NCBI GenBank assembly: GCA_021299095.1
Contig: JAJTFW010000005.1
Coordinates: 1 to 60,459, forward strand
Direction of reading: 5' to 3'
DNA: 60,459 nucleotides
DNA from: Sphingobacteriales bacterium
GTDB lineage: Bacteria; Bacteroidota; Bacteroidia; AKYH767-A; OLB10
This document shows positions 1-60,459 of the stretch, one piece after another. Within the stretch, counting starts at the first letter, position 1. Every line of letters begins with the position of its first letter. The notes under the pieces are model-generated. The model was not told where the DNA came from and searched no databases. It saw only the letters and a list, made by a program, of their open reading frames with translations. Made by a program: the position numbers and the translations under genes.

Positions 1-192
1 TCGGGATGCTGCGCTGCGTGTGGCCATGGTTTTTCGGGTCGTACTAAAGGTAATATCAGGCCTGGGAGGGCGGTGTGTTGTTCGATGTCGGTTAATCCAC
101 AGGCAATGGTTGATAGTGCCGAACCCGATCCTGGCCCCCAATTGCTCGGGTTCATTGTCTACCTTTGTATACAACGGAAAACCGGTTCATCA
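1..192. other. Window-edge upstream region, no supported gene
   Basis: I see no gene that can be supported here. A -7 element TACCTTTG (160-167) precedes the GTG start at 193. On the minus strand an ATG at 26-24 opens a frame that leaves the window after eight codons (MATRSAAS), with a near-consensus TACCTTTA at 52-45 upstream; this could be the start of a divergent gene but is too short to judge. The plus frame of the next gene stays open back to base 1, which I take as chance because the protein family begins at 193. Confidence 0.4.
160..167 (+). promoter_or_regulatory. -7 promoter element TACCTTTG for the BatA-like gene
   Basis: Exact match to the Bacteroidota -7 consensus TAnnTTTG, 25 bases before the proposed GTG start at 193. 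I see no clear TTG -33 element at the usual 19-21 base spacing. This position supports starting the protein at 193 and not further upstream, since a start at 73 would lie before the promoter. Confidence 0.5.
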
Positions 193-2250
193 GTGATTCA
201 GTTTCTTGCCCCTGCTTTTCTCTTCGGCATTGCGCTGATAGCCATACCCGTTCTGATTCATTTGTTCAATTTCCGCAGGTATAAGCGGGTAGAGTTCACC
301 AATGTTCGTTTTTTGAAGAATGTTCAGGAGCAGACCTCACGAACATCCCGGTTGAAGCATCTGCTGGTGCTGTTATCCAGAATACTTGCAATTGTGATGC
401 TGGCCCTTGCTTTTGCGCAGCCCGTTATCCGGTATGCCAGTGCCGATCTGGTAAAGTCGGGTGATCCCGTCAGCATCTTCGTTGACAACAGTTTCAGCAT
501 GAATGCTCAGGGGGCCAAAGGTGCTTTGCTCGACCGTGCGCGCGTACGGGCCGAAGAATTGGTACGTTCCCTTCCGGTCAATACCCCATTACAGTTATTG
601 ACCGCCGATTTTTATGCCGTTCAACAGCGTCTTATCAATCGGGAAGAATTTCTTTCGGAATTGTCAAGAATAAAGCCATCCTCGTCCAGCAGAATGGTTG
701 ATGAGGTGATTTCGCGTCAGCGCGATGCGGTCAGCGCTGCCGGTTTTCGGACAGGCAGGCTGTTTATCATCAGTGATTTTCAGAAGAGTATGCTTAGCCA
801 GGAGCGTCTTGCAGCCGAATCAACGTTCAAAATCACCCTCGTTTCGCTCGAAACCCAATCGACACCGAACCTTTACATTGATACGTGTTGGATGGCATCT
901 CCGTTGGTCCAGTTGAATCAGCCCTCCGAGCTTGTTGTGCGTGTGGTCAACTCGGGTGGAAAGGATGCCGACAATATTACTGTCAGGCTCGATATCAATG
1001 GAAGCCGTAGGGCTGTTAGTACATGTGCAGTCAAATCTGGAAAATTTGTCGATCTGCCTTTCGGTTTTACCATTCGCGAGGCAGGCTGGCAGGGTGTGAG
1101 TGTATCGCTCTCGGATCAGTCAATCAATTTCGATGATACGTATTTCCTCTCCTTCGAAGTCAAGGAGAAACTCAATGTAAGTGCGGTTTCGGATCGTCAG
1201 GCATCTACCTATACCAAGGCCTTATTCGGAAATGATTCCGGCGTGAACTTCAAATCGGTGAGCAGAAACGCTATCGATTACTCAGCACTTTCTACTACGC
1301 AATTGCTGATACTTGAGACCTCAACGGGTTTCACATCGGGTAGCACAGATGAATTCAAGAAATACGTGGATGCTGGTGGTATTCTATGTGTATTTCCCGA
1401 TTCTAATGCATCTGATCAGTCAAATACCTTGTTCAACGGTTTGGGGCTTCCGGGGCTTGGTCAATGGACTTCCCTGTCCGATAGAACCAATGGAGTTGAA
1501 TGGAATCATCCGCTGTTCTCTGATGTATTCGAAAGGCAGGCGAGCGGAGGAAAGAACCTGGACCTGCCAGTAGTTTCTGCTACCTATTCGTTGAATACGT
1601 CTACATCAGCACCGGCCGAGGTCTTGTTGCGTCTCGAGAGCGGAGTCCCATTGTTGGTTTCATACAGTATCGGTGATGGTCAGGTGTTCTTGTTTTCGGT
1701 ACCCCTCGATGCAAAAAGCAGTAATCTGCCAACGCATCCGATTTTTGCTCCCATCCTGTACCGCATGGCATTGCTGGGCGCGCGGCCTATAGCCAATGCA
1801 GCAACGATTGGCCAGTCTATTCCCGTGTCGTTACAATTGGCCGCCAAGGGCGATGAAGAAGTGCTCAAGCTCAGTGAGCTTGGCAAAAACGATGAGTTGA
1901 TTCCGCGTGTACGCACGACCGGAAACCGCATTCAGGTCGATCCCGGTGATGAACTGAAAAATGCCGGTTTGTATGGACTGATGGCGGGCAAGGAAACAAA
2001 AGCAGTATTGGCCTACAATTTCAATCGTGCGGAGTCGGCGCTTGAGTATTTCTCGGAGGATGAGCTCGAAGCCATGATCTCCACGCGTGGACTAAACAAT
2101 TGGGCCATCATGTCGACGGGTGTTCCGGATGTCGGCAAAGTCCTAAAGCAGGAACAAAGCGGTACGCCGCTCTGGAAATGGGCAATCTTATTGAGTCTCT
2201 TGTTTCTCCTGATTGAAGTTGTCCTTATTCGCTACTGGAAGACATCATGA
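193..2250 (+). CDS. BatA-domain membrane protein with vWA-like region
   Basis: A 685-residue inner-membrane protein. The first ~80 residues are the BatA N-terminal module: a hydrophobic helix (LAPAFLFGIALIAIPVLIH), the family motif FRRYKRVEFTNVRFL, then a second helix ending AFAQPVIRY. A von Willebrand A-like region follows with a DxSxS-type start (VDNSFSMN). The middle is probably beta-rich and periplasmic, and a C-terminal helix (WAILLSLLFLLIEVVLI) anchors the end. BatA proteins belong to the Bacteroidota aerotolerance (Bat) group; the exact role is not established. The start at GTG 193 is chosen because the family begins with this segment and TACCTTTG lies just upstream; an earlier in-frame GTG at 73 adds 40 non-conserved residues. 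It overlaps the next gene by four bases (ATGA), so the two are probably cotranscribed. Confidence 0.8.
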   Translation: MIQFLAPAFLFGIALIAIPVLIHLFNFRRYKRVEFTNVRFLKNVQEQTSRTSRLKHLLVLLSRILAIVMLALAFAQPVIRYASADLVKSGDPVSIFVDNSFSMNAQGAKGALLDRARVRAEELVRSLPVNTPLQLLTADFYAVQQRLINREEFLSELSRIKPSSSSRMVDEVISRQRDAVSAAGFRTGRLFIISDFQKSMLSQERLAAESTFKITLVSLETQSTPNLYIDTCWMASPLVQLNQPSELVVRVVNSGGKDADNITVRLDINGSRRAVSTCAVKSGKFVDLPFGFTIREAGWQGVSVSLSDQSINFDDTYFLSFEVKEKLNVSAVSDRQASTYTKALFGNDSGVNFKSVSRNAIDYSALSTTQLLILETSTGFTSGSTDEFKKYVDAGGILCVFPDSNASDQSNTLFNGLGLPGLGQWTSLSDRTNGVEWNHPLFSDVFERQASGGKNLDLPVVSATYSLNTSTSAPAEVLLRLESGVPLLVSYSIGDGQVFLFSVPLDAKSSNLPTHPIFAPILYRMALLGARPIANAATIGQSIPVSLQLAAKGDEEVLKLSELGKNDELIPRVRTTGNRIQVDPGDELKNAGLYGLMAGKETKAVLAYNFNRAESALEYFSEDELEAMISTRGLNNWAIMSTGVPDVGKVLKQEQSGTPLWKWAILLSLLFLLIEVVLIRYWKTS

Positions 2251-3521
2251 ATATCCTGCTGAAAAACATCACTCTTGTGGAACCCGGTTCCGCGTTAGAC
2301 GGAAAATCAGTCGATGTGTTGATTCGTAACGGAGTCTATGAGCAGATCGGTACCGCATTGAAAGCCGATGGGGTGGTTGAAGAAATGGATTGCACCGGAT
2401 TACACATGTCGGGCGGTTGGTTCGATATGCGATCGGCCTTTGGTGAGCCGGGTGCCGAGCAAAAGGAGACCATCCGAAGCGGTCAGAACGCAGCAGCAGC
2501 CGGTGGATTTACCGGAGTTTTGTTGATGCCCTCTACCTTGCCGCCCCTACAGTCGGCTTCCGACATCAGTTTTGTAAAAGGGCGTGCCGCACAACATTCA
2601 GTGGACGTATATCCCTGCGGTGTTATGACGGATGGGGGAGAAGGGAAAGATGTGTCCGGGATGTACGATATGCGTCTTGCAGGTGCTGCGGCATTCACTG
2701 ACGGGAAACGTTGGGTTAGGGACTCCGGACTCATGCTGCGACTCATGCAGTATGCTGATGGAATCGGTGCCAAGCTGATTTCCTATCTGGACGATTCCGG
2801 ACTCACCGCAAAAAGAAGCGTCAACGAAAGTACCAATACCGTTGTGTTGGGTATGAAAGGCATGCCTCCGGTTGCCGAGAAAATTGCTTTGCAGCGCGAT
2901 CTGAATCTTATCGCCTACGCAGGAATTCCACTGCACGTTTCCGGAATCAGTACAGCTGATTCGGTTCTTGAAATTGCAAAAGCCAAGGCAGCCGGTTTGC
3001 CCGTAACGGCAGAGGTTTATGCATATCACCTCCTGTTAGACGACTCGGAGCTGGGCGGATTCGACAGTTTAGTTAAAACAATGCCACCACTTAGGTCGGT
3101 CAGTGATGTTGAAGCCTTGCGAAAGGGGGTGTTGGATGGTACGGTGGATGTGATCTGCAGTGACCATAATCCACACGAAGTGGAAGTAAAGGCGGTGGAA
3201 TTCGACTTTGCGGCATTCGGGATGATCGGCCTGGAGTCTTGTTTCTCGGTGTTAAATACGGCCTTTGGCGGTCAATTGCCGCTTCAGAGGCTGGTGGATG
3301 TTTTGGTGACGAATCCCCGCCGGATTCTTGGCATTCCGGTTCCGGTCATACGGGAAGGTGAAACCGCAAATTTTACGGTGTTTAATCGCAGTGAAAGCAG
3401 AACCTTTTCGGATGCACATGTCGTTTCCAAGTCTTCCAACTCACCGTTGCTGGGTCGGGATCTTCAGGGTTACCCGGTTTTGTGCGGTAACAACGGTTAC
3501 CTGTACCGCTCTCCTCAGTAA
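2247..3521 (+). CDS. Dihydroorotase-like amidohydrolase, probably non-catalytic
   Basis: A 424-residue amidohydrolase-superfamily protein of the dihydroorotase type. Recognisable parts are the N-terminal beta-sandwich (NITLVEPGSALDGKSVDVLI), GEPG after the first strand, HVSGIST in the barrel, and CSDHNPHE carrying the late aspartate. The signature that should read D-x-H-x-H-x-R-EPG reads DMRSAFGEPG (residues 60-69): both metal-binding histidines are replaced (R62, A64) and the substrate-binding arginine is G66. In the family these residues bind the binuclear zinc and the dihydroorotate carboxylate, so I infer an inactive pseudoenzyme, comparable to the PyrC'/PyrX proteins that structurally support aspartate transcarbamoylase. 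A divergent activity is possible. The start overlaps the upstream stop (ATGA). Confidence 0.85.
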   Translation: MNILLKNITLVEPGSALDGKSVDVLIRNGVYEQIGTALKADGVVEEMDCTGLHMSGGWFDMRSAFGEPGAEQKETIRSGQNAAAAGGFTGVLLMPSTLPPLQSASDISFVKGRAAQHSVDVYPCGVMTDGGEGKDVSGMYDMRLAGAAAFTDGKRWVRDSGLMLRLMQYADGIGAKLISYLDDSGLTAKRSVNESTNTVVLGMKGMPPVAEKIALQRDLNLIAYAGIPLHVSGISTADSVLEIAKAKAAGLPVTAEVYAYHLLLDDSELGGFDSLVKTMPPLRSVSDVEALRKGVLDGTVDVICSDHNPHEVEVKAVEFDFAAFGMIGLESCFSVLNTAFGGQLPLQRLVDVLVTNPRRILGIPVPVIREGETANFTVFNRSESRTFSDAHVVSKSSNSPLLGRDLQGYPVLCGNNGYLYRSPQ

Positions 3522-3551
3522 GTCACCTCAGCCAAAAACTGAATTCGGGTC

Positions 3552-3583
3552 TTGCGTTTATTCAGGATTTCGTGCTATTTTTG
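3552..3583 (+). promoter_or_regulatory. Complete Bacteroidota promoter of the tRNA gene
   Basis: TTG (3552-3554), a 21-base spacer, then TATTTTTG (3576-3583), nine bases before the first tRNA nucleotide. This is one of the two best -33/-7 matches in the window. Confidence 0.75.
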
Positions 3584-3592
3584 TAGCTGTAA

Positions 3593-3666
3593 GGGGAATT
3601 AGCTCAGCTGGCTAGAGCGTTTGCATGGCATGCAAGAGGTCATCGGTTCGACTCCGATATTCTCCA
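3593..3666 (+). tRNA. tRNA-Ala (anticodon GGC)
   Basis: Cloverleaf read by eye. The acceptor stem GGGGAAT pairs with ATTCTCC and contains the G3:U70 wobble that identifies alanine tRNAs. The D arm has AGCTCAGCTGGCTAGAGC, the anticodon stem TTTGC/GCAAG encloses loop ATGGCAT with GGC at positions 34-36, and the T arm is ATCGGTTCGACTCCGAT. The discriminator is A; the 3' CCA is not encoded. It has its own promoter and terminator, so it is a single-gene transcription unit. Confidence 0.97.
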
Positions 3667-3667
3667 C

Positions 3668-3696
3668 AAGGGCTTCTGATTCAGAGGCCCTTTTTT
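3668..3696 (+). terminator. Intrinsic terminator of the tRNA gene
   Basis: An 11-bp stem AAGGGCTTCTG / CAGAGGCCCTT with one G-U pair and a three-base loop ATT, followed immediately by a run of T. It begins two bases after the mature tRNA end. Confidence 0.9.
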
Positions 3697-3781
3697 ATTT
3701 CATCAATCCCCACCGTCCTTCTTTCTGCTGTTTGGATTAAGTCAGTTGTCCGGATAGGTTCATACGCGCGATTATGAACAT

Positions 3782-3814
3782 AAAAAAAGGCCGGAGTTTC
3801 CTCCGGCCTTTTTT
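3782..3814 (-). terminator. Terminator of the type IX-sorted surface protein gene
   Basis: A-run, stem GGCCGGAG / CTCCGGCC with loop TTTC, then a T-run. The A and T runs also pair and extend the stem. It works on either strand but lies 15 bases beyond the stop of the minus-strand gene ending at 3830. No plus-strand gene points into it, since the tRNA has its own terminator. Confidence 0.85.
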
Positions 3815-3829
3815 CAATGGGATGGTATG

Positions 3830-6800
3830 TTAGTGTGTGACAATCATCCGTTTTGTGATCTGTTGACCCTCATACATGAAGGTGTATTGATACATACCGG
3901 GCGCGAGCGTAGAGGTGTTAACCTGTACGGTATGCTTTCCGGCAGCCATAGATCCATCTGCAAGCACGGCAACTACTTGTCCAATCAAATCGGTCATTAC
4001 GATTCGAACTTGACCTTGAGCAGGAATCATGTACTCAAGTGTGGTTGAAGCGTCGGCAGGGTTCGGGTAGTTCTGGCTTATGCCAAGATTATTCACAGCG
4101 AAGTCATCCAGACCGATCACATCGCAAGTTCCTAGGTCTTCGAAACATACGTCATCGATTGACCAGCCCTCATCGTTGGCACTGTAATCAGAAGCGAACC
4201 TCCAGCGTACAATCAACTGGGCATCTGCATCAGGACGGATAATCTTCTCATGGTAAATCCAGGATGCGCGTGAACCGGTGAAGCCCTTGAGACCAGGGTT
4301 GGACGGGTCAAGTTCAGAAACATAAGTGTAGTTCGGACTGGTGCCATACAACACGATGTTCGGTGTGCCAAGGAAGTCAACCCGTTCCCAATTCTGACCA
4401 TAATCAACCGAGTAGTCAACAGCGCCACCGTCCGATCCGTATTCCATCAGGAAGCGGTGGTGGAAGCTCAGCTTGTAGCAATGTCCGGGCTGAACACGGA
4501 ACAGGGAAGAGAAGAGACCGGAAGAATCTTTCTCCGGATAAGTACCGCTGAGTTTGGTAGTCCATGCGGTACTACCGGTGCGTGCTCCGTTCAGGGTCGG
4601 CTTGGCGGGTGTTCCAATTTCCCAGCTGCTTTCGTTTCGGTAAGAAATAGCATTGGCTGTTACCCACTGGCTTCCTGTTTCGAAGCTCGTGCAGAAGGGC
4701 AGCTGACTGGTTGCTACAGAGTCAAACACAAGGACAGTCACGCAGGCTGTGTCATCCGGAGTGAACAGGTCGGTTGAGCCGTTCGGGCTATCGGTGTACA
4801 CACATACTTCGTGGAATCCAGGAACAGCAATCCAGGTGTTATTGAAGTTGTGCGTCTGGCTGCTGTCAGGTGCAAGGCCATTGGGTGAGTAGATGATCGG
4901 ATCACTGGAAACGATACCTCCATCAATGGTGAGCGTAGCATTGTGGTTGAACACCGTGTTCACACCGTTGTTTTTAATCGGTGCAGCGAACGTGATTGGT
5001 TGTCCAGGGAAGATCAGTTGGTTCGGAACAGAGGTGTTCACAGAAAGCGTTGTGACAGACAGCGGAATCGGAACAAAGATTTCGAAATTGTCTACTGACG
5101 CTCCGTCAGAATTGGTGAAGTTGACGGACGTATACACAAAGCGGAATTGTACGATGCCGTTACCCACAACGGAGTAAACATCCTTGAAGATCGACTGGAT
5201 CCAGAGTCCGGTGTTGTCATCCCAACTATCGTTGTTGTTATACCAGTTGGTGACTGGCTGGGTGGTAGGAGTAAGCAGGGTCCAAGCGCCGCCATTCACT
5301 GAGTACTCAATGTACAATTTATCGCCAAATGCGTTCATCACGCGATTCTGCCAGAACTTCAGCGTTGCAGCCTGTGCATTGGCGAAATCGAAGAATGGTG
5401 TTGTTACATAGGCGTTTGCACCACCGGTCACACCGGTGTTCAAGTTAACGTCCCAGCAATTCGGAGCCGTGTAGGCACCGCTGGTTCCACCGAAGTTTGG
5501 TGTACCGAATTCCCAGACAGTGGTATTGGTTCCTCCTGGATTTACTCCCGGAGCCCAACCGATGTTTCCATTGTCGAAGTTATCGTCGTAGCTGGCAATG
5601 TAAGTCGGAGCCAGGATAGGCTGGCCAATCACATCAGCACAGCTTGTATCGTTTGCCGGAATCTGGTCGGTTGCCAGGGATGTCCAAGAGCAAATGGTGT
5701 TCGGACCCTGTGCGAAGGTGTAGTTCGGAAGAACAACCGATACCTGTCCGCAGGGAGGCAGGCTTCCTGTCCAGTTGATGGTGATTGGTGTGCCTCCGTT
5801 GACTGAATAACTGATCGGTGTTGAAGTGATTGTGGTTGCACCGTAGTTTTCCAGGGTAACGATGACCGGCTGTGCTACGCCCACCGGAACTCCGCCAACG
5901 GGAGAAGTGATAGCTGAAATTCCAACATCATCACCGGATGCTGCGTAGATGCAGAAGTCGTCGATTGAAACACCATCGCGCAACACGCTGGGGTCAGAGG
6001 TGAAAACGAAGCGGAACTGGACCGGCGTCGGGTTGAAGAAGATGCCGTTCGTGCAGCAAAGTTTGTAAGAGGTGGGTAACCAACCTGTACCACTATTCGC
6101 GAGACCAGTCCAGCCGGGCAATTGGCTCGACAACAAAATATCATCGTTATACCAATTGGATCCGCAAGGATCTTGGTTTGCAGGGTTGGTGCTACCTGAA
6201 CCGAGAATAACCCACGTTGTTCCTCCGTTAACCGTGTACTCCAAGCGTGTTCCATCCCAGTTGTTTTCTGCGTAGTAGTTCATCATGAACGACAGGCGCG
6301 CAGAACCGATGGAAGAGAAGTCGAAGTACGGCGTGTAGAGTTGAGCATTGGCATTGTTTGTATACACTGTGCTCAGGTTGATATCCCAGGCGTTATTGCC
6401 CGAAAATGCCGAGCTGGTAGACTGGAATGCGGGTGTACCGAGTTCCCAAACTGTTCCAGGATCACCATTGGGGCCAAGCTGAGCTGACCAACCGATGTTT
6501 CCGGACTCGAAGTCGTCGCAGTAGAATGGAGACGGTGTAAGGGTGGGAATACCGATGAAAGAACCGCAGACAGTGTCGTTCAGTCCGATGCAGTCGTTAG
6601 GTAGTTCAGACCATACGCACACGGTGTAGCTGTTGCTGGGCACGGTGAAGGTTGGCAAAGTAGCCTGTCCGACCGTTCCAGCCGCCAGTGTGCCGGGGTA
6701 AGTGATTGGAGCTTGCGTAACACCGTTGATAGACCACTGGATCGGGAAGTTGCTTTGATCAAGTTGACCGAAGTTCTCGAGTCCGACAGTGATTTGTGAG

Positions 6801-8416
6801 CTGCTGCCTGCAGGTTGTCCGCTTCCTGCGGGAGGGGAGAGAAATGATGTAACACCTACATCGTCGTTACAGGGAATGGTGATGCAGAAGTCGTCCAGGT
6901 GGAATCCGGCATCTTGAACGGAAGGATCCGAGGTGAAAACATACCGGAACTGAACACTGGTTGATCCGGCAAGGCCAGCAACGGTTCCCAACTTATACTT
7001 TGACTCGACCCATCCGTTTGAAGTTCCGTCCCACGCAAAGGTGTTACTGGAGTTGATGGCATCATCGGTGTACCAGTTGAGGCCATTTGGGTCAGGATTG
7101 GCAGTCGTTCCGGAACCAACAGTAGTCCATGAACTTCCACCGTTGGTGCTGAATTCCAGTCGCACACCATCCCACGAAGCTTCAACATCACGGTTTTGCC
7201 AGAATGAAAGGTTAGCTACCGATACAGTGGAGAAGTCGAACACCGGTGAAAGCAAATACGAAATGGTATTGGGTGCATATGCAGGTGTGGAATTGATTTC
7301 TCCTACACCCCATACGTTCACAGGTGAATGAGCCGAATTCAGGACTGCACCTGTAGGAATACCGCGTGTCCAACCTGTGCCTGTACTGTCATCTGCTGTC
7401 CAGAGGTCATTCTGGATTTCAAAGTTGTCGCAGAAGGGGAAGGTAATTCCGGAAACAGGATAAAAACAGATTTCTCCGTTCGCGGGGTAACGAACGAAGT
7501 TGTTACAACCGGACGCGTCATACGCTTCAAACCACCAGCAAATGGTGTCTCCATCGTTGGCGGCGGGCAATTGACCGGAGAACAGTGAATCCACGATCTG
7601 GAAAAGAAAATCTTGCTGCACAGGACCACCATTAACCGTGTAGTAGAGATCGGCGAAGCCGGGTCCGAGAATTGCTGACTGAATACCGCTTGGGTCGTTG
7701 ATGTATACATCCAGCGGGAATGGTCCCAGGTTGAAAATCGTACCCTGCCAAAGCGGAGAACCGGTTGCAGGAGCAGAGGCTGTTGGGGGAATCAACTCAC
7801 AGGGAGCTCCTTTTACGCAGAGGTTGTCAAGCAGCCAGCCGTAGCGGCCATTGAGACCGAGAATCACATCGGTCATCACGAAGCGAAGCTGGACACTGGC
7901 TTGGTTGCCACAAACACCTGAGATGTCGAATTTCTCATTCTTCCACCAGGTGTTCAGTGGGGCGGTGGGTGTACCGGGAAACCAATCCGGATAAGAAGCT
8001 TCGGTGAACGAGTTTGCGTTGAAGGCAAAGTTTCCAGTCCCCTGATAGTCGATTGAGGGAGGGTTGTCGCTAAAGTCAACCCAAGTTGCACCGCCATCGA
8101 TGGTGTACTGGATTCGAGCCGCATCCGTGAATTCGATCTTACAGATCTGGTCGAATTCAACGGTGACGAAATTTAGGCCGATTGTACTGAAAACGGGCGA
8201 GGTGAGATACACTGGTCCGCCACTCGCTTGGTACTGTCCCCGGTAACAATTTGGAGCACTGACCGAGTAATTGTTGTCAATTGCCCAGCCCGGAGTACCG
8301 GTGGACGTGGCATTGACGGTGGCTCCGTCGAAATTTTCGCACCACAGTTGCGTGACCTGGGCTTGTGATGTCCCGAAATACAGCAAGGCAAGCAGTGCCA
8401 GTAAACATCTTTTCAT
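3830..8416 (-). CDS. Large multidomain secreted protein with type IX sorting domain
   Basis: A 1528-residue exported protein. A Sec signal peptide (MKRCLLALLALLYFGTSQAQ) opens it; an in-frame ATG at 8458 is rejected because it would put 14 polar residues before the signal. Five similar jelly-roll modules begin near residues 24, 325, 630, 942 and 1239, each with an (F/Y)C-x-x-FE/FD motif, a W-(E)-x-GTP segment, a 'sPvFDFS' strand, 'WDG.RLEYSTNGG..W' and a final 'DD.C' strand, a pattern like MAM/concanavalin-type binding modules. CARDB-like spacers (DDVGVTS, DDVGISA) occur near 517 and 829. The last ~85 residues are a type A sorting domain (NYPNPA, LIGQVV, LAPGMYQYTF, KRMIVTH), so it should be exported by the type IX system and attached to the surface. 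The ligand is unknown. Confidence 0.88.
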   Translation of the reverse strand: MKRCLLALLALLYFGTSQAQVTQLWCENFDGATVNATSTGTPGWAIDNNYSVSAPNCYRGQYQASGGPVYLTSPVFSTIGLNFVTVEFDQICKIEFTDAARIQYTIDGGATWVDFSDNPPSIDYQGTGNFAFNANSFTEASYPDWFPGTPTAPLNTWWKNEKFDISGVCGNQASVQLRFVMTDVILGLNGRYGWLLDNLCVKGAPCELIPPTASAPATGSPLWQGTIFNLGPFPLDVYINDPSGIQSAILGPGFADLYYTVNGGPVQQDFLFQIVDSLFSGQLPAANDGDTICWWFEAYDASGCNNFVRYPANGEICFYPVSGITFPFCDNFEIQNDLWTADDSTGTGWTRGIPTGAVLNSAHSPVNVWGVGEINSTPAYAPNTISYLLSPVFDFSTVSVANLSFWQNRDVEASWDGVRLEFSTNGGSSWTTVGSGTTANPDPNGLNWYTDDAINSSNTFAWDGTSNGWVESKYKLGTVAGLAGSTSVQFRYVFTSDPSVQDAGFHLDDFCITIPCNDDVGVTSFLSPPAGSGQPAGSSSQITVGLENFGQLDQSNFPIQWSINGVTQAPITYPGTLAAGTVGQATLPTFTVPSNSYTVCVWSELPNDCIGLNDTVCGSFIGIPTLTPSPFYCDDFESGNIGWSAQLGPNGDPGTVWELGTPAFQSTSSAFSGNNAWDINLSTVYTNNANAQLYTPYFDFSSIGSARLSFMMNYYAENNWDGTRLEYTVNGGTTWVILGSGSTNPANQDPCGSNWYNDDILLSSQLPGWTGLANSGTGWLPTSYKLCCTNGIFFNPTPVQFRFVFTSDPSVLRDGVSIDDFCIYAASGDDVGISAITSPVGGVPVGVAQPVIVTLENYGATTITSTPISYSVNGGTPITINWTGSLPPCGQVSVVLPNYTFAQGPNTICSWTSLATDQIPANDTSCADVIGQPILAPTYIASYDDNFDNGNIGWAPGVNPGGTNTTVWEFGTPNFGGTSGAYTAPNCWDVNLNTGVTGGANAYVTTPFFDFANAQAATLKFWQNRVMNAFGDKLYIEYSVNGGAWTLLTPTTQPVTNWYNNNDSWDDNTGLWIQSIFKDVYSVVGNGIVQFRFVYTSVNFTNSDGASVDNFEIFVPIPLSVTTLSVNTSVPNQLIFPGQPITFAAPIKNNGVNTVFNHNATLTIDGGIVSSDPIIYSPNGLAPDSSQTHNFNNTWIAVPGFHEVCVYTDSPNGSTDLFTPDDTACVTVLVFDSVATSQLPFCTSFETGSQWVTANAISYRNESSWEIGTPAKPTLNGARTGSTAWTTKLSGTYPEKDSSGLFSSLFRVQPGHCYKLSFHHRFLMEYGSDGGAVDYSVDYGQNWERVDFLGTPNIVLYGTSPNYTYVSELDPSNPGLKGFTGSRASWIYHEKIIRPDADAQLIVRWRFASDYSANDEGWSIDDVCFEDLGTCDVIGLDDFAVNNLGISQNYPNPADASTTLEYMIPAQGQVRIVMTDLIGQVVAVLADGSMAAGKHTVQVNTSTLAPGMYQYTFMYEGQQITKRMIVTH

Positions 8417-8468
8417 AGGATGGTTGGTTTTATTGACGCGTGTGTTAGTTTGGTTCAAGTGGAATAAT

Positions 8469-8476
8469 CAAAAGTA
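8469..8476 (-). promoter_or_regulatory. -7 element TACTTTTG of the surface protein gene
   Basis: On the minus strand, 52 bases before the ATG at 8416 and immediately downstream of the hmgA terminator, so the surface protein gene is its own transcription unit. Confidence 0.55.
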
Positions 8477-8484
8477 AATAAAAA

Positions 8485-8515
8485 CCCCTTCCTGCAGACT
8501 GGGAAGGGGCTATTT
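8485..8515 (-). terminator. Terminator of hmgA
   Basis: Stem CCCCTTCC (8485-8492) / GGAAGGGG (8502-8509), nine-base loop, with a T-run on the minus strand at 8484-8480 and an ATTTTT tract on the plus side. It sits 50 bases beyond the hmgA stop and separates it from the downstream surface-protein promoter. Confidence 0.85.
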
Positions 8516-8558
8516 TTCGTGGAATTTTCAACAGACCACGGAACGGAGGGGGATGGTC

Positions 8559-9716
8559 TTAATCAATCCAGGATTTGTAATAATCGTCACTCATAATCCC
8601 CAGTCCTGCTTCCGTCAGCCATAGAGGCCTAAAGGTGTCGATCATGACGGCCAGTTCGAGGGTCTCCTTTTTCCCAATGCTTTTTTCGACTGTACCCGGG
8701 TGTGGGCCATGCGGAATACCGGCAGGATGCAAGGTTATCATGCCCTTGGTGACATGTTTTCGGCTCATGAAATCTCCGTCAACGTAGTACAGCACCTCGT
8801 CCGAGTCCACGTTGCTGTGGTTATAGGGTGCCGGAATGGCGTCGGGATGGTAGTCGTAAAGTCGCGGAACGAAGGAGCAAATGACATAATTGTGCGCCTC
8901 AAAAGTCTGGTGAACGGGAGGCGGCTGGTGAACCCTGCCGGTGATGGGTTCGAAATCCTTGATATTCAGAGCCCAGGGATAGTGGTTTCCATCCCAACCA
9001 ATGGCATCGAAGGGATGCGTGGCATAGACATAAGGGTACACAATCCCTTGTTTTTTTATCAGAACGCGAAACTCCCCGTTTTCATCGTGGGTTTTTAGGT
9101 CTTGAGGCCTACGGATATCACGCTCGCAAAACGGGGAATGTTCTTCTAGTTGACCGTAGGCGTTTCGGTAGCGCCGGGGCGTTTCAATTGGTGAAAACGA
9201 TTCCACAATCAACAGTCGGTTGTCGGGCGTATCGAAATGCAGTTGAAATATGGTACCGCGTGGGATCACCAGATAATCACCGTAGCCGAATTTGATCGAA
9301 CCGTAAATAGTCTCAAGGGTGCCACTGCCCTCATGCACGAAAATGAGTTCGTCTGCATCAGCGTTTTTGAGGAAATACGCAGTGATGGACTTTCTTGGTG
9401 CGGCAAGGGAAATGTGTAAATCATCATTCACTAAAACCGCTTTTTTACTATCGATGTAATCGTCTTCCGGCGCAATGTTGAATCCTTCAAAACTCTGGTG
9501 ACGCAAGAAACGCTGGTGCGTTATTTTGGGTTCCCTCGAGAATGGCTCACCAACCGATTTAACCAACGTAGGTGCGTGACAGTGATAGATCAGTGAGTAA
9601 ACGTTGGAGAATCCGTGGGTAGAAACCAGCTCTTCCGCGTAAAGGGACCCATCCGGTTTTCTGAATTGTGTGTGACGTTTGTGTGGGAATGTTCCCTGTG
9701 AATGGTACTGTGGCAT
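8559..9716 (-). CDS. hmgA: Homogentisate 1,2-dioxygenase
   Basis: A 385-residue cupin-fold iron enzyme that opens the ring of homogentisate to maleylacetoacetate in tyrosine/phenylalanine breakdown. The N-terminus MPQYHSQGTFPHKRHTQFRK is the family start, so ATG 9716 is chosen over the in-frame ATG at 9764. The cupin core contains FVHEGSGTLETIYG and YGDYLVIPRGT. The C-terminal half has the histidine- and acid-rich metal region (YNHSNVDSDEVLYYVDGDF, HPAGIPHGPHPG). It is divergent from the fumarylacetoacetate hydrolase gene with only 88 bases between starts, so the last two steps face each other across a shared promoter region. No maleylacetoacetate isomerase gene is next to it. Confidence 0.95.
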   Translation of the reverse strand: MPQYHSQGTFPHKRHTQFRKPDGSLYAEELVSTHGFSNVYSLIYHCHAPTLVKSVGEPFSREPKITHQRFLRHQSFEGFNIAPEDDYIDSKKAVLVNDDLHISLAAPRKSITAYFLKNADADELIFVHEGSGTLETIYGSIKFGYGDYLVIPRGTIFQLHFDTPDNRLLIVESFSPIETPRRYRNAYGQLEEHSPFCERDIRRPQDLKTHDENGEFRVLIKKQGIVYPYVYATHPFDAIGWDGNHYPWALNIKDFEPITGRVHQPPPVHQTFEAHNYVICSFVPRLYDYHPDAIPAPYNHSNVDSDEVLYYVDGDFMSRKHVTKGMITLHPAGIPHGPHPGTVEKSIGKKETLELAVMIDTFRPLWLTEAGLGIMSDDYYKSWID

Positions 9717-9761
9717 GATGTTCTCGAATAAAATCCCGGCAGATTGACTATTGGCCGGCTT

Positions 9762-9786
9762 CAAAGGTAACCATTGGTTATTTTTG
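9762..9786. promoter_or_regulatory. Divergent -7 elements for hmgA and the FAH gene
   Basis: TACCTTTG on the minus strand (9769-9762) is 45 bases before hmgA, and TATTTTTG on the plus strand (9779-9786) is 18 bases before the fumarylacetoacetate hydrolase. The boxes are nine bases apart, so the -33 region of each promoter overlaps the other promoter. A regulator bound here could control both genes, but I see no clear operator. Confidence 0.55.
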
Positions 9787-9804
9787 AAGCCTGACCAACA
9801 TCAC

Positions 9805-10824
9805 ATGAAACTGATTTCTTTCCTAAACCAAGGTGTTGAAACCCTTGGACTTTACTTAAACGAGCGGATTTACTCCGTACCCGACGCTGCAGACCGGGCC
9901 GGACGAGCTGCTGCTTCCACCATGTCCGAGTTGCTCAAAGGCGAGGAGAAGTCGATGGACGCTGTCCGTGAAATTGAGCGCTTGATTGCAGATGGGAAAG
10001 TCGAATCAGATTCCTATCTCTGGGCGGCTGTTGAAGTTCTGGCGCCCGTTCCACATCCCACATCCTGCCGAGACGGATATGCTTTTCGACAGCACGTTGA
10101 AGCGGCTCGCAGAAACAGACGTGTGGAGATGATTCCGGAGTTTGATGAATACCCGATTTTCTATTTCACCAACCACAATGCGATTCAGGGGCCCGGAGAT
10201 ATCTGGTGTATGCCCGATCATTTTAAGCAATTGGATTTTGAGCTGGAGGCTGCTGTGGTGATTGGTAAAAAGGGGCGGAACCTGAAGGCTGAACACGCTG
10301 ATCAATACATTGCAGGCTACATGATTATGAACGACATGAGCGCCAGGGTGCTACAGATGGAGGAGATGAAGCTGAATCTGGGGCCGGCCAAAGGAAAGGA
10401 TTTTTCAACCGTGATCGGGCCCTGGTTGGTTACGCCGGATGAATTGGATGCCTATAAAGTCGGTCCAAAGCCGAATCATACCGGAAGCCGTTTCAACCTC
10501 AGTATGAAATGCTGGGTGAATGGTGTTCAGGTCAGCGAGGGAAATGTGGCCCAGATGGATTGGACATTTGCCGAAATCATTGAACGCTGCGCCTACGGAA
10601 CCGACATTCTTCCGGGTGACGTCATTGGCTCGGGAACCGTGGGAACCGGTTGCTTCCTCGAACTGAACGGAACAGGAAAACTGAATAACCCGGATTATCC
10701 GGTGCAATGGCTCCAGGATGGCGATGTAGTGGAAATGAGCATAGATGGATTGGGGTGCCTTAGGAATACCATCCGCAAAGTCGATTCGGATTTTTCGATC
10801 CTCGCTTTGAAAAAGAGTGTGTAG
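9805..10824 (+). CDS. Fumarylacetoacetate hydrolase family protein
   Basis: A 339-residue FAH-fold hydrolase, expected to split fumarylacetoacetate into fumarate and acetoacetate, the last step after homogentisate cleavage. The start MKLISFLNQGVETLGLYL fits the family; an upstream in-frame codon at 9751 is ignored because it lies before the promoter. Core motifs: YPIFYFTNHNAIQGPG, the metal-binding acidic pair in LDFELEAAVVIGKKG, the catalytic-loop region GYMIMNDMSAR, GKDFSTVIGPWLVT, and the C-terminal GDVIGSGTVGTGC. The divergent partner hmgA strongly supports this substrate over other FAH-family substrates. The stop codon lies in a 12-bp palindrome (TAGGTATACCTA, 10822-10833). Confidence 0.9.
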   Translation: MKLISFLNQGVETLGLYLNERIYSVPDAADRAGRAAASTMSELLKGEEKSMDAVREIERLIADGKVESDSYLWAAVEVLAPVPHPTSCRDGYAFRQHVEAARRNRRVEMIPEFDEYPIFYFTNHNAIQGPGDIWCMPDHFKQLDFELEAAVVIGKKGRNLKAEHADQYIAGYMIMNDMSARVLQMEEMKLNLGPAKGKDFSTVIGPWLVTPDELDAYKVGPKPNHTGSRFNLSMKCWVNGVQVSEGNVAQMDWTFAEIIERCAYGTDILPGDVIGSGTVGTGCFLELNGTGKLNNPDYPVQWLQDGDVVEMSIDGLGCLRNTIRKVDSDFSILALKKSV

Positions 10825-10844
10825 GTATACCTAAAAAGCCAGTC

Positions 10845-10966
10845 GGGATAGCCTTACGGGGCTACCCTTCCTGACATCAACCTAAACACCATAACCAATT
10901 CATTTACCCGTTGGCCTGTTGGCCTTGTGCGGGTGGTTTTTTCGGGGTCTTCGGCTTGCCAGGCTC
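10845..10966 (+). repeat. Tandem structured repeat, copy 1
   Basis: Contains TAGCC-TTACGG-GGCTA (10849-10865), an A/C-rich single-stranded-looking segment ending CATAACCAATTC at 10901, then a terminator-like hairpin. In the latter, ACCCG (10906-10910) pairs with CGGGT (10930-10934) around GGCC-TGTT-GGCC, followed by a T6 run (10937-10942). Bases 10849-10901 are identical to copy 2 over 53 positions. Confidence 0.9.
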
Positions 10967-11090
10967 GAGTAGCCTTACGGGGCTACCCTTCCTGACATCA
11001 ACCTAAACACCATAACCAATTCTTTTGCCCGTTAGCCTGGTGGTTGCAGACGGGTTATTTTATTTCGGGGGATTCCGGCTTGTCAGGCTC
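10967..11090 (+). repeat. Tandem structured repeat, copy 2
   Basis: Same order as copy 1, offset by 121 bases. The GAGTAGCC-TTACGG-GGCTACCC hairpin comes first, then the identical A/C-rich linker (to 11022), then a second hairpin CCCGT (11028-11032) / ACGGG (11050-11054) followed by TTATTTTATTT. The loop of the second hairpin differs from copy 1 while its outer stem is kept, which favours selection on structure. Confidence 0.9.
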
Positions 11091-11160
11091 GGGTAGCCTT
11101 ACGGGGCTACCCGATTCTCTGACATCAACCTAAACCAAACAAAACCCTATTTTTAACCTT
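11091..11160 (+). repeat. Tandem structured repeat, partial copy 3
   Basis: Offset by 124 bases from copy 2. Its hairpin is the strongest: CGGGTAGCC / GGCTACCCG, a nine-base perfect stem. CTGACATCAACCTAAAC is conserved, then the sequence diverges to an A-rich tract ending CCCTATTTTTAACC. The second hairpin is not conserved. Confidence 0.85.
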
Positions 11161-11362
11161 GAGAACGCTGCCAACTTAGTAACCTGCTGACATGGGGGTT
11201 GAACGGAGCTTTTTTTGAAAGGTTCCGGTTTTTAAATATTTTTTTCTGAATCACATTTAAATAATTGATTTACAGTATTATAATTTCATATTATCTTGGA
11301 TTAAATCGAATTTCCTACCCCAGTATAAAACCCAAAGGGGCTGTCAGGGGTTAGTCAGTGGC

Positions 11363-11370
11363 TAACTTTG
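11363..11370 (+). promoter_or_regulatory. -7 element TAACTTTG immediately before ribBA
   Basis: Exact TAnnTTTG, six bases before the ATG at 11377. If used, transcription would start at or next to the start codon, giving a leaderless or nearly leaderless mRNA. I see no TTG at the -33 position. Confidence 0.5.
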
Positions 11371-11376
11371 CAGACC

Positions 11377-12594
11377 ATGATCGAACACATCCGGCTAAAT
11401 ACCATTGACGAGGCGATTGAAGACATCAAAGCCGGGCGAATTATCATTGTAGTTGATGATGCTGACCGGGAAAACGAGGGTGATTTTCTGGTTGCATCCA
11501 GACATGCCACCCCTGAAGTGGTGAATTTCATGGCTACGCATGGAAGAGGGCTCATTTGTATAAGTCTCACGGATGAGCGTTGCCGAGAATTGGACTTGCC
11601 GAGTATGGTTAGTACCAATACGGCTTCGCATGAAACGGCATTCACTGTATCAGTTGACCTATTGGGTCATGGATGTACAACAGGTATTTCTGCATCGGAT
11701 CGCTCCAAAACCATTCAGGCATTGATTCATCCGGAAACAATGCCTGAAGACCTAGGTCGCCCAGGTCATATCTTTCCGCTCCGTGCAAAGTCCGGCGGAG
11801 TTTTGCGGCGCGCTGGACACACGGAAGCTGCTTCGGATTTATCCAGGCTGGCAGGATTCGAGTCCTCAGGAGTGATAGTTGAAATCATGAATGAGGACGG
11901 AAGCATGGCTCGACTGCCCGAGTTGATTCAGATTGCTTCACGCTTTGGAATGAAGATCATTTCCATCGAGGACTTGATTAAATACAGAATGGAGAAGGAG
12001 TGCGATGTGGAACGTGTCGTCTCCGTGGAAATGCCTACCGTTTATGGCGATTTTCAATTGGTTGCATTCACACACCGCGAAAGTGGACAGGAGCATTTAG
12101 CACTCGTGAAAGGGGAATGGAAGCCCGATGAGGCGGTGCTGGTACGCGTGCATTCATCCTGTATGACAGGCGATATTTTCGGTTCCTGTCGCTGCGACTG
12201 CGGTCCTCAATTGCATGCAGCTTTAAGCCGTATTGATGAGGAAGGCAAGGGGGTGCTTCTGTATATGAATCAGGAAGGACGTGGCATTGGCTTGCTCAAT
12301 AAATTGAAGGCCTACAAACTTCAGGAGCAGGGCTTCGACACGGTTGAAGCCAATTTGCAGCTTGGTTTCAGAATGGATGAGCGGGATTATGGCGTAGGTG
12401 CGCAAATTCTGCGGAGCCTTGGCATTTCGAAAATGCGACTGCTGACCAATAATCCCACCAAGCGGGCCGGCCTTACAGGCTATGGTTTGGAGATTATTGA
12501 ACGCATCCCGATCGAGGTTCCGGCAAATCCCCACAACCGCGAATATCTGGCTACCAAGCGGGATAAGATGGGGCATGCGCTCCGCGGTGAATGA
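11377..12594 (+). CDS. ribBA: Bifunctional DHBP synthase / GTP cyclohydrolase II
   Basis: A 405-residue fusion catalysing both entry reactions of riboflavin synthesis. Residues 1-~200 are 3,4-dihydroxy-2-butanone 4-phosphate synthase (RibB): [15 protein letters not shown] holds the metal-binding acidic residues, with [12 protein letters not shown] and [11 protein letters not shown]. Residues ~210-405 are GTP cyclohydrolase II (RibA): [20 protein letters not shown] carries the zinc cysteines near 263-276, followed by [13 protein letters not shown] and [11 protein letters not shown]. Length and order are those of standard RibBA. The start [10 protein letters not shown] matches the family and ATG 11377 is used; the TTG at 11368 lies inside the -7 element. 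Confidence 0.97.
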
Positions 12595-12609
12595 CCGAAT
12601 CGTAAAACG

Positions 12610-12617
12610 TATCTTTG
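12610..12617 (+). promoter_or_regulatory. -7 element TATCTTTG for the phosphohexomutase gene
   Basis: Exact TAnnTTTG match in the 57-base gap after ribBA, 34 bases before the ATG at 12652, so the mutase can be transcribed on its own. Confidence 0.5.
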
Positions 12618-12651
12618 CACTGTTTTCCGGCTCAAAGTCGGTATTCGTGCC

Positions 12652-14052
12652 ATGACGTTAATTACTTCCATTTCCGGAATTCGGGGAACCATTGGCGGTG
12701 TTCCCGGTTCGGCGCTTACGCCTCCTGATATCATTCGGTTCACTTCCGCTTATGGTGACTGGCTCAAGTCGCGCAATCCCGGTAAAACCTGTTCGGTTGT
12801 CATCGGTCGCGATGCGCGTATTTCCGGTGCGATGGTTTCTTCGCTCGTTGCTTCGACGCTTTGCGGGATGGGCATTGATGTCATTGATGCGGGATTGTCA
12901 ACCACTCCTTCTGTGGAAATGGCTGTTCCGTATCACAAAGCCCAGGGCGGAATCATTCTGACCGCTAGTCACAATCCAAGGCAGTGGAATGCACTCAAAC
13001 TGTTGAACGAGTTTGGTGAGTTTGTTTCTGCCGCCGATGGCGAAGCGATTCTTGCACGTGCAGAAAGTAACCAAGCGCGTTATGCAGAGGTAGATGCCTT
13101 GGGTCACATTACATACGATGAGAGTTCGATTGAACGGCATATCCGCGCAATTCTGGACTTACCGTTGGTTGATTGTGATGCCATCCGCACTGCTGGTTTC
13201 CGTGTGGTGGTCGATGCAGTGAACTCAACCGGAGGGATAGCTGTTCCAATGTTGCTGGAAGCCTTGGGTGTTAGCAATACGATTCGCTTGTACTGCGAAC
13301 CCACTGGTGAATTTCCACACAACCCTGAACCATTACCTGAGCACTTGTCCGATTTATCCTCAGAAGTGGTGATAAACAAGGCGCACTTGGGTCTGGTGGT
13401 GGATCCGGATGTTGACCGGCTTGCGATTGTGTGTGAAGACGGAACAATGTTCGGAGAGGAATATACCCTGGTTTCAGTAGCTGACTATGTCTTGTCACGA
13501 ACACCTGGCAACACAGTGTCAAACCTCTCGTCCACGAGAGCGCTGCAGGTCATAGCAGAAAAATATAGCATGCAACATACGGCATCGGCAGTTGGTGAGG
13601 TGAATGTCGTAGTAGCCATGAAAGCGAACCAGGCCATCATCGGTGGCGAAGGGAATGGCGGTGTGATTTTACCTGAGTTGCACTACGGTCGTGATGCGCT
13701 GGTCGGAATCGCACTTTTTCTATCTCACCTGGCCCGCTCGGGAAAGTCCTGTAAGTCGCTTCGATCTACATATCCCGATTATTACATTTCGAAAAACAAA
13801 CTTGAACTTGAGCCCGGAACCGATGTTGAAGCCTTGGTTTCTGCCATGCAAAGCCGTTACAAGGACCAACCTATGAATACCGTAGATGGAGTTCGAATTG
13901 AGTTCGGCGATGAATGGGTGCATCTCAGACGTTCAAACACGGAGCCCATTATCCGGATTTACGCCGAATCTGCTTCTGAAGAAAAAGCGGATGCCCTGGC
14001 GAAGCGAATCGTAGCTGAGCTCAAAGAACGTATTCCTGGAATTCCGGCTTGA
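12652..14052 (+). CDS. glmM: Phosphoglucosamine mutase / phosphomannomutase family protein
   Basis: A 466-residue alpha-D-phosphohexomutase. The four-domain family features are present: SISGIRGTIGG at the start, the active-site phosphoserine loop TASHNPRQWNALK (near residue 104), the metal-binding loop DPDVDRL (near 251), the sugar-binding loop GEGNGGVILPELHYGRD, and the C-terminal phosphate-binding loop RRSNTEPIIRIYAES. Bacteroidota use such enzymes to turn glucosamine-6-phosphate into glucosamine-1-phosphate for UDP-GlcNAc. The alternative is a phosphomannomutase/phosphoglucomutase, since sequence alone does not fix the sugar. Its position 1.2 kb from a polysaccharide locus may be coincidence; the cysteine desulfurase follows 23 bases later. 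Confidence 0.85.
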   Translation: MTLITSISGIRGTIGGVPGSALTPPDIIRFTSAYGDWLKSRNPGKTCSVVIGRDARISGAMVSSLVASTLCGMGIDVIDAGLSTTPSVEMAVPYHKAQGGIILTASHNPRQWNALKLLNEFGEFVSAADGEAILARAESNQARYAEVDALGHITYDESSIERHIRAILDLPLVDCDAIRTAGFRVVVDAVNSTGGIAVPMLLEALGVSNTIRLYCEPTGEFPHNPEPLPEHLSDLSSEVVINKAHLGLVVDPDVDRLAIVCEDGTMFGEEYTLVSVADYVLSRTPGNTVSNLSSTRALQVIAEKYSMQHTASAVGEVNVVVAMKANQAIIGGEGNGGVILPELHYGRDALVGIALFLSHLARSGKSCKSLRSTYPDYYISKNKLELEPGTDVEALVSAMQSRYKDQPMNTVDGVRIEFGDEWVHLRRSNTEPIIRIYAESASEEKADALAKRIVAELKERIPGIPA

Positions 14053-14075
14053 CCCTGAAAAAACATCAATTGATC

Positions 14076-15212
14076 ATGAACGTGTATTTCGATAACGCTG
14101 CTACTACTCCGATTCATCCCGATGTGATTGAAGCGATGCTTCCCGTGTTCAGCCAGCAGTTCGGCAATCCTTCTTCAATTCATGCTTACGGAAGAGAGGT
14201 GCGAGCCACAATAGAAGTGGCGCGTAAAAAAGTCGCACAGATGTTGAATGCATCGCCATCCGAGATTTTTTTCACCTCGGGTGGAACCGAAGCCGATAAC
14301 ATGTCCTTGCGCTGTTCGGTTCAGGATTTGGGAGTCGAACACGTTATTACTTCGGAGCTTGAACACCACGCGGTACTGCATACACTCGAGGACATGGCCG
14401 AGCGGGGCCAGATCCGACTGAACCTTGTAAAAGTTGATTCGGCCGGACATGTTGACCTCAACGACCTTGAGCGCCTTTTGCAAACAGAAGGTAAGGCGTT
14501 GGTTTCTCTTATGCACGCCAACAACGAAATCGGTACCATGATTTCACTTGAAGAGGTCGGTGGACTTTGTCGGAAATACAACGCACTGTTTCAGTCCGAC
14601 ACGGTACAAACCATGGGTCATTATCGTCATGACCTTGCAACACTACCAGTTGATTTTATTACCGGTGCGGCCCATAAATTTCATGGACCAAAGGGGGTTG
14701 GCTTTTTGTACATCCGCAACGGCGTTCGTATCAAACCCTACATTACAGGAGGTTCGCAGGAGCGTAATATGCGCGGTGGAACGGAAAATGTTTATGGGAT
14801 TGTCGGTCTCTCAAAAGCACTCGAAATCGCTTACAAGGACATGGATGACGATATGAGCCATGTGCGTGGACTGAAAAGCAGGATGGTTGCCAGGTTGAAA
14901 GAAGAGGTTTCGGGTGTTGAGTTCAATGGCGACATCAGTGATGAGGGCAGTTTGTACACCGTACTGAATGTCAGTTTTCCGCCTTGTGACCATGCGGAAA
15001 TGTTGCTTTTTAATCTGGATATTGCAGGAATCGCTTGTTCTGCAGGAAGTGCGTGTACATCCGGTTCCAATGCCGGTTCACATGTGCTGAGGGCGATCGG
15101 TGCATCCCCCGACCGGCCCGCAATTCGCTTTTCGTTCTCCCGGTTCAACACCGAGGCGGAAGTCGATTATGTGGTTGAAAAGGTAAGGGATCTGTTTTTG
15201 GTGAAGGCCTGA
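14076..15212 (+). CDS. Cysteine desulfurase (NifS/IscS family)
   Basis: A 378-residue PLP-dependent aminotransferase class V enzyme that releases sulfur from cysteine for Fe-S clusters and thio-modifications. It shows the N-terminal YFDNAATTP, the PLP-lysine region TGAAHKFHGPKGVGFLY (near 196) and the catalytic cysteine loop CSAGSACTSGS (near 320-330). The extended C-terminus (SFSRFNTEAEVDYVVEKV) is the group I form. ATG 14076 starts at the conserved MNVYFDNAATTP; earlier codons overlap the mutase stop. No IscU/SufE or scaffold gene is adjacent, so whether it serves clusters or tRNA thiolation is open. It converges on the polysaccharide locus with 26 bases between stops and no clear terminator. 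Confidence 0.93.
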   Translation: MNVYFDNAATTPIHPDVIEAMLPVFSQQFGNPSSIHAYGREVRATIEVARKKVAQMLNASPSEIFFTSGGTEADNMSLRCSVQDLGVEHVITSELEHHAVLHTLEDMAERGQIRLNLVKVDSAGHVDLNDLERLLQTEGKALVSLMHANNEIGTMISLEEVGGLCRKYNALFQSDTVQTMGHYRHDLATLPVDFITGAAHKFHGPKGVGFLYIRNGVRIKPYITGGSQERNMRGGTENVYGIVGLSKALEIAYKDMDDDMSHVRGLKSRMVARLKEEVSGVEFNGDISDEGSLYTVLNVSFPPCDHAEMLLFNLDIAGIACSAGSACTSGSNAGSHVLRAIGASPDRPAIRFSFSRFNTEAEVDYVVEKVRDLFLVKA

Positions 15213-15238
15213 TTGTAACTGGCTTCACAGCCGAAGTG

Positions 15239-15673
15239 TTATAGTTTCCGGATCAGCTTGGCAGGCACTCCTCCAACCAGAGTCCGTGCTTCCACCGGTC
15301 GGTTCACCACCGCTCCGGCTGCAATGGCAGCGCATTCGTCAATTTTGACTCCTCCAAGAATGGTGGCATTGGCGCCGATCCACACATCATCTCCCACAAC
15401 AATGGGTGCGCAACTTGCAGAGATGAATTCCGAAATCCTTGAATGGTTGGCATGGGCAGAAATCACAAAAACCACGCCTGGCCCAATTGAAACCCGATTG
15501 CCGATTACGAGCATATCCTTGCCGCTTTTCAACTCATAACTGAGTTGTGTTCCGGCAGAAACATATACCTTGCTACCAATCGAAAACCCACATGCTCTCA
15601 AGGCGGAAACACGCAAAAAGTTGAGCGGAGCATGCTGCGCAATGAGCCGCAGAATGGAGTAAAAGGGCTTCAT
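15239..15673 (-). CDS. Hexapeptide-repeat acyltransferase
   Basis: A 144-residue left-handed beta-helix acyltransferase (serine/maltose O-acetyltransferase-like). Hexapeptide turns run through the centre (IGNRVSIGPGVVFVISAHANH, VVGDDVWIGANATILGGVKI, CAAIAAGAVV) and it ends GGVPAKLIRKL, the usual closing loop; a histidine in SAHANHSR is the likely catalytic residue. It is the last gene of the minus-strand polysaccharide locus and overlaps the FemAB-like gene by four bases. The expected role is O- or N-acetylation of a sugar in the surface polymer; the acceptor cannot be told. Confidence 0.85.
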   Translation of the reverse strand: MKPFYSILRLIAQHAPLNFLRVSALRACGFSIGSKVYVSAGTQLSYELKSGKDMLVIGNRVSIGPGVVFVISAHANHSRISEFISASCAPIVVGDDVWIGANATILGGVKIDECAAIAAGAVVNRPVEARTLVGGVPAKLIRKL

Positions 15674-16710
15674 GAGGCTTTGATGGTTTTGAGTTGGGAG
15701 AGTGCCTTCAATCCGAAAGTACCGATTTTCATCAGGATGGGTCGGTGGATTTTTTCGAACCTTCCGTAGTTCACTTCGGTTCCGCCAAAACGCGCCTTGA
15801 ATTCACGGACGCCATAATCGGCATCGGGTTTTCCTGCTCCTAGAAAATCGAAATGCCGCATCCCTTCAGTATTTGCCTGTCTGATTGCCGCCCAAGTAGC
15901 CAGAACGCTGGGGTAACATTCTTTGTAGTGTGTATCATCGCCTGCAACGTACCATTCGTATATTTTCTTTCCGGGAAGTTTCGGGGCAACCATTCCGCCG
16001 ATGATCCTATCCTTATGTCGAATTATAAAAACGGATCCGTATTCGCCACCGGCGGTCTCGTTGTAAAAGGACTGAAAGAAACTGATGTCGGGTAAGGGTT
16101 TCTTAGCCTTTGTTCGGTACAGGTTTTTCAGAATGGAGTAGAGGTCGTTAAGGTCACTTGTCGAGTTGCAAATTTCAATGGTGCAGTTTTCCAGTCCTTT
16201 TCGGATTTGCCGGGCTTTGCTTTTACTCATTTCGGTCAACAGGTCTTTTTCGGTTTTCCCTGTTGTCGCTACGAGTATGTTTAAGTGAGGTGAAAAGGAA
16301 TAGCCGAATACAGCTGCAGATTCAATCAGCGTCGATTGCTCGAATAGGTTCCTGATCTGGGTATAAATGACGCCCTGGCTTAAAGTTCGATCGTATTCCC
16401 TGAGCAACTCTGCTGCGATTTCACCTGAGTCCGCCAATGGACCTCCCCAAACAATACTTCTCGATGTAAGTGCCGAGTACCATCCGCTTTCCTGCTGCAC
16501 TACCGATAGTAGTATACCGCAAAGTTTGTTGTCTTTTTTGTTCAAGGCAAACAATACGTTTGGCGTGTATCCGCGGGTTTGGTTGAAAACCCGATAAGCA
16601 ACCGGTGATTGAAAAAAATTCCCCTGAGGATGGGCGAGTACGTATTGCTCCCATTCAGAGGTGTCTACTCTCCGGGAATCAGAAGTAAAATAAATGCTGG
16701 ACTCGCGCAT
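15670..16710 (-). CDS. FemAB/GNAT-like acyltransferase of the polysaccharide locus
   Basis: A 346-residue protein with the double GNAT layout of the FemAB (peptidoglycan bridge) family. The N-terminal half has HPQGNFFQSPVAYRVF and a SIVWGGPLA segment. The C-terminal half has DRIIGGMVAPKLPGKKIYEW, then VLATWAAIRQANTEGMRHFDFLG and a final REFKARFGG, the acyl-donor binding core. FemAB-like proteins in exopolysaccharide loci probably add an amino acid or acyl group to a sugar; the substrate is unknown. It sits between the polysaccharide deacetylase-like and hexapeptide acyltransferase genes, so these three are likely tailoring enzymes. No signal peptide; cytoplasmic. Confidence 0.8.
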   Translation of the reverse strand: MRESSIYFTSDSRRVDTSEWEQYVLAHPQGNFFQSPVAYRVFNQTRGYTPNVLFALNKKDNKLCGILLSVVQQESGWYSALTSRSIVWGGPLADSGEIAAELLREYDRTLSQGVIYTQIRNLFEQSTLIESAAVFGYSFSPHLNILVATTGKTEKDLLTEMSKSKARQIRKGLENCTIEICNSTSDLNDLYSILKNLYRTKAKKPLPDISFFQSFYNETAGGEYGSVFIIRHKDRIIGGMVAPKLPGKKIYEWYVAGDDTHYKECYPSVLATWAAIRQANTEGMRHFDFLGAGKPDADYGVREFKARFGGTEVNYGRFEKIHRPILMKIGTFGLKALSQLKTIKAS

Positions 16711-16711
16711 A

Positions 16712-17491
16712 TCAGTCGGTCATCGGTGGCGAAATGTAGAGGTATTTCTTGATGCCGTTTTTGATGTTTTGAAGAATCAGTTCCCGCAACCAGGGAATGA
16801 TCTGGTCATCCCAGCGCTGTGGATGGGTCGTGATCATAATCCGGTTCGGAAGTCTTTGGTCTTTAAATCGGTTAATTAGTTGTTGGGTCGTCCTGACCGA
16901 GTGCTTTTTCTGCAAGGGGGATTTGACCTTGTCGCGCACACTGACACTGCTTCCGTTCCATGTTCTGCCGGTATCGGTCAGGTAAAGTGTGTTGTTGAAA
17001 TCGATATCGAAATACGGTTCAGCCGAAATGCCATAGTCCTTGTACTTGAAGCTTTGCCATATCAATCTGTTGTCCCACACAGAAGCCGGACTTCCATGCA
17101 TGCAGATGGTGTCAACCGGATAGTATTTTCGGAAGTAGTGTAGGTTTCGAACGAATAATTCAATGGCTTTGTCGGGTTCGCCGTTGGCCAGAGATAGGTC
17201 TTCGTAGTGATAGCCGATTTCATGTCCTAGCTCTGCAATTTCGCGGATGATTTCCGGATGGTTACTCTCGGGCACAATTCTGAAGTAATAGGTCGATTTT
17301 ACGCCAATCGAGTTTTCAAAGCGAGCTTTCAGCAGGCTTTGATACGGGCGGTCGTCCACATCATGTCGGAGGACAACAACCTTACCTGGCGGATTTGATC
17401 GTATGAATTCCTCAAACGTGGTGATCGTGTATCCTGATTCCAGAATGGTCTGAATCAGTTTCCTGTATTTTTTCAGCGTGAAATCGCGCAT
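16712..17491 (-). CDS. Polysaccharide deacetylase-like protein
   Basis: A 259-residue protein related to the NodB/polysaccharide deacetylase (CE4) group. The first acidic motif is VVVLRHDVDDRP, where the aspartates would bind metal and act as base; the histidine motif is LGHEIGYHYED. CMHGSPASVWDN and the late WDDQIIPWLREL resemble the remaining barrel strands. No signal peptide, so it probably acts on a lipid-linked or nucleotide-linked sugar inside the cell, or is a non-hydrolytic relative. Only one base separates its stop from the FemAB-like gene, so they share a transcript. Confidence 0.75.
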   Translation of the reverse strand: MRDFTLKKYRKLIQTILESGYTITTFEEFIRSNPPGKVVVLRHDVDDRPYQSLLKARFENSIGVKSTYYFRIVPESNHPEIIREIAELGHEIGYHYEDLSLANGEPDKAIELFVRNLHYFRKYYPVDTICMHGSPASVWDNRLIWQSFKYKDYGISAEPYFDIDFNNTLYLTDTGRTWNGSSVSVRDKVKSPLQKKHSVRTTQQLINRFKDQRLPNRIMITTHPQRWDDQIIPWLRELILQNIKNGIKKYLYISPPMTD

Positions 17492-17495
17492 AGGT

Positions 17496-18596
17496 TCAGG
17501 CTGATGCTTGTGGTGAGGTATAGAGTTGTTTGGATTCCTTCACAAAGGTCGGGTAGTTGTCAAGGAAGTGTACGAAGAGGTCTGTCGGATCAATCGTTTC
17601 ATTGAGCATGGCACTTCGTTTGGTTTCCCATTCGGATTTTATGTTATCTGATGTTGCCAGACGTTCTGCGCATGCCAGCATTTCATCTGCCTGGTCTGTA
17701 CGGAATGAAAAACAAAGGCCAAAGCGGTGTTCGAGTTCTTCAAGGTACCCGATTTTTCCCACGAAATCATTGAAGCGAATGGCAGGCGTCCCGAGTACCG
17801 CAGCTTCTGCAGTCATGGTTTGGCTATCACCAATATACAGATCACAATGCGCCACAAGATGTAGGATGTCTGAAGCCGGTATTTGCAATCGTAGCGGTTC
17901 AAGCTCAGTAGGTAATGGTCGCTCAGACGAAATCCACACTCGACCATGGTTTTGCAACTTGGCAATGAGCTTTCGCGCAAGTGAATTATCTATCCCCTTC
18001 ACGCCGTCATCATGCCAGGCATCCAGCCTTGAAAACCGGATAAGAAAGGTTTTGTTATTTCCGCTGATGCAATGTTGTATCCTGCTTTTGTCCGCCTGGA
18101 ATCTATTTGGTCTCAGATAAGCGAGTTCGTGATTGCCTGCGTAATGTATGGTTTTGGGATGCTTATCCCACTGGCCTGCCGAGCACGCAGCCGGACAAAG
18201 CTGATGGTTCAGGAAAGGGACGAAAACCCTGCTGTAAACCGGAAATAACTCAAGGTCGTCTTCAAACATACTCACGCAACGTATCCCCAACATTCGACCT
18301 AACGGTGCAAATTCGGCAGAGGTGGAAATAAACACATCCGGCTTTTTACCACTAAAAAGGTTTAAATGATACCAGTTTCGCTTGATCATTGCGATGATAG
18401 CAGCCAGGCTTCCTGGTTTCCGCTCCGCACTTGAAATGTTAACATATTCAAGCCCTGACTCAATCAGTAATTTTTCGAGTACATCTTTTGATTTGATACT
18501 GATGCTTACCTCATGCCCTTTTCCTCTCAAACCGACGATGGTATTGAGGAAGAGATGAAAGTGGGCTGGATGCGCCAGGTAGAAATGGTAACGCAT
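17496..18596 (-). CDS. DUF354 family glycosyltransferase-like protein
   Basis: A 366-residue protein of the DUF354 family, which has a GT-B-like fold resembling UDP-GlcNAc 2-epimerases and MurG-type transferases. Features: MRYHFYLAHPAHFHLFLNT, a PDVFISTSAEFAPLGRMLG segment, the central FLIRFSRLDAWHD and the C-terminal nucleotide-binding-like ADEAAVLGTPAIRFND-type region (here TAEAAVLGTPAIRFNDF). It is common in exopolysaccharide loci with no assigned reaction. It lies four bases from each neighbour. Confidence 0.75.
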   Translation of the reverse strand: MRYHFYLAHPAHFHLFLNTIVGLRGKGHEVSISIKSKDVLEKLLIESGLEYVNISSAERKPGSLAAIIAMIKRNWYHLNLFSGKKPDVFISTSAEFAPLGRMLGIRCVSMFEDDLELFPVYSRVFVPFLNHQLCPAACSAGQWDKHPKTIHYAGNHELAYLRPNRFQADKSRIQHCISGNNKTFLIRFSRLDAWHDDGVKGIDNSLARKLIAKLQNHGRVWISSERPLPTELEPLRLQIPASDILHLVAHCDLYIGDSQTMTAEAAVLGTPAIRFNDFVGKIGYLEELEHRFGLCFSFRTDQADEMLACAERLATSDNIKSEWETKRSAMLNETIDPTDLFVHFLDNYPTFVKESKQLYTSPQASA

Positions 18597-18599
18597 CGT

Positions 18600-19763
18600 T
18601 CAGTTGATATTGTTTTGTGAGTTGACCAATGCACTTAAACCGGCAAGCATCCAGGCGTCCGACCAGCGCATGAAGGTTCGCTTGTCTGTGCTGAAGCGGT
18701 GTTTTCGGTAGTAAAAACGACCCTCTTTATTCCGGAGGTTTTCAATCATATAGCTGGCTGTCTTCCCGGCTGCTTCGAGTTTGCCAAAGCGGGTAAGGGT
18801 AAGCAGGGACTGGCCGGCTGCTGTGCAATCGACAGGCCGACTGAGGTTGTGAAACAATTTCGGGCTTCCATCGGAATTGAAAAAATGGTGCACGTAAAAG
18901 GAAAGTCCTATGTTCACAGCGTTCTGTGCTGAATTATCTCGGCAAAGTAAGCTGTAATCGTTGAGACAGTCGAGCAGGTATCCGGTATGGTAATTGTCAA
19001 TCCAACCACCTGTTGCACGCATAGAGTAGGGCCAGGACCCGTCCGGCCTCTGCAGTTCAATGATAGCTGAAGCGGCATCGGCTGCGAGCGTTCTGAAAGA
19101 CTCATCTCCGCTGACTGCATATCCCTGTGCCAGGATGCGCACAGCTTTTCCACTTGCGTTCAATACCTGTTCACGGTCTGATGGAGAATATGAAAACACC
19201 ACATGCCCTTTATGAATTGTTCTATTCAAGTAATCGGTTACAAAACGGCACGCACCGATAATCAACTCGGCTAGTTGTTCATCTTGTGTCGCTTTCCAGG
19301 CTTGAAATAGTGCATTGGTGACAATCCCTGTCGAAACAACGGTTGGGTAATTTGCCGGTATGCTTGCATAGCGAGCCTCCCAGTCAAAGGGATAACCCCA
19401 GCATGCTACCGGGAAATCTGTTGATTGCATCGACTTAAGCCGGTTGGTCAAGTCTTTCTGCAGGTTCTTGGATTCTTCCTGAGCAACAATACCAGCCCGC
19501 TCTAGATTTAAAACGCCCTGTAAAGCAAGTGCAAGGGTGACGGGATTTGTTTGAGGTTGGATGTTAAGCAGCTTGCCGGTGTCGAACGGAAAGCGTTTGA
19601 TTACTTGCTGGGCATAAAAGCGTAGTCGGTTGTTCTTTCCGGTGAACCTTACAATCACTGGCGATTGTAATGCATCGTACGGGTCGCGGCCGCGAAAGTC
19701 TGCCTTTCGCATGGCTGACAACAGGTTGAGAACGGCTTCGCGAACCTGTTCATTCCGATTCAT
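18600..19763 (-). CDS. Alpha/alpha-toroid (six-hairpin) polysaccharide locus protein
   Basis: A 387-residue mainly helical protein with the repeated inner/outer helix pattern of alpha/alpha-barrel sugar enzymes. Conserved stretches: CWGYPFDWEAR, STGIVTNALFQAW, RPDGSWPYSM, GWIDNYHTGYLLDCL, FYYRKHRF and MRWSDAWMLAGLSAL; aromatic and acidic residues in these could line a sugar cleft. Such proteins recur in capsule loci; some database names for relatives (aminolevulinate dehydratase) do not fit this sequence. No signal peptide, so action on a cytoplasmic intermediate is likely. ATG 19763 is chosen; an upstream ATG at 19787 would increase overlap with the oxidoreductase gene. Confidence 0.65.
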   Translation of the reverse strand: MNRNEQVREAVLNLLSAMRKADFRGRDPYDALQSPVIVRFTGKNNRLRFYAQQVIKRFPFDTGKLLNIQPQTNPVTLALALQGVLNLERAGIVAQEESKNLQKDLTNRLKSMQSTDFPVACWGYPFDWEARYASIPANYPTVVSTGIVTNALFQAWKATQDEQLAELIIGACRFVTDYLNRTIHKGHVVFSYSPSDREQVLNASGKAVRILAQGYAVSGDESFRTLAADAASAIIELQRPDGSWPYSMRATGGWIDNYHTGYLLDCLNDYSLLCRDNSAQNAVNIGLSFYVHHFFNSDGSPKLFHNLSRPVDCTAAGQSLLTLTRFGKLEAAGKTASYMIENLRNKEGRFYYRKHRFSTDKRTFMRWSDAWMLAGLSALVNSQNNIN

Positions 19764-21894
19764 TGGATGCGAGTGGAATGAGTTCACCTTGCTTTGCTAT
19801 GGATTCAAGCACCATGAAAGTGGCACGCGTTGAATTGTAGATGGCATCAAATCCTATCGGGCTTGGTGTCCCTGTTTCAATGCTGTGTATGAACGAGCTT
19901 ATGCACGAGGCATGTCCTTTGTCGCTTGCCGTATTGCGTTTAACTGTTTTTTTGTCGTTAATGATAAAGACCTTGGCAAAGTCTTCTATCCGTCCAACAA
20001 ACCCTCCATTGAATACTTCCAGGTGTTCTTTTGGAACATTGGAATTACCATTGGAGAAGTAGGAAATATTGGCAATGCTTCCATTCTGCATCCTTAGGCT
20101 AATGCAAACGGTGTCTGATTGGATTCCGTTTGCAGGCATTGCAACTGCACTGACGTGGCTGATTCGACTCCCTGAAAGAAATGCACAAAGGTCTACGAAG
20201 TGACAGGCCTCACCGATAATTCTGCCTCCCCCGATTTTTGGGTCGTGAATCCAATGGCCTGCATCTACTTTTCCTGCATTGATTCGGTAGTTGATGGCAA
20301 GCGGAATTTCCGAATTGATATGCTCCATGAGCAGACGAACGGCCGGAGAAAAACGACGGTTGAAGCCGATCATCAATTGGGTTCCAGCTTCACGGTAAGC
20401 GTCACGAATGTGTTCAAGCTCTTCAGGGTGCAGGCACAAGGGCTTTTCAGTAAACACATGCTTTCGCGCCTTTAGTGCTTCTGTAACATAGTGGGCATGG
20501 CTGTCGTGCCGCGTTGCAATCACAATCGTATTGATGTCCTGGTCGCGGATTACCGACTGGGCGTCTCCGCTGCAATACGTAAAACCGAATTTTTCAGCTA
20601 CATGCTGTGCCATGTTGGGCCGGTTGGTGGAGAGCCCGATCAATGAAGCTTTGTTTCGAATGCCCGGAAGTAAAAAGTTCTGGGCAAACGAGCCCGCACC
20701 AAGCATACCGACACGAACAGCCTGCGACTTTTGTACAGGGTTTGAAAGAATAATCTTGTCGCGTAATTGGTTGCTGACGGAGTAGGCGAGAAGGATTCCG
20801 GCAAAGGGTTCGCTTCGCTCCAGGATTAAACGGTAAGCGTCAGGGGCTTTTTGGAACGGGAACTCATGTGTTTGTAATTCCCGTAGCGGTAATTTGCCTG
20901 TTGCAATCAATGCGACAAACGCCGACATGTTGCGGTTTTCTGTCCATCTGACGTAGGGGTATGGGTAGTCTATTCCGTGTTCTTCGTATTCCGCATCGTA
21001 ACGGCCAGGGCCATACGACATGGACATTTTCAATTCGAGTTCTTTTTCGTAGAAAGGCTTCCGTTCAAACCCCGTTGGTACCGAACCTACGATGATGACT
21101 TTTCCTTTTATCCTGCAAAGTTCTCCGGCAAGATTGATGGGATCAGTGCTACCTGAAGAAGCAGTGATAACAACCGCATCGCAGCCATGGCCATCCGTAT
21201 GCTTATCAACAATTAGCTGTAACCGTGATTCATTCCTCAAATAAACGTGTTTGTGGCCGTTCTTTCGGGCAAGCTCAACCTGTGCAGGGTCCGTGTCAAT
21301 TCCGATGCAGGATACTCCGGAAGCCTCTAAGATTGATAAGGTGAGTTGTCCAATCAGGCCAAGTCCGATGACTGCGCAGGATTCACCAACGTGTAATCCG
21401 GCCTGGCGCACGCCCTGCATGGCAATAGCACCCAGGGTGGTAAAGGATGCATCCTGAAATGAAACTTGGTCGGGAATCAATGTGCACAGCATTGCCGGTA
21501 CCGCCACGACTTCTGCATGCACTGCACCGGAGCCACCGCAGGCTACGCGGTCTCCAATCCTGAATGACGTGACGTCATCACTCACGGCAATGACGATGCC
21601 CGCGCAGCTGTATCCCAATGCTTGGGGCGCTTCTAGGCGGTTCATTACCATGCGATAGGTGTCAGATATTCCAAGAGTCTTAACAGATCGCAACACCTTA
21701 GCTACTTCCGCTTTACGTGCTCTCGCTTTCGCTAACCATCCTGCACGCGCATCTCTTACCGTTCGCCCTTCGGTTCCTGCACTAATCAGTGAATAGTGAT
21801 TCCTGACCAGCACCTGGCCTGCCTGAAGGGCAGGATAGGGGGTCTCCAGCAACTTCATATCCCCGTTCTTCAGGTTTTGAGTCAGTTGTTGCAT
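19750..21894 (-). CDS. Bi-domain oxidoreductase: MDR dehydrogenase fused to Gfo/Idh/MocA
   Basis: A 714-residue fusion. Residues 1-~360 are a medium-chain (zinc-type) dehydrogenase: SLISAGTEGRTVRDA, ALGYSCAGIVIAVSDDV, the Rossmann motif VIGLGLIGQLTLSILEASG and DGHGCDAVVITASSG. Residues ~390-705 are a Gfo/Idh/MocA oxidoreductase: VRVGMLGAGSFAQNF (NAD binding), FTEKPLCLHP (EKP motif near 478), NRRFSP, and GGGRIIGEACHFVDLCAFL with the catalytic-type histidine. The fusion recurs in exopolysaccharide loci and probably oxidises or epimerises a nucleotide sugar, passing an intermediate between sites; the substrate is unknown. It overlaps the neighbouring glycosyltransferase by 13 bases. Confidence 0.87.
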   Translation of the reverse strand: MQQLTQNLKNGDMKLLETPYPALQAGQVLVRNHYSLISAGTEGRTVRDARAGWLAKARARKAEVAKVLRSVKTLGISDTYRMVMNRLEAPQALGYSCAGIVIAVSDDVTSFRIGDRVACGGSGAVHAEVVAVPAMLCTLIPDQVSFQDASFTTLGAIAMQGVRQAGLHVGESCAVIGLGLIGQLTLSILEASGVSCIGIDTDPAQVELARKNGHKHVYLRNESRLQLIVDKHTDGHGCDAVVITASSGSTDPINLAGELCRIKGKVIIVGSVPTGFERKPFYEKELELKMSMSYGPGRYDAEYEEHGIDYPYPYVRWTENRNMSAFVALIATGKLPLRELQTHEFPFQKAPDAYRLILERSEPFAGILLAYSVSNQLRDKIILSNPVQKSQAVRVGMLGAGSFAQNFLLPGIRNKASLIGLSTNRPNMAQHVAEKFGFTYCSGDAQSVIRDQDINTIVIATRHDSHAHYVTEALKARKHVFTEKPLCLHPEELEHIRDAYREAGTQLMIGFNRRFSPAVRLLMEHINSEIPLAINYRINAGKVDAGHWIHDPKIGGGRIIGEACHFVDLCAFLSGSRISHVSAVAMPANGIQSDTVCISLRMQNGSIANISYFSNGNSNVPKEHLEVFNGGFVGRIEDFAKVFIINDKKTVKRNTASDKGHASCISSFIHSIETGTPSPIGFDAIYNSTRATFMVLESIAKQGELIPLASNESE

Positions 21895-23009
21895 TTCGGT
21901 CGTTCGATGACGGTGTGTATAATGCGGCTCAATTGAGTAACCATAGCTTGCTCTGTAAACCGCTCAAGGTACCTTTTACGGGAAGCAGCCCCCATTCGTT
22001 TCCTTTTTTCGGGATTCTGACTCAGTTCAGCGATTCCTCCGGCCAATTCAACTGGGCTATTCAAAGGTACGATATAGCCGTTGTAACCGTCCTCGACCGA
22101 CTCAGCGATTGCACCACGGTCGGTTGTGATTACGGGAAGGCCAGCAGCCATAGCCTCAACGATGACCCAGGGATGCCCCTCTGGATCACGCGGAGGAAAG
22201 ACAAACAAATCAGCTTTGGAAAGCAGTTCGAATTTACGCCCGCTTTCATGCTGTCCGTAAACAAGTACCCGCAGTCCTTTTGTTTGAATCAACTCAGTAC
22301 AGCGCTGCCGGGTTTCAGTATCCCGCCAGGCACCCAGTAAGGTCAGTTCAGTGCGCGATTTAATCGGTTCGGGAAGTAGGCAAAATGCCTGAAGCAAATC
22401 GTCAACCCCTTTGCCGGGTTGGAGATTGCCGATGTAAAGCAGGCGAATCGTATCGTCTGTACTCAAGGGCTTTTCAGGTATGCTGAAGTCGCCCCCATTC
22501 GGACATACATAAATCCGGTCCTCCGGAATCCAGCCCAAAAAAATCGATTTGAGTCGTTCGCCCAGCACAATAACACCAGATGTTTTCCCAAGTACGAAGC
22601 GTACGAATTTCAAATTGAGGCTTGAACCATTTTCCATTCGGTCGCGGAATTCACTGCCCCGCAAGTGGATCAGTACACGTGTGCCGAGGAAACGGCAAAG
22701 GAGGATGAGGATGGCGTCCTTGGCAAATCCTCCCTTGCTCTGGCTGATGGGAATCCAAGCCAGCGCGGGCTTAAGTCTGATTAATTTTGAGATAAGGTTG
22801 ACATATACCTTGAATTGCCCAATTAGTTTTTTCAGACTGAATTTGCCCATGGTGGACAAGCTCGAATTGATGCGGGTGTCGATGTGAATCAACTTGAATT
22901 CATCGTTCAGAGCTGAGCGCAGCAGCAGTTCAGTTGCGATGGATGGACCCATGTACGGCGGAGGAAGTTTGCCGAAAAGAAATACGGTAGGCTTATAGGC
23001 GACTGACAT
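21882..23009 (-). CDS. Glycosyltransferase family 4-like protein
   Basis: A 375-residue GT-B transferase. The N-terminal acceptor-binding strand has VFLFGKLPPPYMGPSIATE; a membrane-proximal basic/hydrophobic stretch lies in the middle (GQFKVYVNLISKLIRLK). The C-terminal GT4 nucleotide-sugar region has LYIGNLQPGKGVDDLLQAF, LLGAWRDTETR and the EX7E-type segment PEGHPWVIVEAMAAGLPVI. The start MSVAYKPTVFLFG is used; an upstream in-frame codon at 23174 would run 160 bases into the Wzy-like gene. The linkage it makes cannot be predicted. Confidence 0.88.
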   Translation of the reverse strand: MSVAYKPTVFLFGKLPPPYMGPSIATELLLRSALNDEFKLIHIDTRINSSLSTMGKFSLKKLIGQFKVYVNLISKLIRLKPALAWIPISQSKGGFAKDAILILLCRFLGTRVLIHLRGSEFRDRMENGSSLNLKFVRFVLGKTSGVIVLGERLKSIFLGWIPEDRIYVCPNGGDFSIPEKPLSTDDTIRLLYIGNLQPGKGVDDLLQAFCLLPEPIKSRTELTLLGAWRDTETRQRCTELIQTKGLRVLVYGQHESGRKFELLSKADLFVFPPRDPEGHPWVIVEAMAAGLPVITTDRGAIAESVEDGYNGYIVPLNSPVELAGGIAELSQNPEKRKRMGAASRKRYLERFTEQAMVTQLSRIIHTVIERPKCNN

Positions 23010-23014
23010 GGGGA

Positions 23015-24280
23015 TTACTGCCGCTCTTTCGGCAATAGACTGTAGGCGTAAATGGGATAGAGGATGTACAGAAGGGGAGCGTAAAGAGTCGGTACAGTGG
23101 TAATGGACCAGAGGAAAATCATAATGACGGATGTCGATATCAGGAACTTCTCCGGCATTTCTAGCCCGAACCATTTGGATAGGATTCCGGTAAGGAATAA
23201 AATGTAAAATCCAAGTCCGGCAAAACCGGTCATGAACATGAGTCGCACATAGTCACTGTGCATGCCACCGCCTATCATCACAACAGTCTCCTTGAAATTA
23301 GACGATACGATGCCAAAGAAGTGATTGATGGCAGGCATCTGTTCCCATACTTCGAAGTATCGCTCCCAACGGGTCATGCGACCATTGAAGGCCTGGTTCG
23401 ATTCCGACTCTCCACTGACCACAAGCAATTCTTTGCTGATCAGAGGCTCCAGGAATTTTGTGTAGATGTCCTCCGCGAAGAAAATCCCAACGACAAATAC
23501 TGCGAAAATCACCAGGAAAAAACCTTTGGCATTCCGTAGGTTGTGGGCGAAGAACAGTCCGATGATTGCCAGAAATACGCCCCAGGTTGAAACGTGATTG
23601 ATCCGTGTTAGTGCGAAAAAAATCAACAACACCGAACCGATCAGCATGGTATTGTTCACGCGAATGTTTCCTGCACCCTTGTATAAACTGAGCAGGAAGT
23701 AATATGCCATCGTGAGGATGAATAAAATGAAATAGATGGCATAGCTCATTACATCTGCATATGCTCCCCGAATGCGGGAAGCACCGCCACGTCCTGCGCT
23801 GATGTATTCAATGGCGATGGGGTTTACAATCACCTCGTACAGGAAAATGCCAATGGGGAATATGCAGGAAATCAAAAAAGTGGTGAGAATCCCATGCAAA
23901 TCCTCCCGCGTTTGAACAAAACGTCTCGCATACAGGAAGAGGAACACGGGCGTTACATATTTGATCAGGTCTCCAAATGCTGAAATGTTCAACTGAATGA
24001 ACCAGAATACAACGGCATTGAATACAAGCAAAATGCTCCATAAACGAAATGGAAATTCCTCAATTGCATCCGACTTTCTTCCCATGTCGCCAGACAGGAA
24101 ACTCATGCCAATAAGGATTGGAGTCAGAATGCCGACAATGTACAGTGGAGATGCGAGTGCAGAGGTTTCCTTGAGTTCGTAAAAATTATCAATGATGGGC
24201 CGTAAAAGGATAAGTACAATGAACCAACTCTTGCTGAGCGGTAATCTCTTGAACCATTGCCACCAGTACTTAACGTTCAT
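23015..24280 (-). CDS. O-antigen ligase/polymerase-like membrane protein (Wzy/WaaL type)
   Basis: A 421-residue multi-pass inner-membrane protein with about ten or more hydrophobic segments, including SWFIVLILLRPIIDNF, PLYIVGILTPILIGMSFL, YAIYFILFILTMAYYFLL and GFFLVIFAVFVVGIFFA. A large hydrophilic loop (FLEPLISKELLVVSGESESN to KETVVMIGGGMHSDYVRL) precedes the last helices; this loop with its histidine is the hallmark of the Wzy_C/O-antigen ligase group. It is the only candidate repeat-unit polymerase in the locus. It overlaps the downstream-coordinate glycosyltransferase by four bases. Confidence 0.82.
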   Translation of the reverse strand: MNVKYWWQWFKRLPLSKSWFIVLILLRPIIDNFYELKETSALASPLYIVGILTPILIGMSFLSGDMGRKSDAIEEFPFRLWSILLVFNAVVFWFIQLNISAFGDLIKYVTPVFLFLYARRFVQTREDLHGILTTFLISCIFPIGIFLYEVIVNPIAIEYISAGRGGASRIRGAYADVMSYAIYFILFILTMAYYFLLSLYKGAGNIRVNNTMLIGSVLLIFFALTRINHVSTWGVFLAIIGLFFAHNLRNAKGFFLVIFAVFVVGIFFAEDIYTKFLEPLISKELLVVSGESESNQAFNGRMTRWERYFEVWEQMPAINHFFGIVSSNFKETVVMIGGGMHSDYVRLMFMTGFAGLGFYILFLTGILSKWFGLEMPEKFLISTSVIMIFLWSITTVPTLYAPLLYILYPIYAYSLLPKERQ

Positions 24281-25440
24281 TTACTTGAAAATAGGTGGTT
24301 GGGAACTGCAGATACGAAGCCGCGTGCACTACTTGTCAAGGATGCCTTGTTCATGAGGTGAAGCCTGGCTTTTTCACCCATCTTTCGCAGATTATCTCTG
24401 CCCATGTTGATGCATTCTGCCATGCAATCTGCAAGCTGTACCGTGTTTCTATAATCGATTTGGAAACCAGTAAGCCCTTCAACGACGAGATCAGGAGTGG
24501 CACCGGCATGGACTGATGCGATGGCAGGAAGTCCGGCAGCCATGGCTTCGTTGAGCACCAGTCCCCAAATATCAAAACCGGTCTGAAACAAAAAGACATC
24601 AGCCTGTGCAAGGTAAGTGGGTAGTTTGTCAGTTTGCACATAGCCTGCAAAGGACACATGGGTATTGAGTTGGCTCGTGGAAACACGATCCATCAGTTCC
24701 TGCTTCAATGGACCGTCCCCTACGAATGTGATTCGGAAATCAACTCCGCGTTCTTTCAGGAGTTGGGCAGCTTCTAGGATGGTTTCGGGTTCTTTTCGTT
24801 GTACGAGATAGCCCGTAAAAAGGAAGTGAATCGGTTCGCTTGTGGTTTTGATCCCTGTTTCGATGGCATTTCGTTCAAGTGCGGATTGCTTTTGGAAGAA
24901 ATCTGTATCAACAGTATTGGTTGCTACATGAATGGAATCAACCGGTGCTCCAATCGATTCGAGGTAGGAAGCGGCAAGGCTGCCATAGGCAATGAAATTG
25001 TCCGTAAATCGTACAAGAACCTTCCTGCTCAGTCGCCTGAGTAATCCCGATTTTCGTCCGCGTTCTGGTATTGTGCCGCTCCAAATGCTGAATGAAGTTC
25101 CCGTTACCAATTTCCAGATCAAGGTGTAAAGGCTTGCACGCGAGAAGCCGGAGACAATGATGTGGTCGGGGCGGATCCTGTTCAGGCAGCTAAAGAGTCC
25201 GCTATATAGGAATTGTGTTTTTTCCGGATCCGAATCGTTGGTGCGTGTACCTCCATGGATGATTTCATAACGGAAGGGGAATGATTCCGGATTCAACTGA
25301 AATTGCCTTCTTGCATATGTCTTTTCACAAAAGACAACATGCAGTCTGATCCCTTTTGATTCCAGCATGGATGCAACCGCACCGAACAACGGGACCCGGT
25401 ACGGTGTCGGAATGTTGGTGATTAGAACGACAGTTTTCAT
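24277..25440 (-). CDS. Glycosyltransferase family 4-like protein
   Basis: A 387-residue GT-B transferase. The N-terminus MKTVVLITNIPTPYRVPLF is a typical GT4 opening (the start at 25440 is preferred to ATG 25455). The core has HIIVSGFSRASLYTLIW, IHVATNTVDTDFF and FLFTGYLVQRKEPETILEA. The sugar-nucleotide motif is FDIWGLVLNEAMAAGLPAI, with both acids of the EX7E-like pair shifted as in many GT4 members. The start overlaps the asnB stop by four bases, so translation of the two is probably coupled. Confidence 0.88.
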   Translation of the reverse strand: MKTVVLITNIPTPYRVPLFGAVASMLESKGIRLHVVFCEKTYARRQFQLNPESFPFRYEIIHGGTRTNDSDPEKTQFLYSGLFSCLNRIRPDHIIVSGFSRASLYTLIWKLVTGTSFSIWSGTIPERGRKSGLLRRLSRKVLVRFTDNFIAYGSLAASYLESIGAPVDSIHVATNTVDTDFFQKQSALERNAIETGIKTTSEPIHFLFTGYLVQRKEPETILEAAQLLKERGVDFRITFVGDGPLKQELMDRVSTSQLNTHVSFAGYVQTDKLPTYLAQADVFLFQTGFDIWGLVLNEAMAAGLPAIASVHAGATPDLVVEGLTGFQIDYRNTVQLADCMAECINMGRDNLRKMGEKARLHLMNKASLTSSARGFVSAVPNHLFSSK

Positions 25441-27353
25441 TTTTTTCGCATCCACTGGTCAAACCAATTCATCAAAAAATAGAGGGTCCATACCGTATTG
25501 GTGAGTTGTTTATCACCCTTTTTGAATCGGTTCAGCAACCGCTTTACCTCATGTGCATTAAACACATCGTGTTGCTGTACGAATTGATCGATGGTCGAGT
25601 CGACGTATTCGATCAGTAGTTCGCCGGCCCACTCGCGGATGGGCATGCAAAACCCCATTTTTTTTCGGTAAAGGGTTTCATGGGGAAGAATCGTGGTCAG
25701 TGCTTGTTTCAATATCCACTTCGGTACGCCACCTCTGATTTTCATCTCTCCAGGTATGGACATGGCCGTTTCAATGATGCGCTGGTCTAGAAACGGGTTC
25801 CTGACTTCGACTCCGTGTGCCATTCCCAATCGGTCCATCCGGAAGAGGTATTTACTCGGAATTTGAAAGCGAAGGCCGGTATAGCACATCCGGTTGATGA
25901 AGTCGCTATGTTCATCGTTCTCAAATTCTGATTCGTATTCCTGGTCGATTTGTTGAATGATGGAGTAGGAGTCAAGGTTCCGACAAGATGCACGCATACT
26001 TTCGGAAAGTATTTCGTTTTTGTTGTGTTCTTTTATTGCTCTAGCACCTCCCCAGAAGATCGTCTGCCCGCGGCTCAGCCTATATGCGAATTCGCGGAGG
26101 GAGGAGCCTTCGCTGGACATAACGGAGCAAAGTCGGTAATTGACTTGTCTCACAAGCAGTGGGGATTTCTGTAGCGCCGAATAGATTGGGGCTAGTTTTG
26201 AGTAGCGCACCCAGGAAGAATAGCCTGCGAAGAGCTCGTCAGCTCCGTCGCCGGTCAGTACGACCTGAGTACCATTTGCTTTGGCCATTTTGGCCAGATA
26301 ATGAATCGGAATTGCAGTAGGGTCGGCCAGTGGTTCGTCAAACGTGCGTATGATTTCCGGTAAGTCGTCAATTAAATTCCGCTTGGTGATGATGTGTTCA
26401 TGATGTTCCGTACCGATACGGTTCGCAGCTTCCCGAGCAAGGGCGCGTTCATCATAACCTGGCGCACCATCAAATCCGATGGAATAGGTTTTTATCTGAC
26501 CGCCGCCGATTTGCTTCATCAACGAAACAATTGCCGTTGAGTCCACTCCGCCGCTCATAAAGGCCCCAACCGGAACATCCGATACCAATCTGCGCTCCAC
26601 GGCACTCCTAAGTTGTTCAAGTAGTTTTTCAGCGTACGCATCTTCACCGTGGATCATGTCGGTTCCACGTTTCGGCCGCCAATAGATTCCTGTGCGAATC
26701 CCATTGGAATCAACGCGCATCCATTCTCCAGGCCCAAGTTTTTTCACCCCCTTAAAAAGTGTATAGGGCGCAGGCAATTGATTGTAGGTGAGGAAATGGT
26801 ACAGCGCCTCGGTGTCCGGCTCCGGATTGTGCCAAGGCAGTTCAGTCAAAGCTTTTATCTCACTGGAAAATGCGAAACGATTATGATCGCCGGTGAAATA
26901 GAGTGGCTTTTTCCCGATGCGATCCCGCACAAGTAGCAAGCTTTTTTCACGCGCACTCCAGAATGCAAAAGCGAACATGCCCTCAATCAGGTCCAGGGTT
27001 TTTGATTCGCTCTCTTTTAATAATTCGAACAGCACCTCCGTATCTGAGCTGGATGCGAATGTGTGTCGTGAATGGAGTTTGTTCCTGTAGCTAAGGTGGT
27101 CGTAAAGTTCTCCGTTGTAAACGAGGGCATTCCCCTGTTCGTCCTTGTAGGGTTGATGCCCTGCCTGACTCAGATCAAGGATGCTTAGCCTGCGATGACC
27201 AAGAAACACCCCTTGCTGCGGATCACACCACGTGCCTTCATCATCAGGCCCCCTGTGTGCAATGCGGTTGTTCATGCGACCAATGAGCTCTAAGGTCGAT
27301 TCAGTTCCCATCGGGGAGCCGTTACCAAAAAAAAGCCCGTTGATTCCGCACAT
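25437..27353 (-). CDS. asnB: Glutamine-dependent asparagine synthase-like amidotransferase
   Basis: A 638-residue two-domain enzyme. The N-terminal class II glutaminase starts MCGINGLFF with Cys2 as nucleophile and has RIAHRGPDDEG, GHRRLSILDLS and VYNGELYDH. The C-terminal synthetase has the PP-loop GAFMSGGVDSTAIVSL (near 264) and LTGDGADELFAGYSSW. The usual reaction is amidation of aspartate with glutamine and ATP. In surface-polysaccharide loci close homologues are thought to amidate a uronic acid or other carboxylate on the polymer. The location between two glycosyltransferases favours that role, but housekeeping asparagine synthesis is not excluded. Confidence 0.9.
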   Translation of the reverse strand: MCGINGLFFGNGSPMGTESTLELIGRMNNRIAHRGPDDEGTWCDPQQGVFLGHRRLSILDLSQAGHQPYKDEQGNALVYNGELYDHLSYRNKLHSRHTFASSSDTEVLFELLKESESKTLDLIEGMFAFAFWSAREKSLLLVRDRIGKKPLYFTGDHNRFAFSSEIKALTELPWHNPEPDTEALYHFLTYNQLPAPYTLFKGVKKLGPGEWMRVDSNGIRTGIYWRPKRGTDMIHGEDAYAEKLLEQLRSAVERRLVSDVPVGAFMSGGVDSTAIVSLMKQIGGGQIKTYSIGFDGAPGYDERALAREAANRIGTEHHEHIITKRNLIDDLPEIIRTFDEPLADPTAIPIHYLAKMAKANGTQVVLTGDGADELFAGYSSWVRYSKLAPIYSALQKSPLLVRQVNYRLCSVMSSEGSSLREFAYRLSRGQTIFWGGARAIKEHNKNEILSESMRASCRNLDSYSIIQQIDQEYESEFENDEHSDFINRMCYTGLRFQIPSKYLFRMDRLGMAHGVEVRNPFLDQRIIETAMSIPGEMKIRGGVPKWILKQALTTILPHETLYRKKMGFCMPIREWAGELLIEYVDSTIDQFVQQHDVFNAHEVKRLLNRFKKGDKQLTNTVWTLYFLMNWFDQWMRKK

Positions 27354-27356
27354 GGG

Positions 27357-28430
27357 TTAGGATGTATAAACAGATTGAAACTGTGTTGCCATGCGCTCAA
27401 TGCTGTAGGAGTTCGCGAGGGCAATACGTCGACGAACCGCATCAGTATTGTTCAATGCTGTGCGATTAGTATGGAGGTCATGCAATAGCGAGGCCAATTC
27501 GTCAATACCCTTGACCAGTGCATTTGTGTCTTCCTGTTTTACGAGTTCACAAATCCCTCCTCCATCTGCAAAGGCGATTACTTTCTTTCCTTGTTGATAT
27601 GCCTCTAGCGCCACTAGGCCAAAGGCTTCTCCCTGTGAACTTACGATGCATACATCAGCAGACGCAAACAGTTCGCTCGTATTGCCTGCAGGCTTGAATT
27701 CAATGTGTGCTCCCATGTCCGATTTTGCGGCTTGCTCGCGTAAGGTGTGTAGTTCGGGTCCATCACCCATAATGATCAATCGCGCATTGTTGAGCCTAGC
27801 AATTCGAAACGCGTCGATGACGCGGTCAAATCGTTTAACTGAAGCAAGACGACCTGCACAGGCTACGGTGAATGGCCCTGACCACTGCTTATCATTGAAT
27901 GGAGTAGCCGAAATACCATTGGGAATGACGTGGCCCTCACACAGTGGAGTCCCATATAACCTAAGGTAGGTGTCTCGGGTAAAGCTTGAGTTAAAGGTAA
28001 TGGCGTTCGCATGCTTGTTCACCATGCGCGCTTTCAACCAACCGTTTATTCGCTCACCCAAATCCCAAGACCTACCTAATCCAAAATTTCCATGTTCAGT
28101 ATACACGATTTTTTTTCCTGATCGTGCTGCAAGACGAAAAAGCATCGGGTGGAATGCATGGAAATGGATGATATCATGTTCCTGGATGAGTTTGTGAAGA
28201 CGGGAATCACCCAAAGGTTTGAGGTCGCTTCCGCGTTTGAATTTACCGTTGGTTAGTGGGATGAACTGCTGTCGGAATTCTTCCGACCCCTTCGGGTCGA
28301 AGCGGGCGCTGTACACACACGCACCACTCTCGCCCGAACTCAGTTGAGCTACACAGAGGTTTCTGACCAGTGATGAGATGCCACCCATGCGGGTTGACCA
28401 AAGGATATGAAGGACCTGGTTAACGGACAT
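27357..28430 (-). CDS. Glycosyltransferase family 4-like protein
   Basis: A 357-residue GT-B transferase. The opening VLHILWSTRMGGISSLVRNL is an acceptor-domain loop. HDIIHFHAFHPMLFRLAA and VYTEHGNFGLGR precede the interdomain NGISATPFND. The donor domain has FTVACAGRLASVKRFDRVIDA and IIMGDGPELHTLREQA. The EX7E motif is SQGEAFGLVALEAYQQGKKV. It lies three bases from asnB and nine from the methyltransferase gene. Sugar and linkage are unknown. Confidence 0.88.
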   Translation of the reverse strand: MSVNQVLHILWSTRMGGISSLVRNLCVAQLSSGESGACVYSARFDPKGSEEFRQQFIPLTNGKFKRGSDLKPLGDSRLHKLIQEHDIIHFHAFHPMLFRLAARSGKKIVYTEHGNFGLGRSWDLGERINGWLKARMVNKHANAITFNSSFTRDTYLRLYGTPLCEGHVIPNGISATPFNDKQWSGPFTVACAGRLASVKRFDRVIDAFRIARLNNARLIIMGDGPELHTLREQAAKSDMGAHIEFKPAGNTSELFASADVCIVSSQGEAFGLVALEAYQQGKKVIAFADGGGICELVKQEDTNALVKGIDELASLLHDLHTNRTALNNTDAVRRRIALANSYSIERMATQFQSVYTS

Positions 28431-28439
28431 AGTGCCTTT

Positions 28440-29156
28440 TTACGAAGGCTTGCGGGCAATGGATACATATCCGGTCGCACCATATTCGGCTTTTCGTAAC
28501 ACGTAACGGACCGGGCTTTTCCGAACGCCCAAATACGCCAGCTGGGGAAGGATGACGCACAAAAAGAAAAGAGGGTTCCATGCAGATCTGAGCAAAGGGA
28601 AACGGCACTTTTTCGCCAAATAATTGAATAGGCGAAGGGCTGGCTTGATCGAAAGTGTAATGGTCGAGGATATTAAATCTCCTATAGGGATAATCTCATC
28701 GACAAGCAGACCCGATTTGCTGATCCGGTAACGCAGTCCGGTTTTGGTGTATCGATAGTGGTCAAAGTCTCCATCAACAATCGGAACCACAAATGGACTG
28801 GTCAGAAAAAGGCACCCTCCGGGTTTCAGCAAGCGATACACTTCATTGAAAAAAAGGTCTGGTTCAGCGATGTCGTGCAAGACTTCGGTGCAGAGAATGA
28901 CATCAATGTGATTGTCGGGTAAGGGTACGGAAGTGGCCTCGCATTGGATGTCGATGTTACGCGTCGGAAAGGGCGTGTTCGGTAAATCCGCTCCAATGGT
29001 TTTATCGAAGTAGGGAGAGTATAGATCAAAATAAGGTCTTGGGCCACATCCAAGGTCAAGTAGTATTCCTCCGCAGGTTCGTGTTTCCAGAAATAGCTTC
29101 AGTTTCTCTCTCCGTATGGAATCCTCTATCAGTGCACCCGGATTTCTTTTCACCAT
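28440..29156 (-). CDS. Class I SAM-dependent methyltransferase
   Basis: A 238-residue methyltransferase. SAM-binding motif I is GGILLDLGCGPRPYFDLY, motif II/post-I TIGADLPN, and motif IV DVILCTEVLHDIAEPD, with YRLLKPGGCLFLTSPFVVP as the following strand (Methyltransf_11 type). The C-terminal part has two hydrophobic stretches (LISSTITLSIKPALRLFNYL, FFLCVILPQLAYLGV) that may lie on the membrane, as expected for an enzyme acting on a lipid-linked glycan. Two bases separate it from the NTase-fold gene. Predicted role: sugar O-methylation. Confidence 0.83.
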   Translation of the reverse strand: MVKRNPGALIEDSIRREKLKLFLETRTCGGILLDLGCGPRPYFDLYSPYFDKTIGADLPNTPFPTRNIDIQCEATSVPLPDNHIDVILCTEVLHDIAEPDLFFNEVYRLLKPGGCLFLTSPFVVPIVDGDFDHYRYTKTGLRYRISKSGLLVDEIIPIGDLISSTITLSIKPALRLFNYLAKKCRFPLLRSAWNPLFFLCVILPQLAYLGVRKSPVRYVLRKAEYGATGYVSIARKPS

Positions 29157-29158
29157 GT

Positions 29159-30139
29159 TCAGATGATTTTTGAGGTAATGCTCGTCGTTATCGTCATGAA
29201 GTTGGGCAGGTGTTCTCGGTTGTAGGACTTCATGCGTTGAAGAAACCGGAAGCGTTCTTGAAGGACGACAGGCCCATCGTGCCTGATGGGCATTTGGAAG
29301 GTGAAGCGATTGAGTCGGTGCAGGATTTTGAATGCCTCCCGCCCTTGCGGTAGAAGAAAGCTCGGAAGAACGATTCCGCGTGAGTGTGCAGCTACATGCA
29401 TAGCGGGTGTGAGTCGCATATTTCGTGCAATCACATAGTCGGACGAATCAGAGAGTGGTAGAAATAATGGGTGCTTCTTAACACTTGTCTGAAAAAAAGA
29501 GATGAATTCCGGCATAAAGCGGTTGAGCCATTCTCTGATTTCTTGCTCGGCATTGGCGCGTGTAAACCAATTTGCAATCAGGTTGCGAATTTCGGCCAGC
29601 AAATCATGGACCGCCCCTTCAGGGTTGTTTAAATACTCAAGGTCATAGATCAGACCCTTCATGTGTTGTAAAAAGGATCTTAGCTTGATGATGCCATAGC
29701 TTCGCTGTACATGCAGGTCGATGAAATTCGCAGCAAGAAATTCGATGGCAGTCTGTATTCGGATATGCTCGAGGTTTTCCGGAGTTTGAGCCGGCTCCGA
29801 GTAGCATTCTTCTCCCCATAAAAGGTGCATGTCACTCCACAGGGTAAACCGTGTGTTATCCTCCAAGTGATCAGCACTGATAGCCATTATACCGTGAGTG
29901 AAAAGTCTTCTGTGGGCTTCAGGAAGGTCTTCCAATCCGTTTCGCTCGCAGATTGTTCCGGGTTCAAATACGAACAGCAAATCGAGGTCAGATATGCCCG
30001 GCGCAGTAATGTTGCCGAATCTATAAATGGAACGCAAGCCAGCAATTCTTTTATTGCGTTGAACAATCCCTGCGCAGGCATCCTCATAGAGTTGCCGTGA
30101 ACATGGCGCCGGTTGATCAATGAATTTTAGTGCTGACAT
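29159..30139 (-). CDS. Unassigned protein with nucleotidyltransferase-like motif (NTase 2)
   Basis: A 326-residue protein I do not recognise as a named family. Residues ~41-54 read FGNITAPGISDLDLLFVF, close to the polymerase-beta NTase signature (hG[GS]...DhD), with N in place of S and a short spacer; this is motif-level evidence only. The rest is predicted helical and contains ERLRFLQRM-like basic segments near the end. A second NTase-like protein of almost the same length (322 residues) lies two minus-strand genes away, with the GINT1-like gene between them. It may transfer a nucleotide or phosphate-containing group to a glycan or protein, or be inactive. Confidence 0.5.
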   Translation of the reverse strand: MSALKFIDQPAPCSRQLYEDACAGIVQRNKRIAGLRSIYRFGNITAPGISDLDLLFVFEPGTICERNGLEDLPEAHRRLFTHGIMAISADHLEDNTRFTLWSDMHLLWGEECYSEPAQTPENLEHIRIQTAIEFLAANFIDLHVQRSYGIIKLRSFLQHMKGLIYDLEYLNNPEGAVHDLLAEIRNLIANWFTRANAEQEIREWLNRFMPEFISFFQTSVKKHPLFLPLSDSSDYVIARNMRLTPAMHVAAHSRGIVLPSFLLPQGREAFKILHRLNRFTFQMPIRHDGPVVLQERFRFLQRMKSYNREHLPNFMTITTSITSKII

Positions 30140-30142
30140 GGC

Positions 30143-31624
30143 TTATTTCCTGGCAGTTTTGAAAGGGGAAAACAATCCCCTGCGCGTCCTTTTTCCATCA
30201 ATGTAACAGTGGTCTCCGCAAATTGAGAGGGTGTGAATTCCTGCAGTGTACGTATTGCCGAACTGTTGCGGTACAAGGGTGTTGATGCAGGTTTCGGAAA
30301 AATCACTCGGATTGATAGTGTCAATGCGGTGTATTCGTATACTGCCGCCGTAGCTTTTGCTGCTGTCTTGCGCAGGTCTGTACAGTTTTCCCTCATGAAT
30401 GAACAGGTGACCTGCAGGTCTGGCGGATCGGATATCGGTCTTGACGGGGTTTTTGAAGTGCGGAAAGAATGGTCCGGTCAGGGATTCTGAGTAAAATACG
30501 TGTAGTCGAATATCTGCACCCTTGTCTGATGCATCGGTACAAAACAGCCACCAACGCTTTTCAAAAAATACCAGTGAGGGATCGACTGCATGAAAGTGAT
30601 CCAATAGATTGTAGGATTTCTCAATTCCACTGATCTCGGAATTCAGTTTGTGCAGTACAAGTCGTCCGGAGATTTGATTTTCGGGCAAAACATAGTGTGC
30701 ACCTTCGTACTCAACGGTGTACGGATAGCTGAAATGGCCCCCGCTCAATAGAAGTCGGTTTTCGGCCGAAATGACAATTGACCCTCTGCCCTGGGTGTAG
30801 TACTCAAAAAGAACAATGTCGTTTTTGTCTTTCCCTAGGATGGCAAACGGGTCAGCCTGAAATGATCCCCTCGTAGGTTCTTTCATCCAGGATGTTTTTT
30901 CGATGTGATTCGATTGTCCCAATGCCAAGTGCTGAATGGGTAGTTCTACTTTCGCGATGTTCCACACATCGGTTGAGGTAAACTGTCGGTAGCGGTGTTT
31001 GATCTGGTGCTTTAGGATGGATATCCGAATCCTGAATGGGGTGAAATTGGTACTTGACGGTTCCGTTTTTTCTGTTTGGATGACCTCCTGCTCTGAATTT
31101 GTTAAAACAAGCATTGCTGATCGTAAAATCAAACGAATCGATTCGGATAGGATGCGATTTAGGGAACGACGGTATTGGTGGAGGGTGACCGGTATCTGTG
31201 CAGTTTGTATGCACTTTTCCTCATGGCTCCCCGCGGCCTGCAGGATCATTTGTAATTCAATGATTGGGCGACTTTCGATAATGCTGTGTACCAGTGAAGG
31301 AAACTCCCAACTGCGTGCATGCGCAAAAAAGTCACAACGTATAACCGGGCAGGTATTGATCAGGTGATCAGGTGAGGAGCGAAAATCAATTACAAGATTG
31401 GGCGCTGAATCTTCAGTAGTTCTTGATTGGATTGTCGTTTCCATGCTATTCTCAAGCAGATCGGGTTTCCAATGCGAAGGAAGCCCGGTGATTTTGCTGG
31501 TCTGATGAGGAATAGCTTGGAAAGTAACCGAACAGTCGAGTTCATTGCGGAGCTGTTCAGACAGGCGCAGGGCATAGACCGGTACAATCGGTCCATCCAG
31601 AAGCATCAGAATCTGTCTGCGCAT
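30143..31624 (-). CDS. GINT1-like beta-propeller protein with formyltransferase-like N-terminus
   Basis: A 493-residue protein. The N-terminus (MRRQILMLLDGPIVPVYALR, PNLVIDFRSSPD) resembles the Rossmann half of formyltransferases. From ~271 there are propeller-type blades: YEGAHYVLPENQISGRLVL, HAVDPSLVFFEKRWWLFCT, SARPAGHLFIHEGKLYRPAQ, YGGSIRIHRI. These match the N-terminal domain seen in plant glucosamine inositolphosphorylceramide transferases and related bacterial proteins (GH43-like fold). The reaction is unknown; a glycan-modifying or transferase-associated role is likely from context. ATG 31624 is used because TACATTTG lies eight bases upstream; ATGs at 31651 and 31747 are alternatives that run into the sulfotransferase gene. 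Confidence 0.6.
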   Translation of the reverse strand: MRRQILMLLDGPIVPVYALRLSEQLRNELDCSVTFQAIPHQTSKITGLPSHWKPDLLENSMETTIQSRTTEDSAPNLVIDFRSSPDHLINTCPVIRCDFFAHARSWEFPSLVHSIIESRPIIELQMILQAAGSHEEKCIQTAQIPVTLHQYRRSLNRILSESIRLILRSAMLVLTNSEQEVIQTEKTEPSSTNFTPFRIRISILKHQIKHRYRQFTSTDVWNIAKVELPIQHLALGQSNHIEKTSWMKEPTRGSFQADPFAILGKDKNDIVLFEYYTQGRGSIVISAENRLLLSGGHFSYPYTVEYEGAHYVLPENQISGRLVLHKLNSEISGIEKSYNLLDHFHAVDPSLVFFEKRWWLFCTDASDKGADIRLHVFYSESLTGPFFPHFKNPVKTDIRSARPAGHLFIHEGKLYRPAQDSSKSYGGSIRIHRIDTINPSDFSETCINTLVPQQFGNTYTAGIHTLSICGDHCYIDGKRTRRGLFSPFKTARK

Positions 31625-31632
31625 GGTGTATA

Positions 31633-31640
31633 CAAATGTA
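31633..31640 (-). promoter_or_regulatory. -7 element TACATTTG before the GINT1-like gene
   Basis: Minus-strand TAnnTTTG, eight bases before the ATG at 31624, so a very short or absent leader. It would restart transcription of the lower part of the locus after the region interrupted by the plus-strand sulfotransferase. Confidence 0.5.
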
Positions 31641-31649
31641 AGCGATTCC

Positions 31650-32477
31650 ATGCCTGAGCAGTATCTTCGTTCTATGTCCGCAAGGCGCTTTAAACTCACG
31701 CATTGGCTTAGGCTCAAAACCCGCTGGCTCGCCCCATATGTTTGCAAGGTGCCCGAACCTGATACCTGGTTATTTGTCGTGGGTTGCTACAATTCCGGAA
31801 CGACCTTGTTGCATAAGTTGCTCGCATCGCACCCCGATATCGGTTCCATGCCCAATGAGGGTCAATTTTTCACCGACCAGTTGCCCAGGGGAGCCGACTT
31901 TGGGATTCCTCGGCTATGGGCCTTGCGGCCGGACTTGTTCCACTGGACCGAGCGGAATGCCTCAGCTAACCCTGGACGTTTGAAGAAACAATGGGCCTGG
32001 TTCATGAACGACACCCATCGTGCTGTTTTAATGGATAAGACGATTGCGAATGCAGCACGTACCCGTTGGTTGCAATCCAATTTCAAAGGATCGAAATTCG
32101 TGTTGATTTTTCGAGACCCCTTCGCGGTTTCGGAGGGTATCATACGTAAGGAAGGTCATGCAATTTCCGACGCAGCAACGCAATGGGCTGAGTCCAATCG
32201 GATGTTACTGGAGGATGCCAGTTTCCTGGAACAGGTGATTGAAGTTAAATATGAAGACCTGGTTCAACATCCTATCGACACATTGAATCGGATTACTGGA
32301 TTTTTAGGACTATCACCTTTGGATCCTCGTGCTGTGTCAGGTGAATTCCAAATTCACGAGCAGCAATCCGAAATCCGAAACATGAATGCTGAAGCGAAAG
32401 CCCGTTTGACTCATGAAGCGTGTAATGAGATCGCTTCACGTTGCTCAGTAATTATGGAAAAGCTCGGCTACTCCTGA
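31650..32477 (+). CDS. Sulfotransferase family protein
   Basis: A 275-residue PAPS-dependent sulfotransferase. The 5'-phosphosulfate loop is VGCYNSGTTLLHKLLASHP (near 43-62), and the 3'-phosphate site is SKFVLIFRDPFAVSEGI, with the serine/arginine pair. VIEVKYEDLVQHPIDTL is the conserved strand after it. It is the only plus-strand gene between 15.2 and 40.1 kb; its 3' end overlaps the convergent NTase 1 gene by 10 bases. The likely role is sulfation of the surface polysaccharide. The start is uncertain: ATG 31650 is listed, but ATG 31674 has a TATCTTCG element (31662-31669) five bases upstream and still keeps the whole domain. Confidence 0.85.
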   Translation: MPEQYLRSMSARRFKLTHWLRLKTRWLAPYVCKVPEPDTWLFVVGCYNSGTTLLHKLLASHPDIGSMPNEGQFFTDQLPRGADFGIPRLWALRPDLFHWTERNASANPGRLKKQWAWFMNDTHRAVLMDKTIANAARTRWLQSNFKGSKFVLIFRDPFAVSEGIIRKEGHAISDAATQWAESNRMLLEDASFLEQVIEVKYEDLVQHPIDTLNRITGFLGLSPLDPRAVSGEFQIHEQQSEIRNMNAEAKARLTHEACNEIASRCSVIMEKLGYS

Positions 32478-33436
32478 AAGCCGCTTTCGAGTGTTGCAAT
32501 CAACGATTGAATGAAGGCGATTGCATCCTGTTTCCAAGGCTGTATTTCATTCATACCTATATGGGAATCGGATCGAGGATATTTCGGAGTGAGCGGGAAA
32601 ATGTATTTGCGTATTGGTTTCAAATCTGCATCATGGCTATTGGGCTGTCTCCAGTTCAACCTCCAGGTACCGGCCGTATTCAGAGCCGAATAGTTCAATC
32701 CTGGCATGAGCAAGCGTAATGCATCAAAGCTCTCTTTTTTGGTGACTTGTTTTCCTGTAGTCGCCTGCAGGTAAAGTGCTGGTAATAGCATGAATCGGCT
32801 CAAGATCGATTTGAATGCATACAGGCTGTATGATTCGTTTACCAGTACAATCGATTGATTGAGACGTTGGCAAAAGTGCAAAACAGCGGATCGATCCAGC
32901 GTATTGTTGTAAAGCGGGAGATCAAAAGGTTTTGAAAGTGCATAGCACTCACCAAGGGCGGCTGTTGGAATCACGTGCGGATTTCCATTGGTGTCATCGG
33001 TGAATACGATATGCCATCCGTGGTGTTGAAGGGAGTCAATGGATAAAAGTTGTGAATCCGTTTTTGAAATGATTTTCCGGAGGGACTTAAGGCTGTTTTT
33101 ATTACGATCGATTCGCTTCAGGTCTATGAGCATGATTCCATCAAAATCACTGTAGCTGCACGAGCTGCCATCGGCATAGCTGCCAAACACAGCACAACCG
33201 ATTATAGCAGCATGTTCGATTCCTTGAATTGTACTGATCAGGTTGCTTAATTTCGAGGGTGCATCCTGTATTGTAGACAGGTTCGTTGTAGGATTCTTGT
33301 TTCCTTGATCAGATCTGCCGAGTAGGACATTTGAAAGACCCGGTGACATGCGAATTCCGGTCCTGAACATGAGCATGGACCTGCGGTTCCAGTAACCTCT
33401 TTCCAGATAAGTCCTGATTCGCTCCCTATGGATCAT
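32468..33436 (-). CDS. Unassigned protein with nucleotidyltransferase motif (NTase 1)
   Basis: A 322-residue protein with a good polymerase-beta NTase signature near residues 82-97: VFGSYADGSSCSYSDFDGIM, that is GS, a 10-residue spacer and DxD, the metal-binding pair of minimal nucleotidyltransferases. Before it lies a basic region (RERIRTYLERGYWNRRS), and after it a mainly helical C-terminal half (SAVLHFCQRLNQSIVL, SILSRFMLLPALYLQ). I know no named family. Length and motif position resemble NTase 2 at 29159-30139, which suggests divergent paralogues. The start overlaps the glycosyltransferase stop by four bases, so it belongs to the polysaccharide operon. Confidence 0.6.
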   Translation of the reverse strand: MIHRERIRTYLERGYWNRRSMLMFRTGIRMSPGLSNVLLGRSDQGNKNPTTNLSTIQDAPSKLSNLISTIQGIEHAAIIGCAVFGSYADGSSCSYSDFDGIMLIDLKRIDRNKNSLKSLRKIISKTDSQLLSIDSLQHHGWHIVFTDDTNGNPHVIPTAALGECYALSKPFDLPLYNNTLDRSAVLHFCQRLNQSIVLVNESYSLYAFKSILSRFMLLPALYLQATTGKQVTKKESFDALRLLMPGLNYSALNTAGTWRLNWRQPNSHDADLKPIRKYIFPLTPKYPRSDSHIGMNEIQPWKQDAIAFIQSLIATLESGFQE

Positions 33437-34605
33437 AAGAAAGATTCAAGGGTTTTAGAACAAATGTTTCGGAAGGTAAGTTGGCGGGCATGCCCTGCAG
33501 CCACATCCGCTTTTCGCTTGGATAATTCAGGGTTTGATAAGCACCAATCAATGCCTTCAGCCAATGCGGTTGCATTCTCGGCTTCTACGAAATGACAATT
33601 TTCCGGCGTCAACAATTCGCGTGTAGCGGGGTGGTCCGGACTGACAATGATATTTCCAGTCAGCATGTATTCGCATAGCTTGTTGGGCAGGTTGTAGCGG
33701 ATATCATGTCCCTGATTCGTATAATAACTCACCAGCACATCTGCAGCCTGTTGGTATAAGTGGATTCGACTGTAATCGTGGATGTATCCGGTGAATTCTG
33801 CCGTTGCACCGATTTTTTCGGCGTATTTTTTCCAGTACGCAACAGCTTCGGGTGTGCCGCCAGTCAGCAGAAAACGTACGCCAGGTAGCTGTGCCGAAGC
33901 CTGAAGGATGAACTCCAGTTCCTTTGAGTAGTTCAGTCCGATTTTACCGGTGTATACAACAAGTGGGTCTTTTAAAGTACCAAGTCCAAGTGCATGTCGT
34001 GCCGACTGTCTGTCTGAAATGGAATTCGCTTGCGCTTCGGTTATGGGATTTGAAGTGATGTTGGCAGATGAATAGGATCTTTTTGATTGCTTCGTGATTA
34101 CATCCAGTATCGATTTGTTGGTAGCCAACAAGTGGTCGCAATTCGAATAAATCCAATGTATATGTTTTGATGGATGTACATCGTGTGCCCAATAAACCAG
34201 TTTCGTATTTCGGAAAATTCCTATTGATCGCAACAGCAAGTAAGGAACTAGCAAAAACGGACTTCTGCTGATAATAATTACGGGAACATCCTTTTCGCTG
34301 GATTTAATAATGGATCTGACTATGGGAATAGATTTTCCGGCAATTCGAACAAGCGCACGTTTTCCTTTGACATCTCTTTTAAATCGGGTGCTGAGGATGT
34401 GGAAATGGACAGGGTATTGCAGGCCGTAAATTCTGTTAATGTCGGATGTTTCAATGTTGTCGTCACGTTTTACATACGGGCATATGAAATATGCTTCACA
34501 ATTATTTTGTGAAAAGCCTTCTGTGAATCGAACATCGCTGACCTGATTCGTGCGAGGTCGGAGTATGTCGTACGGCGACAGGTAAATCACTGTAGCACGT
34601 TTCAT
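33433..34605 (-). CDS. Glycosyltransferase family 4-like protein
   Basis: A 390-residue GT-B transferase. The opening ATVIYLSPYDILRPRTNQVSD is the acceptor domain; TKLVYWAHDVHPSKHIHW and SNPITEAQAN follow. The donor domain has VYTGKIGLNYSKELEFIL, RFLLTGGTPEAVAYW and, in place of a standard EX7E, the NLPNKLCEYMLTGNIIV motif typical of GT4 enzymes related to FucNAc and GalNAc transferases. It overlaps both neighbours by four bases (ATGA). Confidence 0.85.
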   Translation of the reverse strand: MKRATVIYLSPYDILRPRTNQVSDVRFTEGFSQNNCEAYFICPYVKRDDNIETSDINRIYGLQYPVHFHILSTRFKRDVKGKRALVRIAGKSIPIVRSIIKSSEKDVPVIIISRSPFLLVPYLLLRSIGIFRNTKLVYWAHDVHPSKHIHWIYSNCDHLLATNKSILDVITKQSKRSYSSANITSNPITEAQANSISDRQSARHALGLGTLKDPLVVYTGKIGLNYSKELEFILQASAQLPGVRFLLTGGTPEAVAYWKKYAEKIGATAEFTGYIHDYSRIHLYQQAADVLVSYYTNQGHDIRYNLPNKLCEYMLTGNIIVSPDHPATRELLTPENCHFVEAENATALAEGIDWCLSNPELSKRKADVAAGHARQLTFRNICSKTLESFL

Positions 34606-35360
34606 GACTTACTTATGGATATTGCACAACCGCCCTTGCCAAACACCACATGTGGCCAGGCAGTTCGGTTGCTAAACTCGTCAAACGCGCTGTTTTTGTC
34701 AATATCGTCGCTTAACAAGAGGCCGCCCAGCCTGAGATGCTTTTCTGCAAGCTCGAATTCGAATTGCATATGCTCAGCACTGTGGTCGCTGTCGTGAAAA
34801 AAGATGTCGATCTGTCCCACTTCTTTCAGTAATTCTGGAAGGAGTGTTTTGGCATCGCCTAACCGTAGATCCCAGCAACTTTTTAGTACGTCAGGAACCA
34901 TCCAGCCGGTTTCGGTTGGTTTTGATCCGAAATTGTAGTCATGGTTTGTGTCCAGGTTGGGGAGGTCAATGGAGTGCAGTGTACCCCTTCCATTGAGGCG
35001 CATGGCGTTCAGGATAATCCAGGAAGAAGCGCCGTGAGCAACTCCGGTTTCAACCATATGAATTGGTTTGAACACCCTGACACAGCACCAAAGCCATTTG
35101 CCAAAAGTGGTGTTCAGGTTGTTTCCTGCGTTTCTCTTTTGTGTCCTTGTGTTGGCAGGTATGTTTGGTTGTTGATCAAGTTCATCCAGTGCCGCTGCAA
35201 ATCCAGCCCTGATGCCCTTGTCTTTCCAAAGGTGTGATGAAGCTTCGGATATCAGCGCACGATGCAGTTTGGACTTTTGTCCACGGATGAATTGAAAAGC
35301 AGCCCAGGGGTGCTTTATTGCTGTGAGCCGTGATGATGCGTTGAATCGTTTTTTCATCAT
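34602..35360 (-). CDS. Class I SAM-dependent methyltransferase (Methyltransf_24 type)
   Basis: A 252-residue methyltransferase. Motif I is MVETGVAHGASSWIILNAM, the acidic post-I strand GTLHSIDLPN, and the metal-binding-type segment DIFFHDSDHSAEHMQFE followed by LGGLLLSDDI. This layout matches cephalosporin hydroxylase/CmcI-like and rhamnosyl O-methyltransferase-like enzymes, several of which use a divalent metal. It probably O-methylates a sugar. The overlaps with flippase and glycosyltransferase genes place it firmly in the operon. Confidence 0.82.
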   Translation of the reverse strand: MMKKRFNASSRLTAIKHPWAAFQFIRGQKSKLHRALISEASSHLWKDKGIRAGFAAALDELDQQPNIPANTRTQKRNAGNNLNTTFGKWLWCCVRVFKPIHMVETGVAHGASSWIILNAMRLNGRGTLHSIDLPNLDTNHDYNFGSKPTETGWMVPDVLKSCWDLRLGDAKTLLPELLKEVGQIDIFFHDSDHSAEHMQFEFELAEKHLRLGGLLLSDDIDKNSAFDEFSNRTAWPHVVFGKGGCAISISKS

Positions 35361-36730
35361 GCAGGCTGTTTATCGGTATTATGACTTTTCTGTTCAGATG
35401 AAATCGCTTGTAAACCAATCTGAATGAATTTGGCGGTTATGACCACGTTGGCAATCAGCAATGCAAGAGCTGTTCCGGCAGCGCCTAAACTTGGCGTAAG
35501 CAGGTAGCCTGCAATCGCTCCCGAAATCAGACCTAAAATAGTGACAAGCAGACGTTTTTTGATGAGGCCAAGGCTTTGGACCAATGGTAAAGCCCAGAAG
35601 AAAACAGCACCCTGTAATGCTCCGGCTAGGCTGATGACGAATGGCCAACCTGCTCCTGCGTATGTTTTGCCAAATACAAGCTGAACAATTGGTTCGCGTA
35701 ATAAGGTGCAAAGCCCAAGTATGATCAATGAGGCTGGTAGGGCCACGCGAACAAGATTCTTGATCATGGGTTTGATCTTTTCAGATGAGGCCTCACCAAG
35801 CATTCTGGAAAATTGGGGAAAAACCGCTTGCATGAAGGGGTCGGTAATGGATAGAATCGAATAGCCCAATTTTTTTGTAGCGGCGTATAGCCCTACTGTT
35901 GATGTACCGAAAAACGAACCGAGTAAAATCACATCGGCTTGATTCATGAAAACTTTTAGCGAACTGCTGGCCGAATTGCCAAGGATGTATTTGTTGAATT
36001 CCGCCCGATGCGGCTTCATCAATCGAATGCTACCACCTAGCGCTGTTCCAAGCTCGCGTCTGAACTCCATCCAGGCTCCGATGTTGCAAACGATGCTATT
36101 GACAATCCGCACAGAGATTACCGCTATAAAAAAGGCCTTCAGGTCAGGCCCGTACGTGTAAAGGGTCCATGAAATAACAGCGAGTTCTGTTAAATCCATC
36201 GTAATCTGCAGTATGGATGCTGACCTGAAACGATAGAAGAGTTTGAGTCCGGCCCGAGATAAGGCGTCGATAAAACTGAGGCCATTTGCAAAGGCGAACA
36301 GTATGATCAGTGTGCCGATCCCATGTGTAATAATATTTTCAGTCGGCATAATGTTGACATACGCCGCAATCAGCGTAACAGAGCCTGCGATGGATATGCT
36401 GGTCAGTAGGAGTGCGTATCGGAAAAGTGCTCCTATTTTTTCAGGTGCACCTTCTCCAAGGAACCGCGCGCCGAAGCGGATTAGTCCCATGGCGATGTTC
36501 AGTCGCATGAATTCCTGTAGAATCAAAACTCCTGCAATAGCCAAGGTGTAGGAGCCAAACAACTCCGCGCCAAGAATACGTGTGGCCAGGACTACCCGAA
36601 GAATTCCACCAATGGTGCCGACTCCGTTGGCAAGAAAAACCCAGCGGCTATTGTCTAGCAGTCTCTCCGTTTCAGTGTCAATTCCGCCGAACAGCTTCAC
36701 TTTTATCGAATGCAGCGCATGTGTGATCAC
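35357..36730 (-). CDS. wzx: Oligosaccharide flippase (Wzx-like)
   Basis: A 457-residue MOP-superfamily membrane protein with about 12-14 predicted helices, for example FANGVGTIGGILRVVLATRI at the start and LVTILGLISGAIAGYLLTPS near the end. ILGAELFGSYTLAIAGVLIL is the usual Wzx first-hairpin pattern. It should move lipid-linked repeat units across the inner membrane for the Wzy-like polymerase. It starts 13 bases after the Wzc-like gene ends. Confidence 0.87.
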   Translation of the reverse strand: MITHALHSIKVKLFGGIDTETERLLDNSRWVFLANGVGTIGGILRVVLATRILGAELFGSYTLAIAGVLILQEFMRLNIAMGLIRFGARFLGEGAPEKIGALFRYALLLTSISIAGSVTLIAAYVNIMPTENIITHGIGTLIILFAFANGLSFIDALSRAGLKLFYRFRSASILQITMDLTELAVISWTLYTYGPDLKAFFIAVISVRIVNSIVCNIGAWMEFRRELGTALGGSIRLMKPHRAEFNKYILGNSASSSLKVFMNQADVILLGSFFGTSTVGLYAATKKLGYSILSITDPFMQAVFPQFSRMLGEASSEKIKPMIKNLVRVALPASLIILGLCTLLREPIVQLVFGKTYAGAGWPFVISLAGALQGAVFFWALPLVQSLGLIKKRLLVTILGLISGAIAGYLLTPSLGAAGTALALLIANVVITAKFIQIGLQAISSEQKSHNTDKQPA

Positions 36731-36743
36731 AAACCGACGGAAT

Positions 36744-39242
36744 TTATTTGGAACTTGCCGTCGTGCGACGCTTGCGTTTCGGCTTGCTAAGCAGTTTTTT
36801 CATGGTGGCCATCATTCCTGTTGGCTTGTCGTCCTCCTCGTAATAGCCATACCCATAGCCGTACCCATAGCCGTACCCGTACCCGTATGAATATTCATAT
36901 CCATAACCATACGATTGGTTGCTACCCTTCATGGCATTCAGGATCAGACACAAGTTGCCGATCTTGCCATCGGTGTACAGTTTGTTGATGAAGGCCAGGT
37001 GGTGCCTGCGTGTAACGCCTTGCCTCACCACATAAATATTGATATCGGTATACTTTGACAGGACCATGGCGTCTGTTATCAATCCGACAGGTGGGGTGTC
37101 AAGTACGATATTGTCATAGTGTTTCTTTAGATAATCAATCAACTCATCCATCCTTGGGGAGATGATAAGCTCCGAGGGGTTTGGAGGCTTGGGGCCCGAT
37201 AGGATAATGTCGAGGTTCGGAATTGCGCCAGAGTTCTGTATGATATCTTTCTCGCTGGCGATTCCGATGAGATAATTACTTAAGCCGGTATCGGATACGA
37301 AGTCGAATCCAACGGTGTTTTTTGGTTTTCTCAAGTCACAACCCACCATAATGGTTTTCCGACCCGACATTGCCAACATGACCGCGAGATTTATGGAGCA
37401 AAACGACTTCCCTTCGGAGCTGATGGAGGAAGTCAGCATGATTACGTTCTGGTTCTTATTCGGATTGAAATACTGCAGGTTTGTACGGATGGAGCGGAAA
37501 GCTTCGGATATGTGTGAGTTCGGTTTTTCCGTCACCACCAGGTTCGATTTCGAGGCGCTCAATCCGATCATTCCAAGCATTGGGATTTTCGTTTGTCGCT
37601 CTAAATCGAATCGATCAGAAACCTTGTCGTTCATGATGTCACGCACGTAAATCAGGAAAGCCGGAATTGCGAGGCCAAGGACCAGTGCAATTGAATAGCT
37701 CAAGCTTTTGACAGGCTTTAGGGGCTTGTACAGTGTTTTGGCCGCATCAATGACGCGGTTGTCGGCGGTAGTTGAGGCCAGGAGGATGGCAGTCTCCGCA
37801 CGCTTTTGAAGCAAGTAGGAATACAAGGCTTCCTTGATATTTGATCCGCGGAGCAGGGTCTGAAGTTCCCGTTGTGCACCGGGAAGTAGCCGGAGCTTGC
37901 CTTGTACACTCGCTTTTTGTGTCATGGCTTCACGCAGCGATGAGTTTAGTCCCGCCCTCAGGCTTCGGATGTTTTCAAGTAAGGACGCTTTTGTGTTTTG
38001 CAATTCAATGTTGATCCCAACCAACAAGGGGTTATCCTGTTTGGCAAGGACTGATTGTGATTTGCGTTTGTTTTCCAGCTCGTTGATGCGAAGGATAAGG
38101 TTGGTGAGCAGTGGGTCATTGACCAGAATGCTGCCAGGCGAAATGTTGCCCGACATTTCTCGTCCATCGGCAACGTATTTTTCCAGGTAATTCAAGAAGG
38201 ATACCTGAACCTGCAGTTCGGATATTTTCGCATCGAAGTTTTTAACGCTCTCGAGATAGGAGGTGGCTTCAACATCAAGGTCAGTGATTCCGCGTGTAAT
38301 CCTGAATCGCTCCACGTTGGCTTCGTTTGCGTCGATATCCTGGGTCAGCAGATTTACTTGTTCGTCAATGAATCGCAGTGTATTGACAGCGTATTCGTTT
38401 TTCAGCTCAATGCCTTTGCCTACGTAGAGTTCGAAAAGCCTGTTTAAGAAATCTTCGTTCTTCTTCGGTACAGGACCCTGTACACTTGCCTGGAGTATCG
38501 TGGATGCTTTGCTCACTTTGTCTACTTTGAGCAAGGCCTGGTATTGGTCGGTGAGGTTGTCAAGCCCTTGGAAGCGGATCAAAATCTTACGCTTTGAATA
38601 TTCCGGTTTGCGGTAGGCTTCATCGTTGAACTTGTCCGTTTTTTCGATGCGGAAAACGCCCAACTTGCTGATGACACGCTTTCCGAATAAGTGATATCCG
38701 GTTTGGGGTCCGCTGGGGTGATTGTAACGTATCTTGAATTTTCTGTCGTCGATGATTTCAAGACTCAGCCCGGTGCTGTAGGCGATGGGGTACAAGGTGT
38801 CTTCCATCAGTTTAATGGGTGATTCCTTGTACATCTCCGAAGTCTTGATTTCGCCTTTCAGGAAATAGCTTTTGGGGAAATCAAGCGATTCGAGTGTTTT
38901 GTAAATCAATTGGCGGGAGCGTATAATGCCGATTTCGGTCTCGATTCCACCTTCTGTGTTGAATTCGTTCAGTTGCGCAATCAGGTCGTTTGAATTGTGC
39001 TTCTGTTTGTCATCCTTGATTAGTACGGAGCACGATGTGAAATACACGGGCGTAGCGTACCAGTTGTAGAAGTACGCGGTTAATAGACCAAGTGTAATGG
39101 TGTATACGTAGAGATACCAATACCGGAAGATGAACTTTCCGATGAGAAGTTTTAGGTTCAGCTGGTTTTGTGGTTCGCCGCCACCGATGGCCTGTTGTTG
39201 GTTCGGATACGGATTCCCAGCTTGCGATGGTTGTTCTGACAT
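36744..39242 (-). CDS. wzc: Polysaccharide co-polymerase / tyrosine autokinase (Wzc-like)
   Basis: An 832-residue inner-membrane BY-kinase. A first helix (YWYLYVYTITLGLLTAYFYN), a long periplasmic coiled-coil region with Wzz features, and a second helix (SYSIALVLGLAIPAFLIYV) precede the cytoplasmic kinase. Kinase motifs: Walker A SSISSEGKSFCSINLA (near 604), Walker A' GCDLRKPK (near 634) and Walker B IVLDTPPVG (near 712). The C-terminus has a tyrosine cluster of 13 Tyr in 25 residues (777-801), mostly as Gly-Tyr repeats, then a Lys/Arg-rich tail. Tyrosine phosphorylation in this cluster normally cycles oligomerisation and polymer length. No cognate low-molecular-weight phosphatase gene is adjacent. 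Confidence 0.93.
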   Translation of the reverse strand: MSEQPSQAGNPYPNQQQAIGGGEPQNQLNLKLLIGKFIFRYWYLYVYTITLGLLTAYFYNWYATPVYFTSCSVLIKDDKQKHNSNDLIAQLNEFNTEGGIETEIGIIRSRQLIYKTLESLDFPKSYFLKGEIKTSEMYKESPIKLMEDTLYPIAYSTGLSLEIIDDRKFKIRYNHPSGPQTGYHLFGKRVISKLGVFRIEKTDKFNDEAYRKPEYSKRKILIRFQGLDNLTDQYQALLKVDKVSKASTILQASVQGPVPKKNEDFLNRLFELYVGKGIELKNEYAVNTLRFIDEQVNLLTQDIDANEANVERFRITRGITDLDVEATSYLESVKNFDAKISELQVQVSFLNYLEKYVADGREMSGNISPGSILVNDPLLTNLILRINELENKRKSQSVLAKQDNPLLVGINIELQNTKASLLENIRSLRAGLNSSLREAMTQKASVQGKLRLLPGAQRELQTLLRGSNIKEALYSYLLQKRAETAILLASTTADNRVIDAAKTLYKPLKPVKSLSYSIALVLGLAIPAFLIYVRDIMNDKVSDRFDLERQTKIPMLGMIGLSASKSNLVVTEKPNSHISEAFRSIRTNLQYFNPNKNQNVIMLTSSISSEGKSFCSINLAVMLAMSGRKTIMVGCDLRKPKNTVGFDFVSDTGLSNYLIGIASEKDIIQNSGAIPNLDIILSGPKPPNPSELIISPRMDELIDYLKKHYDNIVLDTPPVGLITDAMVLSKYTDINIYVVRQGVTRRHHLAFINKLYTDGKIGNLCLILNAMKGSNQSYGYGYEYSYGYGYGYGYGYGYGYYEEDDKPTGMMATMKKLLSKPKRKRRTTASSK
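36841..36915 (-). repeat. Hexanucleotide repeat coding the Gly-Tyr tail of Wzc
   Basis: Imperfect tandem hexamers (GGG/GGC-TAC/TAT on the coding strand) encode seven consecutive Gly-Tyr pairs plus flanking variants. Gain or loss of units by slippage would keep the reading frame and change only the number of tyrosines. Confidence 0.8.
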
Positions 39243-39247
39243 GTCTA

Positions 39248-40063
39248 TCAGTTGGTGCCGACTAGGCGCGTGGCCAATACAGCAATGAGTGTGAGTGTAC
39301 TGATGATGAGCGGTGTGACCCGGTAGAAGTTGTCGCTTTGCGCCACCCTGCCTGATACGGGTTCTACATACACGATATCGCCTGATTTCAATTGAAAGTA
39401 GGGCGATTTGAACAGATCTCTTTTTGTTAGGTCGATGGGGATGAATTGCTTTCCGTTTTCGTCCTCACGAATCAACGTGATGTTTTTACGGTTTGCGAAT
39501 ATGTTCAAGTCTCCCGCCAGACCAATTGCCTCAATCGCATTTATTTTTTCGTTTGTGACGGTATAAACGCCCGGACGATTCACCTCGCCAAGGATGGTGA
39601 CTTTGAAATTCTGCACATAGATACGGACGGATGGAGACTGCAGGAATTGTTCAAGGCGGCGTGTCAAGGTGTCTTTTGCCGTGAATGTGCTCAGTCCGCC
39701 AACTTTTACTTTTCCGATGAGCGGTAAATCAATTTGTCCTTTCTGATCAACAAGGTATCCGATGTCGGTGCGCGTTGTGAACGAACTGGCGGTGCTCATT
39801 TCATTTCGCTCTACCGGAGCAATTGCATTGAAGAAGCTGCTGGCCTCTGGGCTGAGGCTGGAAACGTAAATGGATAGAATATCGTTTGGTCGGATGATGT
39901 GTTCGGCAGTCAGTAGAAAGGCCACACGGGCAATCGAGTCTGAAAGCGAATCGGTCTCCGACGCACGGCGATCGGGTTGGAAATAGGCGACATCTGCAAC
40001 TGGCCGGCACGAAGTCAGTAAGGCCATCGTTATGAGTGTCAGTAGGATAAGCTTTCGAGTCAT
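39248..40063 (-). CDS. wza: Polysaccharide export outer-membrane lipoprotein (Wza-like)
   Basis: A 271-residue lipoprotein with signal and lipobox LILLTLITMALLTSCRP (cysteine near 19). The Poly_export domain follows: HIIRPNDILSIYVSSLSPEA, the IDLPLIGKVKVGGLST strand, then a SLBB domain (VTILGEVNRPGVYTV, INAIEAIGLAGDLN). It ends with a hydrophobic helix (RVTPLIISTLTLIAVLATRLV), as in short Bacteroidota Wza forms. It is shorter than E. coli Wza and has one clear SLBB domain. It is the first gene of the locus and lies five bases from the Wzc-like gene. Confidence 0.92.
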   Translation of the reverse strand: MTRKLILLTLITMALLTSCRPVADVAYFQPDRRASETDSLSDSIARVAFLLTAEHIIRPNDILSIYVSSLSPEASSFFNAIAPVERNEMSTASSFTTRTDIGYLVDQKGQIDLPLIGKVKVGGLSTFTAKDTLTRRLEQFLQSPSVRIYVQNFKVTILGEVNRPGVYTVTNEKINAIEAIGLAGDLNIFANRKNITLIREDENGKQFIPIDLTKRDLFKSPYFQLKSGDIVYVEPVSGRVAQSDNFYRVTPLIISTLTLIAVLATRLVGTN

Positions 40064-40068
40064 AGAGA

Positions 40069-40076
40069 CAAATGTA
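40069..40076 (-). promoter_or_regulatory. -7 element TACATTTG of the polysaccharide operon
   Basis: Minus-strand TAnnTTTG, five bases before the wza ATG (40063). It is the likely start of the 25-kb operon, with a leader of only a few bases or none. No -33 TTG is obvious. Confidence 0.5.
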
Positions 40077-40145
40077 ATGATCGGGACGTGCTATCCGGTG
40101 AGGTTCCGGAATTGTCACGGCATGCTTTTACGGCACAGTATCCTT

Positions 40146-40190
40146 GGGGTTACATCTGCTCAGGCAATAACCCCAGATTCCCTGAGGCAG
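40146..40190. promoter_or_regulatory. Interleaved inverted repeats between wza and paaA
   Basis: GGGGTTA (40146-40152) pairs with TAACCCC (40168-40174); CTGCTCAGG (40156-40164) pairs, with one bulge, with CCTGAGGCAG (40181-40190). The second pair starts in the loop of the first, a pseudoknot topology. As DNA it lies upstream of both divergent promoters, which suits an operator better than an RNA element. Confidence 0.4.
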
Positions 40191-40217
40191 ATTGTTGCGT
40201 AGTTCTGACGGGGATCA

Positions 40218-40249
40218 TTTGCCTCTGCAAGCGGTTCTCGCTATTTTTG
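40218..40249 (+). promoter_or_regulatory. paaABCD promoter (TTTG-N20-TATTTTTG)
   Basis: TTTG at 40218-40221, 20-base spacer, TATTTTTG at 40242-40249, then 20 bases to the paaA ATG. This is a full Bacteroidota -33/-7 promoter and supports ATG 40270 as the start. Confidence 0.75.
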
Positions 40250-40269
40250 AGAGCCAAAGAAAACCGCAT

Positions 40270-41232
40270 ATGGATCAGGTTCAATCTTCTCAACAACTTG
40301 CTGAACTCGAAGCGGAGTTCGACCGGAAAATTGCCTCGGGTCATGTTATCGAACCCAAGGATTGGATGCCCGAACGCTACCGTAAACAGTTGTTGAGAAT
40401 GATGTCTCAACATGCTCATTCTGAGGTTGTTGGGATGTTGCCTGAGGGAAATTGGCTTACCCGCGCCCCCAGTCTGATGCGCAAGGCAGTACTCCTGGCT
40501 AAAATCCAGGATGAGGCGGGTCATGGATTGTACATTTACTCCGGTGCGGAGACCCTTGGTACCAGCCGGGTGGAGATGAACGATCAGTTGCTGGCTGGCA
40601 AGGCCAAGTATTCCAGTATTTTCAATTATCCCAGCCTCAACTGGGCCGATATGGGTGCCATTGGCTGGCTTGTGGATGGAGCAGCAATCGTGAATCAGAC
40701 AGTGCTTGCTAAATGCTCCTATGGACCTTACGCACGGGCAATGGTTCGGATTTGCAAGGAGGAGAATTTCCACAACAAGCAGGGTTATCAGATCCTGGCC
40801 CGTATGATGCAGGGAACTCCCGCTCAACGTGAAATGGCACAGGATTCCATGAATAGGTGGTGGTGGCCCTCGCTGATGATGTTCGGTCCGTCCGACAAGG
40901 ACTCGCCGAATTCGGCCGACCTGATGAAGTGGAAGGTGAAGCTGCATTCGAACGATGATCTGCGCCAGCGTTTCATCGACCGGGTTGTTCCCCAGGCCGA
41001 GGCCATTGGCTTACGGATACCGGATGATAAACTGAAGTGGAACCCGACGACCAGGCACTATGAGTTCGGTGAAATCAACTGGGACGAGTTCAATCAGGTG
41101 ATTAGCGGGAATGGCCCCTGCAATCGGCTTCGCATCAAGCAGCGCCGGGATGCCCACGAAAATGGGCGCTGGGTACGCGAAGCTGCCATGGCATATGCTG
41201 CCAAACAAAACAAGCGGACAAAAGCCGCCTAG
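40270..41232 (+). CDS. paaA: 1,2-phenylacetyl-CoA epoxidase, catalytic subunit PaaA
   Basis: A 320-residue diiron oxygenase subunit that, in the PaaABCE complex, turns phenylacetyl-CoA into the ring-1,2-epoxide. Ferritin-like helices carry the iron ligands, including [20 protein letters not shown] (E-x-x-H) and [18 protein letters not shown] (second E-x-x-H). The C-terminal [15 protein letters not shown] is typical of PaaA. ATG 40270 is used because the promoter ends just before it. Genes B, C and D follow within 27 bases, overlapping, and overlapping. Confidence 0.96.
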
Positions 41233-41259
41233 TCCTTAACCTAACGCAATGCTTTTTCA

Positions 41260-41550
41260 ATGAGTGATTCAAACAATTGGCCAACGTGGGAAGTCTTTAC
41301 ACAGAAGGCTCAGGGTGCGCCGCATGAGCACGCCGGAAATGTTCATGCTCCCGATGCCGAACTGGCCTTATTGAACGCGCGTGATGTGTATTCACGTCGA
41401 AACGAAGCCATCAGTTTATGGGTTGTGCCAACCGAGTCCATTGTTGCATCTACACCCGAGGACGTGGGGCCGTTTTTTGATCCTGCAAACGATAAAATGT
41501 ATCGTTCCCCCAATTTTTACAAGACTCCAGACGGAATCAAGCAAATCTGA
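41260..41550 (+). CDS. paaB: 1,2-phenylacetyl-CoA epoxidase subunit PaaB
   Basis: A 96-residue small subunit of the epoxidase. Features: WPTWEVFTQKAQGAPHEHAG, LNARDVYSRRNEAISLWVVP, ending TPDGIKQI. PaaB bridges the PaaAC heterodimers. The stop overlaps the paaC start (TGATG), giving coupled translation. Full length for the family. Confidence 0.95.
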   Translation: MSDSNNWPTWEVFTQKAQGAPHEHAGNVHAPDAELALLNARDVYSRRNEAISLWVVPTESIVASTPEDVGPFFDPANDKMYRSPNFYKTPDGIKQI

Positions 41551-42308
41551 TGGGAATGAACGAAGCGCTCTTTACGTTCTCAGTCCGTCAGGCAGACTCC
41601 GCCCTAGTGCTTGCACAACGCCTTTGCGAATGGTGCGGCCATGGACCTGTTTTGGAAGAAGATATCGCCATGAGCAATATGGGGCTTGACCTGATTGGTC
41701 AGTCACGCGGCTATTATTCCTATGCAGCGAACATCGAGGGGGGAGGTCGTTCAGAAGACGATCTGGCATTTCACCGGAACGAACGGGAATTCATGAATCG
41801 TTGTCTGGTAGAGCAACCAAACGGCGATTTTGGTCATACCATGATGAGGAGTTTTTTCTACTCAGCCTTTTCTGCACTGCAGCACCGTGAACTGCGCTCT
41901 TCCACCGATGAAACGATTTCCGGAGTCGCCCAAAAAGCGTGGAAGGAATTGCAATACCACGCCCGCCATACTGGTCAGTGGATTGTCCGCTTAGGCGATG
42001 GTACCGAAGAAAGTCACCAAAGGATTCAATCCTCCTTGGACGAGTTGTGGTCTTTTACGGAGGAATTATTCGATACGGATCGGATTGATGAGCAGCTGGT
42101 ATCCGAAGGGATTATCTGCGACATCGGCCTCCTGAAGCCAGAGTGGGATGTAATGGTGAACGATGTGCTCCACGCCGCAGGGCTTGTGGTTCCTCCCAAA
42201 GGATATCGCTCCAAAGGCGGTATGCATGGTGTACATACCGAGTACCTTGGGCACATGCTTTCTGAAATGCAATACCTTCCCAGGGCCTATCCTGACGCAC
42301 GTTGGTAG
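41550..42308 (+). CDS. paaC: 1,2-phenylacetyl-CoA epoxidase structural subunit PaaC
   Basis: A 252-residue ferritin-fold subunit, the non-catalytic partner of PaaA. Conserved parts: LCEWCGHGPVLEEDIAMSN, LDLIGQSRGYYSYAANIEG, FHRNEREFMNRCLVEQPNGD and KELQYHARHTGQWIVRLGDG. Several metal-ligand positions of PaaA are absent, as expected. The C-terminus GVHTEYLGHMLSEMQYLPRA is diagnostic. It overlaps paaB by one base, and paaD starts eight bases later. Confidence 0.95.
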   Translation: MGMNEALFTFSVRQADSALVLAQRLCEWCGHGPVLEEDIAMSNMGLDLIGQSRGYYSYAANIEGGGRSEDDLAFHRNEREFMNRCLVEQPNGDFGHTMMRSFFYSAFSALQHRELRSSTDETISGVAQKAWKELQYHARHTGQWIVRLGDGTEESHQRIQSSLDELWSFTEELFDTDRIDEQLVSEGIICDIGLLKPEWDVMVNDVLHAAGLVVPPKGYRSKGGMHGVHTEYLGHMLSEMQYLPRAYPDARW

Positions 42309-42316
42309 AATTCCCA

Positions 42317-42832
42317 ATGGAAGCCAATATCCAGCCCCGCATTACAGACGAAACACGTCCGGTTTGGACACTGCTTGATCAAATCCCTGATCCGGAAGTT
42401 CCGGCTATTTCGATTGTAGAGCTGGGCGTGATTCGCGATGTGCAACTCAGCGGGAAGCAGGTTGTGGTTGAAATGACTCCGACCTATTCGGGTTGTCCTG
42501 CCCTAAAAACCATGGAAGATGCTGTGTTGGCCGAGTTGCAGGCCAACGGGTATGAAGTGAACATCCGCATCGTGTACAAACCCGCTTGGACAACCGATTG
42601 GTTGAGCGAAGGGGCAAAGGCCAAGCTGAAGGCATATGGCATAGCACCGCCTCCTCGTCTAACTGTCAAGCGATTTCATCCGCTGGATTCCGACGAGCCG
42701 TCACGAGTTTCTTGTCCCTTTTGTGATTCGGTGGATACGAAACTGACCAGTCAATTCGGATCAACTGCGTGTAAAGCCCTGTATTTCTGTGATGGGTGCA
42801 GGCAGCCGTTTGAGCTGTTCAAGTGCCACTGA
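42317..42832 (+). CDS. paaD: Phenylacetate degradation protein PaaD
   Basis: A 171-residue MIP18/DUF59-family protein thought to help assemble iron centres of the epoxidase system. The N-terminal domain has DPEVPAISIVELGVIRDVQL and TPTYSGCPALKTMEDAV with the conserved cysteine. The C-terminal zinc-ribbon-like part has CPFCDSVDTKLTSQFGS and CDGCRQPFELFKC. ATG 42317 is preferred over TTG 42302, which is inside paaC. In most paa operons the reductase gene paaE comes next; here the next genes are on the opposite strand. Confidence 0.94.
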   Translation: MEANIQPRITDETRPVWTLLDQIPDPEVPAISIVELGVIRDVQLSGKQVVVEMTPTYSGCPALKTMEDAVLAELQANGYEVNIRIVYKPAWTTDWLSEGAKAKLKAYGIAPPPRLTVKRFHPLDSDEPSRVSCPFCDSVDTKLTSQFGSTACKALYFCDGCRQPFELFKCH

Positions 42833-42842
42833 CCCAAGCGCA

Positions 42843-43361
42843 TTATCCTTGCTTTTTTTCAAGCAGGCTGATGATTGTCCCGAGTTGTTCTGAAATTTTC
42901 ACCAAAGGATCATTCGGTGTAGTACTCGCCTGTTTCAGTTCATGCCTTCGTTCAAGCAGTGCATGTCTGAAGGCGTGGGCATCGATTATGCCGATCAACG
43001 ACATGTTGTTCGCATCGTGCACGCTTTGACCGGCCGTTTCAACTCGGATATTGCTGAGTTGCAATTTGCGGAGCAATGGACCTTCTGTGAACGTTAAGTC
43101 CTGGATGTTTTCCAGTGGAATCGTTTTCTCGAACTGGAAAAGTATCCCCCTTTTGAAGCGAAGATTACGTGTTGAGAGTTCGCACTCGAGTTTTTCGAAA
43201 TAAAGTCTGCTGTACCATTGGCCGAGGCCCAGCAGCCAGAAGGGGAGAACTACCAATCCGATAATACTGAAGATAAGTACGATAGCTACGTACCAGAAAA
43301 TGTAGGTTCTGATAAGAGGATTGAAGGTGACCCGGATGGATGTGGGATCATGATTTTCCAT
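42843..43361 (-). CDS. Bacterial PH-domain (bPH2/YdbT-like) membrane protein
   Basis: A 172-residue protein with a two-helix hydrophobic hairpin near the N-terminus (TYIFWYVAIVLIFSIIGLVV and PFWLLGLGQWYS), then a bPH2 domain: LECELSTRNLRFKRGILFQF, EKTIPLENIQDLTFTEGPLL, LSNIRVETAGQS. The C-terminal ~40 residues are charged and helical (HALLERRHELKQ, ISEQLGTIISLLEKKQG). The function of this family is not settled; some members relate to envelope stress. It ends 10 bases from the convergent paaD stop. Confidence 0.8.
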   Translation of the reverse strand: MENHDPTSIRVTFNPLIRTYIFWYVAIVLIFSIIGLVVLPFWLLGLGQWYSRLYFEKLECELSTRNLRFKRGILFQFEKTIPLENIQDLTFTEGPLLRKLQLSNIRVETAGQSVHDANNMSLIGIIDAHAFRHALLERRHELKQASTTPNDPLVKISEQLGTIISLLEKKQG

Positions 43362-43382
43362 TGCCGTAGTGGATTGAAATGG

Positions 43383-43406
43383 AGACGCCCTCCGGGGAGG
43401 GCGTCT
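43383..43406 (-). terminator. Strong hairpin after the isocitrate dehydrogenase gene
   Basis: Perfect 11-bp stem AGACGCCCTCC / GGAGGGCGTCT with a GG loop, four bases beyond the icd stop. No good T run follows on the minus strand (CCATTTC), so it may be a 3'-end stabiliser or a weak terminator before the PH-domain gene. Confidence 0.55.
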
Positions 43407-43410
43407 GGTA

Positions 43411-44676
43411 TTACATGTTTGCGATGATTTCGTCTCCGAATTCTGAGCAGCGGAGTTTGGTGGCGCCTTTCATTAATCGTTCGAAATCGTAGGTGACGCG
43501 CTTTTTGCGGATGCTGCGTTCAAGTCCCCTGACAATCAGTTTCGCCGCCTTGTTCCAACCCATGTATTCGAGCATCATGACAGCAGAAAGGATGACCGAG
43601 GATGGATTGACCATGTCTTTTCCTGCATACTTGGGGGCAGTACCGTGCGTAGCTTCAAAAATGGCGTGACCAGTTACGTAGTTGATATTGGCCCCAGGAG
43701 CGATTCCGATTCCACCCACCTGAGCAGCAAGGGCATCGGAAACATAATCGCCATTGAGGTTGAGCGTTGCAATTACGTCGTACTCGGAGGGACGTAGAAG
43801 GATCTGTTGCAAAAACGCATCGGCGATAACATCTTTTACAATCAGTTTTCCAGCAGCAATCGCATCGTTTTGCGCCTTGTTGGCTGCATCTTCGCCTTGT
43901 TCAGCTTTAATGCGATCATACTGCACCCACGTAAATACACGGTCGCCATATTCGCGCTCTGCAAGGGCGTACCCCCAGTCCTTGAATTTGCCTTCCGTGA
44001 ATTTCATGATATTGCCTTTGTGCACAAGCGTGAGCGATTTATGCTTGTACAGGAACGCATGTTCAAGTGCTGCCCGTACTAGTCGCTCGGTTCCTTCCTG
44101 TGAAACTGGCTTGATGCCGATGGAGGAACTCTCTGGGAAACGGATTTTCTTTACGCCCATTTCCTGTTCAAGAAAACCGATGACTTTCTGCACCTCGGGA
44201 GTTCCGGCCATGTACTCAATTCCGGCATAGATGTCTTCTGTATTCTCTCTGAAAATCGTCATGTTGACCAGTCCAGGTTCTTTAACAGGGCTGGGGACTC
44301 CGCGAAACCAACGTACCGGACGGACGCAGGCGTACAGGTCAAGCTGTTGGCGCAGTGCCACGTTTAGAGAGCGGATTCCACCGCCAACCGGCGTGGTGAG
44401 TGGACCCTTAATCGCCACCTTGTATTCACTGATCTGATCAAGGGTTTCCTGTGGAAGCCAGTTGCCGGTTTTGTTGTACGCCTTTTCACCAGCTAAAACT
44501 TCTTTCCAGATGATTTTTTTCTTTCCTCCAAAGGCTTTTTCAACCGCGGCATCGATAACCCGTACCGATGCGGCCCAAATATCTGGTCCGATTCCGTCGC
44601 CCTCAATAAAGGGAATGATTGGGTCGCTGGGAACCTTGAGTTTGCCTTTTTTAATGGTGATAGCTGAGCCGTTCAT
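43411..44676 (-). CDS. icd: NADP-dependent isocitrate dehydrogenase
   Basis: A 421-residue homodimeric-type enzyme converting isocitrate to 2-oxoglutarate. [20 protein letters not shown] opens the dinucleotide fold. The substrate loop [20 protein letters not shown] (near 94-113) includes the serine phosphorylated by IDH kinase in enterobacteria. [14 protein letters not shown], the lysine/tyrosine region and [16 protein letters not shown] with [14 protein letters not shown] complete the family set. It sits between the two halves of the paa gene set on the opposite strand, so it is probably regulated separately. TACCTTCG (44710-44703) is a likely -7 variant 26 bases before the start. Confidence 0.95.
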
Positions 44677-44702
44677 GGTAGAATTTTGCTTTTTAAGGTC
44701 TG

Positions 44703-44710
44703 CGAAGGTA
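44703..44710 (-). promoter_or_regulatory. -7-like element TACCTTCG before icd
   Basis: One base from TAnnTTTG, on the minus strand, 26 bases before ATG 44676. The same TTCG variant precedes paaG, the sulfotransferase and the peroxiredoxin genes. Confidence 0.4.
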
Positions 44711-44775
44711 ATGACTGACTACAGGAATTAAAAGCCCCTGATCGGTAACGGAGCTTCCGCTCAGGCGCCATTCAG

Positions 44776-44783
44776 TACCTTCG
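44776..44783 (+). promoter_or_regulatory. -7-like element TACCTTCG before paaG
   Basis: Plus strand, 18 bases before ATG 44802, in the 125-base divergent region shared with icd. It is the likely promoter for paaG-paaH-ogt-paaI-thiolase. Confidence 0.4.
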
Positions 44784-44801
44784 TGCAACAAATACTGCGC
44801 A

Positions 44802-45578
44802 ATGCCTTTCATTTCTGCATCTACCGAGGGTGCGGTTCGAGTGTTGAAGCTCGATCGCCCGGAAAAATTCAACAGTTTCAACCGTGAAATGGCCCTCACC
44901 CTGCAAGCTGAGCTTGACCTTGCTGCGGCCGATGAGAACATCCGTGCGGTGCTGATTACCGCTTCCGGGAAGGCATTTTGTGCCGGACAGGATTTATCGG
45001 AGGCGATAGCGCCCGATGGACCTGGTATCCGTAAAATCGTTGCGGAGCATTACAATCCGATCATCCGTAAGCTCAGGGCGATTGAAAAGCCCGTGGTCTG
45101 TGCTGTGAATGGTGTAGCCGCCGGTGCCGGAGCAAGTCTGGCATTGGCCTGCGATATTGTTGTTGCTTCCAAGTCAGCAGCGTTCATTCAGGCTTTTTCA
45201 AAAATCGGCCTGATTCCCGACAGCGGAGCAACCTTTCTACTGCCACGGCTTGTGGGATTTCATCGTGCTGCTGCATTGATGATGACGGCCGAGAAAGTGA
45301 CAGCAGATGAAGCGCTGCATCTTGGTCTGGTGTTCAAGGTATTCCACGACGAGGAATTTGCTACTGAAGCAATGCGTTTTACGGAAGGACTAGCTGCCAT
45401 GCCTACACGCGGTTTAGGGCTGACCAAGCGCTTGCTCAATGCCGGTTTGGACAATTCACTCGATGAGCAGCTCGATTTAGAAGAGCAGATTCAGGCTGAA
45501 GCGGCCTCAACCGAGGATCATAAGGAAGGAGTTGAGGCGTTTTTACAAAAAAGACAACCACAGTTTAACGGGAGGTGA
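44802..45578 (+). CDS. paaG: Ring-1,2-epoxyphenylacetyl-CoA isomerase (PaaG)
   Basis: A 258-residue crotonase-fold enzyme. In the phenylacetate route it converts the epoxide to the oxepin-CoA and also moves double bonds later on. Oxyanion-hole segments are GKAFCAGQDLSEA and VNGVAAGAGASLALACDI; the PaaG-typical acid lies in FSKIGLIPDSGATFLLPRLVG. That last motif favours PaaG over the hydratase PaaF. One base separates it from paaH. Confidence 0.9.
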   Translation: MPFISASTEGAVRVLKLDRPEKFNSFNREMALTLQAELDLAAADENIRAVLITASGKAFCAGQDLSEAIAPDGPGIRKIVAEHYNPIIRKLRAIEKPVVCAVNGVAAGAGASLALACDIVVASKSAAFIQAFSKIGLIPDSGATFLLPRLVGFHRAAALMMTAEKVTADEALHLGLVFKVFHDEEFATEAMRFTEGLAAMPTRGLGLTKRLLNAGLDNSLDEQLDLEEQIQAEAASTEDHKEGVEAFLQKRQPQFNGR

Positions 45579-45579
45579 C

Positions 45580-46752
45580 ATGATGTTCGAAAACAAGCGG
45601 GCCTTTGTTGCGGGAGCCGGAGCCATGGGGCAGGGGATTGCCCAGGTTTTTGCTCAAGCCGGTTGGAATGTGTGGCTTTTCGACAACCGTCCGAATGCAG
45701 CTGCTCAAGCGAAACTATCCGTTGCTTCTGCACTTGACAAGCTAGTAGCGAAGGGGAAGATGGAATCTGCGCTGGCCGATGAGGTGAAAAGCAGAATCCA
45801 TACTGCGACTTCATTACAGGATGCAGCCGAAGCAAGCCTGTTTATCGAGGCCGTGATTGAAGACCTCGATGTGAAAAAGAACTTGTTTGCGGAAGTCGAA
45901 TCCATCGTCAACCAGAGTGCCGTTCTCGCAACCAACACTTCTTCGCTTTCTGTTACCTCGATCGCTTCGGCTTGTGCCCATCCAGGAAGAGTTGTCGGAA
46001 TTCATTTTTTCAATCCGGCACCGCTTATGCCACTGGTGGAAGTGATTCCGGCCATTCAGACGGCTGAGGGATTGGCTCTGAGGATTGCGGATGAGGTGAA
46101 GGCTTGGGGGAAGATACCTGTGGTGGCAAAAGACACCCCCGGGTTTATCGTGAACCGCCTGGCCCGACCCTATTACGGCGAGTCCCTGCGGATACTTGAA
46201 GAGGGGATTGCCGACATTCCAAGTATCGATCATGCATTGAAATCAATTGGAGGATTCCGTATGGGACCATTCGAGCTGATGGATCTGATCGGGAATGATG
46301 TGAATTACACAGTCAGTGAAACGGTATGGTCTCAATTTTACTATGACCCCCGGTATCGGCCATCGCTCATCCAGCGACGCATGAAAGAAGCCGGGTTTCT
46401 AGGGAAAAAATCAGGCCGAGGCTACTATGATTATGCGGAACAAGCAACGAATCCTGGGCCATCGGGTGATGAACAGATCTGGAATCTGGTCTTCATGCGC
46501 GTGATCTCTATGCTTGTGAATGAAGCTGCAGAGGCCCTGCTGTTAGGAGTAGCCAGTGCATCGGCATTGGATCTGGCCATGACCAAAGGGGTGAATTACC
46601 CAAAGGGATTGTTGGCTTGGGGAGACGAAATCGGACCCGAGCGAATACTTGCCTGTCTCGACAACTTGCAGTCGAAATACGGGGATGACCGCTACAGGGC
46701 TTCCTCTCTGCTGCGGGAACGGGTCGCCTCCGGAAAACCGCTTTTCGGGTAA
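45580..46752 (+). CDS. paaH: 3-hydroxyacyl-CoA dehydrogenase (PaaH)
   Basis: A 390-residue NAD-dependent dehydrogenase for 3-hydroxyadipyl-CoA. The Rossmann opening is FVAGAGAMGQGIAQVFAQAG. Catalytic-type segments are LATNTSSLSVTSIASA and GRVVGIHFFNPAPLMPLVEV with the active histidine, then KDTPGFIVNRLARPYYGE. Two C-terminal 3HCDH domains follow (GPFELMDLIGNDVNYTVSE; AMTKGVNYPKGLLAWGDEIG). It is shorter than the ~475-residue E. coli PaaH. A start at ATG 45580 or 45583 is equally good. GGAGGT just upstream (45571-45576) is one of the few Shine-Dalgarno-like sequences here, though it overlaps the paaG stop. Confidence 0.9.
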   Translation: MMFENKRAFVAGAGAMGQGIAQVFAQAGWNVWLFDNRPNAAAQAKLSVASALDKLVAKGKMESALADEVKSRIHTATSLQDAAEASLFIEAVIEDLDVKKNLFAEVESIVNQSAVLATNTSSLSVTSIASACAHPGRVVGIHFFNPAPLMPLVEVIPAIQTAEGLALRIADEVKAWGKIPVVAKDTPGFIVNRLARPYYGESLRILEEGIADIPSIDHALKSIGGFRMGPFELMDLIGNDVNYTVSETVWSQFYYDPRYRPSLIQRRMKEAGFLGKKSGRGYYDYAEQATNPGPSGDEQIWNLVFMRVISMLVNEAAEALLLGVASASALDLAMTKGVNYPKGLLAWGDEIGPERILACLDNLQSKYGDDRYRASSLLRERVASGKPLFG

Positions 46753-46767
46753 TCCCTGTGTCAAGCC

Positions 46768-47235
46768 ATGAACATCACCGCATTAAACACACCTTTGGGT
46801 TGGATGAATCTGGAGGCCGGTGATTGGGCATTGTACAATTCATATTTTACACCTCATCCCCACCAGGAGCGATCGGACCACCCACTGCTGCTTGAAGCCT
46901 CAAGGCAATTGATGGCTTACTTTGAGGGCAAGTTGCAGACTTTTGAATTGCCAATTGAACCTGCTGGAACCGCTTGGCAACGACAGGTCTGGTCAACAGC
47001 AACTCAGGTCGGATTCGGAAAAACCACAAGCTATTCTGCATTGAGTCTTCAACTTGGTGATGGGGGAGTGCGAAGCCTTGCCAGTGCACTATCGGCCAAT
47101 CCGCTTGCGGTTGTTGTCCCCTGTCATCGGATTGTTGGCTCGGCAGGACAGTTGGCCGGGTATGCGTGGGGTACACAGCGAAAGGCTTGGTTGCTGAACC
47201 ATGAACAAAGCAGCCTGCAAGGTTCCTTGTTCTAA
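46768..47235 (+). CDS. ogt: Methylated-DNA-protein cysteine methyltransferase
   Basis: A 155-residue suicide repair protein that takes methyl groups from O6-methylguanine. The active-site motif is VVVPCHRIVGSAG with acceptor Cys119. GTAWQRQVWSTATQVGFGKT is the DNA-binding helix-turn-helix side, and LAGYAWGTQRKAWLL is the closing helix. It lies inside the phenylacetate operon, 15 bases after paaH and 45 before paaI, all on the same strand. The N-terminal part is short, of Ogt type, without an Ada regulatory domain. Confidence 0.94.
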   Translation: MNITALNTPLGWMNLEAGDWALYNSYFTPHPHQERSDHPLLLEASRQLMAYFEGKLQTFELPIEPAGTAWQRQVWSTATQVGFGKTTSYSALSLQLGDGGVRSLASALSANPLAVVVPCHRIVGSAGQLAGYAWGTQRKAWLLNHEQSSLQGSLF

Positions 47236-47255
47236 GCCTTGCCATCAGCATTGTT

Positions 47256-47263
47256 TACCTTTG
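47256..47263 (+). promoter_or_regulatory. Internal -7 element TACCTTTG before paaI
   Basis: Exact TAnnTTTG in the 45-base gap after ogt, 17 bases before ATG 47281. paaI and the thiolase could be transcribed independently of paaG-H-ogt. Confidence 0.5.
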
Positions 47264-47280
47264 AACATTCAACTCCGCGC

Positions 47281-47721
47281 ATGGACAATCAGATAGACCT
47301 GTCGAAAAAAGTGGTTGACCGGATGTTCGACAACGACCCGTTCAGTCAGTGGCTTGGTATCGAGCGCGTGGAAGTTGGCCCCGGTCAATGTGTACTCCGC
47401 ATGCTAGTTAGAGACGAGATGCTGAATGGTTTCTCCATAGCCCACGGAGGAATCTCTTACTCTTTGGCAGACAGTGCACTGGCCTTTGCCTCAAACGGTC
47501 ATGGACGTATGAGCGTTTCTGTTGAAACGTCCATTTCCCATACTCTGCCCGTTCGATCCGGCGATGTCCTAACGGCTACTGCTACCGAACTCAATCGCAC
47601 CGATAAAATCGCACTCTACGAAGTCCGGGTCACCAACCAGGATGGAAAGCCGGTCGCATTCTTCAAAGGCACGGTCTACCGAACTCCTAAAACCTGGTTT
47701 CCAGAGGACGAATCCAATTGA
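47281..47721 (+). CDS. paaI: Hydroxyphenylacetyl-CoA thioesterase PaaI
   Basis: A 146-residue hotdog-fold thioesterase that rescues CoA from dead-end phenylacetyl-CoA derivatives. Motifs: DPFSQWLGIERVEVGPGQCV, the catalytic-helix region SIAHGGISYSLADSALAFAS and VETSISHTLPVRSGDVLTAT. The start MDNQIDLSKK is used because the promoter lies just upstream; an earlier in-frame codon at 47239 lies before it. The thiolase begins eight bases after its stop. Confidence 0.92.
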   Translation: MDNQIDLSKKVVDRMFDNDPFSQWLGIERVEVGPGQCVLRMLVRDEMLNGFSIAHGGISYSLADSALAFASNGHGRMSVSVETSISHTLPVRSGDVLTATATELNRTDKIALYEVRVTNQDGKPVAFFKGTVYRTPKTWFPEDESN

Positions 47722-47729
47722 ATTTAACC

Positions 47730-48941
47730 ATGAAATCAGCCAACGCCTACCTGGTGTCCGGTGTCCGGACCCCGATCGGTAATCTTGCCGGTAGCCTTTC
47801 CTCCACTCGAGCCGATGATTTGGCCGCTCATGTGTTGAAGGCATTACTGGTTCAACAACCAGGACTTGATCCGGCTTCCATCGAAGAGGTAATCCTGGGT
47901 TGTGCAAATCAGGCTGGCGAAGACAATAGGAACGTTGCACGGATGGCATCACTTCTGGCGGGTTATCCAATCAGTGCTGCTGCCGAAACCGTTAACCGTC
48001 TTTGTGCCTCCGGTCTGAGTGCTGCAGCGAATGCTGCAAGAGCTATTCGCGCGGGTGAAGCCGATATTATGGTTGCAGGTGGTGTTGAACACATGACGCG
48101 TTCACCTTGGGTTATATCGAAAACCTCTGCGCCATTCGGACGCGATGCACAGATGTTTGACTCCTCGTTCGGGTGGCGATTCATCAATCCGCAAATGAAG
48201 CAACTTTTCGGTGTTGATGCCATGGGTGAAACAGCGGAGTGTCTTGCCGAGCGCGATTCGATTTCCAGAGAAGATCAGGATGCATTTGCCTTGTGGTCCC
48301 AGCAGAAGGCCAAAGCCGCAGCCGAAGCTGGTCGTTTCAGTCAGGAAATTGTTCCGGTGCCGATTCCACAAAAGAAGGGTGAGCCGATTCTCTTTGCTCG
48401 CGATGAGTTTATGAAGCCGGCAACAACGGTAGAGGGTCTTGCATCGCTGAAGCCTGCTTTTCGCAAAGAAGGCTCAGTCACTGCAGGCAATGCTTCCGGT
48501 CTTAATGATGGTGCTGCAGCTTTACTGCTGGCATCGGATTCCGGACTGGCTACTCATGGCCTCAAGCCCCTTGCACGTATCTGTGCTGCGGCAGCGGTGG
48601 GTGTCGAGCCCAGAATCATGGGTATTGGACCGGTAGAGGCTGCCAATAAAGCCATTCGACGTGCTGGAATCAATTGGAATGAGATTGATATCATCGAGCT
48701 GAACGAGGCCTTCGCAGCACAAAGTCTGGCTTGCATCAGAGCATGGGGGCTTGATGATAAAGACGAGCGAATCAATCCGAATGGCGGTGCGATCGCACTG
48801 GGACATCCACTGGGTATGAGTGGTGCCAGAATACTTCTATCGGCTGCACTGGAATTAAAAAACCGAAACAAGCGCTATGCCTTGGTGACCATGTGTGTTG
48901 GAGTAGGGCAGGGCTTTGCGGTGGTAATTGAGGCTTGCTGA
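47730..48941 (+). CDS. paaJ: 3-oxoadipyl-CoA / acetyl-CoA thiolase (PaaJ/PcaF type)
   Basis: A 403-residue type I thiolase, expected to split 3-oxoadipyl-CoA into succinyl-CoA and acetyl-CoA. The nucleophile is in TVNRLCASGLSA (cysteine near residue 90), with GGVEHMTRSPWV after it. The C-terminal sites are IELNEAFAAQSLA, NPNGGAIALGHPLGMSGAR and CVGVGQG. ATG 47730 is used instead of TTG 47718. Paa operon membership argues for PaaJ; sequence alone does not separate it from PcaF. The stop abuts the convergent histidine kinase stop (TGATCA). Confidence 0.92.
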   Translation: MKSANAYLVSGVRTPIGNLAGSLSSTRADDLAAHVLKALLVQQPGLDPASIEEVILGCANQAGEDNRNVARMASLLAGYPISAAAETVNRLCASGLSAAANAARAIRAGEADIMVAGGVEHMTRSPWVISKTSAPFGRDAQMFDSSFGWRFINPQMKQLFGVDAMGETAECLAERDSISREDQDAFALWSQQKAKAAAEAGRFSQEIVPVPIPQKKGEPILFARDEFMKPATTVEGLASLKPAFRKEGSVTAGNASGLNDGAAALLLASDSGLATHGLKPLARICAAAAVGVEPRIMGIGPVEAANKAIRRAGINWNEIDIIELNEAFAAQSLACIRAWGLDDKDERINPNGGAIALGHPLGMSGARILLSAALELKNRNKRYALVTMCVGVGQGFAVVIEAC

Positions 48942-50075
48942 TCAACCTCGATTTTCAGTCATTTCACCAACGCAGACCGGTAAGGAAAACGAGAATGACG
49001 AACCTTTGCCTGGGGCGCTCTCAAACCAGATGCGACCACCATTCGACTCCAGCAAGCGTTTAACGATGCTGAGCCCGAGTCCGGTGCTCGATTCCCCACC
49101 TGTTGTTTCTACACTGGTTCTGGCAAAGGGCGAGAACACCCTGGCTTGTTCATCTAGCGGAATACCGGCACCCTGGTCCCTCACATGTATGGTGATTTCC
49201 TGTGTGTGGATTTCTGCTGATATATCGACCACGCTCCCCGATGGCGAGTATTTGATGGCGTTCGATACCAGGTTGTTCAATATTTGCGTGAATTGCTGCC
49301 TGTCGGTATTCAATTGAACCTGTTCCTCTTTGAACGAACAGTGCAATTGGATGTTCTTCTTTGATGCGATTTTCCGGTTGCTGCCAATGCAGTCCATGAG
49401 GAGTGACTCGAGGGTGTGCGTACGTACATCACGGAGGACTGATCCCGATTCTATTTTGGAAATATCCAGAAGGTTATCAAGTAATTCAAGCATTTGGTTG
49501 CCCGTGCTCCTGAGCATTTCAAAACAGGTTTGCTGCTCCTCGTTCAGATTTTCATCCAGCTCCTCGCGCAACATAGAGGCCAGGGTCAAAATGTTGCCAA
49601 TCGGATTCCGCAAGTCGTGTGCAGCCATCCCCAGAAAGAAGTTCTTCTCTTTGTTTAGTGCGGTCAGTTGAGCATTCATCCGCTCAATTTCGGCCTGCTG
49701 TTGCTGGATTTTAAGAATGGTATTGACTTTTGCCCGGGTGATTTCCGTATCCAGTGGTTTAAACAGGTAGTCCACAGCCCCGGAGTTAAGCCCGCGTAAC
49801 ATGTACTCCCGTTCTGTACTGATAGCTGTAACGAAAATGATGGGTATCCTTCGTGTTCGACTGGTCGATTGCAGCATGGCAGCCACTTCGTAGCCGTCCA
49901 TTTCAGGCATCTGTACATCGAGTAAAATCAAGGATATTTCCTCTTGCAATACGATGCGCAACGCCTCTCGTCCGCCCGATGCTTTTAAAATCGTGCGGTC
50001 GGGTTCGCTTAACATGCACTCGAGTGAATACAGGTTTTCGGGTTTGTCGTCAACTATCAGAATATTTGAATTCAT
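48942..50075 (-). CDS. Response regulator-histidine kinase hybrid
   Basis: A 377-residue soluble signalling protein. A receiver domain comes first: ILIVDDKPENLYSLECML, phosphoacceptor Asp53 in LILLDVQMPEMDGYE, and VDYLFKPLD with the conserved lysine. A coiled linker (QQQQAEIERMNAQLTALNKE) leads to HisKA with His153 in GMAAHDLRNPIGNI, then HATPase with NNLVSNAIKYSP (N box), RDQGAGIP (G1) and STGLGLSIVKRL (G2). There are no membrane helices, so it must be fed by another kinase or a cytoplasmic signal. ATG 50075 begins the receiver domain; an earlier one at 50111 adds 12 residues. Confidence 0.92.
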   Translation of the reverse strand: MNSNILIVDDKPENLYSLECMLSEPDRTILKASGGREALRIVLQEEISLILLDVQMPEMDGYEVAAMLQSTSRTRRIPIIFVTAISTEREYMLRGLNSGAVDYLFKPLDTEITRAKVNTILKIQQQQAEIERMNAQLTALNKEKNFFLGMAAHDLRNPIGNILTLASMLREELDENLNEEQQTCFEMLRSTGNQMLELLDNLLDISKIESGSVLRDVRTHTLESLLMDCIGSNRKIASKKNIQLHCSFKEEQVQLNTDRQQFTQILNNLVSNAIKYSPSGSVVDISAEIHTQEITIHVRDQGAGIPLDEQARVFSPFARTSVETTGGESSTGLGLSIVKRLLESNGGRIWFESAPGKGSSFSFSLPVCVGEMTENRG

Positions 50076-50266
50076 AAGCCTGTGGGGCACTGGTTCAGGC
50101 GGTATACGCAAGCTCCCTCAAAACAGATCGGACACTTTCAGGTGTTTCCTTACAGCCGGAGGTGCACGTTCAGGCTCCTATTTACTTAAGGTGTTTGTTA
50201 TTAAAGTATTGAAAATAAATATGATAATCAATAAAATCGAAATCTTAATTCAAAAGCTTTCAACCG
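50076..50266. other. 191-bp gap, no gene seen
   Basis: The half nearer the kinase is ordinary; the part from ~50180 to 50270 is markedly AT-rich (TTATTAAAGTATTGAAAATA). I see no complete -33/-7 promoter for the kinase and no clear hairpin terminator for the Omp85-like gene. Confidence 0.5.
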
Positions 50267-52606
50267 TTAGAACGGATATCCAATCCCGAAATTGAAGGTG
50301 ATGTCGCGAAGCGATTGGTCGGCCAAAACCCAGCGGTTGCCCAGCGGCATGGCCGGGTCGACAGCCCGTATGGCTCCGTCCATGCGAATGATGAAAAAGG
50401 TCAAATCAAGCCTTAATCCTAAGCCGGTTCCCACCGCAACCTGTTCGGCGAAGGTGTTCCAACGGAAAAGGCCATCCTCCCTTCCCTCGGATTCGCGGAT
50501 GAGCCAAATGTTTCCGGCATCGCAAAACCAGGCGGCTTTCAGTTTGCGAAGCAGGTTGAACCTCCATTCGACATTGGCCGTGAGTTTCATTTCACCGAAG
50601 CGTTCGTAATAATCTTCTTTCAGGTTCGATCCCGGGCCCAACTGTCTGGTTCTCCAGGCGCGCATTTCGTTCGGCCCACCGGCAAAAAAACTCTTTTCAA
50701 ATGGCAGGATTTTATTATTGCCGTAGGCGAGTCCTATGCCTGAAGCAAAACGGAATACCCACAGGTTGTCATTTTTCCACACCGGTTTGTACCATCGCAA
50801 ATCGATGTCGGGCCGGAAGTATTGTGCGAAAGGAACGTTAAATAGTTTGACTGGGCCGTCGACCTCCGAATTGTTGCCGGCAATTCGATTGAGCAGATAC
50901 AGGCTGTTACCGGCAAATTCTATGTTGATTCTGAAATAAACATACTCCTGCCTTGTGTTCAATTCTTGGTTATTGAACAGGTAACTTACGCGTCCGTCCG
51001 CAATGAACTGGTCCGAGTAACCAAGCCTGATAGAGGGGTCCTGTAAATCGTCCAGCTGCTTGTCGAATGCGGGATCAAGTTCAACGTTCAGGTAGTTGAT
51101 TTCAGCTGGGTAGAAATAAAATCGGTTGTATCGCGTGGTTTTTTGGGTGTAGTAGTACGAGATGTTCGCCAGTTGTCGGAAATACTCCGGACGGTTTTGG
51201 GTGTTGAATCCAGCCGTAATGGATGTAGTCGGATTGCTGACGCGATGCGGATCCCTAAGGCGGAAAGGCCAGAGGGTTCGGGGAAAGTTGATGCTGATCT
51301 CCGGTCCGATTTCGTACGCGTTGAAGAATCCAAGCTGCCGCGTACTTTGGTAGGTTGTGTCACCGAAGTTTTGCTGTATTTCCAATCCTCCCTTGATCTT
51401 GATGTTGAGGGATTCGGCTCCCCTAAAAACGTTTTTGTTCCGGTAAACCAGGTTTCCGGCAATTCCGAAGTTGCCTCCGTTGTTGGTCGCTTCGCTTTCA
51501 ATCTGGTAGCCTTGCCTCAACTGCGGACTCAGGTTAATCACGCAGCGCAACAGTGTTCGCCCGGCTGAATCCAAACCGTTCATGGGTTCGAGCCGGATGT
51601 TTACAAACCTGAAAATGCCAAGGTCGCTCAGTCGCCTATAGGTGAGTTGTACATCTTCCTGGTTGTATAGTTCACCGGGATGAATAAAGATGTGGTCTGC
51701 AAGGTGTTTTGGATGGTATCTGTCCTCGACTTTTCCGGAGCGCACGAACTGAATACCACGCGCTTCAACAGTATCCTTCGCCGCAGTATCCTGAATGACC
51801 AGTGGGTCATAGTCCAGCTCAATCAGAATCTCTTTGAAAACGGAGGTCTTATGTACCGGAGGAGTGGTGTCCCGCTTCATCCCCTCGCGGACCACTTCCA
51901 CAGGCCTTGAAATTGAGAGTTCGATATCGACCAGCTCACCGGGCAAATTGGAGTCAACCTGAAATGTTATGTATACCGGTGTGAACTGAAAATACCCTGA
52001 GTTTTTCAGCACATTACTGAGCCTGTCACGCTCTTTTTGAAGTTGTGTGCTCGAGTAGGTTTGTCCGATTTTAACTCCGCGATTCAGGCTGTCAGCAGCA
52101 AGAATTGGATTTAAGGTGGTGTCACTACTTAAATAGCGCACGGAACGATACCGGTATTCAGCCCCGCTGTTGATCGAATAGCTTACGCGCGCTTTCTTTT
52201 TTCTGACGAGTGTTGTGTCCTGAACAATGGCGTCAAAATGCCCACTGTTGATCATGAACTGAAGGAGTTGCTCACGCGAGGTTTCAGTCAGTCGTTTGTC
52301 AACAAGTACCGGTGCCTCGCCAACGGCTGTTTTTAGCCATTGTTTGGTTTTGGTGCTCTTTCCCCGGTCTGCCATGGAGTAGACGCCCAGGTGAAACCGG
52401 AACATCCCCAGGATTTTCCGGTTAGGCTGTTGCTTGATTATTGGGTAGAGACTTTCCTTGAATTCGGCCCGGTCGCACTTAATGGTATTTTTGTCCAATA
52501 AGTACGCCCCCTCCGGAATCGAGCGTTGAATCTGGCATCCGCCTGCTGCAAAAGCAGTCAGCCAAAGCAGAAGCAAGCGTCCGGTATTCCGCTCAAATCG
52601 GGTCAT
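50267..52606 (-). CDS. BamA/TamA-family outer-membrane lipoprotein (TamL-like)
   Basis: A 779-residue Omp85-superfamily protein. The signal ends in a lipobox (AFAAGGCQIQRS, cysteine near 24), so it is a lipoprotein, a form seen in Bacteroidota TamL. POTRA-like repeats occupy ~30-400 (GVKIGQTYSSTQLQKERDRL, IFIHPGELYNQEDVQLTYRR). The C-terminal half is a 16-strand-type barrel with RTRQLGPGSNLK and FFAGGPNEMRAWR, the latter holding the conserved (V/I)RG-like loop position as MRAWR. It ends DITFNFGIGYPF, a terminal phenylalanine recognised by the Bam machinery. The role is probably insertion or transport of outer-membrane proteins; the partner TamB is not in the window. Confidence 0.87.
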   Translation of the reverse strand: MTRFERNTGRLLLLWLTAFAAGGCQIQRSIPEGAYLLDKNTIKCDRAEFKESLYPIIKQQPNRKILGMFRFHLGVYSMADRGKSTKTKQWLKTAVGEAPVLVDKRLTETSREQLLQFMINSGHFDAIVQDTTLVRKKKARVSYSINSGAEYRYRSVRYLSSDTTLNPILAADSLNRGVKIGQTYSSTQLQKERDRLSNVLKNSGYFQFTPVYITFQVDSNLPGELVDIELSISRPVEVVREGMKRDTTPPVHKTSVFKEILIELDYDPLVIQDTAAKDTVEARGIQFVRSGKVEDRYHPKHLADHIFIHPGELYNQEDVQLTYRRLSDLGIFRFVNIRLEPMNGLDSAGRTLLRCVINLSPQLRQGYQIESEATNNGGNFGIAGNLVYRNKNVFRGAESLNIKIKGGLEIQQNFGDTTYQSTRQLGFFNAYEIGPEISINFPRTLWPFRLRDPHRVSNPTTSITAGFNTQNRPEYFRQLANISYYYTQKTTRYNRFYFYPAEINYLNVELDPAFDKQLDDLQDPSIRLGYSDQFIADGRVSYLFNNQELNTRQEYVYFRINIEFAGNSLYLLNRIAGNNSEVDGPVKLFNVPFAQYFRPDIDLRWYKPVWKNDNLWVFRFASGIGLAYGNNKILPFEKSFFAGGPNEMRAWRTRQLGPGSNLKEDYYERFGEMKLTANVEWRFNLLRKLKAAWFCDAGNIWLIRESEGREDGLFRWNTFAEQVAVGTGLGLRLDLTFFIIRMDGAIRAVDPAMPLGNRWVLADQSLRDITFNFGIGYPF

Positions 52607-52650
52607 GGCGTATGCGGTAAAAGTAAACCTTTGCGAACTACATTCTACTG

Positions 52651-53430
52651 ATGCTTTCCAAAGCCGATATCAAACGTATCCGTTCGCTGCACCAGCGTAA
52701 GTTCAGGGATTTGGAGGGTATGTTCATTGCCGAAGGTCCAAAGCTGGTCGATGAGTTGTTGCGAACCCACCTCAGCGAGATTTGGATTTACCACACCAGC
52801 GAATGGCATCCGCCAGCGATTCAACGGGTTGATGTGCACCTAGTGGAAGTAACGGATAAGGAGCTTGAGCAGATTTCTGCTTTCGATACGGCAAACCGTG
52901 TATTGGCTGTTTCTGCAATACCAACGGCATCTTCCTACGTTGTAGCACCGGTAAACGGGCTTCACTTGCTGTTGGATCGCATCAGTGACCCGGGAAATTT
53001 GGGTACTATGATCCGAATCGCCGATTGGTTTGGGATCGATACGATATTCTGCTCGCTCGATACGGTTGAACTATACAATCCCAAAGTCCTACAGGCCACC
53101 ATGGGTAGTGCATTCAGGGTAAACGTTCGATACGTGTCTCTGCCCGAATTGCTGATGAAAAACAGCCAAGAAGCATCCTTGCCCGTTTTTGCAGCAGCGC
53201 TGGGTGGCGATAATCTTTACGACCACCAACTTGCACAGGATGCACTCCTGATCCTGGGGAATGAAAGTCGTGGCCTCAGTCCTTTGTTGTTGCCTTTCGT
53301 GTCTGCAAGCCTCAGTATTCCCGCCTACCAGGCAGGTTCAAGAAAAGGTCATGCGGAATCCTTGAATGTGGCAGTTGCCACAGGTGTTTTGTGCGCCGAA
53401 TTCAAGCGGAGGTTTGGAAAACCAGCTTAA
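52651..53430 (+). CDS. SpoU/TrmH-family RNA 2'-O-methyltransferase
   Basis: A 259-residue knotted (SPOUT) methyltransferase. The N-terminal substrate-binding domain has IRSLHQRKFRDLEGMFIAEG. SpoU motif 1 is LLLDRISDPGNLGTMIRIAD, motif 2 LILGNESRGLSPLLL and motif 3 AESLNVAVATGVL. It probably methylates a ribose in 23S rRNA or tRNA; the site cannot be assigned. A near-consensus AACCTTTG lies 17 bases before the ATG, overlapping the minus-strand promoter region of the Omp85-like gene. The 3' end overlaps apaG by four bases, tail to tail. Confidence 0.9.
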   Translation: MLSKADIKRIRSLHQRKFRDLEGMFIAEGPKLVDELLRTHLSEIWIYHTSEWHPPAIQRVDVHLVEVTDKELEQISAFDTANRVLAVSAIPTASSYVVAPVNGLHLLLDRISDPGNLGTMIRIADWFGIDTIFCSLDTVELYNPKVLQATMGSAFRVNVRYVSLPELLMKNSQEASLPVFAAALGGDNLYDHQLAQDALLILGNESRGLSPLLLPFVSASLSIPAYQAGSRKGHAESLNVAVATGVLCAEFKRRFGKPA

Positions 53431-53819
53431 TTGAGTTTGGTGGGTACCACCATTTTGAATTCGGGAATCTTCACGAAGAACAGTTTCTTATCATGCTGCC
53501 TCTCCATCAAGTAGGTTCCGAACATTTTACCGATTTCGGTATTCAGGTTACAACCGGATACATAACGGTAGGTCTCCCCGGGCGCGATGAAGGGTTGTTC
53601 TCCGACAACGCCTTCGCCTTCCACCTCGCGGCGTGATCCGTCTGAATCGATGATGTACCACTGGCGACGGCGCAGGCGGATCGCCTGTTCACTTCCATTA
53701 CGGATGGTGATTCTGTATGCGAAAACGTAGTGCCCTTGGGACGGATTGCTATGGGTGGGCTGGTAGAACGTTTCTACGCTAACCCGTATTCCTGCAGTGA
53801 TTTCTGTGAAAATGCCCAT
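53427..53819 (-). CDS. apaG: ApaG domain protein
   Basis: A 130-residue fibronectin-like beta protein of the ApaG/Co2+-Mg2+ efflux-associated family. Typical segments: SVETFYQPTHSNPSQGHYVF, AYRITIRNGSEQAIRLRRRQW, IDSDGSRREVEGEGVVGEQP and GETYRYVSGCNLNTEIGKMF. The role is unclear; in enterobacteria it neighbours ApaH. TAGTTTTG (53837-53830) lies ten bases before the start. Confidence 0.93.
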   Translation of the reverse strand: MGIFTEITAGIRVSVETFYQPTHSNPSQGHYVFAYRITIRNGSEQAIRLRRRQWYIIDSDGSRREVEGEGVVGEQPFIAPGETYRYVSGCNLNTEIGKMFGTYLMERQHDKKLFFVKIPEFKMVVPTKLN

Positions 53820-53923
53820 GGTTCGTGACCAAAACTATGAATCGGGATCACCGGTTCCGGGATTTTTTGACCAATCGGCAACTTGGGGTGGTGAAGGGTG
53901 GATAAATCAGCGGAAAAACCAGA

Positions 53924-55207
53924 CTAAAAACCCCCGGCGTTGCGCCTGACATGTCCAACGAGGCGTGTATATCGTGCGCCTGGAGGTGTCCAGAAGACAA
54001 AGATGTCGTATCGGTTGCGGGTCTCGTAATGGCTTCCTTCAGTCTCGAGGGTGCTGATGGTGCCATCCGGTGCGAGAGTTACATAACGGTAGTCGTAATA
54101 CCCTTGTTTAATCAGTAGACTCTGCGTGAACCGAACACTATCGGCCTCGAAAGCAAGTCGTGTTTCGGCCTCGGTGCGGTAATCCCGGAATCCTCCGTAG
54201 AGGTAAACTGGATGAGAAAAAAACAAGTCACTGGTTTTGAAAAGGAATTCTACGCGGGTGTAATCCCCTTCCAGATGTGGATCCCGGCCTTCATAGGTCA
54301 GCACGGCAAACCGTCCGTTCAAATCATCCCGAGCACTGTGCCGTTGGCTGGCGGTACGGGTATCGGGTTTTAGGTAGGCCACAGCGGGATGATATCCATC
54401 GCTTGGCTCGAATCGGGCAATCGATCCCGTCAGAAACCGGCTTGTGCGTAGATCCAGGGGACGGAATTCGCTGCCACCTTCAAATACATTGCCCTCATCA
54501 AGGTCGAAGTCCAACAATTTGCCATTGGCCGTTAGCGGCTTGAGGGTTTTGATGGAGCGACTGGCATCTCCGTTCTGGACAAGTTCTACCCGTATTTCAC
54601 TGTAGGGCTGTGCAATGTTCAGTGTGCCGAGCCCGACTTTGAAATCAATTTCCTGATGTGAGTTCCGCCACTCGATTCGTGTTGCTCGATGGGCATTTGC
54701 GTCGATTTCTACCAGAGGTTCTACAACACGGAATCTGCGGCTGAGCAACAGATCTTCTTCGTTGCGGACATCGTACACGACCAACAAATAGTTGCCGGAA
54801 AGTGATGGGTTAATCTGCTCGTTGGGAAGTTTGAGAGAATAATGCCAGTATCCTGTAATGGTATTTAGCGAATGCCTGATTTCGGTAATGCGGTCGGTTG
54901 TGAAGCCACTCAGGTATTCGTATTCACTGATGGTTGAGGGACGCCAGTCCGGATCGCAGTGGATGATTTTGTACGCGAGCTCTCTTGAATCGTCCTCCAA
55001 TAGGTCAAAGCGGAGAACAAGTCGTTCGTTCGATCCGAGCCGGTAGATGGGTTCGCCCTGTGGTTCATTTTCCGGCTCGAGCAGTGGTGTGTGAAGTACT
55101 TGCTCGTAAACACGATCATCAAACCGGAGGGTGTCGCCGCAATACGATTGGTGAGACGTGCAACCAACGATGAGAACGATAAAAAAGAGCTGGCGCAGCG
55201 ATTTCAT
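53924..55207 (-). CDS. Type IX secretion system plug protein (DUF5103)
   Basis: A 427-residue exported beta-rich protein. The signal peptide is LRQLFFIVLIVGCTSHQSYC, with a possible lipobox at the first cysteine. The first domain has PIYRLGSNERLVLRFDLLED, YKIIHCDPDWRPSTISEYEY and YWHYSLKLPNEQINPSLSGN. The second has a predicted beta barrel-like region ending FVFWTPPGARYTRLVGHVRR. These are the DUF5103 features now linked to the plug that closes the SprA translocon of the type IX system. That matches the type IX-sorted protein at 3.8-8.4 kb; other T9SS components are not in the window. The stop-start overlap with the ABC-F gene is four bases. Confidence 0.88.
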   Translation of the reverse strand: MKSLRQLFFIVLIVGCTSHQSYCGDTLRFDDRVYEQVLHTPLLEPENEPQGEPIYRLGSNERLVLRFDLLEDDSRELAYKIIHCDPDWRPSTISEYEYLSGFTTDRITEIRHSLNTITGYWHYSLKLPNEQINPSLSGNYLLVVYDVRNEEDLLLSRRFRVVEPLVEIDANAHRATRIEWRNSHQEIDFKVGLGTLNIAQPYSEIRVELVQNGDASRSIKTLKPLTANGKLLDFDLDEGNVFEGGSEFRPLDLRTSRFLTGSIARFEPSDGYHPAVAYLKPDTRTASQRHSARDDLNGRFAVLTYEGRDPHLEGDYTRVEFLFKTSDLFFSHPVYLYGGFRDYRTEAETRLAFEADSVRFTQSLLIKQGYYDYRYVTLAPDGTISTLETEGSHYETRNRYDIFVFWTPPGARYTRLVGHVRRNAGGF

Positions 55208-57126
55208 GTTCCAAGTTCAATCAGCCGGCCATAGGCGCTCTCCCACTCAGACTCCAACGATTTGAGGCGTTTGTCGCAAGCATCGAAGGCTTGCTGGGCT
55301 TCCATGAATGCCTGTTTGTTTTTGTAAAGTTCCGGGTCACTTAACTTCTGGCTTAGACCTTCGTGCTCGTTCCGGATGGGCTCCAGCTGTTTGTCAAGCT
55401 TGGCCAGCTGTTGTTCGATGCGTTGCTTTTCTTTTTTTTGTAGCTCATTCCCCGGCTTTACGGCTTTTGCTTCGTTTTTGGTCTTAATCTCAGGGGCTGG
55501 TTGTTTTACCTGAGCGGCCGGTTTCGGTGCGGCTACTGGTTTCTTGCTCAGTTCATACTCATCGTATGTGCCGGGATATTCCTTAAGCTCATGGTCCTGT
55601 ATGTGCCAGATCTTGTTGGCGATACGTGACAGGAAGTATCGGTCGTGCGATACCACAATATAGGTGCCCTCGTAACGATTTAAAACTTCCACCAGTACAT
55701 TCACACTTTGGATGTCAAGGTGGTTCGTTGGCTCGTCCAGCAGCAGGAAGTTCGCCTTGGCAAGAATGGTCTTGGCTAGAGCCACCCTTGCGCGCTCTCC
55801 ACCAGAAAGCACTTTTATTTTTTTGAAGACATCGTCTCCCTGAAGCAAAAAGGCACCAAGGATGGAACGTAGGGTTGTGTCACTTTCGTCAGGTGCTGCA
55901 GAGCGGAGTTCTTCCAGGCAGTCGTTGTCGACGTGAAGGCTTTCAAGCTGGTGCTGTGCGTAAAACGCCGGTATGACGTTGTGGGTCGGTTCAGCATCGC
56001 CTTCAAAGGGCTCGCTGCCTGTAATCATCCGCAGCAGGGTTGATTTCCCTTTTCCATTTGCACCGATGAAGGCGATTTTGTCTCCGCGTACGACCTCGGC
56101 TTGGGTATTGCGGAAAATCAAATTTGATCCGTACGCTTTTTCGCTGACATCGAGTTTGCTAATGATGCGGCCAGGTTGGCGGTCAACAGCAAATCGGATT
56201 TTGATGGCTGCGGATGGATCATCTACAGCGTCTACACGTTCAAGCCGGTCAAGTGCCTTTATACGCGACTGAACAGCGGTGGCTTTCGTTGCTTTGGCCC
56301 TAAAGCGCTCGATGAATCGCTCCTGTTCGCGGATGTATTTTTCCTGGTTCTTAAAAGCGTTCTGCTGGATAATTCTGCGCTCTTCTTTTTCAAGAAGGTA
56401 ATCGCTGTAATTTCCTTTGTAGAGGGTTAATTGGCTGTATTCGATTTCCGCAATACGGTTCACGGTTTTGTCGAGGAAGAACCGGTCGTGCGATACGATG
56501 ATTACCGCACCCTCGTATTCCTGCAAATATTGTTCCAGCCACTGGATAGACGGCAAGTCAAGGTGGTTGGTCGGCTCGTCTAATAGCAATAGATCAGGTT
56601 GTTGAAGAAGGGTCTTGGCCAGCATGACCCGCATGCGCCATCCTCCTGAAAACTGGCTCAATGGTCGGTTCAGGTCATTGGTAGAAAACCCAAGCCCCTC
56701 AAGAATAGCTTCGGCTTTAGATTGCAATTGATAGCCATCAAGGGCTTCATATTCGGTCTGAAGACGATGTAGACGTTCAAGCACATTGTCGCTCTGATCG
56801 TATTCGAGTTGCAGTAGTACCTCTGCGATTTGGTGGTGGACAACGTTTGCTCGCTCAAACGCTTCCATGGCCACTTCCAAAATGCTGCTTTCAGAAAGGT
56901 AACTGAGCAGGTCCTGATTGAGGAATCCGATTACAAGGCCGTTACGACGCGAAATTTCGCCAGCACTTGGACTGTAATCGCCGCTGATGATGCGCAGGAG
57001 CGTCGATTTTCCTGTCCCGTTCGCCCCGATAAGTCCGGTTTTGTCTTTTGGGCGGATATGCCAACTGAGGTCGCTGTAAAGAACACGGGCGCCGAATTCG
57101 AAAGTAATATCTTGAAGTACAAACAC
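55204..57126 (-). CDS. ABC-F family ATPase
   Basis: A 640-residue soluble protein with two ABC domains and no membrane segment. Domain 1: Walker A GANGTGKSTLLRII, signature FSGGWRMRVMLAKTLL and LLLLDEPTNHLDLPSI. Domain 2: GANGKGKSTLLRMI, LSGGERARVALAKTIL and LLLDEPTNHLDIQSV. The linker between them (LEKEERRIIQQNAFKNQEKY) is the ABC-F arm that reaches the ribosome. A Lys/Glu-rich extension and coiled coil close the protein (EKQRIEQQLAKLDKQL), as in Uup/YheS-like members. It acts in translation; the particular role is not clear. The start is GTG 57126. Confidence 0.93.
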   Translation of the reverse strand: MFVLQDITFEFGARVLYSDLSWHIRPKDKTGLIGANGTGKSTLLRIISGDYSPSAGEISRRNGLVIGFLNQDLLSYLSESSILEVAMEAFERANVVHHQIAEVLLQLEYDQSDNVLERLHRLQTEYEALDGYQLQSKAEAILEGLGFSTNDLNRPLSQFSGGWRMRVMLAKTLLQQPDLLLLDEPTNHLDLPSIQWLEQYLQEYEGAVIIVSHDRFFLDKTVNRIAEIEYSQLTLYKGNYSDYLLEKEERRIIQQNAFKNQEKYIREQERFIERFRAKATKATAVQSRIKALDRLERVDAVDDPSAAIKIRFAVDRQPGRIISKLDVSEKAYGSNLIFRNTQAEVVRGDKIAFIGANGKGKSTLLRMITGSEPFEGDAEPTHNVIPAFYAQHQLESLHVDNDCLEELRSAAPDESDTTLRSILGAFLLQGDDVFKKIKVLSGGERARVALAKTILAKANFLLLDEPTNHLDIQSVNVLVEVLNRYEGTYIVVSHDRYFLSRIANKIWHIQDHELKEYPGTYDEYELSKKPVAAPKPAAQVKQPAPEIKTKNEAKAVKPGNELQKKEKQRIEQQLAKLDKQLEPIRNEHEGLSQKLSDPELYKNKQAFMEAQQAFDACDKRLKSLESEWESAYGRLIELGT

Positions 57127-57128
57127 GA

Positions 57129-57890
57129 TTAATAGGGGATTAAACGACCACGGCCGCGGATATACGAAATTACGGTATCAGGTCTACCTGAGTAATATAC
57201 ATTGCCTGTATGTTCGATTTTCGCTTCGAGCAACTGTCGGGCACGGACATAGGTATCGTTGCTGCCGTTGTTGGTCAGAAATACATATTCACTGGTTAGA
57301 GCCGAGCAATCGATTCTTCCATAGCCCGTCTGGTAGTTGTATTGGCTTTGACATATTCCGGCCACCGTTAGATTGGCAGGACCGTTGTGTATGGCCAATG
57401 TCGCAGCATTTGAACAGTTGAGTAGGAGGTCGTAATCGCCCATGCTACTGTAGCTATCCAGGCTGAAATTGAATACCGAGATGGTGTCTTTGATCTTAAC
57501 ACGACCCACGGCATCTTCAATCCATAAGGCTGTGACCGAATCACAGTACACCTCCGCAGTAAACGTGTTTTTGAAGGATCGCACCCAATTACAGCGATTG
57601 TTGTTTCTTAAATACAATGTTCCGGCGTTTACACGTGTCTCGATGTCGCCCAGTAAATTCCCTCCTCCGGTAATTCGGACTTCTTGACGTTGGCTTCCGG
57701 GGTAAATTACGAGGTCAATATCGTCGCTCAAGTCAATGCGGTCAAACGGTGCTAGTGGTCGTACTTCGGTAACGACCGCACCGGTGCTCTGCAGGCACTC
57801 ACCCGCATCCTGGCATGCTGAAATGAGCCAGCAAATCACCAGGATTACAGTCCTCTTTGACCAGGTTAGAACGACTTTCCGATACCCCAT
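57129..57890 (-). CDS. GIN-domain (DUF2807) lipoprotein-like protein
   Basis: A 253-residue exported protein. The signal segment RTVILVICWLISACQDAG carries a plausible lipobox cysteine. The mature part is a right-handed beta-helix-like GIN domain: FDRIDLSDDIDLVIYPGSQ, VRITGGGNLLGDIETRVNAG, LYLRNNNRCNW. Such proteins are common on Bacteroidota surfaces and have no assigned reaction. The start overlaps the PagL-like gene by 25 bases and the stop is two bases before the ABC-F GTG. Confidence 0.85.
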   Translation of the reverse strand: MGYRKVVLTWSKRTVILVICWLISACQDAGECLQSTGAVVTEVRPLAPFDRIDLSDDIDLVIYPGSQRQEVRITGGGNLLGDIETRVNAGTLYLRNNNRCNWVRSFKNTFTAEVYCDSVTALWIEDAVGRVKIKDTISVFNFSLDSYSSMGDYDLLLNCSNAATLAIHNGPANLTVAGICQSQYNYQTGYGRIDCSALTSEYVFLTNNGSNDTYVRARQLLEAKIEHTGNVYYSGRPDTVISYIRGRGRLIPY

Positions 57891-58999
57891 TCGATGTAAT
57901 CCGCCTTCCCGAAGTGGCTTTTAAGGTTGATGCAGTAAAATAGTCCATTGGGCCGGTGATGCCTCAGCGAAAGGCGGTTGAACACGTCACCATCCGATTT
58001 TACACGGTTGTAAAGATACAGGCCAACCTGCAGATTCGCACTCCAGGGTCCCATTCGGAGCCCTGCTGACCCATATGTTCCGATGCGGATTGCATCGCTC
58101 TGATCATTGCTTTCGGAGTTGTTTTCACGTTGAACCTTGGTTGGTAGACTGCTGTCGTACATGAAACTGAGTCCGCAACCAAGCACACCTTTTTTACCAC
58201 GCAGATAAGTCCTTGAATAGTCGATTACCGCTATCGGGTAGGATTTACCCGATGGAGGGTATATCTCCTTGATTCCTGTTGCGAGGTACAGGTTGTTGTG
58301 AGAAAAATCAGCTGGCCCCTGCAGGGTGCGAGGAGAACTCAGCGTTCGACTAAAAATACGGGTGTACGAAATAGAGAGCGAGGGTACATTCAGCCCGAGG
58401 TTTGGGGTTCGGGCTGACCCATTAGAAAAATGCAGAAAGTGAATTCCGGTGTTCAGTGTGCTACTTTTTCCAATGTGAATGCCGCCGCTAATCCCGAACC
58501 CGACTACGCCATTGAGGTGAGAGCCTGCCGCAAGGTTCTTGTAGTTGTCCCGCACATCGAATGGACGTTCTATCCATCCGATTCCGAAACTGCCACGAGT
58601 TCGGATGGAGAACTTCGTTCCAGAGCTTAGTGGAAATTCCGTCGCCACCGAAATGGAATGACCGTCGCCAACCAGATCAGGGTTACCGAAAGAAGTGAGG
58701 CGGTAGGAAACACCCACGGAGGGAAAGCGGTATGCCTTGTGCCAAGATGCCGAACCACTGCAACGCCAGAGGTAGTCGATTTCGATTGAAGCGGAATGTG
58801 CATTTTGCAGGTATACCATACTGGGCCTGTGCGCCATTAGAAATCCGCCATAACATCGGAAGCTCAATTCGTTTATACGTTGGCTAAGTCGTGCGTCGGG
58901 TTGGTTGGCCTCAGGGTTTTCCTGGGCCTGGGCGGTCAGGCAAACACACGCGATAACAAGGCAGCTGGTCAGCTTTAGAAATGCCAGGGAATTTGCCAT
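57866..58999 (-). CDS. PagL-like lipid A deacylase (acyloxyacyl hydrolase family)
   Basis: A 377-residue outer-membrane beta-barrel candidate. Signal peptide FLKLTSCLVIACVCLTAQAQ. Alternating beta strands follow. The segment GIHFLHFSNGSARTPNLGLN carries the H-x-S-N signature of PagL, whose histidine and serine remove the 3-O acyl chain of lipid A. It is longer than PagL (about 150 residues in Proteobacteria) but in the range of the Bacteroidota acyloxyacyl hydrolase group. The C-terminus FGKADYIEWGIGKSF ends in phenylalanine. TACCTTTG (59011-59004) lies four bases before the ATG. Confidence 0.78.
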   Translation of the reverse strand: MANSLAFLKLTSCLVIACVCLTAQAQENPEANQPDARLSQRINELSFRCYGGFLMAHRPSMVYLQNAHSASIEIDYLWRCSGSASWHKAYRFPSVGVSYRLTSFGNPDLVGDGHSISVATEFPLSSGTKFSIRTRGSFGIGWIERPFDVRDNYKNLAAGSHLNGVVGFGISGGIHIGKSSTLNTGIHFLHFSNGSARTPNLGLNVPSLSISYTRIFSRTLSSPRTLQGPADFSHNNLYLATGIKEIYPPSGKSYPIAVIDYSRTYLRGKKGVLGCGLSFMYDSSLPTKVQRENNSESNDQSDAIRIGTYGSAGLRMGPWSANLQVGLYLYNRVKSDGDVFNRLSLRHHRPNGLFYCINLKSHFGKADYIEWGIGKSF

Positions 59000-59003
59000 G
59001 CAG

Positions 59004-59011
59004 CAAAGGTA
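59004..59011 (-). promoter_or_regulatory. -7 element TACCTTTG before the PagL-like gene
   Basis: Exact match, followed by CTGC and the ATG at 58999. It implies a leaderless or near-leaderless mRNA, and is divergent from the mazG element 25 bases away. Confidence 0.5.
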
Positions 59012-59036
59012 GTTCTCGGCGCAGGTACATCTTCTC

Positions 59037-59044
59037 TACTTTTG
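59037..59044 (+). promoter_or_regulatory. -7 element TACTTTTG before mazG
   Basis: Exact match, followed by GAGG and the ATG at 59049. GGAGG would look like a Shine-Dalgarno sequence but is too close to the ATG to act as one. Confidence 0.5.
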
Positions 59045-59048
59045 GAGG

Positions 59049-59828
59049 ATGAACTCACTTGAGCGTAAGAAAGAGGCGTTTGGTCGATTGTTGACCATCA
59101 TGGATGAACTGCGGGAACAATGTCCCTGGGATAAAAAGCAAACCATCCAATCGCTTCGACACCTCACCATCGAGGAGGTGTATGAACTGGCAGATGCGAT
59201 TCTGGACGATGACCGAGTAGAAATCCGGAAGGAGCTCGGCGATATTTTGCTTCACATCGTGTTTTATGCACGCATCGCATCCGAAACAAACGACTTCGAT
59301 ATAGCGGATGTAATTGATAGCCTTTGCGAAAAGGTGATTCACCGACACCCCCATATTTACAGTGATACCGTTGTAAAGGATGAGGAGGAAGTAAGCCGTA
59401 ACTGGGAAAAGCTGAAGTTGCAGGAGGGCAAGAAGTCTGTTCTTGAGGGCGTTCCCGGTTCACTTCCAGCCCTGGTAAAGGCCATGCGTGTACAGGAAAA
59501 GGCCAGGGCAGCCGGATTCGATTGGGAGCAAAAGGAACAGGTCTGGGAGAAGGTCAGTGAAGAGATGAATGAACTCCGGGAGGCCATCGACTCCGGTCTC
59601 TCTTCAAAAGTGGAGGAAGAGTTTGGTGATGTGCTGTTTGCCATGGTGAATTATGGACGCTTTGTTGGAGTGAACCCGGAAGATGCTTTGGAGAGAACAA
59701 ACAAAAAATTCATCCGGCGATTCAAGTACATGGAGGAGCGAATTGCAGAAGCCGGGCTGAAGTTTTCGGACTTGAACCTTCAGGAAATGGATGTGTTTTG
59801 GGATGAAGCCAAATCAAAGGGTTTGTAG
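59049..59828 (+). CDS. mazG: Nucleoside triphosphate pyrophosphohydrolase MazG
   Basis: A 259-residue housecleaning enzyme that hydrolyses NTPs to NMP and pyrophosphate. Two MazG folds are present. The N-terminal one has CPWDKKQTIQSLRHLTIEEV and LGDILLHIVFYARIA, giving the EExxE and ExxD metal sites. The C-terminal one has VSEEMNELREAIDSG and EEEFGDVLFAMVNYGRFVG. Full length for the two-domain family. A small hairpin (GAATGC-CAAA-GCATTC, 59831-59846) follows without a T run. Confidence 0.95.
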   Translation: MNSLERKKEAFGRLLTIMDELREQCPWDKKQTIQSLRHLTIEEVYELADAILDDDRVEIRKELGDILLHIVFYARIASETNDFDIADVIDSLCEKVIHRHPHIYSDTVVKDEEEVSRNWEKLKLQEGKKSVLEGVPGSLPALVKAMRVQEKARAAGFDWEQKEQVWEKVSEEMNELREAIDSGLSSKVEEEFGDVLFAMVNYGRFVGVNPEDALERTNKKFIRRFKYMEERIAEAGLKFSDLNLQEMDVFWDEAKSKGL

Positions 59829-59872
59829 CCGAATGCCAAAGCATTCTGGTAGCTAAATTGACCGGTTCGGCG

Positions 59873-59880
59873 TACATTCG
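59873..59880 (+). promoter_or_regulatory. -7-like element TACATTCG before the peroxiredoxin gene
   Basis: One base from TAnnTTTG, 21 bases before ATG 59902. It belongs to the TTCG subset seen at four genes in this window. Confidence 0.35.
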
Positions 59881-59901
59881 CGCTCATAAAAAAACGACAC
59901 C

Positions 59902-60378
59902 ATGTTAACCGTAGGTTCCAAAATCCCCGCTTTCTCTATCGTTGATTCCGATAAGCAACCCGTTTCCAACGAAACCATTGCCGGCAAACGCACCCTGATT
60001 CTGTTCTTTCCAGCTGCTTTTACTGGCGTTTGTACACAGGAGCTTTGCAGTGTTCGTGACGATATGGCCAATTACAATGGTATGAATGTTCAGGTCATCG
60101 GTGTATCGACCGATACCTTGTTCACATTGGCAAAATTCAAGCAAGAGCAAGGTTTGAGTTTTACGTTGGCTTCCGACTACAACAAGGAAATGTGCGCTGC
60201 ATTTGGTTCCCAGTATGATACTTTCGTGTTTGGAATGAAAGGAACTGCACGTCGCTCTGCATTTCTGATTGACGAAGATGGCATCGTTCGCTATGCTGAA
60301 GTCAAGGAAAGTGCAGGCGATATTCCTGATTTCGAAGCGATAAAGTCTGCAATCAGCCAGCTTCCTGTAGGAGCCTGA
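59902..60378 (+). CDS. Peroxiredoxin (AhpC/TSA family)
   Basis: A 158-residue thiol peroxidase. The peroxidatic cysteine is Cys44 in FFPAAFTGVCTQELC, with a second cysteine at 49 and another in NKEMCAAFGS. VIGVSTDTLFTLAKFKQEQG and RRSAFLIDEDGIVRYAEVKE are the usual core strands. The cysteine arrangement suits an AhpE/atypical two-Cys or Prx5-like enzyme, not classical AhpC. No reductase gene is adjacent. It has its own promoter and terminator, so it is a single-gene unit. Confidence 0.9.
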   Translation: MLTVGSKIPAFSIVDSDKQPVSNETIAGKRTLILFFPAAFTGVCTQELCSVRDDMANYNGMNVQVIGVSTDTLFTLAKFKQEQGLSFTLASDYNKEMCAAFGSQYDTFVFGMKGTARRSAFLIDEDGIVRYAEVKESAGDIPDFEAIKSAISQLPVGA

Positions 60379-60398
60379 TTAGTTTCAGTTCCCAATAA

Positions 60399-60429
60399 AA
60401 CGGCCCGCTTCATGGCGGGCCGTTCTGTT
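60399..60429 (+). terminator. Intrinsic terminator of the peroxiredoxin gene
   Basis: Stem AACGGCCCGC / GCGGGCCGTT, ten bases each, with loop TTCATG, followed by a short T-rich stretch (CTGTTT). Confidence 0.8.
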
Positions 60430-60432
60430 TCC

Positions 60433-60440
60433 TACCTTTG
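60433..60440 (+). promoter_or_regulatory. -7 element TACCTTTG at the window end
   Basis: Exact match just after the peroxiredoxin terminator. It would drive a plus-strand gene beginning outside the window. Confidence 0.4.
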
Positions 60441-60459
60441 GTTCTACCCCTTATTTATT

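Follow-up and report, generated by a model that had tools for sequence, protein, structure and literature searches.

Organization of the locus

The window analyzed here, a 60,459-nucleotide stretch of DNA from a Sphingobacteriales bacterium, contains an array of three tandem repeat units in the intergenic space between a fumarylacetoacetate-hydrolase-family gene and the vitamin B2 gene ribBA (Table 1). A preliminary description of the sequence had placed the three copies at 10849, 10970, and 11094, at spacings of 121 and 124 bases, and these positions were confirmed, as was the claim that copies 1 and 2 share 53 bases (the first 53 are identical). By chance, 0.19 occurrences of the 17-mer CTGACATCAACCTAAAC would be expected in the window, and three are present; GTAGCCTTACGGGGCTAC likewise occurs three times against an expectation of 0.00. 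Neither the 63-base core nor a covariance model of the unit has a match outside these three places in the genome (2.51 Mb, 96% complete), and the public records that match the array are uncultured Bacteroidota assemblies. The array is no CRISPR, in agreement with the preliminary description: its units of 121 to 124 nt resemble one another over most of their extent and include a conserved linker, where a CRISPR would have short identical repeats and unrelated spacers of regular length. The small open reading frames in the array region are short, and their frames are not kept from unit to unit. Elsewhere in the window, positions 3830 to 8458 of the minus strand encode a 1,542-amino-acid secreted repeat protein, the C terminus of which resembles, by eye, a type IX secretion sorting domain.

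Table 1. Coordinates of genes and of observed and predicted features at the array locus
Feature	Position	Strand	Evidence and remarks
Fumarylacetoacetate-hydrolase-family gene (variable far-end neighbor)	9751..10824	plus	NCBIfam matches below cut-off
Predicted sRNA gene, ~360 nt	10833..11196 (from ~11195 to T-run 10837-10833)	minus	Promoter-like element, terminator, covarying units between; putative transcription
Predicted intrinsic terminator	10833..10875	minus	Unit B' hairpin, then TTTTT (10837-10833); preceding stretch folds at -19.1 kcal/mol
Unit B' (recent duplicate of B)	10838..10905	minus	Hairpin 10838-10875, linker 10876-10905; model R1 match; 95% identical to B over 74 nt
Unit B	10958..11026	minus	Hairpin 10958-10996, linker 10997-11026; model R1 match
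Unit A	11082..11153	minus	Hairpin 11082-11123 (loop CCGUAA on minus), linker 11124-11153; model R1 match
Predicted ECF-sigma-like promoter GAAC-N16-CGTT	11202..11225	minus	16/22 family loci
Terminator-like site peculiar to the window	11204..11227	plus	Pattern scan, about as many expected by chance; overlaps minus-strand promoter
ribBA -7 box TAACTTTG	11363..11370	plus	TAnnTTTG; first ribBA ATG at 11377
ribBA (3,4-dihydroxy-2-butanone-4-phosphate synthase / GTP cyclohydrolase II)	11377..12594	plus	NCBIfam NF006803, 629.8 bits

Conserved structure of the units

A structural alignment of 31 units from 14 genomes of the window's family (f1) resolves a common anatomy. An outer stem (GTCAG/CTGAC or an equivalent, for example GTCTA/TAGAC) encloses an inner stem of about 8 pairs, which is capped by a fixed hexaloop (UUACGG read on the plus strand, CCGUAA on the minus strand); a conserved linker completes the unit. 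The GTAGCC/GGCTAC hairpin with its TTACGG loop, recognized in the preliminary description, belongs to this conserved double-stem hairpin; the outer stem had been missed. The A/C-rich linker is conserved as well, and it reads as G/U-rich on the minus strand, which we favor. The second hairpin of the preliminary description is present only in copies 1 and 2, with no conservation in relatives. The conserved parts of the unit are the double-stem hairpin and the linker that is A/C-rich on the plus strand.

Both sides change in 11 of the 13 pairs. Pairing is observed in 90.5% of the cells, compared with 77.5% after shuffling and 24 to 44% when the partner is slid by 1 to 3 columns, which indicates that the pairing of the units has been under selection. 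The observed covariation was reached in none of 500 shuffles on any of five measures, counts that are not probabilities because the rows of the alignment are related. The covariance modeling proposed in the preliminary description thus revealed compensatory stem changes, and both the covariation and the retention of the units across genera lend good support to the claim that a structured RNA has been duplicated here. The loop is invariant atop freely varying stems in 114 distinct hairpins; the stems mutate with compensation, while hardly any change is seen in the apical loop and the A/C-rich linker. Folding of the region has a z-score of -3.8 on the minus strand and -2.8 on the plus strand.

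Linkers that share a position are mostly more alike between genera than linkers inside one array are among themselves; the array is therefore old, and its positions are not interchangeable. The linker of unit A follows this pattern in resembling the same-position linkers of other genera. Exceptions are seen in the units of one other genome (G010) and in copies 1 and 2 of the window, which stem from a recent duplication.

Conservation of the array among relatives

Covariance model R1 detects units in 22 of 24 f1 genomes, and the array is conserved in 9 of the 10 genera of the family; among 18 other genomes of the order, the model gives weak matches only, in four of them. All 22 genomes with units have ribBA as a neighbor, with the array lying a few hundred bases upstream. 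On the far side the neighbor varies among relatives and may be the fumarylacetoacetate-hydrolase gene, other genes of the same strand, or genes of the opposite strand. The steady pairing of array and ribBA suggests that the two divergently share one control region. In one genome (G004), ribBA stands without the array, and an array is located elsewhere.

A sister family of the same order (f3) has shorter relatives of the element upstream of ribBA in nine genomes. The f3 element is also found at loci away from ribBA, for example after a pair of TonB-receptor and DUF6580 genes, which indicates that the element does not need ribBA. Three such loci (L172, L173, and L174), each following genes for a TonB receptor and a DUF6580-like protein, represent a second conserved locus of the element in f3, and cobalamin riboswitches lie at the edges of two of them. 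At four other loci (L138, L142, L143, and L167, in G037, G028, G025, and G033, respectively), the short f3 element stands in tandem, apparently with an upstream box for each copy.

Elsewhere in the phylum, arrays of 4 to 8 constant-loop hairpins have a sporadic distribution. Tandem arrays of 5 to 8 or more such hairpins were read at five loci (L260, G004:C22; L264, G032:C157; L165, G029:C30; L261, G093:C1; and L262, G193:C44), which are unrelated and belong to other genera or classes of the phylum. A further locus (L259, G001:C115) has eight hairpins with the same loop and different stems after a DUF4476-like gene, at 5154 to 5434 on the reversed locus. The window's own genome has a single terminator hairpin at C47:60585, apparently after the same kind of DUF4476-like gene, and a single CCGUAA-loop terminator hairpin after a TonB-like gene on C38 (L303 14603), an arrangement also seen in G001 (L221).

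Strand and predicted transcription signals

The minus strand of 16 of the 22 f1 loci, the window included, carries the element [G/T]AAC-N16/17-CGTT, compared with 1% of shuffles; the loci are related and hence are not independent observations. Among spacers of 8 to 25, no length besides 16/17 was found in more than one locus, and the spacing is found on the minus strand only. The sequences of the spacer diverge while its length stays, as in promoters, and the sequence of the element points to a putative ECF-sigma type. In many relatives an activator-like box, CTTACANNTGTAAG, lies 17 nt upstream of this promoter-like element, with a mean of 4.8 mismatches at the 17-nt offset, compared with 8.5 (standard deviation, 0.67) over offsets. 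The box stands to the right of the arrays and not to the left, both at ribBA and at non-ribBA loci. It is absent from the window, where it has been lost. Several relatives also have a 5' hairpin immediately after the promoter-like element, a feature that the window does not share.

The shorter version of the element in f3 has its own promoter-like element of fixed spacing, also at loci away from ribBA. In 6 of 9 f3 genomes, the CTTACANNTGTAAG box precedes a TAnn(A/T)TTG box by 40 to 41 nt, and the remaining 3 have, by eye, one-base variants of this arrangement.

A minus-strand terminator, that is, a hairpin followed by a T-run, lies at the left end of the array in 19 of 22 f1 loci and in all 9 f3 loci. 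Right-end terminators on the plus strand are less frequent, with 9 of the 22 f1 loci and 7 of the 9 f3 loci. T-run counts flanking all hairpins are nearly balanced (22 versus 17), and the asymmetry is limited to the outermost hairpins. Among non-Watson-Crick cells read on the plus strand, A.C outnumbers G.U by 22 to 11, a wobble test that favors the minus strand and is suggestive only. Two features of the window weigh against the minus strand, namely, its loss of the activator-like box and the terminator-like site on its plus strand (Table 1), as do the right-end plus-strand terminators of 9 of the 22 f1 loci.

The spacing of the promoter-like element, the terminators, and the placement of the activator-like box all favor one transcript on the minus strand. 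These elements run counter to the three separate plus-strand genes of the preliminary description, which had also seen a terminator in each second hairpin, a structure confined to copies 1 and 2; the plus strand was probably the wrong one to read, and reading the array on that strand kept the promoter-like element hidden. Sequence comparison supports the array as a structured and conserved element at a characteristic locus, as well as the promoter-like and terminator elements of the minus strand.

Candidate functions of the array

The best explanation is that the array encodes one minus-strand sRNA, divergent from ribBA, whose CCGUAA hairpins most likely bind and titrate, or scaffold, one protein; we consider the chances of this explanation evenly balanced. 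Transcription would start near 11195 from the ECF-sigma-like promoter and proceed away from ribBA. The RNA, about 360 nt long, would be made of three modules, in each of which a G/U-rich linker leads into a two-part hairpin bearing the invariant CCGUAA loop, and would end at the outermost hairpin plus five U residues. Through its repeated hairpins, the RNA would offer one RNA-binding protein several sites and may titrate or scaffold that protein, on the principle of the Csr/Rsm RNAs and with a protein other than theirs; this reading follows from the fixed loop and linker, the free stems, and the variable number of modules. Against a sponge of this kind stands the presence of the same CCGUAA loop in single terminators after protein genes, and the loop may partly be a stability feature. 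A broader proposal, which we put forward as a possibility that is less likely than not, is a Csr/Rsm-like system of the Bacteroidota, in which sRNAs with 2 to 8 CCGUAA-loop hairpins would be expressed from regulated promoters (ECF-like or CTTACANNTGTAAG-activated) and would titrate an undiscovered loop-specific RNA-binding protein.

The same minus-strand sRNA could instead act through its G/U-rich linkers, pairing with A/C-rich translation-initiation regions of mRNAs, with hairpins that only stabilize the molecule. This is unlikely as the main function and yet has several observations on its side, namely, the conserved and position-specific sequence of the linkers across genera, the 3.7- to 4.4-fold enrichment of CCTAAA, TAAACC, TTAACC, and similar words before start codons in a 600-kb sample of the window's own genome, and predicted duplexes with 450 start regions that are approximately 1.6 and 2.1 standard deviations better than those of shuffled linkers. 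However, the linkers exceed their shuffled versions by only a small margin, a strong set of targets did not emerge, and the invariant loop is left unexplained. Antisense pairing by the linkers may also operate alongside the binding of a protein.

In a less probable explanation, the hairpins of the array serve as 3' ends or insulators, halting transcription between the neighboring genes without acting in trans. Such a role would account for the outermost hairpins, which are terminators and often bidirectional ones, for the single hairpins of the same loop found after ordinary genes, and for the position of arrays after genes in G001, G093, and G398. It would not account for the T-runs that are mostly missing at the inner hairpins, and it would make superfluous the long conserved linkers, the unit types kept by position, the promoter-like element, and the activator-like box.

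We regard as improbable a structured RNA on the plus strand, whether as tandem sRNA genes or as a regulatory leader of ribBA. In its favor, the second hairpins and T-rich tails of copies 1 and 2 lie on that strand, the array is consistently ahead of ribBA on ribBA's strand, and the family does not have an FMN riboswitch. Yet the second hairpins are not conserved, the promoter-like spacing is confined to the minus strand, and the element occurs away from ribBA in the sister-family genome G035 and at other loci. In 20 of 22 loci, moreover, ribBA has a TAnnTTTG box of its own 14 to 65 nt before its first ATG and downstream of the array, so that the array is not in the leader transcribed from that promoter. 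An FMN riboswitch or ribBA leader was rejected on this ground and because RF00050 had no match in any of 61 genomes of relatives, where the positive controls matched.

Finally, a REP-type palindromic DNA repeat that is tandem here by chance, the alternative named in the preliminary description, has a negligible probability: the tandem palindromes in intergenic DNA, as in REP and BIME elements, and the hairpin arrays at other loci of some relatives recall it, but the core and covariance-model searches found no scattered copies beyond the three at a single locus in the window's genome, the loop is conserved on variable stems (the reverse of a REP), and the locus is fixed across genera, and we rejected REP/BIME on copy number and conservation pattern. 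The genome G005 contains 49 copies of CCTTACGGGG, compared with 3 of a reversed control; none of the 30 loci that were read forms a hairpin, on which ground a repeat family was rejected and which also speaks against a REP. The copies at these loci look coding.

For the single sRNA with protein-binding hairpins, a constant loop on freely evolving stems is the trace expected from a loop-specific RNA-binding protein, and the CCGUAA hairpin provides a ready bait with which to seek one. Three classical RNA-binding proteins, Hfq, ProQ, and CsrA, are reported to be missing from Bacteroides (PMC12119571).

Comparison with known RNA systems

We found no description of such an sRNA in the open-access literature. 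At the gathering score, Rfam 15 identified only a tRNA in the window and nothing relevant in relatives, and a search of the array region at E values up to 5 returned nothing but two eukaryotic chance matches. As an sRNA family that repeats constant-loop hairpins, in a phylum whose studied members lack CsrA, it has no Rfam 15 entry and looks undescribed.

Rfp11 of Flavobacterium psychrophilum is an ECF-controlled sRNA (PMC9723704), compared here by its description. FopS and GibS of Bacteroides thetaiotaomicron are bound by RbpB (PMC11697453) and offer a precedent for sRNAs of the Bacteroidota with an RNA-binding protein as partner; they also have paralogous copies, which our element has in the sister family f3. 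However, FopS consists of a single-stranded 5' stretch and one terminator hairpin, measures approximately 65 to 70 nt, and is present in many dispersed copies, whereas the array has several invariant-loop hairpins at one locus of its own genome. The binding motif of RbpB was rejected as a match, since the literature gives other sequences.

In architecture the array is close to the Csr/Rsm RNAs (CsrB/C and RsmX/Y/Z, controlled by GacA/UvrY), which are also intergenic, repeat one loop motif on several hairpins, and finish with a terminator hairpin. CsrA/RsmA (PF02599) was not found in any of 61 genomes, where the control genomes matched, and a CsrA sponge was rejected for this reason and for the absence of a GGA loop. 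The GacA box is TGTAAGN6CTTACA (PMC3171408); the CTTACANNTGTAAG box of the relatives is built from the same TGTAAG half-sites in another arrangement (CTTACA-N2-TGTAAG), and the window has no such box. The array thus resembles the Csr/Rsm RNAs in plan and differs from them in its loop, which is CCGUAA instead of GGA, and in the promoter of the f1 family, which looks ECF-like.
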